A stretch of DNA of 64,000 bases from Heterotrichella gracilis. Lineage: Eukaryota > Sar > Xanthophyceae > Tribonematales > Xanthonemataceae. Made by a program: the position numbers and the translations under genes. The stretch lies in contig JAULBX010011212.1 in assembly GCA_032358255.1 (NCBI GenBank), positions 41,792 to 105,791 on the forward strand, given 5' to 3'. Below, piece after piece: positions 1 through 64,000 of the stretch. The notes under the pieces were generated by a model. The model worked only from the letters and a program-made list of their open reading frames with translations. It ran no database searches and was not told the origin of the DNA. Position 1 is the stretch's first letter, and each line of letters opens with the position of its first letter.

Positions 1-2075
1 TGCCATGAGGTAAGAGTTATTGGGACACCAGGCGTGTGCCCTGTCCAGTGTATGGTGCCTCTGCTACAGTCTGTGCGACAGTTGGTGTGCGATGTTCGTG
101 CAGCATATCAAGCGGTATTGTTTCCTGTCTGCAGTTACAAGAAGCTAGCGCAGGACGTCCAGCCCGGTTCCCAGATCCTTGTGGCTGATGGGTCCATCGT
201 GCTGGAGGTTGTGTCAACAGACCCCAAGGCGGGAACCGTCCAAGCCAAGTGCCTCAACACAGCCATGCTGGGGTGAGCACTGCACTCATACCCTGCATAG
301 GCAACGCCCTTTGGCAGTTGCGGCAGATCCACTATTTGCCACTCAGCCCCCAGCCCTGCCTTTCTTGTCCCCGTACACAACTGCAGCACTGTTCCAACAC
401 CACAGCTGCATGCACTCACACAACCACCAGGTGCTGCTGCCCCTTACCCCCCCTGCCCTCCTCCCCGCCCCCCTCAGTGAGCGCAAGAACGTGAACCTGC
501 CTGGCGTGGTGGTTGACCTGCCCACCCTCACCAAGAAGGACGAGGACGACCTCATCAACTGGGGCATTCCAAACGAGATCGACTTCATCGCCGCATCATT
601 TGTGCGCAAGGGGGCGGACCTGGACTACATCCGCTCGGTGAGAGGGACTGACACAGGGGCAATGCGCAAACACTTCACTTCAAGTACACACGTGTACCAC
701 TCCTGTGTCCATTTTCACCGTTGGTTGCCTGCGCATCCAGCATGCATGGAGGCGCTGCCTGTGCCTAATAATATCCATGCAAGGCTCTGGCCCTAGCCAG
801 GCCCTGGTAGGTTGCGGCCCACCATATGCTCATGCACATAGGAATCAAATGGGGCATGGCCATGTGCATGGGCAGTTGCATGTGCCTTCTCTTGCCTGTG
901 CCCCTGCGCTGACCTTCCCTCCCTCTTCCTCCCCCAGGTGCTTGGCCCCAAGGGGCGCAGCATCAAGATCATCTCCAAGGTGGAGAACCAGGAGGGGGTC
1001 ATGAACTTTGACGAGATCGTTGACAAGACAGACGGCATCATGGTTGCGCGCGGTGACCTGGGCATGGAGATCCCAACCGAGAAGATCTTCCTTGCGCAGA
1101 AGATGATGATCCAGAAGTGCAACCTGGTGGGCAAGCCGGTGGTGACTGCCACGCAGATGCTGGAGAGCATGATCAAGAACCCGCGCCCCACACGCGCAGA
1201 GGCAACAGATGTGGCCAACGCCGTGCTGGACGGGACCGACTGCGTCATGCTGTCGGGCGAGACGGCGGCAGGCTCCTTCCCCATCCAGGCTGTGCAGGTG
1301 AGGGTGGGTGGGGAGGGATGGGGTGCACGGGGGGCCGACGCATGCTCACAAATGTGCACGCACAGTGCATCATGTAGCGCTGCCTTGCATTGCGGCGCCC
1401 CCATCGCTTGATTGCATCTGGCCAGTAGCAACATGCTGCTCTCACATATACACAGGAATAAAGCTGTGGTGCTATCCGCAACCAAACACGCCATAAATCT
1501 AGCTATTCATGTGTCCAGGTCATCACCCTAAATTTGCTGCTGCCATTCCCTGTCACTAATCTACTCATTCCTGTGTCCAGGTCATGACCCGCATCTGCCA
1601 CGAGGCCGAGGCCTCGCTTGACTACTACGCGCTGTTCAAGGCCATCATGAAGCGCACACCCGTACCCATGAGCCCGCTGGAGTCCCTGGCCTCGTCAGCC
1701 GTGCGCACAGCCCACAAGGTGCACGCATCGCTCATCGTGGTGCTCACGCGGGGGGGTTCAACCGCCCGCCTGGTTGCAAAGTACCGCCCATCCATCCCCA
1801 TCCTCACCGTGGCGGTCCCCGTGCTCACCACCGACAGCCTCACGTGGTCATGCTCCGGTGAGACGCCCGCTCGCCAGTGCCTGGTGACGCGCGGCCTGGT
1901 GCCCATCCTGGCTGAGGGCTCTGCGCGCGCCACCGACACCGACACCACCGATGAGATCCTGCGCGCAGCATTGGAGCGCGCCAAGGCCCTGAAGTTGTGC
2001 GTCAAGGGTGACTGCATAGTGGCGCTGCACAGAATAGGGAATGCATCCGTCATCAAGATTGTGGACATTAAATAG
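1..2075 (+). CDS. Pyruvate kinase, 5' end outside the window
   Basis: Pyruvate kinase transfers phosphate from phosphoenolpyruvate to ADP in the last step of glycolysis. Visible exons are 1-9 (last bases of an upstream exon), 135-272, 478-637, 938-1297 and 1581-2075; all phases agree and the stop is TAG at 2073. About 386 residues are visible, so roughly the first 120-130 of the usual 500 or so are missing. Seen in order: SYKKL, the B-domain end with [23 protein letters not shown], the active-site segment [25 protein letters not shown], the conserved [17 protein letters not shown] stretch, and a C-terminal effector domain with [16 protein letters not shown]. No transit peptide can be judged because the start is missing. 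Family assignment is secure; cytosolic versus plastid isoform is not. Confidence 0.97.
1508..1594 (+). repeat. Duplicated splice acceptor in the last pyruvate kinase intron
   Basis: The acceptor context TGTGTCCAGGTCAT occurs at about 1510 and again at 1573, where the second copy is the real start of the final exon. The first copy reads on as CACCCTAAATTTG and quickly leaves the coding frame. It looks like a decoy produced by duplication of the exon edge. Confidence 0.75.
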
Positions 2076-3599
2076 ACGCGCAACAGCGCCAGCAGGGTGG
2101 ATGAGGCAGGGAGGTGCAAGCCAGCAGGCCCCAGGCACTGCGCTTAGGGAATTGTAGGATCCCGTTGGAATGTAGTCACAGTGGAGTGGCGGTTTATTTT
2201 CCAACCGGGCCCATTAGTGCCATTGATGTGCGGGTTGTTGTGGCACATTGACTGGACGCTTGCACTTGCATGGTATTGGGTTACCGTATTATTGTTTGGG
2301 AGTGTGAGAGGTGTGAGTATGAAGTGCATGCGCGAAGGGGTATGGGTGTGACACATGTGTACACCGTTAGCAACAGCCAGCCGTTGAACATTTGTAGCCA
2401 CTTTCAAGAACATTGTTGTGTACCTCAAAAAAAGGTTTGTTAAGATTCATATGGTATCACCATGAAGGCAGCTGCAGTGCTATATTCTCAGTGTGCTTTT
2501 GAAGCACTGCTTGGTAATTGCCATAGCCACCCTGTAGCAGTATGCTAGCCTATGTAGTAGGTTGTACGCTTGATGCCATGCAGTGTTCCGCTGTCCTGTA
2601 CTAGAAAGCCTCGCAGGCTAGTATGAGGCGCGTGCACTTGCGCGGCGGCGGGATTGATCGTCGGAACTGGCTGGCAGCCTGAGGCTGGATCCATCGATGC
2701 CATCATTACTGGATAATGACCATATTATGAATGACTCATAATTGATTATTATTTGCACCCATTTTATGCCAGTACACGTGGCTGCCGCAGCAACTCATGG
2801 CTATAGCGCTCGCATTCAGGTGGCGGACCCAGCTCCATCAATGCCACCCATCCGGTCAGCTAGCTACCAGTACTGGCGGTGGCAGAACATACTACGTGGC
2901 CGCCATGGCGGCGGTTGGCAGATATTATCACCGCGCCGGTTGGCAGATATTATCACAAGTTAATTATTGTCGACATGTCATGCATTACTGTGGATCCAAC
3001 AGCGCAAGTCTAAGACTTGCCTATTATTCAAAAGTCTTGCATCAGATGGACCCACTGTCGGCTGCTACCGTCAAGGCTACCACAGTCAATAAGTTTAACA
3101 ACTTGTCTTTGAATGGCATTGCATTAATATTGCAAACAGTTGTCAACAATACAATCATGATGCATGGTTGGAACAGTTACTTCAACTTTGGGCCACAGGC
3201 GGCATGGCCCCATCAGTACTCAGTCTTAGCATATTGCTATTATCAACCATCACCGTGACATGCATCGAGCCTTGCCAGGAGCGGATGTGGCCCTAGGAGG
3301 CTCCTAATTTAGACATGGCGTGCAGTATGCACAGTGTGTGAACATGTCAACGTGTGGCCTTGCAAGTAACCAACATAACTAGGTAGATAATTCACTGATG
3401 TCCATACAATATGGTTCTGTTTGCAGCGGATGCAATTATTATCAAATCGCAATAGTAGGAAATTGTGCTGTCTGTTATCGGATGCCAGGGATTGCATCCG
3501 CACACGCGCTGAAACTACACGTGCGCTGCAGTTATTGAGTAAAATACACAGCGGGGCTGCTGCGCACCGGCACCCACCCACACAGACAAGTACTCAGAT
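2076..3599. other. AT-rich convergent spacer with small tandem repeats
   Basis: This lies between the 3' end of pyruvate kinase and the 3' side of minus-strand coding segments. From about 2390 the base composition shifts to AT-rich, unlike the flanking GC-rich genes. It holds a tandem duplication (GGTTGGCAGATATTATCAC twice, 2914-2957) and several short palindromes. Possible open frames here lack G/C-ending codon bias and recognisable motifs. I see no gene. Confidence 0.6.
2914..2957. repeat. Tandem repeat, two copies of about 25 bp
   Basis: CGGTTGGCAGATATTATCAC appears twice in direct succession, separated by CGCGC, inside the AT-rich spacer. No function is evident. Confidence 0.8.
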
Positions 3600-3702
3600 A
3601 TGCAGGTATCCAGTCTGCAAGCCCGCCCCGCCCCTCCCCCCTCCCCCCAAGCCTACCTCCCCTTTTGAGCCCGCGCGCCCCCAACCCCACCCAAACACTC
3701 AC

Positions 3703-4256
3703 TTTGACCCCTCTTCCTTGACTGCCGTCAGCACGCTGAATATTGTTGTTGTGAGGCTGTTGCGGATGTGGTCCAGCAGCGGCCCCGTCTTGTCCGCCAG
3801 CTGGATGCGGCCCAGGTCGCGCTTGGCGCGCAGCAGGGCGGCGGCGCGGCAGCCCGATAGCCGCGACAGTGTCTGTATCTTCACCGGAACCAGGAAGCCC
3901 TCGCAGGTGATGAGCACGCACACTGCGGCAATCTCGTTTCCGCTGTAGCGCAGCGGTGCCAGGTGGTGCAGGATGAGGGGGAGCGCGCGCTGCACGGCGG
4001 CGGTGGGGATGGACGAGGGCAGGCGGAACAGCGTGCACAGGCTCCAGATCATCCAGGTCACCATCATGAGCCACTGGCCAGGGTCAAACGGGGCGCTGGG
4101 GTCGCCACTTGGGGGCAGCAGGGGCAGGAGAGGTGGGAAGGGCAGGGGGCAGGGCGCTGCGACGGGCGCGGGGCTATGTGGTGGAGGCAAGTCGCTGTCG
4201 CTGGTCAGGGCTGACACAAACGAGGCGCCCTCTTGCGCGCCAGGCCCTGCCTTCTC
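3703..4256 (-). CDS. Unidentified protein, internal exon
   Basis: A minus-strand exon running from an acceptor (CTGCTGCAG, exon start 4256) to a perfect GTGAGT donor (exon end 3703). It encodes about 185 residues: a Pro/Ser-rich linker of about 45 residues, then an alpha-helical-looking region rich in Leu, Ile and Arg beginning near PFDPGQWLMMVTWMIWSL and ending near TTTIFSVLTAV. Codon use has the strong G/C third-base bias of the real genes here. If the donor is not used, translation stops seven bases later. The pattern could fit a HEAT-like or other helical repeat, but I do not recognise the family. A downstream exon is possible near 3620 (after CTTGCAG). The upstream exons could not be connected convincingly. 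Confidence 0.55.
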
Positions 4257-4538
4257 CTGCAGCAGTGGCTGGTTGTGTGTGAGGGCGTGCGCAGGGGACA
4301 ACAAGGGTTGGGAGCACCCAGCAAACGTGCGGTGCAGAGGTAGGTGGTCCCCCAGGTGGTGCCAGTGTGTAATGGCCAAGCAGTTGCTTGGCAAGAATGG
4401 GTGGTGTGGCTGCCTACCTTCCCCCCTAGAATATGTACTTGTGTACCATTCTGCTGTGATTGTGGTGGTGGTTCCGAGGTGGTTGGGGCCGACCCCTCCC
4501 CTGCCTCCACCATGCCGCCACCCAATATTTGGCTGTAG

Positions 4539-4646
4539 CTAGCAGTGGGTTTGGTACAGCAACTTGTTGTTGTGGATCACGAGGCGGGTGGATTGGACGA
4601 TCGCGGCTGGCTTGTTGTAGGCCAGCGCTCTTATGTCACACCAGTG
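4539..4646 (-). CDS. Possible terminal exon of an unidentified minus-strand gene
   Basis: After an acceptor-like AG at 4647-4648 the minus strand reads 35 residues, including ALAYNKPAAIVQSTRLVIHN, then TAG at 4539. The codons are strongly biased (GCG CTG GCC TAC AAC AAG and so on), which is what suggests real coding rather than chance. The phase does not connect simply with the exon at 3703-4256, so it may end a separate gene or be an alternative exon. No family was recognised. Confidence 0.3.
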   Translation of the reverse strand, partial: HWCDIRALAYNKPAAIVQSTRLVIHNNKLLYQTHC

Positions 4647-4699
4647 CTGCTACCTAAGCCTGCAGCCCGTGTCGAAGCGGAGGCTGCAAGAGGAAGGGA

Positions 4700-6356
4700 T
4701 TGCAAGTTAGCCACGCCTGAGGGTTGAGTTCACAAATGCACAAGGCTTCTTAAGTGCAAGGTACGGTCAGGGTGTTGTGCACATCTTTGGGGGGGAGTGG
4801 GGGAGAGACCTGAAGATGTGAGGGAGAGGTCCACAACGCAAACACAACAGGTGCAACACAAAACCCAGGCTGAAATGCTCAGCCTTCTAAGCAACAGATG
4901 AGTATTAATATTCTTGTAACATTGCGGTGCAGTGTTGCGGTGTCAAGTGCTGCAAAGTGGGCTGGAAGCCTTCCAGATGCATGACTAACATGCAGTAATA
5001 GATGCTATGTTCTAGGCCAAAGCAAGGGCTGTCCAGCAACACCCTAAAACGACGTTGCCATAGGAAATCAAAATCCAAGTTGCATACAACGTTGATAACC
5101 GATCACATAAGCCATCCCTGCCAAAGTCCCAACAGTAGAGCAGCATTGCGTGGTTGGGCAAAGGGAACACTGCTGCAGCCCAAAAAACGTGCTGACAGGA
5201 AATTAAGCAGGATATTACTTTGAGAATATAGCTGTGGTAGGCCACAGCTGGGTTTTGTGTAGTAGAGAGGGCTGACATCTTCCAGCAAGCTGTGGTCAGT
5301 GCCTGCTGCGCAACATGCCCGGGGCAGCAGATCTCTCTGACCACACTGCACTCGCTGCCACTGAAAGGGGACTAGCTACGCACTGTTTCAACCAAGGACG
5401 CTGATCTGAAGTCCTATGAAACCACCGAAACGTCTGTTCAAATTACTGCAAACCTGGGTAAGCCACACCTGTCAAGAAGCTCCAAGCTCGTAGCCAGATA
5501 TGGTGTGTGCCTGACAACGGTCCCGCTGAGAAGGTCCAAATGTTTAACGAGCAGTCGTGAGCTGGCTGCTCCTTGTAGCCTGACAACAAACCGCGACAAG
5601 GTCCTCACACACAACACGAGGTGCGTGGTGCCAGCAACGAAACACAGGTGTGCTACATACAAGGAGTTGCGAGTAAGGCTTTATGGGGAGTAAGGCCTTG
5701 TGGGTGTGTCCACTTCAGCATAGTTGGTTAGCCATCGCTGTGAGAAAAGGTATGTCTATCACCCAAACATAATGTCAACCATGGACCACCTGTTTTCAAA
5801 AAACATAAAATGATTTAAAATGGAAAAAAAGGTTTTTTTACGACGAAAGGTCCCGGAGCATAGTACGATGCATATAACAGCCTCGGTGGGCCACGTAGCT
5901 GGCAGCATATACAACTAAGGAACAGTGTTGGCAACCTATCAGTGGAGCCAAAGGAGAACCTTGCTGTAGACCAGGTATGGGACACCCATCGCCCGGCGAT
6001 TTCTCACATGCGTTTCCAGTCCACTCTGCCCAGAACAGAACATCACGTACCTTGGACGTTCCTTATGTGTTCACTGTGTTCTGTTCGGTCCTGTATGCGG
6101 TTGATGTACCTTGGTGGTAATATGTACGTGCAGTGGGGCTTACATGCCGTGGACTTGGTTGCACATGCCAGGCTGGAACATGGTTGGGTCCCTGGGCACA
6201 AGTATCAACCTCTATGTCTGCATCTTGGTCTGTTCAGCAAGCCTGAACGTGTTCGAGAGACATGTTTGTCGTGGCTCCCTGTTCTCCTCTGTTAAAAAAA
6301 CTTTTTCATCTTGCAGATTATTTACCAAGCAAGCACTGGCCTACCCACCGCCAGCA
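4700..6356. other. Intergenic region upstream of the DUF3181 gene
   Basis: The composition is moderately AT-rich with homopolymer A and T runs near 5800-5840. Open frames on the minus strand near 5010-5350 have unbiased codons and no motif, so I do not call them. It probably contains the promoter of the gene starting at 6357 and perhaps the 5' part of the minus-strand gene to the left. Nothing else is supported. Confidence 0.5.
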
Positions 6357-7361
6357 ATGCAGTCCACACTAGCGTGCCACGCACCTGCTGCCTGCAGCCC
6401 GCGGTGTGCTGCAGCAGCTCCTTTCCATGCAGGTAAAGCAGGCACCATAGACTTTGCACCACTGCAGACCTGAGCTCTATCAACCTGGGGCCTGGTCTGC
6501 TACGCCATGGCCGGCTGAGTGCCCTATGAGGCCATTTCGGAATGGTTTGCCCAACCCCCTGCCAACGTGACATGTTTGTGATGTCTCAGGCACGCTCAGG
6601 CGTCAGCGCCTTGGCCCCACGCACGCGCTGTGCCCCGCGTCCCGCCGCAGGGGTAAGGTGGTTGCGAGTGGGCTGGGGGATGCCGTTGAGGGGTGGCTTG
6701 ACGTGGCCAAGCTGGTGAGCGGGGGAGGCAGCCCCGGGGGCAAGACGCCCTGGGATGACCTGGCGTATCAGATAGGTGAGACCAAGGTGCCCAGTGGCGC
6801 CAGTGCTTGCCTGGACGTACCAAGTTTCACAGTGTATGGACCCAGCGGTGCTCTGATCACTGTAATACATGGTGTATTAACCCTACCCCGTCCACCACCG
6901 CCCAGGTCGCGAGGTGTACGTTGACGTGAACGGCTGGCACCTGTACCTACGTGACATCAGCGCAGCGCCTGACCTCAAGATGCACACCGCACTGGCGCGC
7001 CAGGTGGGGTCGCATGTGGAGCGGGGGAGCGATGCCCAGGCAGTGGTGGAGGACCTGCTGCGCCAGGTGCCGCTGTCGCTGGGGGGAGGGCAAGTCCAGG
7101 TGGGTGGGTGGGGAGTAGGCCTGGGGTGTGTGGTGCGCCCAGTGCTAGTGGATGGGACAGCTGTGCTTGGGGCATTGGGTAACTACTCGCTTTGGGGCGC
7201 ACGCTGGCAGAATGGATTGTCTGATGTTTGATTGGTTTGTAACTTGGGGCACTTGTCATGTGTGGCCCATGGTGTTGCAGGTGCCGCTGTCCCAGGCCAT
7301 CCCCAAGCACTGTGTCCAGGACTTTGTCAAGGTGGTTGAGGACTACCAGCGGGACCTGTGA
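6357..7361 (+). CDS. DUF3181-family protein, probably plastid-targeted
   Basis: Four exons join in frame (6357-6432, 6590-6775, 6906-7099, 7281-7361) to give 178 residues. The first 45-50 residues (MQSTLACHAPAACSPRCAAA...) are rich in Ala, Ser, Cys and Arg with few acidic residues, as in algal chloroplast transit peptides. The remainder matches the small cyanobacterial and plastid family of unknown function DUF3181: a helical start, then the core VYVDVNGWHLYLRDISAA, a helical middle, and the C-terminal LPLSQAIPKHCVQDF-like segment. Cyanobacterial members are about 90 residues, so the extra N-terminus fits targeting. The biochemical role of the family is not established. The ATG was chosen because its exon is the only nearby one whose phase fits. 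Confidence 0.72.
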
Positions 7362-7701
7362 GGGGAGAGGGCTGTCCGGCATGAACCTGACCTGTGGGGG
7401 CAAGGGCTGCAGTGGGACTCGTCCACCTGTATACTGGGTGGCAAGACTCAGCAATTTGGGTGCAAATGGCTTGTATCCCCTAAAAATAGCTGCACTCTTC
7501 ATTATGAGCACAGCTGGGCTCAACTGTGACACCAGGTTATGTCGGATCGTTGAACGCGATGGTGTGGAGAGTTGTATGGTCATATCGTAAATGAGTGGCA
7601 CCCATTGGACGTCTTATTTGGGATCCGTTGGTCTGGAGGTGGGGAAGAAAGCAAGACCTTGGAAAGCAAGTGTTGCAGCAGTACTGGCACTTGCACGCTG
7701 T

Positions 7702-7760
7702 TGCAATACGCCTATTTAAGGAACTTTTTTGGCAATACGCCTTATTTAAGGAAGTTTTTG
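7702..7760. repeat. Tandem repeat, two copies of about 31 bp
   Basis: GCAATACGCCTATTTAAGGA and a near-identical copy GCAATACGCCTTATTTAAGG follow one another, each ending in a T-run. It lies in the 3' flank of the DUF3181 gene. Confidence 0.85.
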
Positions 7761-7825
7761 TTTAACGGGGATTGTGACAATGATCCCGGGGATGTAACAA
7801 AGATCCGATTTCGGAACAGCATCTC

Positions 7826-7843
7826 TAAACCCTAATTTAGGGT
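7826..7843. repeat. Head-to-head telomere-like heptamers
   Basis: TAAACCCTAATTTAGGGT is an imperfect palindrome made of one CCCTAAA-type and one TTTAGGG-type unit. This matches the plant-type telomere repeat in inverted orientation. Confidence 0.6.
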
Positions 7844-8078
7844 GACCCCACAACCTGGGGTCTCGACTGGCATCCTTCTCCTGGCGTTCGACAAGTTTTT
7901 GGCAGCAAACGTCGACTTAAGACGCCTTCACTCTGCAGTGGCAGCACAATCGTCAAAAATGTCCTGTGGAGTTCAAGCCTGGTTGATTTGCTGAAACCCC
8001 GAGTCTTCACTGGGTCACCGCTGGCTCCGTTTGTCGGGTTACCTTTGGACTAAACGGCGAGCGAAACACTATTGCACC

Positions 8079-9079
8079 ATGAAGCCAACACGGCAGTCAC
8101 GCACCACCCGGCCTGCTGCTCGGTACAGCAACGGGAAGCCCTCTAACGGGATTGAGAAGCCGGTAAAGCATGAGGTGGGTGGGATGGCCCCTGGATCGCA
8201 CCCTGTTGCTACCAGCTGACTGCCCAAGTTGAGACGCCAGCTTCTGCTGCTGCACTCTTGACCTGTACGTTTCCTGGTGTGTGTGCAGCTGCCAATCATC
8301 GGCGAAATTGGTCACGTAGGAAGGGCGGACATCACCAAACTCAAGGTGAGCATTGCAAAGTCCCTGCTTGGTGTGCTGCACCTCGTGTGGCACCCACGAG
8401 GTGGTGAGACGACTGCCGCAGCTGTGGCCAGCAATTGCTATTGGAGCGTCACCAAGCAGTGCCACCCCCATGCAAAGCTCCTTGACTGCTGGTGTTGTCC
8501 CTGCCGTCCTTCATCGCCGTGTTGTTGTTGGCATGCAGCTTCTCACGCGGCTGTGGATAACGTGCTGCTGCTGTGCAGGTCGTATCTCTTCGCAAGTACA
8601 GCCGTCTGTATGACCTGCCAGGCGTAACAAACAGCAGCACTAAAGACGAGTTGACGGTAGCTGTTGCGAAGCATTTTGCCTCACAGGTAAGCTGGACACC
8701 TGGCTCGATTTCTTGGGTATGGGATGCTGGCATGTGCCTCCACCTTGTCTACCACCAAGGTGGAAGCAGCTCGACACAACATCTGTGCTACAGTGCACTG
8801 AAGTGTCAGGTGCTTGATTTTCTGTGCTGGGCCATACCAACCGATGTGCTCTCAGTAGTTTGGGGTGTTGTCAAGCTTTCGGGTGTGGCGTGCATTGTCG
8901 ATCGAGGTGTTGCCTGGGCGAGGCGCCCAAAGAAGCATGCATTGAACGGCAAACCACCCGGACACCCGTGTGCTACTTGGGCTGAACGAAATCGTGTACT
9001 GTGGTTGCAGGTTCTCAGCGAGAACGATGTACTTCAAGCTTTGGCAAGCAGGAAGAAGGAGAACGGAGGCAGCCGGTGA
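8079..9079 (+). CDS. SAP30-like Sin3-binding protein
   Basis: Exons 8079-8174, 8289-8345, 8579-8686 and 9011-9079 are each a multiple of three bases and give a 109-residue protein. After a basic N-terminus (MKPTRQSRTTRPAARYSNGK) it carries the Sin3-associated SAP30 domain: ADITKLKVVSLRKYSRLYDL, then a Leu-Pro turn, TKDELTVAVAKHFASQ and the final SENDVLQALAS helix. In other eukaryotes this domain bridges the Sin3 scaffold and histone deacetylase and acts in the nucleus. The animal zinc finger that precedes the domain is absent, as in plant SAP30-like proteins. All four exons are phase 0. Identification rests on the remembered family pattern. Confidence 0.65.
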
Positions 9080-10208
9080 CACAGCAGCAAGGCCAGCCGT
9101 CTCTTGAGGACAATGTGGAGCTGCACCCACTCAAGGTGGCGTCTGGGGGAGCCAAAAAACGTAACTATTTGGAGCGCCTGGAGCCCTTTCTTCGTTTTCG
9201 CTTTGTACAGTGCTACTGATTTATTACGTTTTGCAAATGCAACGGTTCCCTCGTTTTCTCAAGGGTCTGGGAACCATCTTTGGGTGCTAGTTGTGGGTAG
9301 CGTTTATTTTTTAGGATAAGCTATCCATTCAAGGTCACCTTGATGGCCAAGCGAGATTTTGAGGGTGCATTCACTGGCCTATTTCCAATGGTTGGGAGCC
9401 AATGTGGCTGGTGTGGCTGGGCACACACAACACACCTGCAAAGGTATCTTTCTCCAGCCAGGAAAAACCTCCATTTTTCGTGGCACTACTGCTTAGCTTA
9501 CCACTTATGATGCACAAGTGACAGCGGTTGCAACGTAGTTTACCTGCAGTGCACCTTCAGGGTTAAGGAATTCCATAGCTGCAATTACACTCCAGCACCC
9601 GTGTTTTACATATCATAATGGCAACCCTGTAGGCTCAGATGGGTTTTGTGATGGCTGTGACCTTCTGCCACCTGTTTGCAGTATTGGGTGACGTTGCCAT
9701 ATGCAGTTGCAAACATGTCTACTCGGTGTACGTCACATGTATGAGCCTTCACAACACCATAGACTCCAAGGTCTGTGGCCTCTGAGGTCTCCGACTAAGA
9801 GTACACAACGTGACGCCCGATTGGTGCAACGCCATGGCACCCATTTTACACGCCTTGTAAACATCAAAGCATGCCAGACAACAGTCACTGAAGGACTACA
9901 GTAGTCCCCTTGAAAACAAATGTTTAAAACAGCTGAATGAGTTTGAGCACCGCACGCAAGTCTCCCTCTCCTCAGCAACACAGAAGAAATACAAACAATT
10001 ATGCAGCATGCTTCTGCTTACACCGCATCGCTGCTGCCAGTGCCTTCAAAGGAATGCTCCACAGACTGCCTTCCTGCCAGCAACCACCACATGGCATGCA
10101 TACCTCAGCCATGTCGCCCCAGATATGACGTGCAAAGGTAAAGCATCATCATAACAACATGCCGCTGCATCACCATGACACCGTTTCCCTACCCACCCAT
10201 GCATCCTG
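9080..10208. other. Convergent spacer between SAP30-like and PTPA genes
   Basis: Only 3' flanks are expected here. The composition is mixed and less AT-rich than the other convergent spacers. No coding bias, RNA gene or strong repeat was seen. Confidence 0.5.
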
Positions 10209-12332
10209 CTATGCCCGCTCGCCCCCAGGCCCTTTCCCCTGTCCCTCATCCTCCCACGGTAGGAGGCTGCCAAATCGGAAGTGCTGCATTATAGGCAGCT
10301 TGGCCAGCACCTCCGCCTGGTACATCTTGACCAGTCCGCTGTTCACCTTTGACCAGGTAGGCACGCCGCTGATGTCGTTCAGCATGGGCGAGGTCTCCGC
10401 CAACGGGCCCTTCTTCACCTGCGCAAGGGAGGTGGTGGGTGGCTGGGTGGCTGTGCATGCCGGCAGAAGGTGACCGGCCGGTATACCAGCAAGGGCTCCT
10501 GGGCTGTTGATGGTTGCACCAGCCCCACGCAGTCCAGCTGCTTGTGCAGTCCTTGCAGGTCCGTATACATAGCTGCTTGTTGTTGCCTGCACAGGCTGCA
10601 ATGCAGCAGGAATTGTGCTTCATACCCACAGCTATTGGTGCACGTGCACCATGCCCCATCCAATCCCCTTACACCGTCCACTTGCCCACCTTAATTACGA
10701 ATTCTACAGCGCCCAGGTACATGTACTCCCCTGCCCCCGCATGAAGGAGGTGCACGTTGTGTATGGACTTGGGCTTGATGACCGGGTGCCCCACCAGCTG
10801 CGCGGCGCCCCACACAAAGGGTAGGAAGTGGTAGTCGTCCAGGCCCCACACGCCATGGCTGCCGGCGGGCTCAAGCCTGAGGAGGTTGGGGGGGAGGTGG
10901 GTGTGGGTTCTGATGCATACAACCAGCAAATGGCGCGCGCATATGGATGTGTGGCGCACCAAGAATGGTGTACCGCCCAGGCATTGCAGCCTGCGCGCTG
11001 TATTGACCAGGGGCTGTGCCTAGGTACAACGCATTATCCTACAATTTATTTATATTTATTACAAGCGTACCAGCAGCAAAGCCAGATCAGCAATCAGCCA
11101 TGCACAAGCTTGCGCCACTCAATCCTATCCTGACATTGCTTGTACCATTTTTGTATTTTTCTTGCCTGCAGGTCCTTATCCTACAATGACTGGTGTAAAG
11201 CAATGCACCGGAACCTAACAGCGCATGCTCCCACTCCATCAATCCCCCCATCCCCAAACTTGCAGTCTCATCACCCCACCCCACCCCACCTCACCCCACC
11301 CTGCCCCACCCCGCACCAGTACGTGGTTTGTATCCTGCGCATCAGCTCCAGGTAGCGGCTGAACACGTGCACCACCACCGCCTGGCGGTCCTCCACCCCC
11401 ACCACACCCAGCCGTGCCAGGCAGTACAGCAGCGCCACGAAGTTGGTCTCGTGGCCTGTGCCGTAGTCTATGCGCGTGGCGTTGCCAAAGCTGTCGGTGA
11501 AGTAGGGGGCCAGCTCGGCGGTGGCGGGGTGCAGGGAGGCGGGGAGGCACTGTACAGGGGAGGGGGAGAGGAATGCAAGGGTCAGAGCAAGTCCAGCCCA
11601 GCAAGTTGCTTTTGCGGTGTCTAGTATGCCTGGGCGGGTGTCAAGACCTCCCCATAACAGTGGTTTCAGGTGAGCCAGGGTGGTGAATAACGAAAGGCAG
11701 GTGAGCACCCACCCCACGCATGCATTGTGTAATAATTCATCTTTCATGTTGCACAACTAGTGTGGGTATGCTTTTATGTTGCAGCACGGCTCGCAAGGGC
11801 CTCGTAGCACATGCATGCATATGTCCGTGCACATGCATGCATATGGCCCCACCTTCTGCAGCAGCTCCTGCGCACCACCCTCCATCCTGTGAAACCACGT
11901 CCTGTAGGCGGGGTTGCCGTACCGCAGAGTCTGCTCCACAGGCGGCGTCTCATCCACCCACTGCCCCAGGGTGTCGAGCACCTCCAGCAACCCGGTCACG
12001 GCAGGGCAATCTGCACACGGCTCAGAAAGCTTCTTCCCCTGAACTGCCTCGTTCAGTGAAAGGATGAACCCCACAAAATCCTTAATTGTCTGAGACTGGA
12101 TGAACCTCTTCAGGTCCGCCTGCGAGGTTATCCGCTTGACTGCAGGCTGCAGCTGGGCGACGAGGGCCTGGGGGCTGGGCATCTTGGGCTGTGCATCCAC
12201 CAGGGGCTGCACTGGCTGCCCCGTCATGGGCGGTGGCGCAGGCGGCTCATGGACCACCTGGGTGGGTGGTCGAGCCCAAGGAGCAGCCGTAGGTGGCGCT
12301 GTGCTGGCCCATGGCGCTTTGGTGGGCTCCAT
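10209..12332 (-). CDS. Serine/threonine phosphatase 2A activator (PTPA)
   Basis: PTPA is a prolyl isomerase-like chaperone that activates the PP2A catalytic subunit. Four exons (12332-11853, 11549-11317, 10876-10690, 10418-10209) join in frame to 369 residues. After a Pro/Ala-rich N-terminal 75 residues come [34 protein letters not shown], the hallmark [52 protein letters not shown] and the C-terminal [20 protein letters not shown]. All conserved blocks are present and in order. Intron 1 contains a duplicated CATGCATGCATATG block, and intron 2 starts in a (CCCCA)n tract on the plus strand. The gene is divergent from EI24, with about 620 bp between their starts. Confidence 0.95.
11804..11848. 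repeat. Duplicated CATGCATGCATATG block in PTPA intron 1
   Basis: Two nearly identical units, ACATGCATGCATATGTCCGT and ACATGCATGCATATGGCCCC, follow each other just inside the intron. Alternating CATGCATG runs recur throughout the window's introns. Confidence 0.7.
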
Positions 12333-12952
12333 GGGCGTTGACTGGGTTCGGTCAAAGAGTCAAGCGACGAAGTTAAGCGATGAAGCGAGAAGCTGATAAG
12401 TGGTTGACGTGTGCCGTAACCAGTTTGCTGTAAGTATGCGCACCCGGCCTCTAGACTTGGGTTAGAAAGGAAACAAAGGAATGCATCACCTCAAGGGGTA
12501 ATGCTCACAAAACAAATAACGAGATGACTTTGATTTGGCGGGAAACGCCTCGGTATTCCAGCAGGTTTGAACGCTATACATGCCTGGGGTTGTGTTGCAG
12601 AAAAGCAGTTTCGCCCAATACAGGGCGCTGTTGGATTGTTTGCAAAGCTGCGCTTAGGTTCAGCTCCTTCCCCGCACGGTTACCGTAGGCCGTTTGGCGT
12701 TGTGGGCCCAGCAATTCGATAGGACCGTATTCAACCCGCACACCTTGTGGGTACCCTGCACTCCTGCTTTCGGAACCCAGACGAGCGGTATCCCTATCCA
12801 ACAACACCTGCCCACACTGGACTGACTGACCCAGGCACAGTGCCTGGCGCGGGATGTCACACACACACCTGGTTGGGGGGGTGCGAAGATGACAAGCAGT
12901 TCGGTATGAGAGGGTCGTGGTGACGGTGGAGAGGCTCTGCTAGGGTTTGCCA
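12333..12952. promoter_or_regulatory. Divergent promoter region of PTPA and EI24
   Basis: About 620 bp separate the two start codons. The sequence is mixed in composition with no coding bias. It must carry the 5' leaders and probably the promoters of both genes. I see no clear TATA element in a defensible position. Confidence 0.5.
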
Positions 12953-15900
12953 TGCCCCCAGCAGCTGGTACCACGCACTGGAGGAGGAAGCTTGGCACGG
13001 TGGTGAAGCTATGGTGAGGGCAAGGGGTGGGACGTGGGTCTATGTGCCTGCCACTGGGCACACCAGTCATACACTGCTGCTCTGTGCGAGGCCACTGTGC
13101 GGCAGCTGTGCGTTGCGACCATCTTCAGTCTCCTGGTGCTTTGTTTTGGGGCGTGTTGCAGTGTGTGCTGCACCACACTCCCCGCATCCCCAGCAGTTGC
13201 CCACCCCCTGCTGTGCCCTGAACCTCGCTGCACTGGCTACTGCAGGCCTGCGCACACACAAACCCACACATTTAAATCTTGAGACGCACTGCTGAAACCG
13301 TCTGGGCAGGCAGTGCCCCAACGCGCACCCCACACCCCACACCCCAGCTCAGCCCTCCTTGCCCGGCACCTCATCCCTTCCCCCCCTTGTCCTCCAGGTG
13401 GCGCGGCCTCACTGACAGCCTGTGCCTGCAGCGCTGCATCGTGTTCTTTGCAGAGGATGAGGAGATACTGGTGAGGGGGGCAGGGAGTGGGGGGCAGCCT
13501 GTGGGCCCACCAGTGGCGACTGTAGTATGAGCTTGGAGGGGTAGGCTGTGGGTGCACCCGTGTGACCTCGGTGGGCAGTATGGGGAGCCTGCGCAAGCCT
13601 GACAGCACGCACGGGTGCCTGCGCCCACACTCATACTTTTGCTGGTGCCTGTGCCCTTACCCGTGCCTGTGCCTGTGTCCCGCAGTGGCAGACGGTGCGA
13701 TGCTTCCGCCTCAACGGGGGCATCTTCCTGGGCAGGTGGGGGGTGGGGGGTGGCTGGTACTACGGGGCAGCACCAGCGGAAGGGGATCACATCACCTTGC
13801 CCTGCGCTGCACGTCATGTTGCTGCACAGACCAATGGCATGTGTCATGTGCCAGCTGGCGCCGGGCCCACGTCCTATGGTACTGCAACAGCCCTAAGCCC
13901 CCCACCCCCTCCCTTGCGCAGCATCCTCCTGCTGGACGCCGTGCTTGCCCCCGGTGTGCGCTACCTCATGCGCGTCACCCTGGCCCTGCTGCCACCAGAC
14001 CTGCCATTTATATCGCACCTGGACGGCCTGCTGATCGGGATGTACAACCTGCTGTGGCTGTTCCCCGCCTACCTCATCAGCTTTGCGATCAACTGCCAGT
14101 GGTGAGGGGCGCTTGGGTGCAATGGGTGTGGAATGGATGGAATGCGGTCGAATTCTGACACTGTTGCAATGTTGACCGTGGCAACGGGTTCACCCCCTCC
14201 ACCGTGTGTGGAGCAGCCATGCATCGACCTTTTGCTCCACCCCCGTGCCATGCATGGGCATTTGCTCCACACCACTCTATGCATGGGCAAATTCGCTCCA
14301 CCCCTCGCCATGCACGTACCTCCCCACCAGCCCCTACCGCGCATGTGCCTCTGCTTCATACCCCACCAAGGTCCAGCAGCCTGGCAAATGTTGCCAGCAG
14401 CCAATGAGGCACCTGTTTGGCCCAGCTCGCTTGACCCTACCCAATCATGTGCAGTTGCATTGCGACATCAGCGGTCTCATATGCATGATGACAGGCAAGC
14501 AAAGCGCCATGCCGTGCAGCAGCGCATGGGGTTGTTCACCAGTGCTTGCAGGAATTCAACAGGCGCATGACCAGCATGAACAGAAGAGAGCCCCAACCAC
14601 ACCCCCTCATCCCCCTGCAGGTACAACGACATAGCGCAGCGCTGCGTGCGTGTGGAACACCGCCGCGCCGCCAGCCGCTCCCCACCCTCCCTGCCCCCCT
14701 CCGCCACCCCCGCCCCGCTGGCGCTGGCATCGCAGGAGATCTACCGCCTGCTGCTATCAACAGCGTTCTTTGGACAAGTCCTGGTTGCAGGGGCAATCCC
14801 GCTTGCAGGTTTGTGAACGGCGCACATTTGAGGGGAGGACCTAGTTCCTGCAGCAATGCAGTCAAATTTAACAGTTTGCCGTATATTTCTTGCGACAACC
14901 AGCCCTGCCCTTGCACTGCTTGTTTACCTTTACACCAGCATTTTTTGCCCAGTGAATTTGCATGAAGCAAAGGGATGGTGTCAGACAGTTGATGCACGGG
15001 CCATGAACCAGCCCCTCATGCGTTGCTCTGGTACAACTCTCAGCACAAGTCTCGCCACCAGCCCTTCCCCCCCACACAGGGCCCCTCCTTAACTTCCTGC
15101 TTCTGTCCTGGCTGTACGCATTCTACTGCTTTGACTACAAGTGGTCGCTGTACAACACGCCCCTGGCGCAGCGCATACACGCTTTCGAGGCGCACTGGGC
15201 ATTCTTTGCAGGTGCGGGGCAGGGGTTGTGAGGTGTGGGTAAGGGTTCCCACCAGGTGTTGTACCCACATACGTGACGCAGGCCCTTGGCGCCAGCACAT
15301 GCAGGGGGGACCATGCAAGTCGCCTATGTAGCATGCCCTGTGGCGTGGCCATCCGAGCCCCGGCGTCTACGCTACACTGCACACCTTGGCCATGCGCATG
15401 CGTGTAGGTGGTGGCATACCTGGCATGAACACACAAATTGCATGCGTATGCGTGTGGTGGCTTAAACTACACACACCACAGCGGCACTAGCAGACATTGA
15501 TGGTAGCACCAATCGGTGGTGGCAATGGCTGGCTCTGAGGCCAACTCCTTCCTTGCCTCGCAGGCTTTGGCGCCCCCTGCACCCTGTGCGTTGTGTTCCT
15601 CCCCTTCTACACGGGGGCGGCAGTCATGTCCTTCCTGTTCCCGCTATTCATCATCATCGCATGTGAGTCGGACCCACACAAGGAGCAAGCAGCAGGTGAG
15701 CGGCACGCAAGCGCCAGAAGGGTTTAAGGGGGCCGTGACGTGGGCATGGTGGTCTCAAGGCAACCGCATGGGAAGCGCTGGTGCACCCCCAGTGTCAGGG
15801 ATATGGGCTCCCACTATTTTTTCTTGGCGTTGCAGCATAGATTGCACACTGGACCCACTCTTCCGATTTGCTGCCACGTATGCCTTGCATGGCACAGCAT

Positions 15901-16173
15901 GTGCACCTTGCTTGGCGTGGTGTGTGGTCTTGCCTCTTACCCTGTGCACCTCCCCCTGTTGCAGTGCTCCAGCAATTGGATTCTCCCCCCCTTCCCCCCC
16001 TCCCCCTGTTCCACCTGCCTGTGCGCGCAACCTCGTGGCTGCTGGCGCATGGGGAGGTGGTGCGGGCTGCGGCCAGGGTGGTGGGGCTGGCTGGGGGGAG
16101 GAAGGGGAGGACTGCAGGGGAAGGTGAGGTAGACGGGACGCCAGGTGGGAGGGGGCACCGGCACCAACACTGA
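12953..16173 (+). CDS. EI24-family membrane protein
   Basis: EI24 proteins are multi-pass ER membrane proteins linked to autophagy. Eight exons (12953-13014, 13398-13470, 13686-13735, 13922-14101, 14621-14808, 15080-15211, 15564-15695, 15965-16173) sum to 1026 nt and 341 residues with every phase consistent. Matching blocks are WWRGLTDSLCLQRCIVFF, VRCFRLNGGIFLG, MYNLLWLFPAYLISF, WYNDIAQRC, LNFLLLSWLYAFYCFDYKW, FEAHWAFFAGFGAPCTL and SFLFPLFIIIACESD, each typical of plant EI24. Several hydrophobic stretches fit transmembrane helices. The last exon adds a low-complexity Pro/Gly/Arg tail of about 70 residues that I would not expect to be conserved. The start was chosen because the short first exon completes the family's SLW-type N-terminus. 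Confidence 0.9.
14219..14312. repeat. Tandem repeat in EI24 intron 4
   Basis: Three diverged units of about 30-35 bp, each with TTGCTCCAC followed by CCATGCATGGGCA, lie in the intron between 14102 and 14620. Confidence 0.7.
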
Positions 16174-16955
16174 CGGGTGGAGCTGGTACTGGGGGGCGGC
16201 AGTGGGTTTCTAGTGCCCTCCTTGGGAGCGGGGGCACAACATGGGATGGCGGAAACTGCGTGGCACTGGCGGAAACTGCGTGGTACATGTATATAAGCCC
16301 TGCAAGACTGAGACAGACAAGATCTGACGAGTTACGCGCTTGGTCTCTGGTTGCGACTTGGTTTGTGTTGGCTGTGGCAAGCCCATAAGCTGCATTTGTT
16401 TTGGCGGGAAATGATTGTTTAGGGTTTAAAAATTGCCCTATCTCGGGTGTCACGTGGGGCCTACGGTACCACGACGTTCCTTCCTTCAAAGGAAGTGAAC
16501 AACCGCACCATCTTGTGTTAAACACCCGCTAAAAGGACTGCATCGTAGTCGGCATATTTGCCGCGGCTGGCAGCGTACGGTTTGGTGTCCTCTGTTTCCC
16601 ACGAATTCGTATCTGCATGCACCCACCACCGTGCTACCGCAAACCAGACAAGGTACTGTAGCTTTACAGTTGTTGGCACCGTAACGCCAAGCTTGCAGCC
16701 GTTGCAACAGCCTTCGCCTCTCAACTGCGTGCATTCACTCGCAGCCGTCTGCTGTCTATCGGCGCTGGGTGCGGTGCACTGCACGGTGGCTGCCGGAACC
16801 TTGCGTGCGTCAGAGTTCCGCTCAGAACCTGCACCACACGGCGCTCATCACCCCGTGCCACCCGTTTACTGATCTGCAGCAGATTACGTAGTGTTTGCAC
16901 AACTCATGCAATAAGCGACACGCCCAGTGCAGCCGCATCGGTCCCACCCACCACC
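16174..16955. other. Spacer between EI24 and the prolyl hydroxylase gene
   Basis: It contains a short tandem duplication (TGGCGGAAACTGCGTGG twice, about 16246-16284), a telomere-like TTTAGGGTTT near 16421, and a CpG-rich stretch around 16550-16800 that is probably promoter or 5' leader of the next gene. An open frame at 16558-16872 has no motif and is not called. Confidence 0.5.
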
Positions 16956-19900
16956 ATGCCTCCTGCGCTGCGAGCGCTGGTCAGCTGCGCTACCCTCCGC
17001 GCCCACCCTACCCACCCACAAAACACAGGTACGACCTGTTCTTGTTGCCTCGCGCATACTGCCAGGCCTCCCAGGTGACGTTGCCTAGCACCTGCACGGC
17101 AACGCACACCCTCGTATCTTGTGGCGCCTGGGACTGGCACTGCACCTGCGGCACAGGCCTGTCGCTGTGGGTTGACCAGCGCCTCGACTGTGTGGGTGCC
17201 CTGCTATTGGCGCCACCCAGTGCACACCAGCTGCCGGGCCCGTGGGACGATGCTGCGCAACTGTGCATTCAAAGAACACTCCCCACCTTCACAGTACCGC
17301 AGCAGAGGGAGGGGTGGGCACAATGGTTGCATGCACGCGCTCATACAAGTCATCTGCACACCCGTTCCTCCATGCTGGTGCACAACCCACGCCAAATGTT
17401 CCTGTCGGATCACCCACCCCCCACCTGTCACAGCTCCAGGCCCCAAGCCCCAGCGGCTGCACCACCCCCACCACCGCCTGCCGCCACTCGCTTGTGCAGC
17501 CAGCAGCCCCGGCTCCCCCCCCACCCCCGATGGCCCCACCAGCAGCAGCCCCTCCCCCGACACCACCACCGTGTGGGACCCTGAGGGGCTCTTCTCAGGC
17601 GTGACCAACAGTGGCCTGGACCACTTTGAGCGCCGCAAGAGGCAGCGACAGGCAGCCGCGGCAGAGGCGGCGGCAGCAGCGCAGGCGGCCAGTCCTGGGG
17701 CTGCCACCACCAGTGGTAGGGCCGCTGCTGCGGGTGTGGGGCGTGTGATGAGTGAAGTTGAGGTAGCGGAGGCGCTGCACGGGCCCATCCAGCGCGTGCC
17801 GGAGGAGGATGTGGCGCAAGGTGCGGGGTGTGTGGGGAGGGGTATGGGTGTGCACAGGCAGGCGTAACGGGTGTGCACCGCTCGCATGCCCTAGGCAAGG
17901 GTCTTGCAGTGCCGGGTATGGCCAGGGCGGCAGGGTGTCCCCTCACGACACCATGCGGATTTCTCCCGCTGCTTGTGGGCAAGCACTTGCAGACATGCCT
18001 GCCATGCCCACACCCACACCCACACCATCCCTGCCCCTGCCCTCGCAGGCGGGATCCTTGTCTCCTCCCTCCCCCCCGCCCACCTGGCCCAGCTGTCCCT
18101 CACCCTGCGCACCCGCTTCCTGGCGGTTGACCTGACCTACCCCGGGCTGCGCCTCATCAACCTTGAGCCCCCCATGTTCACGCTTGACGGGTTCATGACC
18201 CAGGGGGAGTGCTCGCAGCTGAGGGAGGAGGCGGTCAGCATAGGTGGGGGTGTGTGGGGGGTGGGGGGAAATAGGAGGCACATGTGGTGATGCACAGGGA
18301 TGGTGTCAACATAGGGCGGGGAGTATAGATGGGGGTGCATCCCTCACGGTTTTGGGGGTGATGGCTTGGTGCCATGTATGCAGGCTACACCCTGACAGTC
18401 TCATACCTCGCCAAGCATTAGCATCACACAGGGTGCGCGCTCAGTCTGCAGCAGCAGGGCCCACCCGGTCGCCCGCCTGCCTTCCTTGCCCCTCACCCTG
18501 CCATGCCTACATAGCTACCTTGCCATGCCATTACCTAATGCATGCTACCTGACTGGCGTGGGCAAGACGGCCGCCTTCGCATGATGCAACATGTGAACAC
18601 TGTACATTGGGTGTCCTGCCCTGTCCACCCACCCACCACCCCCTCCATAGGCCTGCTGGATGCCTCCGACCAGCCCCCCGGCCTGCTCAACGCCATCTCC
18701 TCGCGCAAGACGTCCTCGTCGCTGCTGGTGGTGCCGGGCATGGTGGCGGCGCAGCCCCGGCTGCGGCACATTGTGGACATGATGCAGGCGAAGGCGTACA
18801 GGCTCATGGGCGGAGGTGGGTGGGCGTTACATGGACTCTAGCGGGTAGGACCGGGGGCAGGGCATGTGAGGGAGTGGCTGTCTCCTGGGGAGAGTGTGCA
18901 AGCAATTTCGGGATGATGATGCATAATTATGCATCCTGTCAGGGTATGAAGGACATGGTGGGAGAGGGAAGCGAGAGCCAGCTGCGCGGTGGTGATGCAT
19001 GCACTGCACTGCATGGCTGCACGTATTTGTGTTGGGCAACCTCCCACCTCGATGTGTATAGCCATGAGCACACCACGCACGCATGACAGCGCGGCACCCG
19101 CAGGCACTCACTGACCCCTCCCCCCTCCCCTGCCCCCTAGGCACCATCTCTCTCCCCTGGTCCGCCCCCAGCGTGCTGCCTGCCCACGGCGGCCTGTGCT
19201 TTGAGACGCTCCAGCTGGCGCACTACACCCCCGGCCAGCACTTCCTTGCGCACCAGGATGCGCTGCCCATGCCTGAGGCGGTGCGGGTGGGCTACCAGCG
19301 GGCGGCTACGGTCATCGTGTACCTAAACGATGTGGAGGAGGTGAGGTGGGGGTGGGGGTGGGGGCCTCCCTGGTTTATGTGTTAATACCCCTGGTGCTGC
19401 TGCTGACCTTTGCCGCTGCTAGCCCAGTGGCATGGGCAAAAGAAATGCGGAGGGAGATGGGCCATATGCAGGTTTTAGCTGGGATGAGGTGGGCCGTGTT
19501 TGGGTGGGCGTTGTTGTCATGTTTGCCCGGCTGAGTGTGTGTGTGTGTGCATGCGCAGGGGGGTTGCACCAACTTCCACCACCTCGGGGTGACCATCAAT
19601 CCCCAATGCGGCAACGCCATGCTGTTCTTTGGGGCCTTTGCCGGGGGGGAGCCAGACACGCGGTGAGGCACCTGACCTAGCTGGGCAACCAGCCTCACAC
19701 AGTCTTTGTAACCCCAGCATTGGCCATGCGCGTGTGATGTATGCACCCCCTTATAGCATGCACACCACGCGTCCCTCCAGTGCCCCCCCTGCCCCTTCTG
19801 CACATGTGCCACCCCTCTGCACTTGTGCCACTCAACACTGCCCACATGTGCCCTTCTGGGGTCCCCGCACATCCACATACAGTGAGCCCACCCCACCCGC

Positions 19901-20492
19901 CTCCCGTAGCATGCTCCACACCGCCGAAACCCCCGTCGGCTGCGACAAGTGGATCGCGCAGAACTGGGTATTTGCGGGGGTGGGCCCCGTGGGTGGCCGT
20001 GTGCCCCAGGTGTGGGCGCCATCCAAGCGCGCGCTGTCTGGTGTTGCCTACGTTGAGGGGCAGGAGGAGGAGGAGCAGCAAATGGCAGGGTGAGTGCAGG
20101 GGGGAGAAGGGCAAGTGGAGGGGGGGGTGGGGAGAGCAATGTGCCTGTGCATGGTGTCAGCTGGAGCTCAGTTGTTAGCATGCTGAAGCCTACCCTAGGT
20201 AGAGCTATGTTGACTAATGTCACGAATCGTGACTTGTGATATGCATTCATTCCTCCAGCAGTAGGCGTTGCATGCTCATGCGGGTGCGTTGCCCTGCGCC
20301 ACCACTGGTCTCGTGCTGGGCTGTGCGCGTGCACTCCACCTTGGCTTGGCTGCCCTGACAGCTGGTGTGTGTTGCAGTGGGAGGGCTGCTGTGCCCAATG
20401 GGGAGGCAGTGCTGGCTGGCAGGAGGGGCAAGGGGGGGGGCAAGGGGAAGAAGAAGGAGAGGGGAGGCAAGGGCTTTGGAGGCGGGGTATGA
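16956..20492 (+). CDS. Prolyl 4-hydroxylase-like 2-oxoglutarate/Fe(II) oxygenase
   Basis: Proposed exons are 16956-17028 (uncertain), 17434-17820, 18049-18243, 18651-18815, 19141-19340, 19559-19662, 19910-20089 and 20378-20492; phases agree and give 472 residues. The catalytic half has the P4H order: LINLEPPMFTLDGFMTQGEC, LQLAHYTPGQHFLAHQDALP with iron ligands His311 and Asp313 (this model's numbering), RAATVIVYLNDVEEGGCTNF, INPQCGNAMLFFGAF, and distal HTAETPVGCDKWIAQNWVF with His378 and 2-oxoglutarate-binding Lys388. The N-terminal 150 residues are low-complexity Pro/Ser/Ala. The protein ends in an unusual Gly/Lys tail. Such enzymes hydroxylate prolines in secreted wall glycoproteins or in other targets; no convincing signal peptide is seen with this exon 1. 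Confidence 0.85.
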
Positions 20493-22340
20493 AGCACATG
20501 TGCGTTCCGGGATCCACTAGTTCTGACAGCCTCATAAGCAGGCTGCACTGCAGCTCGAGGGCCACGGTGTCTGCCGATAATTGCTGACTGCACAGTGTGA
20601 AGTGGTCATCACTAACTGTTCTGTACTGTCACAGTAAAAGCCCAGTATTTTAATTTCAACGGCATTGTTTGACGGCTGGAAACGATCATCAGCCATTGCT
20701 GCATTGTTTTCTGGCGTGTTTTCAACCCTGTAGGGTATAGATATATTGTGCTGTAGTCCCTAGACTGAGACTTGAAAGCTTTTGTACGTCAACATTTTGG
20801 ATCCAACACTCAAATGCATTCCAGCAGTGCAGCCAGTTAGCTGCCTCAGGGCAAGACAATTCGAATGCATGAATAGATATTAATTATTCAGTATAAATTA
20901 TGTACATGATTATACATAATAACCATGGCATGTCAAATGACAAGGCTGGGCCTGGGGCCTGCCTATCACACCGCTGGTCGCATGGCACTGCATTGCATGC
21001 GATGCCAATCAACAATGTTGTACATGTAACATTGTGACGACAACAGTTGCAACGTCGTGACTCGCCGCGCGGCGGCGCCGGCCGGCATGCCATGGCGCAC
21101 TGCCATCGTGGTCCAGGATCCACATGTGTGATGTATCGATGATGTATACAGTCGAAAGTTGCAACAGGTAATTACTTAAGTTATAGCTACGTATACGTTG
21201 AGCCTGGGCTCATGACGCAAGAGCGAGGCTCATCAGGTGGGCAGGCTGGCAGTGCGCGCTGTGCCGATCGGTGGCCGGATGGATTTAAAATTTGGGACTT
21301 AAAGGATCTTCAAGTCGTACTGCGCCATCTCAGCTACTAGCCGCTAGGATGCAGTGCAAGCAGGATGCAGTGCAAGCATATGCCGATGCAATTTAATTGA
21401 ATTTCATATGAAAATGAATATCATATGACAATGAATTGAATTTCATATGACAATGAATTGACTTTACATTTATTACACGTGTAGAATATTATAAGAAGTT
21501 GAAGTGTTGTCAACAGTGTCACATGCAAATTGAAAATCTATATACAATGCCAGGCACATGTTCAAAATTTGTTCAATTTGCTGCGGGCCATCGCGATATG
21601 AAAATTACCCGTAAAAACCTGTCACCCCGTTGGTGTAGTGCAGTGAACTCAATGCCATGCAGTATACAGCGTCCCAGGGCCTGCACCCTGGGCTAGCTAG
21701 GCGCTGCGAAGTGACCCCAGACTTGGTGCAATACTGCCTACCAGCGGACCAGATAATGGACAGTGAATACTATACACAAGTGCACCAGTTGGCAATGCAA
21801 TGCAATGCATGGGTTTGTGGGACATAAGGAGAATGCTGGTGATCAATGAAAATGAATCACATGTTGCGATACCACAGCGCGTCGACAAAAGCAGGCACCG
21901 CCCCTGTCCAGATGGTCATGTCACATGGTGGAAATTTGTCAGATAACAGATATGCGACATTTGTGAATTCATAAAACCAGCATACCAATTACTCAATTGT
22001 CAGTTTTACATGTGCCACGACGTTAACAATCGATAATCTCCAACCTGCAAAAAATGGATCCAGAACATCACGCGCACGCCCGTACACTCCACCTGCCACC
22101 GCCCGCCTGCGGCTCCCAGTGCATGCACCAGTGCTGATGCCCCCCCCCCCCCCAACGCCCTGTCTCCCACTCCTCAGCTGACCACAACCACACGTGGCCC
22201 ATGCACACCCCTGTCAGTACGGCTGCGCCTGGTGCAAACCCCCCGGGGCTTTGTGTGGCCGCTCCAGCCCATTCCCCATCAGCCTTGAGGAGCACCAGCC
22301 CTTTGCATTGCAGCCCATGCAGGCCGCTCCCGCTGCTTGG
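20493..22340. other. AT-rich convergent spacer with repeats and palindromes
   Basis: This lies between the tail of the P4H gene and the tail of the RING-CH gene. From about 20600 to 22070 it is distinctly AT-rich. It holds inverted repeats (for example CAATGTTGTACATGTAACATTG near 21012), a GC-only palindromic core CGCCGCGCGGCGGCGCCGGC near 21064, and direct repeats of AATTTCATATGACAATGAAT (21398-21472). Short open frames here lack codon bias. No gene is supported. Confidence 0.6.
21398..21472. repeat. AT-rich direct repeats (TTCATATGACAATGAATTG type)
   Basis: Three diverged units of 18-24 bp built on CATATGA(C/A)AATGAAT follow one another. They lie inside the AT-rich spacer. Confidence 0.8.
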
Positions 22341-24993
22341 TCACAGCCCCAGCACCATCCGCGCCAGTGCCAGCACCAGTCCTGCACTGCCCCGCAGGCT
22401 GCGGCATGCGAAGCCAGCGACTGCAGGGGCGTGGGAGGGGGGTGAGATGAGGGAGTGTACGTCATCCACCACATGTACCCTACAGGGTGAGTGGCCATGT
22501 GTGCTCTCATGGCAAACTTCATGCATATCAACCATACATGGCATTATTAGATGGCAAGCAGCTGCAGGCACAGACGAGTCAGCATACAGGGTGCCCACTC
22601 CTCATAACCCTTAGCTAGGGCGCCCAGCCACTGCAACCAATACCACCCCGTCACACCCGTAGTCAGCTGTCCCCTGCCTGCGCACCTGCCAGTGCTCCCG
22701 TCCCACTGCCGTGCACCACCCCCCATGCCCCCAGCGCGCCCCCCGCCACCGCCCCCACATATGCCCCCGCCAGCGATGCGAAGGCCACCTCGAATACCAT
22801 GCCTGCCATGAAGGCGCAGCTGGCAAGGGCAAAGGGGATCTGCAGGGGGGGGGAAGGAGGGGTGGGGGAGTGGGACAGGGGCAGCGTCTGGACCATCCTG
22901 CCCTGCTGATGGTAATGCAACCAATGAATTGGGTTTCAAGTCATTGCATGCACACAGTCGGTAAGCACAAGAAGCAATATGTGCAAAGCCATAGATCAGC
23001 TCCTTTTCTACCAGCAAAGTCGCCATCATGCAGTACCTTGTGACAAGACAGGTATGCAGTCTTTGAGCCAATTAGGTAGAGTGTTGGGCCAATCCATTGC
23101 GAGTTGCGGCCCTGCAGTAGGGGGCAAGGCTGCCCTGTACCCAAGACAAATCTCTTTGTCTTCCCCCACCACCCCACCCACCTGTGCCCCTGGGAACACC
23201 ATGGCCATGATCGCAAGCTCGGGCGTCCACCTGGCGGCCCCTCGCGCGTTCAGCCGCACCCGCGCCAACCCCGCGTTGAAGCCGCGGCCCAGACCCAGGG
23301 CGCCCACACGCACGCCCCCGACCAGGCCACCGGCTAGGACAGCGGCCTTGTACAGCTGCAGGAGTGGAGTAGGGGGGGTGGTGGCGGTAGTGTGGCAAAG
23401 ATGGAGCTCAACATGCAAATCATGTGCACAGTTGCCTAGAGAATTCCCTCAGAGCCTTGTGCAGATGACTGACGGGCTGTTGGCTTGCCGTTGACAGTCG
23501 CGGCGCTCAAATGAGCGAATTGGCGGGACCGTTACAGGTTAAGTTTACTTTTGTAATACCAGGACATCAAGCAGCTATTGCTTTGCTTTTCACCAGCCAC
23601 AAATGTGACATCAAAACGACAGCGGTGTGCCCATTTGATTCGCATGAGCACCACTGCCTGTCATGCATGCAGGTGTGGCAGTGGGGTGGCAGCTGCACCA
23701 CACACGCAGCAGTTTCACATGTACCAACATGGCACAGGTACCGCCAATAGCCATACTTGACGTAGACATCCACACCACAGGCGCTGCACTGTCATGCCAC
23801 TGCCCATGCGCTGTGCCCCTAGGCAAACCCCTCCCACCTCCACCCAACCCGACCCCTGCTCCCTACCCCACCCCACACCCCACCCCTCTCACCATGATGA
23901 ACGCTTCCACCGGCGACTGCTGCATGTGCTCCCACGCCGGCACCAGCACCCGCTGCGCAGCGTGGCTCAGGCGGGTGGCAGGGGACAGCTCAAAGGGCAG
24001 GCGGTAGCTGCTCTTGCACACGTCGCACCTGCAAGGGGTGTGTGGGCAGAAGTGTGGGGGCTGGAAGCCGGGGGCTGGGGCAAGGCTTGCTGTGCGGCGT
24101 GCAGGCCTGTTACGAGTGGACGTGAACGTGAACCCTCCTTGACTTGACAGGGGACGCAACCCTTCTGTATGGTGTTGTCCACAAGGTTGAGGGCAAGACC
24201 TGACGGGGTGTGCCTGCCCTTCTAACACCCCCCAATGGCAGATAGTGTGTGTGCCGGTGTGCGCATTGAGCCACTGTGTATCCAGAGAGCGGCTAGGGTC
24301 ACCCGCCAGGTGGCTAGGGTTTTGCCCCTCCTGCAGGGTTTTCCCCCACCTGCGCGCTGCCGTTGTTGATCCCTGCTCCAGCTGCACCGCCTGCCACTGG
24401 CGCAGGCACCGCAGGTGGATGTATTGCTGCACAGACAACAGCACAGGTGAGTCACAACACTGCGGGCAGGGTGTGGGTAGGGTAGGCGCAAGGAGTGAGC
24501 CCGCCGTGATTGGAGGGTATGTATGCATACTGTCACAAGTACCCTGCATATGTTACAAGTCATTTGCAGGTAGGGTGTGGGTAGGGTAAGCGCAGGGAGT
24601 AGGCCACGCCAAGTGGGCGGTATGCATGCATATGTCACAAGTATGCTGCACCTGAGAGTAAACCTCTTTCGCGCCACAAGGTGTGCAACGCTGCCAGTAT
24701 CACAACCCTCGTGTGATTACTCCAATAAAAATCTTTCGCGACTGTGGTCTGTGTCAGCAGGGTATACGGCATGCACCTGTGCACCCTACCATACTGCCCA
24801 TGCAGCGGCATGGCGCCACCAGCTCCCCATCCTCGTCTTCGTCGCTCGCCCCCCAGCATATGCGGCAGATGGGCTCGTCCTTGTGCACCTCGCCGTAGGA
24901 GGTGGAGCAGTCTGACGAGGCCAGAGAGGGGACCCTGTGCAGGGCCAGGCGTGCAGCGCTGGCTGACCCACCGGGAGGCCGGAGGGTGGCCAT
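22341..24993 (-). CDS. RING-CH (MARCH-type) E3 ubiquitin ligase, membrane-associated
   Basis: RING-CH ligases transfer ubiquitin to membrane proteins. Six exons (24993-24790, 24426-24350, 24028-23893, 23355-23182, 22839-22686, 22420-22341) give 274 residues in frame. The C4HC3 RING-CH finger runs over residues 40-100: ICRICWGASDEDEDGELVAP, CRCMGSMQYIHLRCLRQW, then RCDVCKSSYRLPFEL. The C-terminal half has two Ala/Gly/Val-rich hydrophobic stretches (AAVLAGGLVGGVRVGALGLG and ALASCAFMAGMVFEVAFASL onward) likely to be membrane segments. If the last donor is skipped, translation ends three codons later at 22663, giving a slightly shorter tail; the six-exon form adds a hydrophobic end with LVLALARMVLGL. 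The gene is divergent from the glycosyltransferase-like gene. Confidence 0.85.
24300..24352. repeat. Duplicated donor edge in RING-CH intron 2
   Basis: On the plus strand AGGGTTTTGCCCCTCCTGC is followed directly by AGGGTTTTCCCCCACCTGC. The second copy contains the real 5' splice site (CAGGTGGGGG on the minus strand). Confidence 0.65.
24466..24660. repeat. Tandem duplication of about 100 bp in RING-CH intron 1
   Basis: Two diverged copies each contain GGGTGTGGGTAGGGTA(G/A)GCGCA, a GGTATG(T/C)ATGCAT block and TGTCACAAGTA. They fill most of the intron's left half. Confidence 0.8.
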
Positions 24994-26464
24994 GGCACAC
25001 GGCGGAGGCGCTCAAGGGGGGCAAGCAGCTGGTTCGCCGTGTGGGGGGGGGGCAGGGTGGGCCCCAGGATCTCCCAGGTGGGTATGGGGGCGGAGCCAAA
25101 ACTAGTGCACGCACAAAATTAGGCTGTAGGTAAGCGGTGGACTGGAGAGGAAACAGGAGAAGCTTTATTCAACCTATGAAAGGCGGTAATAGTGCTCCTA
25201 AACAACCCGTTTCGGTTGTCTCAGTTGCTGCCCAGAACTTGTATGTTCAACAATATGTGCAAATATTGTTGTGCAGAGGCAGGCAGACAAACCGGCAAAA
25301 CGTGGGAGCCCAAACGTTTGCCTTTCGCTTGAATGCGGGATTGTCTTGCGAAACGAACGTTTCGTTCGAACCACCGAGCTAGAGCCTGGCTGCGATACAG
25401 ACTGCAATATATTCAATGAATGAAGATTTTGGCGCCAAGACTCTCGAGAGGTAAAGGTAGATTATATTATAAGTAGGTACCCTGTTGCCCAAACGGGGCG
25501 CACAGGCGGAACAATCCTGGCACAAGTTGTGCGCACGAAACAGGACGGTAAAAGGTGCCGTCGACGACTGTGCCGATGCCGACTGAGCGCTCGCTGACTG
25601 TAAAACTTTGAAGGATGAGTTGCAATGATAGTCGTCTGTTTGAACGACTCCTATTTTTGTGCCGTGCACGTGCTGTACCATGGTATACCAGGCGAGGGCA
25701 GGCATGGCCCATGTGGGCATGGCAACCGTGTTCTACAGGTAAGCGCTCCACAGTTGCCACCAACACTGCCCTATTTTCGTATTTCCCAGGCTGCTGGTTT
25801 GCACCCTGCGGTATTAGTACCAACGTCCCAGTTGTGCGGTCATGCATGCATGTGCATGTGGGTATCTTTGGGTTTGAAAACGCTTTGGGTCGAGCCCTCG
25901 ATTCTAATGTTAGCACTTCCTGGTTCCTGAGCACCACAACTGCTTATCAACTGTATCAACGTCAGGTTGCAAAGCTGGACCTGCATGGTCGCGAGCTGGT
26001 ACCGAGCTGGTTGCGTTGTTGCGTTCTCGCAAAGGTTGCTAGGAGGCAAACGTTGCGAAGTTGGCCAGCCTCTTTCCTAGGATATTTTAGCGTGCGAAAG
26101 TTCCCTTGAGCAATCAGAAACACTCCTGGTGACCCCCGATTGCCGTGCAGGTCCCAAATGGGTGCACACCAGACGACCAGGACAGTCATTTCTGAACGCC
26201 ATCCCTAACCTGGTTATTCACCACTATGCTAGCCCAAACACTCGCAACTCCAGCGCCAACGGCAGCGTGATCGTCTTACAGCGTTCCTCCCCGTGACGCC
26301 TTCCCCACCTACTGCTCCTGGTCCTGCTACCACCTTCCAAGCAAAGTACACCAGTGCTGTTTCGCCTCGACATCGTCAACATTCTAGCGCCCCCAACCCC
26401 CTCCTGCTGCCCCTCCCCGTCCCCAGCGCTGCAGCTCAGGCCCCATAACTAGCCTGCCAGCTGC
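24994..26464. promoter_or_regulatory. Divergent region upstream of RING-CH and glycosyltransferase-like genes
   Basis: About 1.47 kb separates the two start codons. The segment 25200-25375 has several inverted repeats built on CGTTTCG (25207-25215, 25311-25320, 25349-25371), which are candidate regulatory sites. The rest shows no coding bias. Open frames at 25465-26190 overlap on both strands without motifs and are not called. Confidence 0.45.
25349..25371. promoter_or_regulatory. Inverted repeat CGAAACG-AA-CGTTTCG
   Basis: Seven-base arms flank a two-base spacer, followed by an overlapping CGTTCG. A related CCGTTTCGG lies at 25207-25215 and a perfect palindrome CAAACGTTTG at 25311-25320. 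Clustering in a shared promoter region suggests protein-binding sites; this is inference. Confidence 0.4.
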
Positions 26465-28565
26465 ATGGATCGCCAAGGTGGCGTACAACGGGTGCTCAAG
26501 TTACTGGTGGTGCTGCTGGTTTGGGCCCCTTGGCAAGGGGTGTGGGGGGAGGGCGGGGCTGCTCACCTGGGCGTGGGCGTGGGGGAGCTGCTGCGGCGGC
26601 GCCAACTGGAACGCCAGCAATCTCCAGAGCAGCAAGGTGAGGGGAGGGGGTTGGTGGGGAGGGAGGAGGTGGAGGTGACTGGCAGTGGCATGGCAAACCA
26701 CATGTGTTGCAGTAAGGCAGAACTTGGTCAAGTGTGGAACATATAATGAGAGATGTTGAGGAAGGATGGCTTCTTAGATATATGCACGCAAATGGCGCAA
26801 GTATGTTTTTTATTGTAGTTTATATTCATGTGTTTCGTGGATTATATTATGGTAGTTATGCAAGGCCCCGTGAATTATTATGGTGTCTAGGAGTAGTTAT
26901 TTTACTTCTTATGGTTATTACTGCTTCAGACTTGGCAGGATAATGTGTGGCATATACTGTGGTTCCATTGTCATTGACATGGACATACTCATGCACGCAC
27001 GTTGACGGTGATGTATTGGCAAGTGCCATGACACGGCAGACAACAAATGTGTTTTTGCACTGGCACAGCCTTGAAGCCTGTGTCATGCCCTACATGTGCC
27101 ACTAGTATTGCTCACCCCCTCTACCTCCGCAGGCTCACCGGCCACCTCCGCAGGCTCACCGGCCACCTCACTGCCTGACACGCGCCTGCTCACCACGTCC
27201 CTCCAGGCGCAGCAAGGCTTGCGGGTGGCCAGGAGTGTGAAGGCACAGTTCCAGGCTGAGGAGGAGGATGGTGGAGGGGAGGAGGACGCACCCCTGGCCA
27301 CCAAGCCCAAGCCCAAGCTGCGGCTGTCTGTCGGGCAGCGCCTGCAATTGAAGCGCGCCATTCAGGATCGGCGCCTAAAGGAGACGCTGCGGCGGAAGGA
27401 GCAGCAGCAGGACCAGCAGCAGCAGCAGGCAAGTGCCGGCGACAGCCACGGCGACATCGGCGGCAGCAATACCAAGCGCAAGACAACAATTCCAAGCCCA
27501 GGCAGCAGTTCCCGTTCCAAGCAGAAGCGTAGTGGCCCGCCTTCCAAACGGAAGAGCAGGGCGAAATCCACAAAGAGGCGTAGCCTCAAACCAGTCAGCA
27601 GTGCAGCCCCCGCAGCTTTGCCCAAGCCCGCTTGCAAGAAGGTGCTGTGGTTGAGCGGTCTGGTCAACCCTGGCTCCAGTGGCGCACGCACCAAGACACC
27701 CGCCACCGAGCTCGCCATGTTCCAGCAGTCCCTGAAGGAGTACAAGGTTGCGCTGCTGTCGGCAAAGGCGGCGGCGCCCTCGGTGGTGCCGGTGCTCATC
27801 TACGACGGGGGCGTGGACGACGTGTCGCGCTGGGTGCAGGCAGCGGGCGGGCGCGTGTACCACCACCGCCTGTCGCTCACCAAGGAGTTTGACGCTCTGG
27901 GGACAAGCGGCGCCGCCAGCCGGCGGTGGTTCAATGCGCGCGCCGGCTGGCTGCGGATGGACGCCACTCTGGTAGTGGCCGCGCTGACCAACCTGGGGGA
28001 TGATGTGGAGCAGCGCTATGTGCTGTACACCGAGCCTGGTGTCATGTTCCTGGCCGACGTCAACAACTGCAGCTTTCCGCCGCCTCGCCTGGTGGCCACC
28101 AGTGTGTCCACGCCAGGCGGCATCGACACCTCGGGCGCCGGCAGCAGCATCATGGTGATGAATGTGCGCAACCTGTGGCAGGAGCGGGGTGCGTTCCTGC
28201 GGGTGGGGCGCGCGCACAAGTGGCGCTACCCGGACATGGGGCAGGGCCTGATACTGGATGGGGCAGGCACTCGAGTGGACACACTGCCCAAGGTGCTGCA
28301 GTGGCGACCCTACTGGGGTGCGGGGGAGGGGGCGGCGCTCCTGCAGTGGCACGGCATCAAACCAGGGCGGTGCCTGACCTGTTTCCTGCAGCATCCCGAT
28401 GCGATGGACACCTGCAAGTGCGGCACCAAGGGTGAAGCGCAGCTGTTTCACCAGGCCCCTGACAAGGGGTTCTTTTACGCGGCACTGGCGGGCAAGTACC
28501 AGGAGTACATGGCGCAGGCGGGCAAGGTGGAGAGGCGCTCACGGCGGCCAGGCGGAACAGCATGA
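26465..28565 (+). CDS. Secreted/Golgi glycosyltransferase-like protein
   Basis: Two exons (26465-26636 and 27133-28565) join in frame to 534 residues. The N-terminus [19 protein letters not shown] is a clear signal peptide or anchor. Residues of about 60-230 are low-complexity: a Gln-rich run and a long Lys/Arg/Ser-rich basic stem. The last 320 residues resemble a GT-A fold: [60 protein letters not shown] and near the end [10 protein letters not shown], which matches the His-x-Gly-x-Lys-Pro donor-binding motif of GT8-like enzymes. A canonical Asp-x-Asp is not seen where YTEPGVMF stands. A Cys-rich segment ([18 protein letters not shown]) follows. The family is inferred, and the target sugar is unknown. 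Confidence 0.6.
26731..26925 (+). pseudogene. Nuclear copy of a mitochondrial cytochrome b (cob) fragment
   Basis: About 195 bp of AT-rich sequence inside intron 1 of the glycosyltransferase-like gene reads uninterrupted cytochrome b: [20 protein letters not shown], then [40 protein letters not shown] and MVITA. It corresponds to helix B with both haem-ligand histidines and the start of helix C of the usual 380-residue protein. Homology begins abruptly at the Ser codon and stops abruptly after ITA, where the frame runs into SDLAG and a stop. Codon use (TTA, TAT, GTT) is mitochondrial in style and unlike the flanks. With no start, no remainder of cob and an intronic position, this is a NUMT and not a gene. 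Confidence 0.92.
27112..27174 (+). repeat. 21-bp tandem duplication creating two in-frame acceptors
   Basis: GCTCACCGGCCACCTCCGCAG occurs twice in tandem (27133-27153 plus the preceding CCTCCGCAG and the following GCTCACCGGCCACCTC). Exon 2 can start at 27133 or 27154, differing by seven residues (a second AGSPATS unit) without a frame change. Confidence 0.85.
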
Positions 28566-30993
28566 AGTGCTGCCCTCAATATACCTCCCAGGATCAATCT
28601 TGGTGGATGCTGTTAGCATGTTGGTATGCCAGGCGGTGTTAGGAGGTGGGGGCCGCTGTGGTTGTTTGCAAGGCAGGTCAAAAATGGGCCACAGTGGAGC
28701 GTCAGAAGTCCAGATAATTTTATTAGCATACTATATTTTAGGGTTTTCATTCCCTTTTTTGAGACGTTCTAATGTAGGCGCCTTGTTCTTTCATCCATCT
28801 TTAGCCTGTCTGCATTTCCCAAAGGAAAAACGTATGTAGGTACTATGGCAGACCCCTTTTCGCCTCTTTCTGACCTCAGTGCTTGCCATGCAGTGGGCTT
28901 ACGTTTTTTCCTGAAATAGCCTCCTTACTGTATATGAAGGCAACTTGCCAGAATAATATTCATTGCAAATTCATTGCAAATTCACCAGCATTCATAGCAA
29001 ATTTACCAGTGGGGTACATCCTTCTGCTTGACTTGTACCGAACCCACCACGTCCAGACACAATTGTTTGTTAAACCCTTTACCAATACATATTTCACTGC
29101 AAGTTGCACTGGCGTGAAGTGCCTGTGTTTAAACGCCACTGGACTTGCGGCCTGTCTACGCCCCTGCACAGCGACTGTATTACAAATGATATGTAACCAG
29201 CAGTTCCACAAGCTGTCACCACCCAGACGCAGGTGCACACTGCCTCACATGGCAACGTTCCATTAGCCAAACCCACAAGCCCCTGCCCAACCTGGCAGCC
29301 CCACCAGGAACCCCACTGTATCACAGCCAGTGATAGTGCTGATGTCAACAGCTTTGCTCCCCGTCTTTGGCAGCCAACAGGGGATTTAAATCATGAACCG
29401 GTGCTCGTATCATATCACTGCACCGATATCAATAGTACTCGCATGTCAGCCACTGAACAGCTTTGCTGTCAGGGTCTCTCCCTTATACCATCCTCTAAGC
29501 CTTGTTGGTTGCCTTTCAGACTTGCTTACTGTGTACTGCCTTTGTGATTGTAGAACGTTCGCTGCTTTAGCAATATTCGTGATCATCGTATACATATATC
29601 GAGCTGCACCAAGTGTAGTAGACGGCTCATCGCTATTAAAGGGCGGTTTTGATTGAGTTTGTCACCCATCGCAGAGTTGCGTTCGTTGTTTACCTGTGTT
29701 GACCTTCTCTGCACCTGCTGGTTTTAAAGTGGAGCTGCAGTGCGTATGGTTGGAGGGTTGTCGTAGCGAGTGGTTGGCGCCAGGGGAACGCCAACAAGGG
29801 CTCGTGCTACAGGGACACACCGCGGGTGACAGTCCATCAACTGAACCACTTGCCGCAGGTTGACAAGTTGACCAGCATCGCCACACAGGTGTGCACAAGC
29901 ATGGCGCTTAACGCTGATTGAATCCCTACCCAGCTGGCGGTCTTGAGGGCCCCCACTTGAAACAACTAGGCAAACCATGCAAGCTCGGCAAGCCATCATC
30001 TACAAGGCGGTGGTGTTTCCGCGAGTCTTTCTGTTATTTGTCCCAGCTACGTCGTGTGTACATCGGGAGGAGGTGACGGCGCCTGAATAGCGTCGGTGGG
30101 TTTGTGGAACAGACGTTTTGTGTGGGGTTACGCCACATCTTTACCGATCCAGCCCGGCGGGCACTTCGGCAGTCATGATTACGTGCGCTTCCAGCCCAAG
30201 AGCCCACTTGTCCATCTATGAGGGCTCAGGGCACCGACGCTTTTCAGGCACCCCACATATTGATACTATCAATAGACATATTGCCCAACTGTCAACACGT
30301 TTGAGGTTTTCACCCCGAACTTGACTTGACAGTAACAGCAGCCTTTCGGTGCCCTGGACGTTCCTACCCACACAACGACGGCCACTTGTACGGCGTTTGC
30401 ATGCACAGCCAGATACTTTGTCTCCCTGTGATATTGAACGGCTGTTGCTGGTCCGGCACTAAGGCTGTAGAGCACACGTACACGTCACACCGCACCTACT
30501 GTCGCCTTGAGTAGGGATGACAATAGAGCCCACTTTTCAAACAGTGAACCTCGATGCATTGAAGGTACAAAATGCTTTTGTGCCGCGCTTGGCAGCTGCA
30601 ATTTTAGTCCACGCTCATATTGCAAGACCTGGTTGACAAGTCACCCGAGTTCACCTTGCATTGTACCTCCTAAACACGCCAACTCACTGTGCAGGGTGGG
30701 ACACCGCCATGCTACCATAAGCAGCAGCCTCCAGCTTTCCACCTGCAGGTGCGTTTACCTGCACACAGCCCGTTGCAAAGGTGCCACCTGCACCACCAAG
30801 GAGCACTGCACACACCGCTGCGGACTTGTTGCCGTGTTTCCTGCCTTGGCCCCTGCTAGGGTTTGCAATAACCATTCCCCAGCGTACCCATCTGCGGTCT
30901 CATCAAGACCCCTGCGCACTGCCTGCCCCAGCCTTTACTGCCCCGCACCCCGCCAACCCCCTCCACCCCTGCGCAGGCACCAGCCACGCAACA
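28566..30993. other. Spacer between glycosyltransferase-like and kinase genes
   Basis: 2.4 kb without convincing coding sequence. The left part is AT-rich 3' flank with a TTTAGGGTTTT telomere-like motif near 28738, and 28960-28990 has short ATTCATTGCAAATTCA repeats. The right part, from about 30500, is probably leader and promoter of the kinase; an open frame there (30507-31067) overlaps the kinase in another frame and has no bias. Confidence 0.5.
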
Positions 30994-33975
30994 ATGGGCT
31001 GTGCAGCCAGCACCCCGCAGGACCCAGATGGCGAGCACGCTGCCCCATCCCCCAAATCCCCTCTTGACAGCACCAGCCTGCGGCGCCTGGAGGGTCTGAC
31101 AGACAGCGCAGGCGGCGCAACCTCGCCTAGCGCTTCGTTCAAGCTCAGAGAAGGCAACCTGAGCGGGCGGAGGTTGCGAGCGGATGCGCAGCACAGCGCG
31201 CAGCCCGTTGAGCCCCCCCCGCAAGCATATCGCCCCAGTCCATGGGAGCAGGCGGGCCCCTGCGAGGATGTCCCCAGGCCTGCTGCAGCGCCCGCCCTGC
31301 GCGCCCGCAGCCCCTTTGTGTCGGCGCAGGGCCAGTTCAGCGCCGCCGCCAAGCAGGCGCTGGGGCACGACACCACCCACGACTCGGCGCTGGGCTTCAC
31401 GGACCGCCTGCCGCGCGATGGGTCAGACTCCACCGCTGTGTTCTACGAGGCCAAGTCGATGGTGAGCCAGTCAAGCTATGGCGAAGAGGAGGTGAACCAG
31501 GCGGAACCACAACAACAGGTGCAGCAGCAGCCACGCGCAGGGGCACAGCCACAGCCAGATACGCAGGATGAGCAGCGGGATGAGGTGGGGCCGCCTTTGG
31601 AGCACCCGAGCGAGCGCAGCCTGCGTCCGGCGGCGGCCACTGCCCCGATGCGCAACCGGTCGCGCTCGGGAGTGGTGGAGGTGCTGCGCGCGCGCACCAC
31701 CAGCGTTGCTGTGGCCCCCGGCAGCCTGTTGCAAGCTGACTTGTACCCATCGGTGGCCTCCCTGGACCTCCCACCCATCCCCGCCGCGTCCGGCCAGTCT
31801 GCCGACTTTGACTTCACCATCAGCAGCGGCGCGTGGGCCCCTGGGGCGCAGGCGCAGGCCGAGGAGGAGGCGGACTGCGACGTCAACAGGCGCATGGGCT
31901 CGCGCAAGGTGTTTGACCTACCGGAGGACTGGGACTGGGTCATGGTGCGTGGCAGGGGGGGGGATCACTTCAGGCTTTATATTGTATCTGGATGGAAAGT
32001 ATCTTTATGTATTACTCATTTATGGTGTCGGAGGGGCGAGGTGAGGTGCTGTGGGGGCTGCAGGCCCCCAAGTGGGTGAACAGCCGCTGGGGCTAGGGTG
32101 TGGGCTATGGCAGCAGGCGCTGTGGGCGCGGAATGTGTGGGTGCTGGTGTTGCAAAGCGTGCAGTATGTATGATGCACGAGTACACGTGTGTGGATCATT
32201 GTGTTGATGTTGAACCCTTTCCTTCCCTTGCAGGACCCCAGCACCATCCAGATCTCGCACCGACCAGACGGCACGCCATGGGAGCTTGGAAGGGGAGCAT
32301 GCGCTGTGGTAATGACTTACTTAAACCCGCTTGCAATCGTTTGCTGACCCAATGCCCACCACCTGCCAGCCAAACCCCCTCCCCTTGCAACAGCCTGCAC
32401 CATCCTCTCACCCTGTGGTCGCCTCCTGCCACCACGCCCACTGTTTTCCATAGACAAGGGAAGAAGGTACAAGATTGCATTGTGCTTAATTGTGTTTAAG
32501 AAAACTCATACATGTGGGTATTTTCATGAATACCCAATCCTTTTTCCATGCATCTAGATTTTCAATAGATCCCCACCCCATCCACCATGTATCTTCCATG
32601 TACCCGCCACCCCGCACCAAGCCTCCCCCCCTGACCCCCCTCCCCCCTCGCCAGGTGTACCGGGGTGTGCTTGACGACGTGCAGGAGTGCGCTGTCAAGG
32701 TGCTCGACAAGATCAAGGACCAGGAGGAGTATGACTTCCTGCTGGGGGAGGTCCAGCTCATGCGCGGCCTGCGCCACCCTCACATTGTGGCCTTCTACGG
32801 TGCCGCCATGTATGAGAGCCAGCTGCTGATTGTGAGCGAGCTGATGTCGGGGGGGGACCTGTGCATGGCGCTGCGCAAGCAGGCCACCAAGGGGGAGTAC
32901 ATGTGGCATAACAGGTGAGGGGATGAAGACGTCGCTTCATTTCTTGACCTGAATTTTAATCTTCCTGGGGTCTAACCAAAGATATTCATTATTTATTGAA
33001 TTTTCTTATTATAAATGAAAATTAGTAACAACCTGTGAAGGCTGTGGGACGACCGCACACAGCAGGTGAGGGGCGTAGCGCCCATCCTGAACACATGTGC
33101 GCCGCTCACCCGCCCCCTTTCCCCGCTGGCAGGGGCAAGAAGGTTGCGCTGGACATCTGCCTGGCCATCCACTACCTGCACTGCAACCGCAACTGCATCC
33201 ACTTTGACATCAAGTCGTCAAATGTGCTGCTGGACGGGCCAACCGCCAAGCTGGCAGACGTGGGCTTTGCCATGTACAAGGACGGGGATCCTGACATGGC
33301 GGCCTCGTTCGGTCGCCTGGGCACCTTCTGCTGGGCTGCCCCCGAGATCATCCACGGTACCAGCTGCGGGGTCGAGGTTGACATCTTCAGCTTTGGGGTG
33401 GTGCTGTGGGAGCTGGTCACGGGGGAGTCGCCGCGCAGCCGCAGCTACAGGGACAGGAGGTGGGTGGGGCGGAGGGGGGGAGGGGGAGGAGGGGTACAGC
33501 AGGGGTGGTGCATGCGGGTGCCCATGTTTTGCATGGGGAGCAGGTTAGCTGTGCACAAGGCAGGGCACCCACATCTGTAGCAAACCATTGCAATGCCATC
33601 TCTACTTCAGCGCACAGCTCGCTGCACACGTGGAGGTGCATACCCCTGGTTGATCCTTTGCTGCAAGGTCACGCGCGCAGCACCTGCCTGGATGTGTGAG
33701 CGTCACCAGAGGTGCAGTCCTTGCAAGGCCTTGCACGGTTGAGCAGGCTTGCATATAGGGTGGCACCCTGCCTGCACACACATGGTCAGTGCGCATATGC
33801 GCTGCCCAGTCGTGGCACCTGCCCCTGGTCGGCGTTGACTCTGGCCTGCCCCCGCAGGGTCCCCGAAGAATGCCCCCAGGAAATCGATGACCTCATCACG
33901 CAGTGCCTGGCGCAGGACCCCGTGCAGCGCCCCGCCACCCGCGACATTATCAAGCTGCTGAGGCAACACCAGTGA
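30994..33975 (+). CDS. TKL-type serine/threonine protein kinase with N-terminal acylation signal
   Basis: Five exons (30994-31944, 32234-32308, 32655-32914, 33133-33459, 33858-33975) give 576 residues in frame. The N-terminus MGCAASTPQ has Gly2 for N-myristoylation and Cys3 for palmitoylation, so plasma-membrane anchoring is likely. Residues up to about 320 are low-complexity and probably disordered. The kinase domain follows: Gly loop LGRGACAVVYRG, Lys357 in CAVKVL, HPHIVAFYGA, catalytic HFDIKSSNVLL (Phe in place of the HRD Arg), DVG 471-473 in place of DFG, CWAAPEIIHG, VDIFSFGVVLWELVTGE and CLAQDPVQRPA. This pattern fits the large plant/algal TKL (RAF/MLK-like) group. Catalytic Lys and both Asp are present, so it is probably active. 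Substrates are unknown. Confidence 0.9.
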
Positions 33976-36191
33976 GGCAGGGGCACCGCGGCCACCATGG
34001 GGTGCGGATGGGCGTGGCGTGTGGTGCGCGTGCAATTGCGCAGTCATGCCCTTAGGCGGGCTGGGTCCGCACATGGGGGGCGCCCATGCACCCCCCGGGG
34101 AGCCAGGGATCAGCCAGTTGCTGTCAAGCTGATGTTCCAATTTATTGCCTTGCCATTGCTTACACCAAGACAGAAATTTGCAGCATATTCTTTCCCCCCC
34201 TTCATAAGTATAGTACTTGCCATTATTTGCACAGTTGTTGTTGAGCGCCGTGCCATGGGTGCACATCATAAAGGAACTCCGCTAGCCCAGGCTGTCATGG
34301 TGTAGCCTCATGCAACTCATAATGGTCTACAGTAGGTTTCAAATATTTTCAATGAAATAAAAATTTCTTTGGTCCTGCCATTTTGTAGCAGCTCCTCCCG
34401 AGCAAGGATTCACTCTGTCCAAGAATCGACTCTGACTGTGCAGATTATTGCTCCCAACAGTTTGAGTTGGCCATTGGCATATAAGAACCGCTGCCTATTG
34501 AGGTTCGGACAATTGTTACTAGTATATTTTCCAAGTTGGTTGATAATGCGTTGCTATAGCGTGACTATTGATAAGTGGTTGATTCCAGTTTATATTTGGT
34601 TCGTATAATAGAGTATTTTCATCAAATTTGTGGGTGTGTTGTGGCATTGGCTCATCGCAAAGAGTATGATACAGATAATCTGGATAATTGGGAAATTTTC
34701 ACTTCAAATTTGTTGCGACATTTGTCAAGCATCAGTAATGTCTAGTGCACCCATGGGCATGATTGGTATGCATGCCCATCAATTGGCATTGATACGGTGC
34801 TGTTCTGCTGGTTCAATGAGTAACTTCCTTAAAGGAATTTCCATTGCTGGTTTATAATTAATTCGGCTCGGTGCATTTCATGATTAAACTATGAATAGCA
34901 TAAATTTTATGCTATTGCTATGCGAGCACAGCTGCTGGATAGGAATGTACTTTGCCGCGGCGCACAAGGCAATTGCGCGCATGCGCATCCAGGTGACAGG
35001 GTCATCATGATGGTTGGATTCGCAGGAATTTATTTAATGCCATTTAAGCCTTAACGGCCAATGGAATATATGTTTTAGGTGACACACTGTGGACTTCCAT
35101 TGCGTTCAATGTAATCAGCCGCTGGTGCCTGTGGCATTGAATTCAGTGCAGTGCCCGCCCTAGGCTAGTAGAATCCATGCAACTCGCCGCCATGCCACCA
35201 GCTGCAGCTGACCCGGGTCCCATGGCTCATGCTCAGCTTTAAAGCTAGCTTCGACTTGAAGCTTCAGGGGGGCCCGGTTAAAGCCCCGGGCTGGCAGCCG
35301 GGCCCGCAGCCTCAGAGACCATCAAAGTCAGAGATCTCTTGATCGATTATGAGCCTCAGCTAGTAGCTGACAGCTGCTAGCATGTACACCAGGGCCCCCT
35401 CCGCCCACCGCACATGTGCCCATTTAAATTATTAAATACTCCGCGCCGCGTTGAATGGCCTTGTGAGTTTACTATTTACATTGGCCCATAGGTCCAAGAC
35501 TATGGCCTGCTGCAGCAGCTGAGCCTCAGAGCCTAGCAGTGCCACCTAATGATTATCGCGGCACGCCTTTGGCGCTGTAATTTCTTGTATTCAAAAAAGA
35601 AAATTTTCTAGTCAGCACGATGCATGGTGCACTGCCAGTGAAACATACGGTGCAGGCTGGCCATGGCCGTTGACCATCGCTGCAATACGGGCCAGCAATT
35701 TGAAATGGCGGACCAAGCTGGTCACGTTATACGGTTGAGCATATTCATTGGCAAAGTGCCAGCAGTTCAAAACCAAGTAGGCTGCGGTCATGAGATTGTG
35801 AAAGAAGCAAAAAAAGCTAAAATAGGCACACAATCTCGGTGCTAGCCTGTCAAAAATAAATGCCATTGTACGCCGGGCCTTTACTCTCCCAACGTATCTC
35901 CCCCCTACCTAGTACCCACCCTAACCCATGTGCGCTGCACCCACGCCCAGCAGCCCACTCTTGCACGCCCTGCATGGCAGGCCACGCAAGCGCTCCGCAT
36001 AGGTCCAGCTGCACCCATGCAATGAGCCCTACACACATATTGCAGCCGTTTTCCCCCCCTGCCCCCTTTCACATAGCTGCGCCCCCTCTCGCCCCCCCAC
36101 CCCCTCCCAGCAGGCCGCCTGCACAGGCTAAGCTCCAGCACAGGCCATGCCTAGCGTGCATTGCAAGCCCCCCAACCACCGACTGCCGCCT
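33976..36191. other. AT-rich convergent spacer
   Basis: This lies between the tails of the TKL-type kinase and S6 kinase genes. From about 34130 to 35880 it is AT-rich, with many short palindromes (AGCTTTAAAGCTAGCT near 35235, GCATAAATTTTATGC near 34897) and no codon-biased open frame. Short frames at 34369-34857 resemble neither organelle nor nuclear proteins that I know. No gene is supported. Confidence 0.6.
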
Positions 36192-39100
36192 TCAGCTGCC
36201 CTCCCCTGCCGCCTGCGCCAGCGCCATGTCCTCAAACGCCGCCAGCAGCGCTGATGGCGCCACGTACGAGAAGCCCTCAAATGCCGTGATGTACCTGTCG
36301 CGCTGGGGGGTGCCCAGCGGGGTGGTGGCGGGGGAGTCTGTGGGCGTGAGGTCTGTCCAGATCTTGTCAAAGTTCTCAACGCTCTCGCAGTTGCCGATGG
36401 TGGGCTTGAAGGGGGAGGGGACCTGGGGGGCACGGGAAGGGCATCAGGAGGGGGCGTGGAGAAAGGGGCCCACACAGCAACCATCTCATTGGTGCACGTG
36501 ACTCAAGGAGCTGCATGCGCAATGCATCTGAAAGCCCCAGTGGCCTGTTGTTTAATCGATCAGGGCAATCAAGGGCAGTCCACTCCAACAGCAGCATGCA
36601 TGCGGGCAGGCAAGAGGGTGCGTGCCAATGGTGGGCCCACAGCACCGCCCACTGTTGGCTCGCCCCCCACAACATTCCCAACCCCACGCACCGCTCTGTG
36701 CAGCAGCCTGGTCCAGTTGATTGTCTTGAAGAATGGGTGGTTCATGACCGCCTGGCTGCCGCCCTCGCCGTACCCCAGGCGCTTCTTGGGGTCTCGTGTG
36801 AGCAGGGCGCGCAGCAGGGAGCTGGCCTCGGTGCTCAGGTAGGCTGCACGGGGGGGGGGGATAGGGTAAGGGGTTGAGGGGCAGGCAGGAGGGCACCAGC
36901 CGATTTTATGTATTTTAGTGTACTTTCTAATAATTTTTTACATTAAATGTAATGGCAAGCATGCTTTACAGAGGTGAAAGCAACTGCAGCATGGTTCACA
37001 GCGCGGGCCTTGCACAATACAGGCGTGCCTGCAGCCCTCTCCCGGCACGAGAGCTCTATCCCCCTTCCCTGTTCCCTCCTAAGCATGGCTCGTCAGCATG
37101 AAACCACCATGCTTTCCCCTTGCCGTGCCTGGCCACCCCCTGCCCTCCCACTCACATGGCAGCTTGATCTTGGCGCTGGTGATCTGGCGCTGCAGCGCGG
37201 GCCGGTTCTTGGCCCTGAACGGCGGCACCCCAATGAGCATCTCGTACAGCAATATGCCCACGCTCCACCAGTCCACCGACTTGCCGTGGCCCACGCTCTG
37301 AATGATCTCTGGCGCCATGTACTCCATGGTGCCGATGAAGCTGTTGCTACGCGCGTCGTCGCCGCCCATGTCGCCCTTGGACAGGCCAAAGTCGGTGATA
37401 CGGATGTGGCCGTCCTTGTCCAGAAGCACGTTCTCCTGGCGGTGGGAGGGAGGGGGTCAGTGGGTGGGGGCCGGCAGACGCTGGAAATCCTGAGTTTTGT
37501 TGTTGTTATGGTCACAACATTGTGGTGTGCACAAACTCCGCATGGCGTCGGTGGTGCGGTGCATCCCCTGCCTGTGGTACCATGCTGGGCCACGGCATTA
37601 CCGCAGCAGCATTCCGCCGCTACTGGGGGATGTTCAATGCATGGTGGTGTGCGCCAGCCCCCCCGCATGGACACCGCGATGCTTTCCATGCATGGTCACA
37701 TGCACCTGTGGGCGGTGCACCCGTGCCACCAGCGAATGACTCCTGCTGCTTGCCGATTCTCACCGATGGGGCATGCACAGGCGCCCACCCACCCACCTAC
37801 ACTGTCTGTGCATGCATCCCTACAACTCGCCCCCATGCCCCCACCCACCCCGCATTACCCAGCGCAAAGTCCCTGTGTTATCCCAGCAATCCCTCATCAA
37901 TCCTCCACCCCCACCAACCCCATCCCCACCCCCACTCCTCCTCACCGGCTTGAGGTCCCTGTGCACGAAACCCATCTTGTGCAGGTGCGCCAGCGCCAGC
38001 ACCATCTCAGCGGTGTACAGGCGGGCCAGCGGCTCGTCGAAGATGCCCTGGCGGTACAGCTGGAAGAACAGGTGGCCGCCGTTGATGAAGTCAAGCACCA
38101 GGTACAGCTTGGAGGAGCTCTGCGGGAGGGGGGTGGGGTGGGTGGGGGAGACGGGGATGGGGAGCTGGTGGGTAATGTGTGGGGTCTGCGGCTCCCACCG
38201 CACCATCATGTGCATGGGTCCCCATTGGTGCATTGCACTGCTGGCTGCGCACCATGAGTACCCTAGCATCTGTGGATCCCTGCGCCTGCAATTGTGCCAC
38301 AAGCGCCGCACATGTGGCTGCACGCGCGTCGCGCCCATGCGCCCATGCCATGAGTCATGGGCAACCCTTGCAAATGACCCCTGGCAGGTGCACTTATTGC
38401 TACACACAGGTGCAGGGTTGCTGCACGCAGGTGCACTCATTGCTGCATGCGCAGCGTGGGTAGAGGTGGTTCGCACCTGGAATGAGTATCTGAGCGTGAC
38501 AATGTATGGGTGTATGATCTGCGTGAGCACGTCCCTCTCAGCGCGCACATACTCGCCGTGGTCCTTCTCCAGGATGCTGTCCTTGCGCATGACCTTCATG
38601 GCATAGATGTGGCCGCTGTCCTTCTTGCGGACCTGGAACACCTGGAGGTGAGGTGGGGTGGGGTGGTGAGGCACATGGGGATGGGGCCATGTGGAGGCAG
38701 GGAAGAGGGGGTGAGGGGCAAGGAAATACCCGCCACCCATCCGCTAAGACTGCTGTCCAGTACCCAACTGCATGCATGTTGCGACATGTGAGCCATGTCA
38801 GCAGACAAATTCCGGAGCCAAAGCAGCCTGTGCGCATGGCTCCCGAATGCAAGCAACCCTCGGGGCACTCCCCATGCTCACAGCAACGCTAAAGTGGCCC
38901 AATGCCGACTCCAGTCATTCCACCAACAACATGCACCCCACACAGCACCCAACAATGTCTTCGGCATCAGCATTGGCTTAACCATCCTCTATTTGTGCAT
39001 GCAGTTGTAACCCAAGCTCCATAGCCCCGCACCTTGCCGAAAGCCCCCTGCCCCACCACCCTCAGCAGCTCAAAGTCCCCCGGGCCCAGCTTGTGCGTGA

Positions 39101-39692
39101 GGGTGGACACGCGCAGCAGGCTGGTGGTGGGGGAGGGGTGCAGGCCCAGCGGGGCGGACAGCGGGTCAACGCCCTCCGCGGGTGGGGAGGTTGGTGTTGC
39201 GGGTGCGTTTGCCTCGGATGTGAAGGCGCTGGTGGTGGCCTCGTCAAAGGACTGCGCCTCCTGCGGGGTTTGGAAGGTTGAAGGTGAAGGGGTTTGGGAA
39301 ACGCTGCAATGGGTGGGTGGGATAGCAAAGCACCCTGATTGGGTGGCTGGAATTGAATGGGTGTGGTGTGGGATGCAGGAGTAACCCCTAACTGCATGCA
39401 CGCTGGTTGTGAAGACGGCAAGGCGCCATGCTGTTCCAGTAAGGGTCGGGTAGTGTAGTGCGGGCCAGGTTGTGTGTGCGGGTCTCACCGAGGGCCGTGT
39501 GGCGCTGGAGGTTTGAGACTGGCTCCGCTCAAAGAGGTCATCAAACTCAAGCTCATCCTCGCGTGGTGGTGGGAGGCCGGGGGTTGGGGCCGGGGGTGCG
39601 GGGGCGGTGTTTCCGCACCGCACCTTGGCCAAAGGGGGTATGAAGTCCTGGGCAAAGGGGTTGAGGGCAGGGGCAGGCTTGACGGGGCCCAT
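36192..39692 (-). CDS. Ribosomal protein S6 kinase (AGC family)
   Basis: S6K is the main target of TOR and PDK1 in growth control. Seven exons (39692-39489, 39260-39033, 38641-38477, 38119-37946, 37435-37156, 36843-36692, 36422-36192) give 477 residues with every phase correct. Features: FDDLF at 50-54 fits a TOR-signalling (TOS) motif; Gly loop GQGAFG 138-143; Lys160; HRD 252-254; DFG 272-274; activation loop SNSFIGTMEYMAPE with Ser289 at the PDK1 site, where most S6Ks have Thr; the AGC extension FKPTIGNCESVENFDKIWTD; turn-motif-like TDSPATTPLGTP; and hydrophobic motif FEGFSYVAP with Ser453. The NFDKIWT and FxGFSYV signatures match plant S6K rather than NDR or PKA. Cytosolic or nuclear location is expected. 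Confidence 0.93.
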
Positions 39693-41742
39693 GGTGGCAG
39701 CTGCGGGGGACAGGGAGAAGGTCAGAGCAGCAGGGTGCCTGTGTGCCCGCTTGTGATGGCGTGCACCAAGAGTTCTCTAATTTGTCAAAGTGCCAATGCT
39801 ATGCCAGGTCCAAGTGTAGGGAGCACACGTGCAGCGCTAGGGACATTCAGCCTCGTGGATAAATAGATACCCAATACCTCAAGAACGGTATTGCAGGACA
39901 AAAGGAGTGCAGGTGCCACTGGCAACGCTGTGGAGTGCCACCCCTTGCCAACATGCAACAGCTACAGGCTGGCTCACTCTGTCAGAAATGCCCAAATGCC
40001 TAGTACCCAATAAGTCCTAGTGCCAAAGTGTGCCATAACTACACAGGTTCCAGGTTGAGTGCTGGGTGGCAATCGTGGGTTGTTAAAGAGGGGGAAGTTC
40101 TGTCTCGGAGTGGGCGCTGGGCGGCGGTGCAGGTGCTGGGGGCCAAGGAACCCCCACTGTAGAATACCAAAACGGGCAATGCAAGAGAGGGTTGAGCAGC
40201 CATACAACGAGGGCTAGTAACTAATGGGCAATTGATATTCGTTGAGGTATCGTGTCGTCGACGAAGCTTGGTATCAGAAAGGTATCAAAAAAGGTGCGTT
40301 TAATGCCGACGTTCAAACAGTAAGGAACAAAGTGGCGTGACACGCGGCCGTAAAGGCACCACCTTTCCACACCTTGAGCTTACACCGTGATTGAGGGTTC
40401 AAATTAAGTGGGAAGACGTTTTGCTTTCGCCCCCAAGTAGTGAGTTATCACCTAGAGTGCCAGCCCTGTGTGATAAACTTAAAACACGTCAAGAAAAGCC
40501 CAAGACCTGGCGTCCCCACGTAGTACACCTAGCATTCTTTCCGTACAACAACTTGCTTAGTCTGAAACCTGCTGCGGTGCGAGCTTACCTGTTGGGCTGC
40601 GTCACTGTTTGAACTATCGGTCCTTATGGCATGTCCCCTTGTGGCAGTATCCACCAACAGCCACTCCGTGAAGGGCTGTGGTGCAGCTCAACCTTGCAAC
40701 ACGCATTGTTGTCCATCGTGCAGAATAGCACCACTGACCCATTGCCAGCCTCTAAAGTGCAAAGCGTGGAGTTGCCAGTGTATGGGCAGGTGGCAGCGGA
40801 GGTGGCCGCATACGCGGCTGTGGTGGCCGCCACATGGCTGCCACGCAGCTGCCACTTGAGCATGCTGCAGCCAATAGGAGACGAGCAATCCCCCCAGCAC
40901 AGTGTAAGGGCGTATAAGGGGGGGGAAAGTGCCAGCGCCTACAAGCATACCTCAAACAGATGCAGCCCTTTTCCCACACCATGGCTCATGCAGTGCACCA
41001 GTGCGACCTGGGCGTGGTGCCTGCCTGCCAAAGCAGTCCTGGGCGCGTGGCGCATTGCAGCGATTCTGCGGCAATTCTCAAAATTGTGAACATGCCACAG
41101 ACGATGCCACAGGCCACGGCAGTGGGCCACAGACATCTCACGCAGAAGTGACAGGGTCTCTTTTCTGCATATTAAAGTTCTTGCCAGGGCATTGCATCCC
41201 GCCAACTGTGTTTTGTTTGTTTGTTTCCTTTCTATTTGCAGATGACAAGCCCAACAATTAATGCAGTCAAAATGCCCGAGTATGACTACCGCTAAGGAAA
41301 TTGGAACTGTCTCACCGCCAATCAAACATGCCAAATAAACATGGGTGCAGCATCCTGTTGTGCTGTGCAGTAGTAGTGGCTGGAGCGATATAAACAATTG
41401 TAACTGCAGGGCAGCCAACACAGGGCTTTGCTGGCACCAAAAATAAAAACATTACTACCGTCATCTTGTAAGCTTGCAACTGCTCTAGTCAAAGGCAACA
41501 CCCAACTTAAGTCGACATGTAAACATGCAACACACAGTTGCACAGGTCACTGCGATTACAACTGGGGAAACTAGCAGAATAATTGTTGTACATAAGATAA
41601 TCCAAAACATTATGGCTCAACAAACGTATCATTTGCACCAACTCCAGTTCAGTCACCACAACCTGCCTGGTGCAGCGCATTATGCCTCATGTACGTGGAC
41701 ATATCCGCTTTCCCACCACTCACACAGCCTCCACCCCGCCCC
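39693..41742. other. Region upstream of the S6 kinase gene
   Basis: 2 kb between the S6 kinase start and the end of the F-box/LRR gene, both on the minus strand. It should hold the S6K promoter and the LRR 3' flank; a TTACA (TGTAA on the minus strand) lies near 41551. Open frames at 40391-41261 are unbiased and lack motifs. Nothing else is supported. Confidence 0.5.
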
Positions 41743-44171
41743 TTACCACTCCCATCTACCCTCTGCATATGTATATGGCTGGTGCTTGTCCAGATCCAGC
41801 ATGAGCGGCGACCCAAACATGGCATGGCGCCGCACCACGGGCGCAAGGTGGATGGGCAGGCGCAGGCGCTGCAGCCACGGGAGGTTCTCCACCACATCGC
41901 GCACACCGCCGCTGGTCAGCTCGTCGCATCCCGTCAGGTCCAAGCCCGTCAGTCCCGTCAACATGCGGATGCCTTCCAGCATGAAATCCCTGATGAAATA
42001 GGGCATGCTGAACTCCAGGTGGCGCAGCCGGGTGAGAGCCCCGATCGCCGCATAGTCCAGCACCAGCTCCCATGAATACATGTTTCCATCCTCCCCTGGA
42101 TGCATGGACTGCACAGACAGTGGGCGGAAGTGCTGCGGCGTGCAGCCACGTGCGTCCAGGCGGGTGAGCGCTGTCAGCGGCTGCAGTGCCGGCAGGAAGT
42201 ACTCGTAGTTGAGAGCTGTGTGGCGCGTGGCTAGGTGGCGCAGGCGCACCAGCGAGGTCAAGTGAAGCAGCTCCTTGCTCTGGTATGCCGCAGAGCTGTC
42301 CTTGGGGACATGGTGGCTCTCCAGGTGCATGGCTAGGTAGGTGAGCTGCGTAAGGTGCCGGGCCAGCGCCCCCAAGGCCTTGGCACTGAGCCACTGGTTG
42401 CCCTCAAGGTCCAGGTGGCGCAAGCTGGTGAGGCGGTGCAGGCGCCCAAGCTCTGGCGACATAATGCCGGGCAGCGCCAGCGTGTGCAGGGAGGAGAGGC
42501 TGGCCTGGGTGCCTAAGCGGGCAAGATTAGCCAGGTCATCGGGGACATTGAGGTATGCTCCAAAGTGCTCCAGCTGTGGCATGGGGAGGGTTTCGTCTGG
42601 CCCTACCCCCGGGGGAGCCCTCAGCTCCACGCCATCGCTGTACCACCCCATGTCTCGCCGTGCCCGCCGTTGCCCCATGCCCTGTAGAAACTGTTGCCTG
42701 TGCTCCCGCGCATTGATGGGGATGCGCAGGCTGTGCAGCTGGCTGAGCCGCTCTGGGATGCGCAGCGCCCGCAGTGGATCTGTGGCCTCCGGTTGTGTGG
42801 CATCCGGCAGTGGGCAGAGACGTAGGTTGGGCAGGACCAGCGTGCACAGGCTGGAAAGCGCCGCCAGCGCCTGCACCGGCACCTCCCCGTCCTCCAGCTC
42901 CATCACCCGGCGGCTGTCCCCAATCACCAGGCTGGTCAGATGCGGCAGCCCGCTCAAGCGCTGCAACAGCTCCACCAGCACATCCCTGTACTGGATGCGC
43001 TCCGGCCACACGGCCCATCCGCTGTCTGTGAGATCGATTTCCTGGAGGGCTGTGAGGCCAGGGAGGAAAGCCAAGGGATTCACTTCACAGTCAATGATGT
43101 GGAGGTGGCGCAGGGCGGTGAGGGATGACAGGTGGCTGGAGGTCAACTCGCGCAACCCTGCTCCCCACTCCTCGTCCTCCTCCTCATCTTCAGCATGGTC
43201 CCATGCATCCAGCCAGTCCAACTCCAGCCTGGCGAGGTGCAGGCGGGTGAGGGCGGTGAGGGCGGCCAAGGGGGCCACGTCACACGCAAGAGTGGGGAGG
43301 TGCAGTGGGTACTCGGTGTCGCCACCTGGGTACTTGCTGCTGATGGACAGCGCCTGAAGTCCCGTGAGGGCCCTGATGCCTGTCAGCGGCATCAGCCACC
43401 GGGGCTCCCTCGCCGCCTCGCAGCGCAGCAAGTGCAGGGCGGTGAGCTGCGTGAGGCGAAACAGCTGGTCCAGTCCCCGGGCGCTGGCCTTGTGGCTGCA
43501 CAGGATAGGGGTTTAGAAGGGCGGCAGCAGCCTTGCCATCCCCGATGAGACGGCCATATGCAGGTGGCAATGGCGCATGGGCACACCTAGCGCGTAAGGT
43601 TGCAAGGGTTTGGGATTGAGGGTTGAGACAACCGAGAGCAGTGTGATACAGGCATGAAGTGCAGGGCACACGGTCACCCCAAGCGTCCAAGGGCTTACGC
43701 TTCGGAGTTAAGGTCCAGGAAAGTGGTTGCGGTTTGGGGTTCAGGTTGCCACAAGTGGTGTGGGTACCTGAAGGTGAGCTCCTCCAGGTGGCGGCAGGTG
43801 GACAGCTCACCCAAGCTGGCACTGAAGGTGACGTCATCCACCCACTCAAGGGAGATGGCCAGGCGCGCTAGGGAGGGGAAGCGGTGGCCCAGGTGCAGGC
43901 TGCGGCCCCGCACCACCCACCGGCTGACCGGGTTGCCCGTGGGGACCAGCAGCCCTGCGCGGGTGGTGAGGTCTGTCACCGCGTCGTCCACCACCGCCCG
44001 CCAGGTGGCACACACCCCACGCATGGCTGCTGCGCCTGACTGGTGCTCCTTGTCGCCAAAGGCAAGCAGCACGTTGGCCACCACAGGCAGGGTGGACCAG
44101 TCGGGTGCTGCTGCTGTTGCTGCTACTGCTGCCGCTGCTGGGGCTCGCCGGGTGCCTTTGCGTCTCGGCAT
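41743..44171 (-). CDS. F-box-like leucine-rich repeat protein
   Basis: Two exons (44171-43768 and 43495-41743) join in frame to 718 residues. The N-terminus is a basic, Ala-rich 20-residue segment. Next comes an F-box-like motif (WSTLPVVANVLLAF, then MRGVCATWRAVVDDAV), and then about 550 residues of irregular leucine-rich repeats, for example LTALTRLHLARLEL, LTALRHLHIIDCEV, LTSLRHLDLEGNQW, LTRLRHLEFSM and LTGLTGLDLTGCDEL. The last repeats have the LDLTGC form of cysteine-containing LRRs common in F-box proteins. Such proteins usually act as substrate receptors in SCF ubiquitin ligases. An acidic loop (EDEEEDEEW) interrupts one repeat. The intron carries degenerate telomere-like GGGTTTGGGATTGAGGG. 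Substrate is unknown, and the F-box call is weaker than the LRR call. Confidence 0.8.
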
Positions 44172-45365
44172 GGCTGTGGTTGGGACGGGATGGTCTTGGG
44201 AACCAGAGCTTGAGTGGTGGCCAGCGGTGGCGCAGTTTAGCCCTGCAGCCAAACCCCAGGTGGGCTCAAGATGACAGGGATCTCAAGATGACGGGGATAA
44301 CGCTTGTGACAACTTGAGCCCGCCCTTGGGCTCTAAAAGGGTGACAACGCAAGCACTTGCATGTGTGGTGGCAGCCTTGGAAGATATATGCATGCATGTG
44401 CACAGGCACGCCTTGCAGTGCTGCACACCAACTAGCGCTGCCGAGCGCATACCACGCGCTGGAGATAACTGAGGAATACGTAAGCCACGAGGTACTGCTA
44501 CCCGGCACATACTGACTGTGGGCAGTGGGTGCGCATGCATGCATGTGCGCATCACCACGCACCCTATGTACTGGAGAGACACCAGTTCGCCCCAACGCAC
44601 TGCTTCAAAAAACTTAGGAGAATATGCAGATGGCAAAATCTGTCTGCATGCAAATCTGCTAGGTTATGCTTGAAGAACATCTATCTGTTGCAGTCTACTT
44701 GGGAGGAAAAAGCAGGTGCCTTTCAGAGTCCCCATCTTTTTTCTTGGGGAAAGGGTTAATGCCAGTTACTTGCAAGTTTGTTGTCACCCCGTTAGAAGCT
44801 GGAGCCAATGAGTCTGTGTGTAGTCAATTATAGAGTCCAGCTTTGTAAAACATGACAAAACCGGGGTAGCGGCGAATGACTAGGTACGGTATACGCAAAA
44901 GCATGACCCATCTGGCCTTGCAAAGTTGTGTGTGCTTTTGCAGGCCATCTGCTAGAACTACTAAATAACCTACAGTCATATATACTGCAGCAAAAGGGAC
45001 ATAGTGTCACCTTGAGAACACAAAACATGTACATACCCGATATATAACTGTAGATACACCGGTGGTATCTAACGCCCTTAGTGACCCGAAAGAGGCCACC
45101 GGCCGCCTTTGCAGAATTGGAAAGTGTGTTATCCAAAACTTTCAAAGAGCCTGTTACTATGCTTGTACAAGCAAGAGACTGGGCTGCTGGAAGCAGCAGC
45201 TGCTGCAAATGCGGACCACCACACGACACCTGACACTGCTGCCCCCATTTCCTCAAGCTGCATATGGCATATGCCCGCACAGTCCTCCAGCGAGGCGCAG
45301 CGCACACAGCACAGTACAAGTGGTGTGGCGTGCATTGCACTGACTGCTGCTGGCGCTGGCACTAC
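44172..45365. other. Spacer between F-box/LRR and ARC3-like genes
   Basis: 1.2 kb between two minus-strand genes. It should contain the promoter of the LRR gene and the 3' flank of the ARC3-like gene. Alternating CATGCATGTGC runs occur near 44390 and 44534. No coding bias was seen. Confidence 0.5.
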
Positions 45366-48300
45366 TCACTCCTCCCCCAATGCATCTGCCCGGTCTTTCT
45401 GCAGTATGCTGTTGAGGCGCCCCTTGACCCCGCTGCCGCCTCGCTTGCGCCCACCCAGCATGCCCAGCAGTCCCCCCACTCCCCCTTCCTCCTCCTCCTC
45501 AGAATCCTCCCCTGCACACACCGCCACAGCACCGTGTCACGTTGTGCATATGGAGTTGGTTACAGGTGCACCTGAAGCAGACCCGCAAGGGGGCAAGAGC
45601 CGCGGGTGCCACAATGCAGAGTTTCAGGTGGCGCGGAATAATGCCATATACCGTTATGTAGTTAATTTGGTTCATTATCATGTTAGTACTACCAAATCAC
45701 ATTCATATATTATAAATGGGATTAAATACTTTGACGGGATATACATGGGCAATCCTGTACAGTGCGCAAGATTACAGAGCACCAGGCACATGCGTAGTTT
45801 GACAAACAGCAAAGGGACAAGCCAAGGCATAAGCAGAACCTGGCTAGGCTCGTAAAAATTACAACACATACAGCCACCCGCATCAACCATGCTCGTTGCG
45901 GTTTTGTAAATGTGAGGGTTAACTTTTGAATTTGTAACCCCTCCCCTCTTACCTGACAGGTCGCCTCCCTGGCTGCGCTGCTGGTGTCGCCACCTGGCGG
46001 CGCGTGGTGGCAGGTCAAGGGACTGCGCGGTGGCGGTGCCAGGTGGGGAGAACGGGGACTCACGCTGGGATGGGGGCTTTGCGGGCTGCAAGCGGGAGTG
46101 GCCGGTGTAAGGCAACAAGTCGCACAAGGGTGACATGCAAGCTAGTCATGGAACCTAAACACTAAACCGTTAACCTAGGACAGCAGTTTTCGTAGATGTC
46201 CACCAACCAACCAGCAGTTCCAAGACACACAATGCTCGCATGGTATAAGCCAATGCCTCGTGCTTCTTCTCCCCAAAGGATTGGTCACTTCTATGCAGCC
46301 AACTTGGCCATAAGAGAGCCAAGCGCCGCAATTCAGCAGGCCATTGCACCACTCACCGCCGCCGCTGCCCCCCCTCCCGCCAACGCTGACATGGCGCTGT
46401 GCCATGCAGACTGGTCATCCGGCGGCGCCTGGGTGGGTGGCAGCGCCACAGGCTTGCTGCTTGTGCTGCGATTGCACCCCCGCACAGCTCCCCCTGCACA
46501 CCACACCCCAAACCAACAGGCTCAGAGACACACACATGCATGCAACCTGTTGCACACACTTGTCAATGAAGCACGTTGTCCCTTGGCAAGGCACCCAGGC
46601 ATGCACAAGTGCCCCCAATGGCCATGCATGCCCCACTTGGCCCTCCCCGCCAGCGCACCTGCTGGGCTGGCACCAGCACCCTCCCGCACCCCCTCCCCGC
46701 CATGCACCATCAGCAGGGATGCCTCCACCGCCACCTCATCCCCACCACTCCCCACCGCCCCCCAGGGTTGTGAGCAGAGTGCCACGCTGCTGCTGAGGCC
46801 GCTGCACTCCATCAGGGCCGCTGCTGCTGCCTGGCAGGGTGGGAACAGTGGCGGTCAGGGTGCAGGGGGAGGGAGTACCATGAGGTCATTCTCACACAAA
46901 AGACATGATTGCACAGTGTAACCCCGGTACAAGCCCCAGCGGTGTGCAGTGCACACGTATGCCAATGCAGTACAGGGTATGCTGTGGTACACGATGCATA
47001 TGTGGCTGTGGGGCACATGCAATTTGTCGCCCCGCAATCCCCATCCCTGTTCCCACCTCCAGTGCACTGCGCGCCGCGTCCTGCCGCGCCCCCGCGCCTG
47101 CCGCCGCTCCCCCCACCATCACACCATCACCCGCCAGTGCTCGGCCGCCCGACCTGGGTACGCTTGCCTTGATGCAGCACAGCGCGGCGCGGCAGCGGGG
47201 CAGGGCGGAGTCCAGAAAGGGCGACTCGCATGCAGCAGCAACAGCGTCTGCGCAGCAACACATCACTATCGGCGACGCCCAGAAACAGCCGCCTTTCTAA
47301 GACGGCCCTTGGAGGTGTCAGCATGGGGCAGTGATGCAACATGCACAAGCGGTCCCCAAACTTTCGAAGTCGACGCGTGTGTGAGCACCAATTGGGCAAA
47401 AATACGTCAACTACATGCATGCTAACACAGATGGTGTAGGGTAGCATTCAAACCACGGCATGGGAGCACATGCCGCCACCACAGCCTCAGCAACCCTCCC
47501 CCCGCATTCACCTCTGAAACATTCCTTTCTTCCAAAACAGGTTCATTGTGTGTTTTTAAGCAATCACTTTTTCATGTTCTTTTAGTTATCGATTTATCTA
47601 TTTATGATTCCCTCGCACACCCTCCCCCACCCACCCACCTTGCGCCAGCTGCTCCAGTGCTGCGGTGAGGCCCATGGCCTGCGCTTGCGCTGCGGGCATT
47701 GCCGCCAGCCCCCTGCCCAGTGCGGCGGTGCCAGGGGTGGACAGCACGCGATCAAGAGGGGGGGGCAGGCTGCGCCCGGCGGCCACGCTGTGCCACGCCA
47801 TGGCCCCATCAGCCACCTCCAGCAGCTCGGAAGCCTGCGTGAGGCCACACCACACATGAGAGGTGTGTCAAGAGACACATACAGCATGGGCTGTGCAGGG
47901 GCGTGCACCAAGTACCACATGTGCGCCAATCCAGTGCACATCACTGTCGCCTGTACATGAATTCCTGGCACCTCGGGCGACCATCGGCATCATTAGACCG
48001 CTGGCATCGCCAAAACACCATGCCTTGGGCTCTTCCCCCACGTGCTAGCCCATTGCCTGCCACACCACCTTCCCCGTCCACCCCTTTCCATTTTTTCCTT
48101 GCCACTGCACCTTCCCCAATCCCCCCTTCCCCCCGCGCACCTGCACCGCGTTGGCCACGCACCGCACGGTGTGCTCCAGCGCGCGCTCCGCAATCTCGCT
48201 GGCCTGCGCCATGGTCATGGGCTCAGCCCCGTAGCTGCGCATCAGCACCTCCTGTTCAACCACAGCCACGAGGTTCGCAGGGCCAGTCAGCGCAGCAACC

Positions 48301-49368
48301 GCCGCGCGCGCCTGCGCCCCCCGCCTTGCGCCCTCAAATGCAAAGGGGGCGATGAGCGCCGCGCCGGTGGTGTGGCCCGCTCCCTTGAGTGCGGTGAGTA
48401 GGCGGGGGAGGAAGGGGGAGTCGGTGGAGAGGGCTGAGGCGGGCGCCATGATGAAGGTGATGGAGGGGGCTGCGGGGGGGGAAGGGGTGGGGGGTAGTAT
48501 CAATTGTAAGTAAAGGATACAAGGGCACAGCATAGATCAACGTTATTATATTGTAGTGCCCAGGTGGTGCATTCTACATCTGTCAGGCAAGTTGGTGCAC
48601 GGTTCAGCCAGTGAGTGCTTATGATCAGGCACCAGGAGCCGTCAAGAGCAGCTGGGTGTATGCAGCGGTGCGTGCACCCCATGCCCAGAGCAGACCCACA
48701 TGAGATTGTCCCAGCAACCCCGCAGGGCACAGGTGTGTGTACATCGTGCGTTTCGCAACAGCCGTGTTGTGCAGCGCGACAGTCCAGCAGGCATGCACCT
48801 TCATCCAAATTTGCCCATGACATGCCGTACCTCCCTGATCCACGCGCCCCGCCACATGCGCCGCTAGCTGCTCCGGAGCCAGCGCCCCCACCTCACAACC
48901 CCCGCCCTCGCCTCCTATGCTGCTGAGCCTCCCCACCTCCCCCTGCCCAGACCCCTCGAGCTCAACCCCCCACACCTGGCCAGGGAAGCCGCCCCCACCC
49001 TCCCCTACCAGTTTCCCCGCCGCGCTCACACCCCTTGGCCCCACACCCAGCACGGTGACACGTGGCATGCGCGGGGCTGGTGGCAAGGGATTACGTGGTG
49101 CCAGGGGGGCAATGATGGTTTCACTGACAGGGCAAGGGGAGGAAAATGAAGCCCCGTTGGTGCTGCCATTGCTGCTGTGCGCGCCGTTGAGGTGCGTGCC
49201 CGCGCCATTGGATGCGCCATTGCTCAATGAGCTGATGGCGGTGGTCGGGGCCAGGCGGTGGGTGTGGCGGTGGGTGGTGCGTGGAGCGGTGGGGGGCGGG
49301 GGTGGCGCGCGAGGGGTGTGGTGGTGGCGCGGCAGCTGCTCTGCACGCACTGACGCCTGCCTCACCAT
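45366..49368 (-). CDS. ARC3-like plastid division protein (degenerate FtsZ-like domain)
   Basis: In plants ARC3 controls placement of the plastid FtsZ ring. Proposed exons: 49368-48831, 48469-48141, 47834-47639, 47247-47057, 46830-46690 (end uncertain), 46428-46357, 46085-45953 and 45511-45366, giving about 581 residues. The first 60 residues are Arg/His/Pro/Ser-rich and fit a transit peptide. The region MPRVTVLGVGPRGVSAAGKL resembles a decayed FtsZ nucleotide-binding start. The best match to ARC3 is SITFIMAPAS, then GAALIAPFAFEGARRGAQAR, LVAVVEQEVLMRSYGAEPMT, ELLEVADGAM and ACESPFLDSALPRCRAALCC. The C-terminus is acidic, then basic (DSEEEEEGGVGG, RKRGGSGVKGR). The MORN repeats of land-plant ARC3 are not seen. 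The canonical GTP-binding Gly loop is absent. Confidence 0.7.
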
Positions 49369-49563
49369 GCAGCTCAGGGGCCTGCTGCTCCTCTGTATTG
49401 CCCACGCCTGCAGGCCGCGCCAGTGCAAGAAGCACGCCAATTGTGTGCTGCAAATGCTGTACTAGTCGATTCTGTACTGGACCTCTCGCCAAGGCCAGAA
49501 AGCGCTAAGGTGCAAGCTGCTGTATATATTCTTGCTGTACAGCTGTTTCTTGCCCCTGGGCGT

Positions 49564-50587
49564 TCACATGCGCGTGGTGTTTGGTCCCCCCATGAAGGTG
49601 TGGGGGTTTGGCACCTGCCCGCTCACGTCGGCACCAGAAAAGTCAAACCCAGGGTGCTGCACACACACACACAAATAGACTGTTCAGCACGTGCACCACA
49701 GCCACCACTAGCCATTACACACATAGCAGGCAGGGGGGTGTACAGGTTGCTGAGGGGTGGCCCCTGGTGCACAGGGTGTGGCTAGGGTTTGGCAAGGGTT
49801 TTGGGTTGTGCTGGTGCCCACCTCTGCTTGGAACCGCTCCAGCAGCAGCCTCTTTGTGTCCTCCTGCTGAGTCACCAGGTCAAGCTCGTGGCCCTTGAGG
49901 GCGGAGGGCCAGGGCTGGGCCTGGTAGCAGGGAGGAATGGGGTGAGTTGCAACATGGTATTGGGGGGAGTTGGGGAGGGTGGAAGAGAGGAGGGTTGAAC
50001 GGCTGTGTGCGCACCTGTTCCGCTTTGCACAGCTGGATGGTGAGCTGGTTACCGTCTGTGGGGGGAGGCACGGGGTGGTGGTCAGCCTGGGATGGCATTG
50101 CAGAGGGGGTTATGTCGTGCACCAGGTCGTATATGCATGCACACGCGGCACGAGTGTATGCGTCTGCACTGCCACCGATATCATCTCACCTATGGTCCAG
50201 AACGAGTCTGCCGCCTTCACTGGTCCTGCCAAATCGTGCTGCGGGAGTGGGAGTGAAGCACCCGTGAGTCACCTATACCCCCACAGTACCAACACCCACA
50301 GTGCAAGCGTAGGCGACCAGCAGTGCACTTGGGCAAGCAACGCTGGAATATATGCAAGCCATAGATCCTGCTCCTGCGATTCCTTTACTTACGTCTAGGT
50401 ACAGGTTTCCTCCCTTGACACCCACTTGCAGGTGGTGCGTGGTGATGGTAACAGCTATCTCACGAGCCTTGATGCCAACTGGGGTGTCGATGTACACGTT
50501 CACTTCAGACAGCGTCTGGTCCCACTCGTACACGGTCCTGCCTTGGTGCACAAACTTGTGGCGCTGCGAGGGTGCGAGCTTGTCCAT
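49564..50587 (-). CDS. NudC domain-containing protein (NUDCD2-like)
   Basis: Five exons (50587-50393, 50238-50190, 50055-50015, 49920-49822, 49656-49564) give 158 residues, close to the 157 or so of animal NUDCD2. It is a single p23/CS-fold domain: HKFVHQGRTVYEWDQTLSEV, NVYIDTPVGIKAREIAVTIT, LQVGVKGGNLYLD, GPVKAADSFWTIDGNQLTIQ, QPWPSALKGHELDL, then the family-specific tail TKRLLLERFQAEHPGFDFSG and PNPHTFMGG. These proteins act as HSP90-linked chaperones for WD40 proteins and the LIS1/dynein pathway in the cytosol. The start Met is the one directly before DKLAPSQRHKF. The stop lies only 195 bp upstream of the ARC3-like start codon, in the same orientation. Confidence 0.93.
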
Positions 50588-51738
50588 GCCTGGGGTAGTG
50601 CATAGGTCTAGTGCATGTGACCTTGCTGTGACCAAGGGGGGTAGCAGCTCAGTACGTTGCCTCGTGGTTTGATATACACTGCCCTGGCCAGATTGTGTCA
50701 ACTAGAACAGCTCTAGGATTGCATGGCTTGGGCGTTTTCAAAGGACAAAGGGGTATGAGAAAAAGAAGAGTGCACGAGGCGGAAATTATGCCTCATTTTT
50801 TAGCTCTTTTCTCCTGATGTGTCCCCTGATGCCATGTTGTTGGACTTCTTGTCCTTGTCAAGGGGGGCGCATGCACAATAACTTCAAAATACAACACCTG
50901 TATTCTGCCTGTATTACTGTCATATAATTCAGCAGCCATAAAATTTAATGTCTCACGGTGACATGGCTGCAGCCACAGGACAAGGAAGAATGTCTTACAA
51001 GATGAGGGAAGTTACTTTCCCACTACAGTTGTTCAGGCACAGTTCGATACATTCTACAGCATACTCACTAATTATTACAAGCGATAAGGTGCAATAATCA
51101 ATAGGAAAACAGCGCCCAAAATATTCACTACATTCAGTGTATAAGTTGCAGTACTGACATCAACCCCACATATTCCAGCCCCCGCCACCGACCCTGCCGT
51201 GGGCGCCCTTGCAAACCAATCGCTTGCAGCTACAGACCTTTCCCCAGTGTAGGTTCATATTGAAGTTCCCTGAGGCCCTATGGTAATGTCACCTGTTTCT
51301 GTGTGTGTCTTCTACAACAAAACATAACCCAGTGCTACCCGAAACAAGTCAACCAAACGTGTACTCCATTACTGCGCATATACCCAAAATCTTTTGCTGC
51401 GCCAGGCATACAGTATACGGTAATACTGTCCTGCATGAAGCAGGGCAGGGCTCACATGCCGTATACTGCCAGTTATGCAAGTTCTAACCCCACATACCAG
51501 TGCTAAATAATTGGTGCCACCCGCCACTGTCCGCACCTGTGCCAAACCCCTAACCATTCAAAAGTGGTGCACACAACTGTGTGCAAAAAACGCCCACCCC
51601 TCACTTCCCCCCCTCACGGCGTGACAAGCTTTAATTCAGGTTGGAGGCTCCAACAGGATCCTTGAATTGCCACTTGATCTAACAGGATGCCGCTCGATTG
51701 CCCTGCGCCGCCTGCTGCTGCCCCTCGCCATCGCATCA
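50588..51738. other. Spacer between NudC-domain and alpha-amylase genes
   Basis: 1.15 kb between two minus-strand genes. It should hold the NudC promoter and the amylase 3' flank. The stretch 50880-51520 is AT-rich with no coding bias. No RNA gene or strong repeat was seen. Confidence 0.5.
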
Positions 51739-54700
51739 TCACGACTGCTTTTCCCACACCGCAAAGTCCTTCCCGCTCACCACCCGCACCCAGCCCTGGG
51801 TCTTGTCTGGCTTGTAACTGCCCATGTCGTAGCGCGGGCCAAGCTTGACGGCAACCCTGAGCACAGGGGAGGATCACGTCACCACCCCGCACACCGGCCC
51901 CAGGAAAGGCGCATGCATATGGACATGCCATGGCGCATGCACATGCATCATGGCATATGGCGCAAGCGTGATGGGATTTCTGGCTCTAGTGCTGAACCAC
52001 ATGTGACTACCTAACAGTTGCAACTACAAGAAATCATTCCAATGCCTAAACCTAATATGCACATGCACCTGGCCATGCCGGTCACCACAGCCCCACCACT
52101 AATATAATATAAGTGCCCCCCTCGCATCCCCGCCACTCACTTGCCATCCACCACCGCAAAGTACATGTCGTCCTCAGCGCACTTGATCTCGAGTTTGCTG
52201 ATGGCGGTGATGCCTGCGCGCATCCGCAGCTCCGCCAGCGCCGCCAGCGTGTCCTTGTAGGGCTTCAGGTGGTCATTGAGCACGCAGGGCATGCCGGGGT
52301 GCGTGAAGATGTATGCGTAGCCCAGCGCGGTGTGCGAGGCAGGGAAGGGCCAATGCTGCTGGGTGCTGCCTGGAGTGGGCACACACAATGGGAGGTGTCA
52401 ACACGCCGCAGCTTTGGTGTAACAGCAGGAATGGGCATGTCAAATGGGCCCCTTCTTGACGCCATGCATCGTATCGTTAGCCGACCATACACAGACGCGT
52501 CCTGGCCGCCAGACTGGCCCACATATCCAACATGGGCAATGCCAAGTGCCAGATTTCCGCATCCAACCAGTCCCCGGCAAGCGCCCTGATGCCAAACCCC
52601 ACGTAGCCCCCATTCGATTCACCCATGGTTGCGCTACGCCCATCCCCAACATCACTGATCAAACCCCCACCACACAGCCCTATCTGCGCATGGTTATCCA
52701 CCAACGTGACCGCCTGCATACAAAACCCTACACCCTACATACAACCGGTGTCAAGGTTATCCTTGAGCGTAACTGCCTCAATCTTACACCCTACACCTTC
52801 AACCCTGAACCCCACCTGTGTCGTGGTTGTCCACAAACGTGACCGCCTTGCCCGGCCAGTAGCCAATCAGCCCCGGCGCCTTGCCCTGGCTATCCTTGAG
52901 TCGCCAGTACTGCGTGTTGGCCACCGCGTACTGCAGTATTCCCTTGGTGGGGAAGTCAAACAGCGTGCTCTCCTTGGCCTCGTCGAGCCAGTCGCACAGG
53001 ATCTGGCGCGCCTTGTCCTGGTTGGCGGCAAGCACGCTGCCCTCCCAGCTGCGGGTGGAGGCACAGTGAGGGGTCAGGCAAGGGGGTGGGCATGGGTGGT
53101 GGCATTGGCAAGTGTCAAATCATGTGCATGCCCTTGGCTGCTAACTTCAGGGATCGACCCGGGATCGCAAAATTCCCACAAGTCAAATCATCCTGTACCC
53201 AAAGGAACAAATCCCAGGAATTTCGTCTGGTATTGAAAGGCACTGAGTCAAAATCACAACGGATTGCCTAACAATGCAACAGGGAGGACTGCTGCACTGC
53301 AGGGGAAAAACATTACCAATATCAGTTATCTGCCAATATCAGTTATCTGCCAATATGAATATTATTTATATTTATGGTATGTGCCATGTGATATCAGTTA
53401 TACAGTACTATACCACATCTTCTTCTGTGGTGCACCTACAGCTACTTATGGTCTTCAACATTCTTTTTCAAGCATGACAGCACGCCAGTTGCGTGCGCTC
53501 GCACCCCCTTACCTCATGTCCACCCAGTACTCTCCCACGTTGAACACCGGCCCCACCGTCTCCTCGCAGTACTCGCGTGCGTATCGCGCCGCGTAGCCCT
53601 TGACAAAGTCAAAACGCCAGCCGCCAAAGCCCACACAGTCGCGCAGGAAATTGAGCCAGTCAATGAGGCAGGCGCGCAGGTGGGGGTTCATGTGGTCGAG
53701 GTCTGCAGGGAGAGGGCAAGCAGGCGTCAGCGGAGTGGAGCATAGCCAGACCCTCAACCCTAAACCCTAAGGCATCAGTGGAGAGGAGCATAGTTCCACC
53801 TCAGGAGGCAGGGCATTGCGAAGCATGGAGCAGCTTCATTTGACACAAAGCCTGGCTATCCCAGCATTGCTACCGCCCATTCCCCTGCTGCACAATATGC
53901 ACCCCTGGTGTGGTGTAGGGAATTACGCATGAGAGAAGAGGCAAGGGGTAGCTTTTGTGAGTCTGCACCACAGCCACATTCAAGAGACACAGCATTGCAG
54001 AGCTTGAACAACAACCATGTGCCCACAGCAAGGAGTTGCCACCTATTCCATGGTGTCGATTACCATGGCTGGTGCACCACATGCATGCATGGCTTGTTCA
54101 CCATCGTCCCATCGCGTGTGTGTGTGTACCCCCACCCTCCCATCCCACCTGGTGCAGGCCCATAGTCAGCGCCTGTGTCAGGGTTGCCCTGGCCGCCAAA
54201 ATCCGGGTCGTCCCCCGTGATGGCCCACACACCCCAGTCGATCTTGTTGCCCAGGTGGTCAACGTCGTCCCTGCACCGCGGCCATGGCCAATGTAAGTAA
54301 CCATGCGCACACCAGCACCCAGGCACAGCACGCCACACCATGGCAACTGTGCCACACAGCCATACTTACACTCAACATGCATGCAGTGTCCACAGCATGC
54401 CATCCTGCGCCAATGCTTGTGCCCAACAAACGTACCCACTGCCGCCTCAGCCTGGCTCATGCACATCCCTGTGGCGCAGGCACCACGGTGGTACCTGGCC
54501 TCCTGTAAACACTAAACCCTACACCTTATACCCATGGTTGGGCCTCACCTGAACTGGTTCCACCTGCCCTGCTCGTCCTGCTCATCCGCGCATCGGTGGT
54601 TGATCACGATGTCGGCCACAGGCACCAGGCCCGCGCTGCGCAGTGCTGCTGACAGCGAGTACAGCTCCTCGTGGGTGCCGTAGTGGGTGTTGAGGTTGTA

Positions 54701-56100
54701 CAGCTGGCCAGGCAGGTAGCCCTGCGCGCACAGCCAGGTGTAGGGTTTAGGGTTTAGGGAGGTAGCCCTGCAGGAACAGTTTTGACTCCAGAGTGGTGGT
54801 TGGGGCGTGCAGCAAGTTTCTTGATTCCATACCCTCTGCTTACAGCAGACACGTTGGATGACCAGGTTCACGCATTCACAAGGTCAAGGCAGGGTTTGTG
54901 CCACCCGCAGCAACGTGGGGTGTGGGTGCGTCAACCCGTAGGGCAGGGTGCAGTACCTGCTTGGAGACGGACTGGCTTGGGGGTGGCAGCCACACGTGGG
55001 TCACGCCGATCTCCTGCGCAAGCAGCAGGCAAGTTCAGGCACAGGCGTCCACCCACGGGACAGCAAACACACACACGCACACATACACAGGGAGGCGATT
55101 CGCCAGGAGCAGGCACTGGCGCTCTCTTATGAGGCAGCAAGACCACTTGGGGGAAGGTTCACCATGTCAGAGCACCACGCATGACTGGTACATAGAGCAA
55201 GCGGAATTGTCCCACTGGGTTTCCAGCCTGTCCGGGTGCAGGCTGGCAGCAGCGCCCTATCGCTGTCAGCAGCAGGCAGGCCTCACCTTGAGGTCTGGTA
55301 TGATGGTCTCCAGGTGCTTGTACCACCCCCCCTTCTCACAGCTGTCCCACCCAAAGGCTGCACACACACACAGGCGGGGAGGTTGAGAACACAAGGGAGG
55401 ACCTAACCTTTTGACACAAGTGACCACAGCACATACCCTAATGCAGGCTACCTAGGGTGTATCAGTAGCCTAGCTGTTGACGTACAGTGTGACAAAGTTC
55501 TCAAACGCATACATAGTAAGCGGCACCTTGCACGATATAAGCAACAATGTTGCCTAATCTGTGAGCAGTCCGTCTCGGAAGATGGCATCAGGCATGCACA
55601 TTCCGGGAGGGATGGGAAAGGAGGTTGGACCTACAATCACTGTGTGCAACCCTACAGCAACAACACTGGGTTGCCAAATTGAGCTGATGGACCGTTGCGC
55701 TAGCCTGTGCATGGTGGTGTGGGTTCCATCTCGTGGAACCCTAGATGACGATGCACTGCTCACTCAACACACCTTGAAAGAGCACCGTCTTCTCAAGGGG
55801 AATGCTTTGGGCCAGTTCCAGTCCGGACTTGACGCCATCCTTCGTGCAAGGGGCCTTTCCCCCAGAAGGCTTGTCTGTGGGGACCGGTGCAGTATCTGCT
55901 TCCTCAACCGCAGTGCAATGCATCGTGCGCCTCACGCAGTGCGTCGCTGGTCGGATGCCGAACGCGTGGCGGGTGCCGGCAGGCGATGTGTGGCGGAGGG
56001 TTGTGTGTCCACACTGGATCCTGTTTCCACCAGCGGCATGCGTGAGTGACGCCCGCATCGCGCTTGATGGCACCGCACACAGGCTGTGCTGAACAGGCAT
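51739..56100 (-). CDS. Alpha-amylase (GH13), probably plastid-targeted
   Basis: Endo-hydrolase of alpha-1,4 links in starch. Nine exons (56100-55773, 55357-55287, 55013-54957, 54721-54549, 54270-54149, 53702-53513, 53048-52816, 52369-52141, 51856-51739) sum to 1521 nt and 506 residues with all phases correct. The first 60-65 residues ([20 protein letters not shown] onward) are Ser/Thr/Arg/His-rich, as in transit peptides. GH13 regions: [31 protein letters not shown] with nucleophile Asp282; [15 protein letters not shown] with acid/base Glu308; [13 protein letters not shown] with Asp390. The [16 protein letters not shown] start and [10 protein letters not shown] end are typical of plant amylases. 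No separate starch-binding domain is present. At least four introns carry exon-edge duplications with telomere-like sequence. Confidence 0.95.
52688..52853. repeat. Exon-end segment present three times (one exonic, two intronic)
   Basis: The exon edge reading TGGTTGTCCACAAACGTGAC (about 52823) has two decayed copies in the adjacent intron: TGGTTATCCACCAACGTGAC at 52691 and AGGTTATCCTTGAGCGTAAC at 52754. Between copies lie CCCTACACCCTAC runs. The copy spacing is 63 and 70 bp. Confidence 0.85.
53722..53797. repeat. 25-bp duplication flanking a CCCTAAA run
   Basis: AGGCGTCAGCGGAGTGGAGC at 53722 and AGGCATCAGTGGAGAGGAGC at 53770 flank AACCCTAAACCCTAA. The site is in an amylase intron close to the exon acceptor at 53702. 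Confidence 0.8.
54491..54556. repeat. Decayed duplication of the exon edge flanking AAACCCTACACC
   Basis: TACCTGGCCTCCTGTAAAC (from about 54492) resembles the real donor edge GGTTGGGCCTCACCTGAAC (from about 54536). Between them is CACTAAACCCTACACCTTAT. The similarity is weaker than at the neighbouring sites. Confidence 0.5.
54714..54773. repeat. Duplicated exon edge flanking three telomere-like units
   Basis: AGGTAGCCCTGC occurs at 54714 (the real acceptor edge on the minus strand) and at 54760 in the intron. Between them lies TAGGGTTTAGGGTTTAGGG at 54741-54759. Confidence 0.9.
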
Positions 56101-56838
56101 GCCAGATGGTATTCAGGATATGGAAGCAGGGTTACATATCACAGGTAACGTAGGCCACTTATTTAGGGCGCATGCATAAGGTCCGCGGTGGTCTTTGGCT
56201 GATCAAGGTTGATGTGGCACAAAACTGTGGAAAGTGCTCCGAAAGTGCCAAGCAGTTTCCACCAAATAAGAGTATTATCATGATAATACCCCAGCCTGGG
56301 GTTACCCCTAGAGTTTATCTTATTTGAGCTAAATTCCTTGGATTTCTTTCAGGCAAAATATTTATGAAAGCCTTTGCTGCCATTGCTGTAAAATTGAAGC
56401 AGGTTTGCAATGGCTGCTGTTGGCACATATCTAGGAGCGGGCGTTCACCCAACGACACGACCCGCCAAAGCCACAAAAAGAGAAAAGACAAACTTAAAAA
56501 AAACGGCATCGTGCCACACACTCCACATCAACTGCTGCTGGCGGATTTTGGCCCGCCTTCGCTGTACGCCAGTCACCAGCAGCAGCACAGCTGAAACATT
56601 GGCAGCGCAGCGGCGGCTTCACCCCTGTGCGTTTGGTGACGCCTGTGGCCCCTGTCCAGGGTTGCCTACAGCCCGATGTGGTCTTGCAAAGCATCCGCCG
56701 CTGGAGGTCGCCTGTGCCACCTCAGTAGCTGCCTTTAGTGCTGCCAAAGGGGCCCACCCGCCCCACCATCCCTGCCGCTATACCCCATGTCTGCCCCTCC
56801 AAGCACCGCCAGCCAGGTCCCCTGCTGCAGCCCGGCTG
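56101..56838. other. Region upstream of the alpha-amylase gene
   Basis: It lies between the amylase start and the stop of the next minus-strand gene and probably contains the amylase promoter. A plus-strand open frame (56410-57291) runs through it but overlaps the real minus-strand exons and has no motif. An ATTATCATGATAAT palindrome sits near 56274. Confidence 0.45.
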
Positions 56839-58490
56839 CTACGCCTTTGCTGCAGGCACGCCTGGAACCACGCTTGGGTCCACGTCTATCTGTATCCAGT
56901 GGTACCTGCAGGGAAGACACAGCAGTGCCGATCAGCACACAGCCACAGCAGACAGACCACCAGCCTGATAACAACAGGTATTTATACGGTAGTGATCATT
57001 TCCTATGTACCCCTTGCTGATACCCTGCAGGCAGCATACCCACGCCAGGTACACTTTCCCCTTGCAAGCAGGTGCAAGTGCACCCCCCCCCCTCCAACCC
57101 CGCTTTGCTTGCCGTCCCACACATATGCCAGCACCCTGGGGTGCGCAGCCTGCCTCAACACACACATTGGTACCCTCCCGCCACCCGCCACCCGCCAACC
57201 CCCCCCCCACGCACCCCCTGTGCTGCAGCGACAGCGCCAGCCCCCTCCGCTGGAAGTCCGCCTGCGCCTGGCCCAGCGCCTGCCTGGCTGACTCCTCCCA
57301 TGCCGCGTAATCACCCGCGTCTGGGGACACAAAACAAAACCCAAACAGGAGGCCTGGGGGGAGGACAGATGGGCAACAAGTGAGGATGGGCATGCAAAAG
57401 CAATTCAGAGATGGAAATTGCGTGCGGAGGACTACTGGTTGGGCCGTGGCGTGCGCAAGGTGGCTGCTGTAGTGTGGTATGGTAGGTGCATGCAGTGTGT
57501 CCAGGGCATAGTGCACGTGCTGTGGGGTGCCCACCGGTAAGGAGTCTCGGCTCATGCCACGCAGCTGAAAGCCACTAGTATTCGCATCCTGATGCCACAC
57601 TCCTGGAAACATGGTTGGCGTGTGTACCAGCACCCACGCCAGTGCCCCAAGCACAACCCCCACCCCACCCACCCACTCACCGCACAGCGCCGCCCCGCAC
57701 CATCCCGCCACGTCCTTCCCCCCTGGCTTCTGCACGTAGGGGTGGGTCTTGGCCAGGCCCTCAGCGGTGGTCAGCAGCCAGTCCCAGGTGGGCTGCAGGA
57801 GGGGTGGGGGTGAGGTGGGCAGGACAAATAGTAGTGGTCTGGGGGTAGGCATTGTACACACTATATATAGGTATAGAGAGGGGAGGTGTGGGATTTGCAG
57901 GAGCTGTTGGCAGGTGTGCGGAGTGGTGACAGGTCGCGCTGGGAGTGCAAGGGTGGGGGCCAGCGAAGGGAGGTGGTGGGCCGGGGGGGGGTAAGACACT
58001 TGCAATGTCAAGGGCTATGTGCAGGGTAACCTATTCACTGCAAGGGTAGTTCATGAAGTCTTTTCTGAAGTATGACAGGATAGCACAGTAAGGGAGCATA
58101 GAAACCCAGGGAGCGGGTGCACACATGCCACCTCATGTAGCCCGCACAAGCCATGTGTCATAGCATGCTGTAAAGACAGTGCTTCAGTTTACTCTCAAAC
58201 CAAAGATTTTTTACATTAACCGGTTGACATTTCCAGAGCAGCACCAGCCACGCGGAACCAGGTAAACACGATATGCATGCATATGCTCGACACATGGTTT
58301 TCGGAACAAGGGATCTACAGCACCACTTGCCCTACGAGCATCCACTCACCAGGTCCAGTGCGTGCGCTAATTGCTGCGGCACCTGTGTGTGGTCGGTGCG
58401 CGACAGCTTCATTATCCGCCCCTCGCCAAACCCACCCGCACTCTTTATGAATTCGATTGCAACTCGGTACGGACCCTCGAAGCGAGCCAT
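56839..58490 (-). CDS. Unidentified 141-residue protein
   Basis: Four exons (58490-58350, 57792-57681, 57320-57215, 56905-56839) join at clean GT/AG sites in consistent phase and end at TAG. The protein starts MARFEGPYRVAIEFIKSAGG and has a positively charged middle. Recognisable stretches are PTWDWLLTTAEGLAKTHPYV, a DAGDYAAWEESARQALGQAQ helix and a final YHWIQIDVDPSVVPG. It is probably soluble, with helix then strand character, and has no signal peptide or membrane segment. Codon bias supports coding. I do not recognise the family. It is divergent from PRP17, with about 540 bp between the start codons. Confidence 0.6.
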
Positions 58491-59030
58491 GGCTACAGAT
58501 GACTATCGCAATCAAACTTCACAGGAAAAGACAAGACGCAGCTTGCCCGAGGCTTATTTGGGTATCATATCTGGAGAATCATTATACCGAAACCTGCACA
58601 ACGCGCCTCGTTTCCGCTGACCGTATTACCTTGATGCATGCATATGACAGCAAGCATTTTGCTTGCACACTAACAGAGCCTTTGTTGTCTGAAGGATATG
58701 CACTTTTGCTGTCAGCATCTATCGTCAGAAACAGTGTGGCAACCTGAGACACAAACTGACAGCACCTGATGGTTGACGGCTAGCCGGGTACCCCAAGAGC
58801 AGGCGTTATTATCAACAGGACGCGTCTTGTACACCAGTTTGAATACGGTAGCTCTGCCGCATAACAGCCTTTGGAGCTGTAACACAGCCACAGCTGGCAC
58901 ACAACCCCTGAGCAGGCTTTGAGGTGGGCGTGGCCTTGGGGGTGGTGTCGCCTGTGGCAGCGGGGGTGCTGTGGTGCCTGTCAATACAGCAGGTGGCAGG
59001 TGACTGGTGGGACAGGCAGTGGGGAGCGGC
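58491..59030. promoter_or_regulatory. Divergent promoter region of the 141-aa gene and PRP17
   Basis: 540 bp separate the two start codons. The left half is AT-richer, and the right half becomes GC-rich towards the PRP17 ATG. No coding bias was seen and no element is individually convincing. Confidence 0.45.
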
Positions 59031-62000
59031 ATGGACCTGATCGCAGAATACAGGTGCGAATTGAGGGAATGCACACATCAGCGCTGCACATGTGTGTGGG
59101 AAAATTAGTGGTGCTAACCAGGGGCAGTGCCTGACACGCATGCACCAGCGCGCAGCGTAATCAAACTTTATGTTATGATGTTGCCTGTGACGTACCGAAA
59201 CCAAGCAAGATGGTTTGGTGAACATCAAACCGCAAGCATATGCATGCATACACCCACCACCAGCATGCCCCCCTGTCCCTGCCACAGTGGCGAGGTGGCA
59301 GCCGGTGGCTCCAGCCAGGAGGAAGAAGTTGAGGAGATGGTGGAGGTGGACCTGGCGGCACTGCGACCGGCCAGCACAGCACCAGACGTACGCAACACAC
59401 ACACCCTCTACCCGCACCCATAGCTGCTGCCACCTCAGTGCATTAAGTGCTTATCTCTCGCCTGCCTTCACCCCTCGCTTTTCGAACCCAACACACATAT
59501 TACTGTAACACATATGCTATGTGGATAGCCTGGGTCTTAGCTGAGACCCCCCCACCCACATCAACCCTCCTGTCGCCGGGACAGCCCCTAGTAGCCGGCA
59601 CCCCAACCAAATCAGCCCAGCTGCACACGCACACCCACTCCTGTGCTCGCCCGAGCCTCTCCGCGCATACACACCATCTGCCTGCCCATCCGAAGCACAC
59701 GCCAGTCACCCCCCCAAACCCTCACACAGGTTGACACCACCGGCATGGCCATCGTCTCCAACCAGGCGGTCAGCGCAGCCAGCGTTCGGCACTTGCAAGG
59801 TAGGGCGTGCGTGTGTGAGGGCAGTGGGTGCGCAAAGTGCGCTTTGCCTCTCCACCGCAGCCAGTTGTTGCTCACCCCGTGCGGGTGCATCCTCTGTGTT
59901 TGTGCGTATGCATGGGTTGTGTGTGCATCAACTACCAGCTTGCATGTGTGGATAAACAGTAACGCCCGTGTGCCCTTCCCCATGCAGATGCGACCGCTCG
60001 CAAAGTGTACCACAACCTGCCGCTGGACCAGATGCACGCGCCAGTCGTAGGTGAGCGCCAGGGCAGTAGGGTCATGTACAGTAGGGATGTGGCGCTCCCG
60101 TGGCAGTCGGGCCATTTGGCAAATCTAGGGAGCATACAAAGGGGTTGTCTCCCAGCAGCTGTAGAGCATGTGCGCCCTTGCCTGTCTCACTTTTGCTTGC
60201 ATGTCTTTGTGTGGGGCTCACAGCATGTCCCGCCTCGGTACCACGTTGGTCAGGCTTGGCCCCCAAGGCATGGGGTTGCTGACTCCCCACCAAATGCCAC
60301 CCCCCATCCGTTGCAGGCCCTGCTCACCCCTACCACAAGGACGCTGTATCAGGGGGGATCAAGAATCACCGCGCGGGGCATGTGGAGGTGCGTGTGATGG
60401 GCCGAGCGACTTTGGGATTTGCGGGCATGGTGTTATTGTTGAGGGTTTAGGATTTTGCGAGCAAATGACTGTGCATGCAGATTTGCATGGGTGCGTTTTA
60501 TGGGACGTCCGGAGGGGCTGCCCCACCCCTACGCCATGGGTTGGGCTGCATACATAGCAACTGGGCGTGCTTGCATGTGGGTGCACAGGTGCAAGAGCTC
60601 TTAGTCCATCCCACCCCAATCTCCCCCAACGTGAATCTAGATGCACCCAATAAGCCTTCACATCACCCACCCACCCCATGCACCACTGCGACGCCACCGC
60701 CACCCTTTTCACCACCCATACATCCCCCCGCAGGACGCACACTTGCACCCTTTCCACTTTGACTCCCAGTACCACACCTTCCACAGCTACGGATACGCGG
60801 CAAACCCTGAGGGTCAGGGATACGTGCTGGCGGATGATCACGCATTCACAGCAATGCAGGGTGGGTGGGGGTGGCACCCGCTGTGTGGGAGGGGAGGGTG
60901 ACGCGCCGGTGTGGCACACTGGTGGCAATTAAATTACAAGTTGGCAAGCAAAACGCAGCATCATTTGGTCCCATGCGCCCTTCGCAACATGCATGTGGCG
61001 CTCCATCATGCAGTGGGCCCCGTCACTGGGCCGCTTGTGCACTATTCATGCGCTACCATGTGCACTGCAATGTCCATCCCCGCCCTGCCCCGCTCTCCCT
61101 GTCTCACTCCCTCTCAACTACCCTCCCACTCTCCCCCCAGGCGTGAGCGTGTTTGAGGAACCTGCTGCCAAGCGGCGGCGTGAGACCCCCCAGGAGAAGG
61201 CGGCCAGGGCCGCTGCCAAGGCGCAGGCGGCACAGGGGGATGCAGACCAGCCCTGGGAGCTGCAGCAGAGGTGGGTGGGGCACGGGGTGTGCGCAATGTG
61301 GTGGTGGTGTTGCATGCAAAAGGGCCGGCTAGTGGAGGTTGCTATGTTTGGGTGCATTGTGGAAATGATCTGGACCAGCAACGCGCGCAATGTGCACTGG
61401 CCAAGAAGGCCCCATGCCGGATCAATCCACCTTTTTTTTTTCAAAATCTAAACCCTGAGCAGCAAAAAACTGCCTAAAGCCTGTTTGGGTCGTTACACCT
61501 CTTGACATCTGACGCTTGTCTGGTGTAAAAGCTGAAATGCAGATAAATTCTTAATGCCTCCTGCTAATCTTCTGCACCCCTCCCTGTGTGCAGGCAGCCG
61601 TGGGCGGAGCGCGCCGTCCGCCCTGCACAGCTCACCGAGGAGCAGGCTGCATATCTGGAGCAGGTGGCGGCGGAGAAGGAGGCGGCTGCGGCTGCGGCTG
61701 GGGAGGAGGGGGCGGAGGGCGCGGTGGCGGTGGCTGGCGGGTCCAAGGTGCCGCGGTCAAACTTCCATGGCAAGGAGAAGGAGGACTATGCAGGTAACGA
61801 GGAGGGGAGGGAGGGACAAGGGGGTCGCTGCGTGTGGTGCATATGTGTGTGCATGGGTCTCTAGCTTGCTTGTGCTGGAATGGCGCCAAGGGCGGCGCCA
61901 TGCTGCTACCCAATCCATAACCTTGTTCGTGATGCATCAGGGCCTAATGCTTTGCAAGAAGATTTGAACTCCAAATGGTACTTTACTGGGCGTGCTGCCG

Positions 62001-63968
62001 CCATCCACTGCCGCCATCCACGCTTCGCTCCGGCATCATGCTTTGAATGCGCACACCCATAACGCCCACCGCATGGCCCCTCCTTACCTCACCCCCACCC
62101 CTACCCCAGGCCGGTCCTGGCTTGAGGCCCCCAAGGACAAGCGCTCGCCCCCCGACCAATGCTACCTACCCAAGCGCTGGCTGCACACATGGTCGGGGCA
62201 CACCAAGGGGGTGAACGCAATCAGGTTCTTCCCCGGCACCGGCCACCTCATGCTCAGCGCTGGGCTGGACGGCAAGATCAAGATCTGGGATGTGTTCAAC
62301 ACGCAGAAGTGCATGCGCACGTACCAGGGCCACAGCAAGGTGGGTGGAGGGGTTGCACTACATATGCCAAACCCTAGCTTAGGTTTTTAACACGCAGAAG
62401 TGCATGCGCACATACCAGGGCCACAGCAAGGTGGGTGGGGGGATTTGCATCACTTGCATAGTGGGTGTGCGCGGCAGCGGGAGGCGCACCTCGACCTCGC
62501 TCCTAAACCATAAATTTTGGACTTTGAGCTCACATGGATTCAAATTTGCGTCCTGCCAAAGGCATGAACCCACCCATCGTAGAGTGCGCACAACAAATGG
62601 AAATAACTTTCAACAATCCTAGATGTTTCCATACATGCCAGACCCTAGCTTAGGTTTCTAACACACCCCACCCCTCCGCAGGGTGTGCGCGACATCTGGT
62701 TCAGCAACGACGGGCGGCGCTTCCTGTCGTGCGCCTACGACAAGACCATCCGGGTGTGGGACACTGAGACGGGCGCCGTGATCAAGACCTTTGGCGAGGG
62801 GCGCATGCACTACTGCGTGCGGCTGCACCCCGACGAGGACAAGCAGCATGTGCTGATGGCGGGGGGTGGGGACAAGAAGATCTACCAGTGGGACATCAAC
62901 ACGGGGGACCTGGTGCAGGAGTATGACTACCACCTGGCGGCGGTCAACAGCATCACGTTCATTGACGAGGGGAGGAGGTGCGGACTGGGAGGGGGCCGCG
63001 GGGTGGACAGTCCTGTGAATGTGCATTTGCATACACATACATAGTGTGGTGATTACAAGCCCACGCCATGGGAGGTTTTTGGGGGGGTCTGGAGGTTTTG
63101 GGGGGGGTCTGGGGGGGGCGGTGCACAGGCTATGGCAGTCGTCATTCCACGAGCTGCATGGCCTTATCATGCCTGCCAGGACACTTTTGTAGCTGCGTGG
63201 CTTGAGGAGCCATCCGCACGCGCCAGCAAGCCCTTGCTGAATGTGACGGTGTATACTGCAAACCCTACACCGCAAACCCTACACCTTACTCCCCAACCCA
63301 CGTGCAGGTTTGTGAGCACCAGCGATGACAAGACCATCCGGCTGTGGGAGTTTGGCATCCCCGTGCAGATCAAGTACATTGCAGACCCATCCATGCACTC
63401 CATACCCGCCGTGTCGCTGTCACCGGATGACAAGTGGTTCATCGGCCAGTCCATGGACAACCAGGTGGGGCCTAGGGTCTTTAACTGGAGTTTTCATTTT
63501 AGGGTTCAAGGCCAGTCCATGGAAGTTCAGGTGGGGCTAACACCATGGTCGGAGAGGTGGGGAGGTGCATGGCGCATAGTTGACTGCTGATTGGAGCTGG
63601 ACCAAAATGGCATGAAAAAAGAACAGGAGAGGCAGGTAGCACAAGGGTAAACCTTGCCTAGGGCAAAGAGTTCCACCATTACCGTAAATTAGTTGTTGTT
63701 GCCTGTAATACTAGGTGACAGCACTGCCCACAGATGCCTGTTCCGCATATTAAGCGATGGATTCCATCATACTAGTCAAGATTTATGTGGAATTGCATTA
63801 CACAATATAAAGGTAATATACTGGTTCATAGCCAACCCTGCACCCCTTGTGATCCGCTGCCCTACCTCCCCTGCTGCGCAGATTGTGACGTACAGCACCA
63901 AGGACCGCTTCCGCCAGAACCGCAAGAAGGTGTTCAAGGGGCACACAACCGCAGGATACGCGTGCCAG
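59031..63968 (+). CDS. Pre-mRNA splicing factor PRP17/CDC40, 3' end outside the window
   Basis: PRP17 is a WD40 protein of the second catalytic step of splicing. Twelve exons are visible: 59031-59053, 59288-59387, 59730-59799, 59988-60050, 60317-60387, 60734-60860, 61141-61270, 61594-61793, 62110-62339, 62682-62977, 63308-63464 and 63882-63968. They total 518 codons in frame, and the gene continues past the edge. After an acidic N-terminus come GPAHPYHKD, a nuclear-type KRRRE segment, [53 protein letters not shown] and then WD repeats: [75 protein letters not shown] and [20 protein letters not shown]. The order matches CDC40 throughout. The last one or two WD repeats are missing. Confidence 0.96.
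62298..62440 (+). repeat. Duplicated 3' edge of PRP17 exon 9 with donor
   Basis: The exon end CAGAAGTGCATGCGCAC...GGCCACAGCAAG with its GTGGGTGG donor (62298-62347) is repeated at about 62390-62440 with one base change in the coding part. Between them is AACCCTAGCTTAGGTTTTTA. A related CCCTAGCTTAGGTTTCTAAC recurs just before the true acceptor at 62643-62662. Confidence 0.9.
63443..63541 (+). repeat. Duplicated 3' edge of PRP17 exon 11 with donor
   Basis: GGCCAGTCCATGGACAACCA with GGTGGGGC (63444-63471) recurs as GGCCAGTCCATGGAAGTTCA with GGTGGGGC (63510-63537). The segment between includes TTTTAGGGTTCA. Confidence 0.88.
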
Positions 63969-64000
63969 GTTGGTTTTGGGAAGAAGGGTGGGAGGGGGAG

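Follow-up and report, generated by a model that had tools for sequence, protein, structure and literature searches.

Exon-edge duplications enclosing telomere-type units in introns of the alga Heterotrichella gracilis

Exon-edge copies in the alpha-amylase and PRP17 genes

The window analysed here is a stretch of 64,000 nucleotides from the genome of the xanthophycean alga Heterotrichella gracilis, with an alpha-amylase gene on the minus strand and a PRP17 gene on the plus strand. Exons throughout are predictions of a self-trained HMM gene finder that takes no RNA input. In both genes some introns carry a second copy of the neighbouring exon edge, separated from the working copy by a short spacer (Table 1). 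The sequence-only reading had reported such copies, splice site included, in at least six introns of the two genes. The copies are real, although their number was overstated. At a cut-off of score at least 13, a clear copy lies within the adjacent intron at 4 of the 50 exon edges (25 introns) of the region concerned and at 3 of the 164 edges in the remaining window, vs. a chance expectation from permuted edges of 0.36 copies over all 214 window edges. The aligned copy takes in the splice site in three of the four cases; the amylase donor copy stops short of it. The same pattern is also present in other stretches of this genome; there are fewer cases in the window than first claimed and far more outside it. 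The window holds more CCCTAMA motifs than shuffled sequence does, 28 vs. a mean of 14.9. Searches of the window gave no Rfam match at gathering scores and no tRNA with ARAGORN.

In PRP17, the pair at donor edge 62339 spans 63 bp with the splice site included, and all three mismatches in its exon columns fall on third codon positions. The protein is contiguous over HSK|GVRD when compared with the Prp17 of 8xi2. The spacer contents first described for this gene, AAACCCTAG at edge 62339 and TTTTAGGGTT at edge 63464, were found again.

The amylase junction DNHDTG|STQ at donor edge 52816 is contiguous in a barley-type amylase alignment, and the score of its intron copy, 17, is equalled by none of 5312 permuted edges. 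The telomere-type units noticed earlier in the amylase spacers are likewise present, as CCCTACA at donor edge 52816 and TTTAGGG at acceptor edge 54721. Another duplication in this gene, at 53722, is real, yet it lies wholly within the intron, 19 nt away from the exon, and contains no splice site. The flanks of the telomere-like tract in intron 54271-54548 were searched and no duplication was found. A distant amylase paralog, C65, has intron positions in common with this gene, yet it shows no duplications at score 14. By eye only, a third and more decayed donor copy can be made out near 52746-52778.

Table 1. Features of the PRP17 and alpha-amylase genes (positions in the window)
Feature	Position	Strand	Remarks
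PRP17 exon donor edge and first 15 intron bases, working copy	62292..62354	+	splice edge 62339
Spacer at edge 62339	62355..62382	+	holds AAACCCTAGCTTAG; also given with AAACCCTAG
Intron copy of PRP17 donor edge 62339	62383..62445	+	92% identical, score 37
Second copy of spacer motif (62364-62393), near acceptor of same intron	62635..62664	+	
PRP17 exon donor edge 63464, working copy	63444..63471	+	
Spacer at edge 63464	63472..63509	+	holds TTTTAGGGTT
Intron copy of PRP17 donor edge 63464	63510..63537	+	splice site included, score 19.5
Amylase exon donor edge, working copy	52816..52848	-	aligned part 52824-52848; HMM gene model, copy pair
Intron copy of amylase donor edge 52816	52691..52715	-	25 bases, 92% identical, ends 8 nt before splice site
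Stretch separating donor copies	52716..52823	-	CCCTACA at 52726, 52733, 52789
Duplication inside amylase intron	53722..53793	-	53722-53745 / 53770-53793, surrounds CCCTAAA
Amylase acceptor edge, working copy	54710..54733	-	exon start 54721; score 14, null p 0.0006
Intron copy of acceptor edge 54721	54756..54779	-	TGCAGG retained
Three telomere-type units separating acceptor copies	54739..54759	-	CCCTAAA, CCCTAAA, CCCTACA (gene sense)
Telomere-like tract near donor of intron 54271-54548	54506..54533	-	flank score 7.0

Duplications and telomere units across the genome

A sample of 296 kb out of the 68.5-Mb genome holds 249 local direct duplications, vs. 0-1 in shuffles. They group into 136 clusters, in which the best pair mostly measures 20-100 bp. 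A telomere 7-mer occurs in 136 of the 237 spacers of at least 7 bp, compared with 20% of 2370 random placements. Conversely, direct repeats of score 18 flank 51 of 129 telomere tracts, compared with 97 of 2204 random positions at the same loci. The remaining 78 tracts lack a flanking repeat of that score and 101 spacers lack the 7-mer, so that duplication can in part be dissociated from telomere insertion. Telomere units are found at internal sites far above chance: the genome contains thousands of short internal telomere-repeat words, with 7831 two-unit words genome-wide vs. 13 of the reversed word, and 834 three-unit words vs. no reversed ones.

The spacers of young pairs (L046, L037, L023, and L027) consist of nearly pure telomere units and little else. 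Over 42 clusters, older copies tend to have less pure units, but this is a trend only (rho -0.26, p 0.09). Multi-copy arrays are present at three loci (L024, L026, and L047), and duplications occur also at two loci without a predicted gene (L041 and L042). A look at telomerase priming at the left 3' end gave no clear picture: of 40 cases, 13 have a left and 8 a right junction that abuts or overlaps the telomere unit in register, with many cases coming from arrays. A second allele, which might have shown an empty site, was looked for with two query regions and none was found.

Duplications per intron are overdispersed relative to a Poisson distribution (chi2 113, 54 df). They climb with GC3 (rho 0.47, p 2.5e-4, 55 genes), a correlation for which no causal reading is claimed; telomere density shows no such rise (rho -0.10). 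A mixture of two genomes in the assembly was considered as a reason for duplication-free loci and rejected, as the loci differ little in GC and GC3. Methylation-linked repair of exons at CpG found no support: exon CpG observed/expected shows a weak positive correlation with duplications (rho 0.28, p 0.04), and intron CpG shows none.

Position and orientation relative to splice sites

Duplications are in excess at exon edges. The comparison of edges with intron interiors proposed as a refuting test in the sequence-only reading was made on 383 introns and revealed an enrichment at the edges, with 70/688 vs. 50/1097 at score 13 and 43 vs. 18 duplications at score 20. Similarly, 49 of 59 duplications with a telomere spacer touch a predicted exon, vs. 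40% after relocation (7 more dropped; p 1e-11). Telomere-repeat density itself peaks 10-60 nt inside the intron ends, and still does so with the chosen centres excluded. On the acceptor side, only a weak peak remains once detected duplications are set aside: the density is 0.035 at 20-30 nt and still 0.022 at 120-160 nt.

The orientation of the units is biased at acceptors. All 23 acceptor-side duplications carry CCCTAAA (23 C : 0 G), and 10-60 nt upstream of acceptors the density of CCCTAAA is 0.03-0.06 vs. 0.004-0.013 for TTTAGGG. Donor-side duplications reveal both orientations (10 C : 12 G : 1 tie). Genome-wide counts are 522 C vs. 251 G before TGCAGG and 404 C vs. 509 G after AGGTGNG. Among 34 intron-only pairs, 4 are C, 11 are G, and 19 have no telomere unit.

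Decay of the copies and the growth of introns

The pooled divergence between copies at codon positions 1, 2, and 3 is 0.087 (80/917), 0.085 (78/918), and 0.179 (164/915), respectively. This is the pattern of one constrained and one neutral copy, and it indicates that one copy is the working exon and that the other decays neutrally. Synonymous-looking differences at one locus (L031) had suggested that both copies are translated, a view abandoned in the light of these pooled values. Several inner copies were predicted by the gene finder as additional in-frame exons, and the columns in which both copies were called exonic show the same ratio (25/347, 27/347, and 60/344), as expected if inner copies are misread as exons. 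Intron-intron columns differ at 267 of 2356 positions (0.113), below the third codon positions.

The copied splice site is identical in kind in both copies, rather than a donor in one and an acceptor in the other. In none of 505 introns do donor and acceptor lie within a common duplication of score at least 12 (best 10), so that intron gain by tandem genomic duplication, with donor and acceptor supplied by the copies, was not encountered in this set. The sequence-only reading had suggested that introns could be made or lengthened in this way. The data support lengthening as the net effect; the making of introns is unsupported apart from weak hints, namely register repeats across splice sites in 7 of the 505 introns (control rate 0.06%) and paralog-specific introns with duplications.

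Comparison with known systems

In plants, natural insertions often have duplicated flanks, which Vaughn and Bennetzen and Schiml and co-workers reportedly explain by paired nicks. To our knowledge, telomere inserts and a preference for splice sites are no part of these patch-mediated tandem duplications. 

In human and mouse cells with induced breaks, CST-guided fill-in by Pol alpha-primase at 3' overhangs of staggered breaks gives small tandem duplications of less than 100 bp; the accessible part of that report describes neither a telomere insert nor an exon-edge pattern (PMC8355091). The direct local duplications of the alga resemble these products, as far as that part goes, in being mostly 20-100 bp long. 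Since the CST/Pol alpha complex also fills in telomere ends, telomere addition at the same ends seems plausible.

Interstitial telomeric sequences at double-strand breaks are known from rodents, primates, and horse, with target duplications among the outcomes; in the available portions of these papers, a plain duplication is recorded for 6 of 130 insertions in rodents, 4 of 25 in primates, and 3 of 66 in horse (PMC2246262, PMC7215372). According to the same portions, the horse paper ascribes the target duplications to staggered breaks, human exons are without insertions, and the human intron insertions (31%) are consistent with random placement (PMC2246262, PMC7215372). The alga likewise has short internal telomere tracts and target duplications; unlike the mammalian insertions as described there, its tracts have flanking direct repeats in the proportion given above (51/129) and their density peaks near intron ends.

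In intron gain by tandem genomic duplication, splice-like sequence in exons is duplicated and the copies provide both splice sites of the newly gained intron, according to the parts of the two sources available (PMC3443670, PMC2891723); in the alga, both copies keep one existing splice site and the intron grows. Direct repeats pairing the 5' with the 3' intron border, with a mean of 11.4 bp, are described in the accessible part of another study (PMC11782384), whereas in the alga the copied edge measures ~20-100 bp and its copy stays on that side of the intron, frequently together with telomere units. Among the matches listed in a mostly open-access literature, none reports telomere-associated duplications of exon edges in algae, and the available portions of three further papers (PMC12633428, PMC8226300, PMC6410037) hold nothing on them. 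The ingredients are already known; their concentration at exon edges and their scale appear to be new.

Origin of the duplications

The best explanation, to which we give a probability of about 0.6, is error-prone repair of staggered breaks that leaves duplicated flanks around telomerase-type DNA, with splicing sorting the survivors. A pair of breaks, one in each strand and offset by 20-100 bases, would produce complementary overhangs. Telomerase would add TTTAGGG units to a 3' end, or the end would be joined to telomere DNA, and fill-in of the other strand followed by end joining would yield flank, telomere units, and flank. If the flank covers a splice site, the outermost site would still join the exons, and therefore the protein would be unchanged, the insert and the second copy becoming intronic. 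The orientation bias at acceptors may reflect a selection filter, since TTTAGGG in the sense strand would present a false TAG|G acceptor and CCCTAAA would not. Later misalignment could turn some sites into arrays. Break repair that adds telomere-type sequence, one of two origins offered in the sequence-only reading, fits the variable duplications of ~20-100 bp, the pure units of young pairs, the lack of an element, and the duplications at loci without a predicted gene, although the mechanism itself is conjectural. The exon-edge excess counts against it, as a simple break model forecasts none. The tracts without flanking repeats, the spacers without a 7-mer, the mere trend of purity with copy age, and the weak acceptor-side peak outside duplications also speak against it.

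It is unlikely that tandem duplication or replication slippage came first and that telomere-like units later arose, expanded, or collected in the spacers. The many spacers without a 7-mer, the multi-copy arrays, and a telomere purity not clearly tied to copy age would suit such an order of events, but the frequency of the 7-mer in spacers relative to random placements, the nearly pure young pairs, and the rarity of the reversed two-unit word argue against it. The exon-edge excess could also be a detection bias, the conserved exon keeping copies recognisable longer than intron-intron pairs. The 1:1:2 divergence would imply ~1.5 times longer visibility, and the low intron-intron divergence looks as if older intron-only pairs had been lost. 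This seems rather unlikely, given that relocation still gives p 3e-7 with exon copies visible 1.5 times longer, that telomere density, which needs no copy, peaks near intron ends, and that 15 of 40 pairs of at least 93% identity are intron-only vs. 69% expected (6 more dropped).

There is also a small chance that the telomere-like motifs are selected splicing elements, for example a branch point or a pyrimidine supply, and that the duplications are incidental. The uniform CCCTAAA of acceptor-side duplications and its high density upstream of acceptors agree with this; however, the donor side carries both orientations at about equal densities, inner copies decay neutrally, and purifying selection against false acceptors accounts equally for the orientation. 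We know of no splicing role for such motifs on the donor side. Introners, finally, show target duplication and a position at intron ends, and the sequence-only reading had offered an introner-like mobile element, with splice sites from its duplicated target, as the other origin. The direct repeats around the insert, the telomere units close to intron ends, and the few register repeats over splice sites resemble this. Unlike introners, however, the spacers of the alga have no common element sequence: 167 spacers with telomere units masked gave no cross-locus match. Together with the variable duplication length and the copying of one splice site in place of a donor-acceptor pair, this largely refutes the element, which we consider very improbable.

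Returning to staggered-break repair, a wider version is possible but doubtful, in which telomerase-linked repair, biased to the borders of coding exons, keeps lengthening introns throughout the genome. Each event would be self-correcting because the splice site that is hit is duplicated, and some paralog-specific introns (the amylase intron at residue 42; in paralog C233, those close to residues 87 and 174) may have arisen or been rebuilt in this way.

Intron growth is mostly invisible because its scars fade. Here many scars keep one copy as an exon and the other decays neutrally, which provides a built-in clock of 1:1:2 by codon position. With 136 clusters in 296 kb, the whole genome probably holds a very large number of events that could be dated. 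The orientation bias is a natural experiment on the tolerance of the spliceosome. For annotation, the inner copies call for caution, as a gene finder can read them as extra in-frame exons.

Duplications in the Alpha-Amylase and PRP17 Genes

The sequence-only reading had described exon-edge duplications with telomere-like spacers in the introns of an alpha-amylase gene and a PRP17 gene. Part of this stands: the region holding both genes contains four clear edge copies. The minus-strand gene matches barley alpha-amylase across nearly its whole predicted length (E 3e-114), and the plus-strand fragment matches spliceosomal Prp17 (E 5e-96). The Prp17 alignment runs unbroken through HSK/GVRD, at the very junction where the donor edge is duplicated. 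The working exon is thus the outer of the two copies, and the inner one belongs to the intron. Three more duplication-bearing genes have strong Pfam matches (dihydroxy-acid dehydratase, KH-domain and RCC1 proteins); the predicted proteins inspected share no obvious function.

Sample and Gene Models

The assembly around the window comprises 68.5 Mb in 903 contigs. Besides the window, the sample included 20 stretches 10 kb long and another 20 of 1.6 kb (296 kb in total); it is non-random, the 40 stretches having been picked for a three-unit telomere tract from the first part of the place list. Eight loci overlapping sampled stretches were excluded from the counts. Exons were predicted by a simple splice-aware HMM, self-trained on this sequence without annotation, which recovered both known genes and called 563 introns (median 242 bp) with sharp splice motifs (donor AAG/GT[GA]NG, acceptor TGCAG/G). 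Some inner copies were misread as exons (one is listed in the table), and exon-touching counts therefore carry some error. In predicted proteins of three stretches (L031, L010 and L022), inner copies show up as in-frame exon repeats created by ab initio calling; such false repeats may sit in automatic annotations of genomes of this kind.

Number and Structure of the Duplications

Genome-wide, the exact three-unit telomere word (CCCTAAA or TTTAGGG type) occurs 834 times vs. 0 for the reversed control, and the two-unit word 7831 times vs. 13, overlapping words counted. A scan for direct repeats at offsets up to 300 bp found 249 pairs, grouped into 136 clusters; trinucleotide shuffles yield 0–1 pairs, which rules out a base-composition artefact. 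A telomere 7-mer is present in 136 of 237 spacers of at least 7 bp, as compared to 20% of random same-length placements. We aligned the 46 clusters that have a telomere 7-mer in a spacer of at most 130 bp and at most two pairs each: by hand count, one or both copies include predicted exon in 38 of them, and the other 8 lie entirely outside exons. Donors and acceptors alike usually show an exon edge with its splice site, telomere units and a decayed second copy. Young pairs are simple, as in an intronic pair of identical 22-bp copies around 28 bases of TTTAGGG-type units (L046). Duplications lie on many contigs of the sample, not at every locus (none in L017–L020). Two stretches where no gene is predicted (L041, L042) also carry them; in either stretch, one of the two spacers contains a telomere 7-mer. 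Splicing is therefore not required for their formation. At no fewer than four places in the genome, a donor-like word with a telomere tract is repeated in tandem at intervals of about 60–110 bp.

In alignment columns with exactly one exonic copy, mismatches between the copies number 80 in 917 columns for the first codon position, 78 in 918 for the second and 164 in 915 for the third (third vs. rest, p 4e-12). Such a 1:1:2 ratio is what should result when one copy is free to mutate in the intron and the other, in the exon, is restricted to silent changes. Best-pair identity ranges from identical down to 71%, so the process seems to have run for a long time and to have acted recently as well.

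Concentration at Exon Edges

Enrichment of duplications at exon edges over the intron interior, which the earlier reading implied, was borne out. In a scan of 383 introns that passed over short exons and segments of low complexity, 33 of 337 donor edges and 37 of 351 acceptor edges have a copy in the adjacent intron, vs. 50 of 1097 intron-interior segments, 7 of 459 exon-interior segments and 2 of 1023 permuted edges. The excess in odds is 2.4-fold at the threshold used and 4-fold at a score of 20; exon copies staying visible longer, by an estimated factor of about 1.5, account for part of it. When each duplication was moved within its locus, its spacer kept in an intron, 60% of those with telomere spacers were predicted to be intron-only, vs. 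10 of 59 observed (7 others, with the spacer midpoint outside an intron, dropped); the figures for duplications lacking a telomere 7-mer are 65% vs. 23 of 57 (13 dropped).

Telomere 7-mer coverage in the same 383 introns peaks 10–60 nt from both splice sites, and no copy is needed for this. It reaches 0.02–0.05 near donors in either orientation and 0.03–0.06 near acceptors for CCCTAAA; past 160 nt from donors it is 0.004–0.007, and past 160 nt from acceptors 0.012 (CCCTAAA). Overall coverage is 3.4% in introns, 0.34% in exons and 1.3% in intergenic sequence (reversed units: introns 0.57%, exons 0.39%). The peak persists when the middle 800 bp are removed from every 10-kb locus. With detected duplications also excluded, the donor peak persists and the acceptor peak is weak (0.035 at 20–30 nt, 0.018–0.019 at 30–60, 0.022 at 120–160). 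The window by itself gives the same trend on few bases.

Units in the gene's sense are CCCTAAA in 23 of 23 acceptor-side duplications with telomere units, vs. 10 CCCTAAA, 12 TTTAGGG and one tie among 23 at donors (Fisher p 2e-5); intron-only pairs divide 4 vs. 11, and 28 of the 136 clusters were untypable. TTTAGGG before acceptors is rare, not absent (density 0.004–0.013 at 10–60 nt). Genome-wide, two-unit words number 522 CCCTAAA vs. 251 TTTAGGG 5–35 nt before TGCAGG and 404 vs. 509 after AGGTGNG, a contrast diluted because these words also occur away from splice sites. Sense TTTAGGG ahead of an acceptor would create a false acceptor, TAG/G, and selection against it may produce the orientation bias.

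Origin of the Duplications

Together, this is a real, recurrent process that lengthens introns. Of the two origins proposed earlier, an introner-like element, whose duplicated target would supply the splice sites, was rejected: the spacers have only telomere units in common. For break repair, PMC2246262 and PMC7215372 describe telomere repeats inserted at mammalian breaks, sometimes with target duplication, and PMC8355091 describes tandem duplications arising when CST and Pol alpha-primase fill in complementary 3' overhangs, the complex that likewise fills in telomere ends. If telomerase lengthened such a 3' overhang before fill-in, a single event would yield flank, telomere and flank; telomerase priming at the duplication junctions was not demonstrable. 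These ingredients are known; their combination and scale were not found described in the open-access literature searched.

A simple break model does not explain the exon-edge preference, since uniform breaks followed by selection would leave equal telomere density along introns. Events could be biased to coding exons, with survival limited to those that carry a splice site; alternatively, intron ends could be prone to breaks. The copied part is more exon than intron in 18 of 23 donor-side pairs with telomere units (p 0.01) and 14 of 17 without; acceptor-side pairs have no such lean (13 of 23 and 5 of 11). A lean at donors but not at acceptors favours neither alternative.

Intron Gain and Related Observations

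The earlier proposal that the process makes or lengthens introns holds for lengthening; birth by tandem duplication yielded no clear case. Two further amylases lie on contigs C65 and C233. Judging from tblastn breaks, C65 and the window amylase appear to have common intron positions near residues 23, 99, 140, 203, 281 and 357. The C65 gene has no duplication at score 14, and the C233 gene has 20 overlapping pairs. The window intron at residue 42, with an acceptor-edge duplication, is missing from both paralogs; the C233 gene has breaks close to residues 87 and 174 that coincide with its edge copies and are missing from the other two. Because the paralogs are distant, gain and loss of these introns are indistinguishable. 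By eye and in the pair list, the C233 intron after DFVK has several donor-edge and two acceptor-edge copies.

Seven of 505 introns have a short border-to-border match in splice register (score at least 6 on one side; control rate 0.06%), possibly old footprints of intron insertion.

Coordinates of individual features (L, sampled stretch; C, contig of the whole genome, G000)
Feature	Sequence	Positions	Remark
Inner copy misread as exon	window	62398-62430	
Amylase paralog with DFVK intron	G000 C233	70832-75522	
Tandem donor-like word and telomere tract	G000 C23	72995-73248	
Tandem donor-like word and telomere tract	G000 C76	74893-74996	
Tandem donor-like word and telomere tract	G000 C61	87976-88106	
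Tandem donor-like word and telomere tract	G000 C32	110440-110575	
Splice-register match	L035	131-236	strongest four, exon end to intron end
Splice-register match	L020	6017-6150	strongest four, exon end to intron end
Splice-register match	L021	8093-8304	strongest four, exon end to intron end
Splice-register match	L012	7514-7740	strongest four, exon end to intron end
Short dispersed repeat	L010	3986-4057	intronic, about 60-70 bp

Duplications per intron differ strongly among 55 predicted genes and increase with GC3 (rho 0.47). CpG is depleted, with observed/expected ratios of 0.45 in introns and 0.60 in exons. The short dispersed repeat has no relatives in other sampled stretches and at least nine on other contigs, at 78–85% identity.
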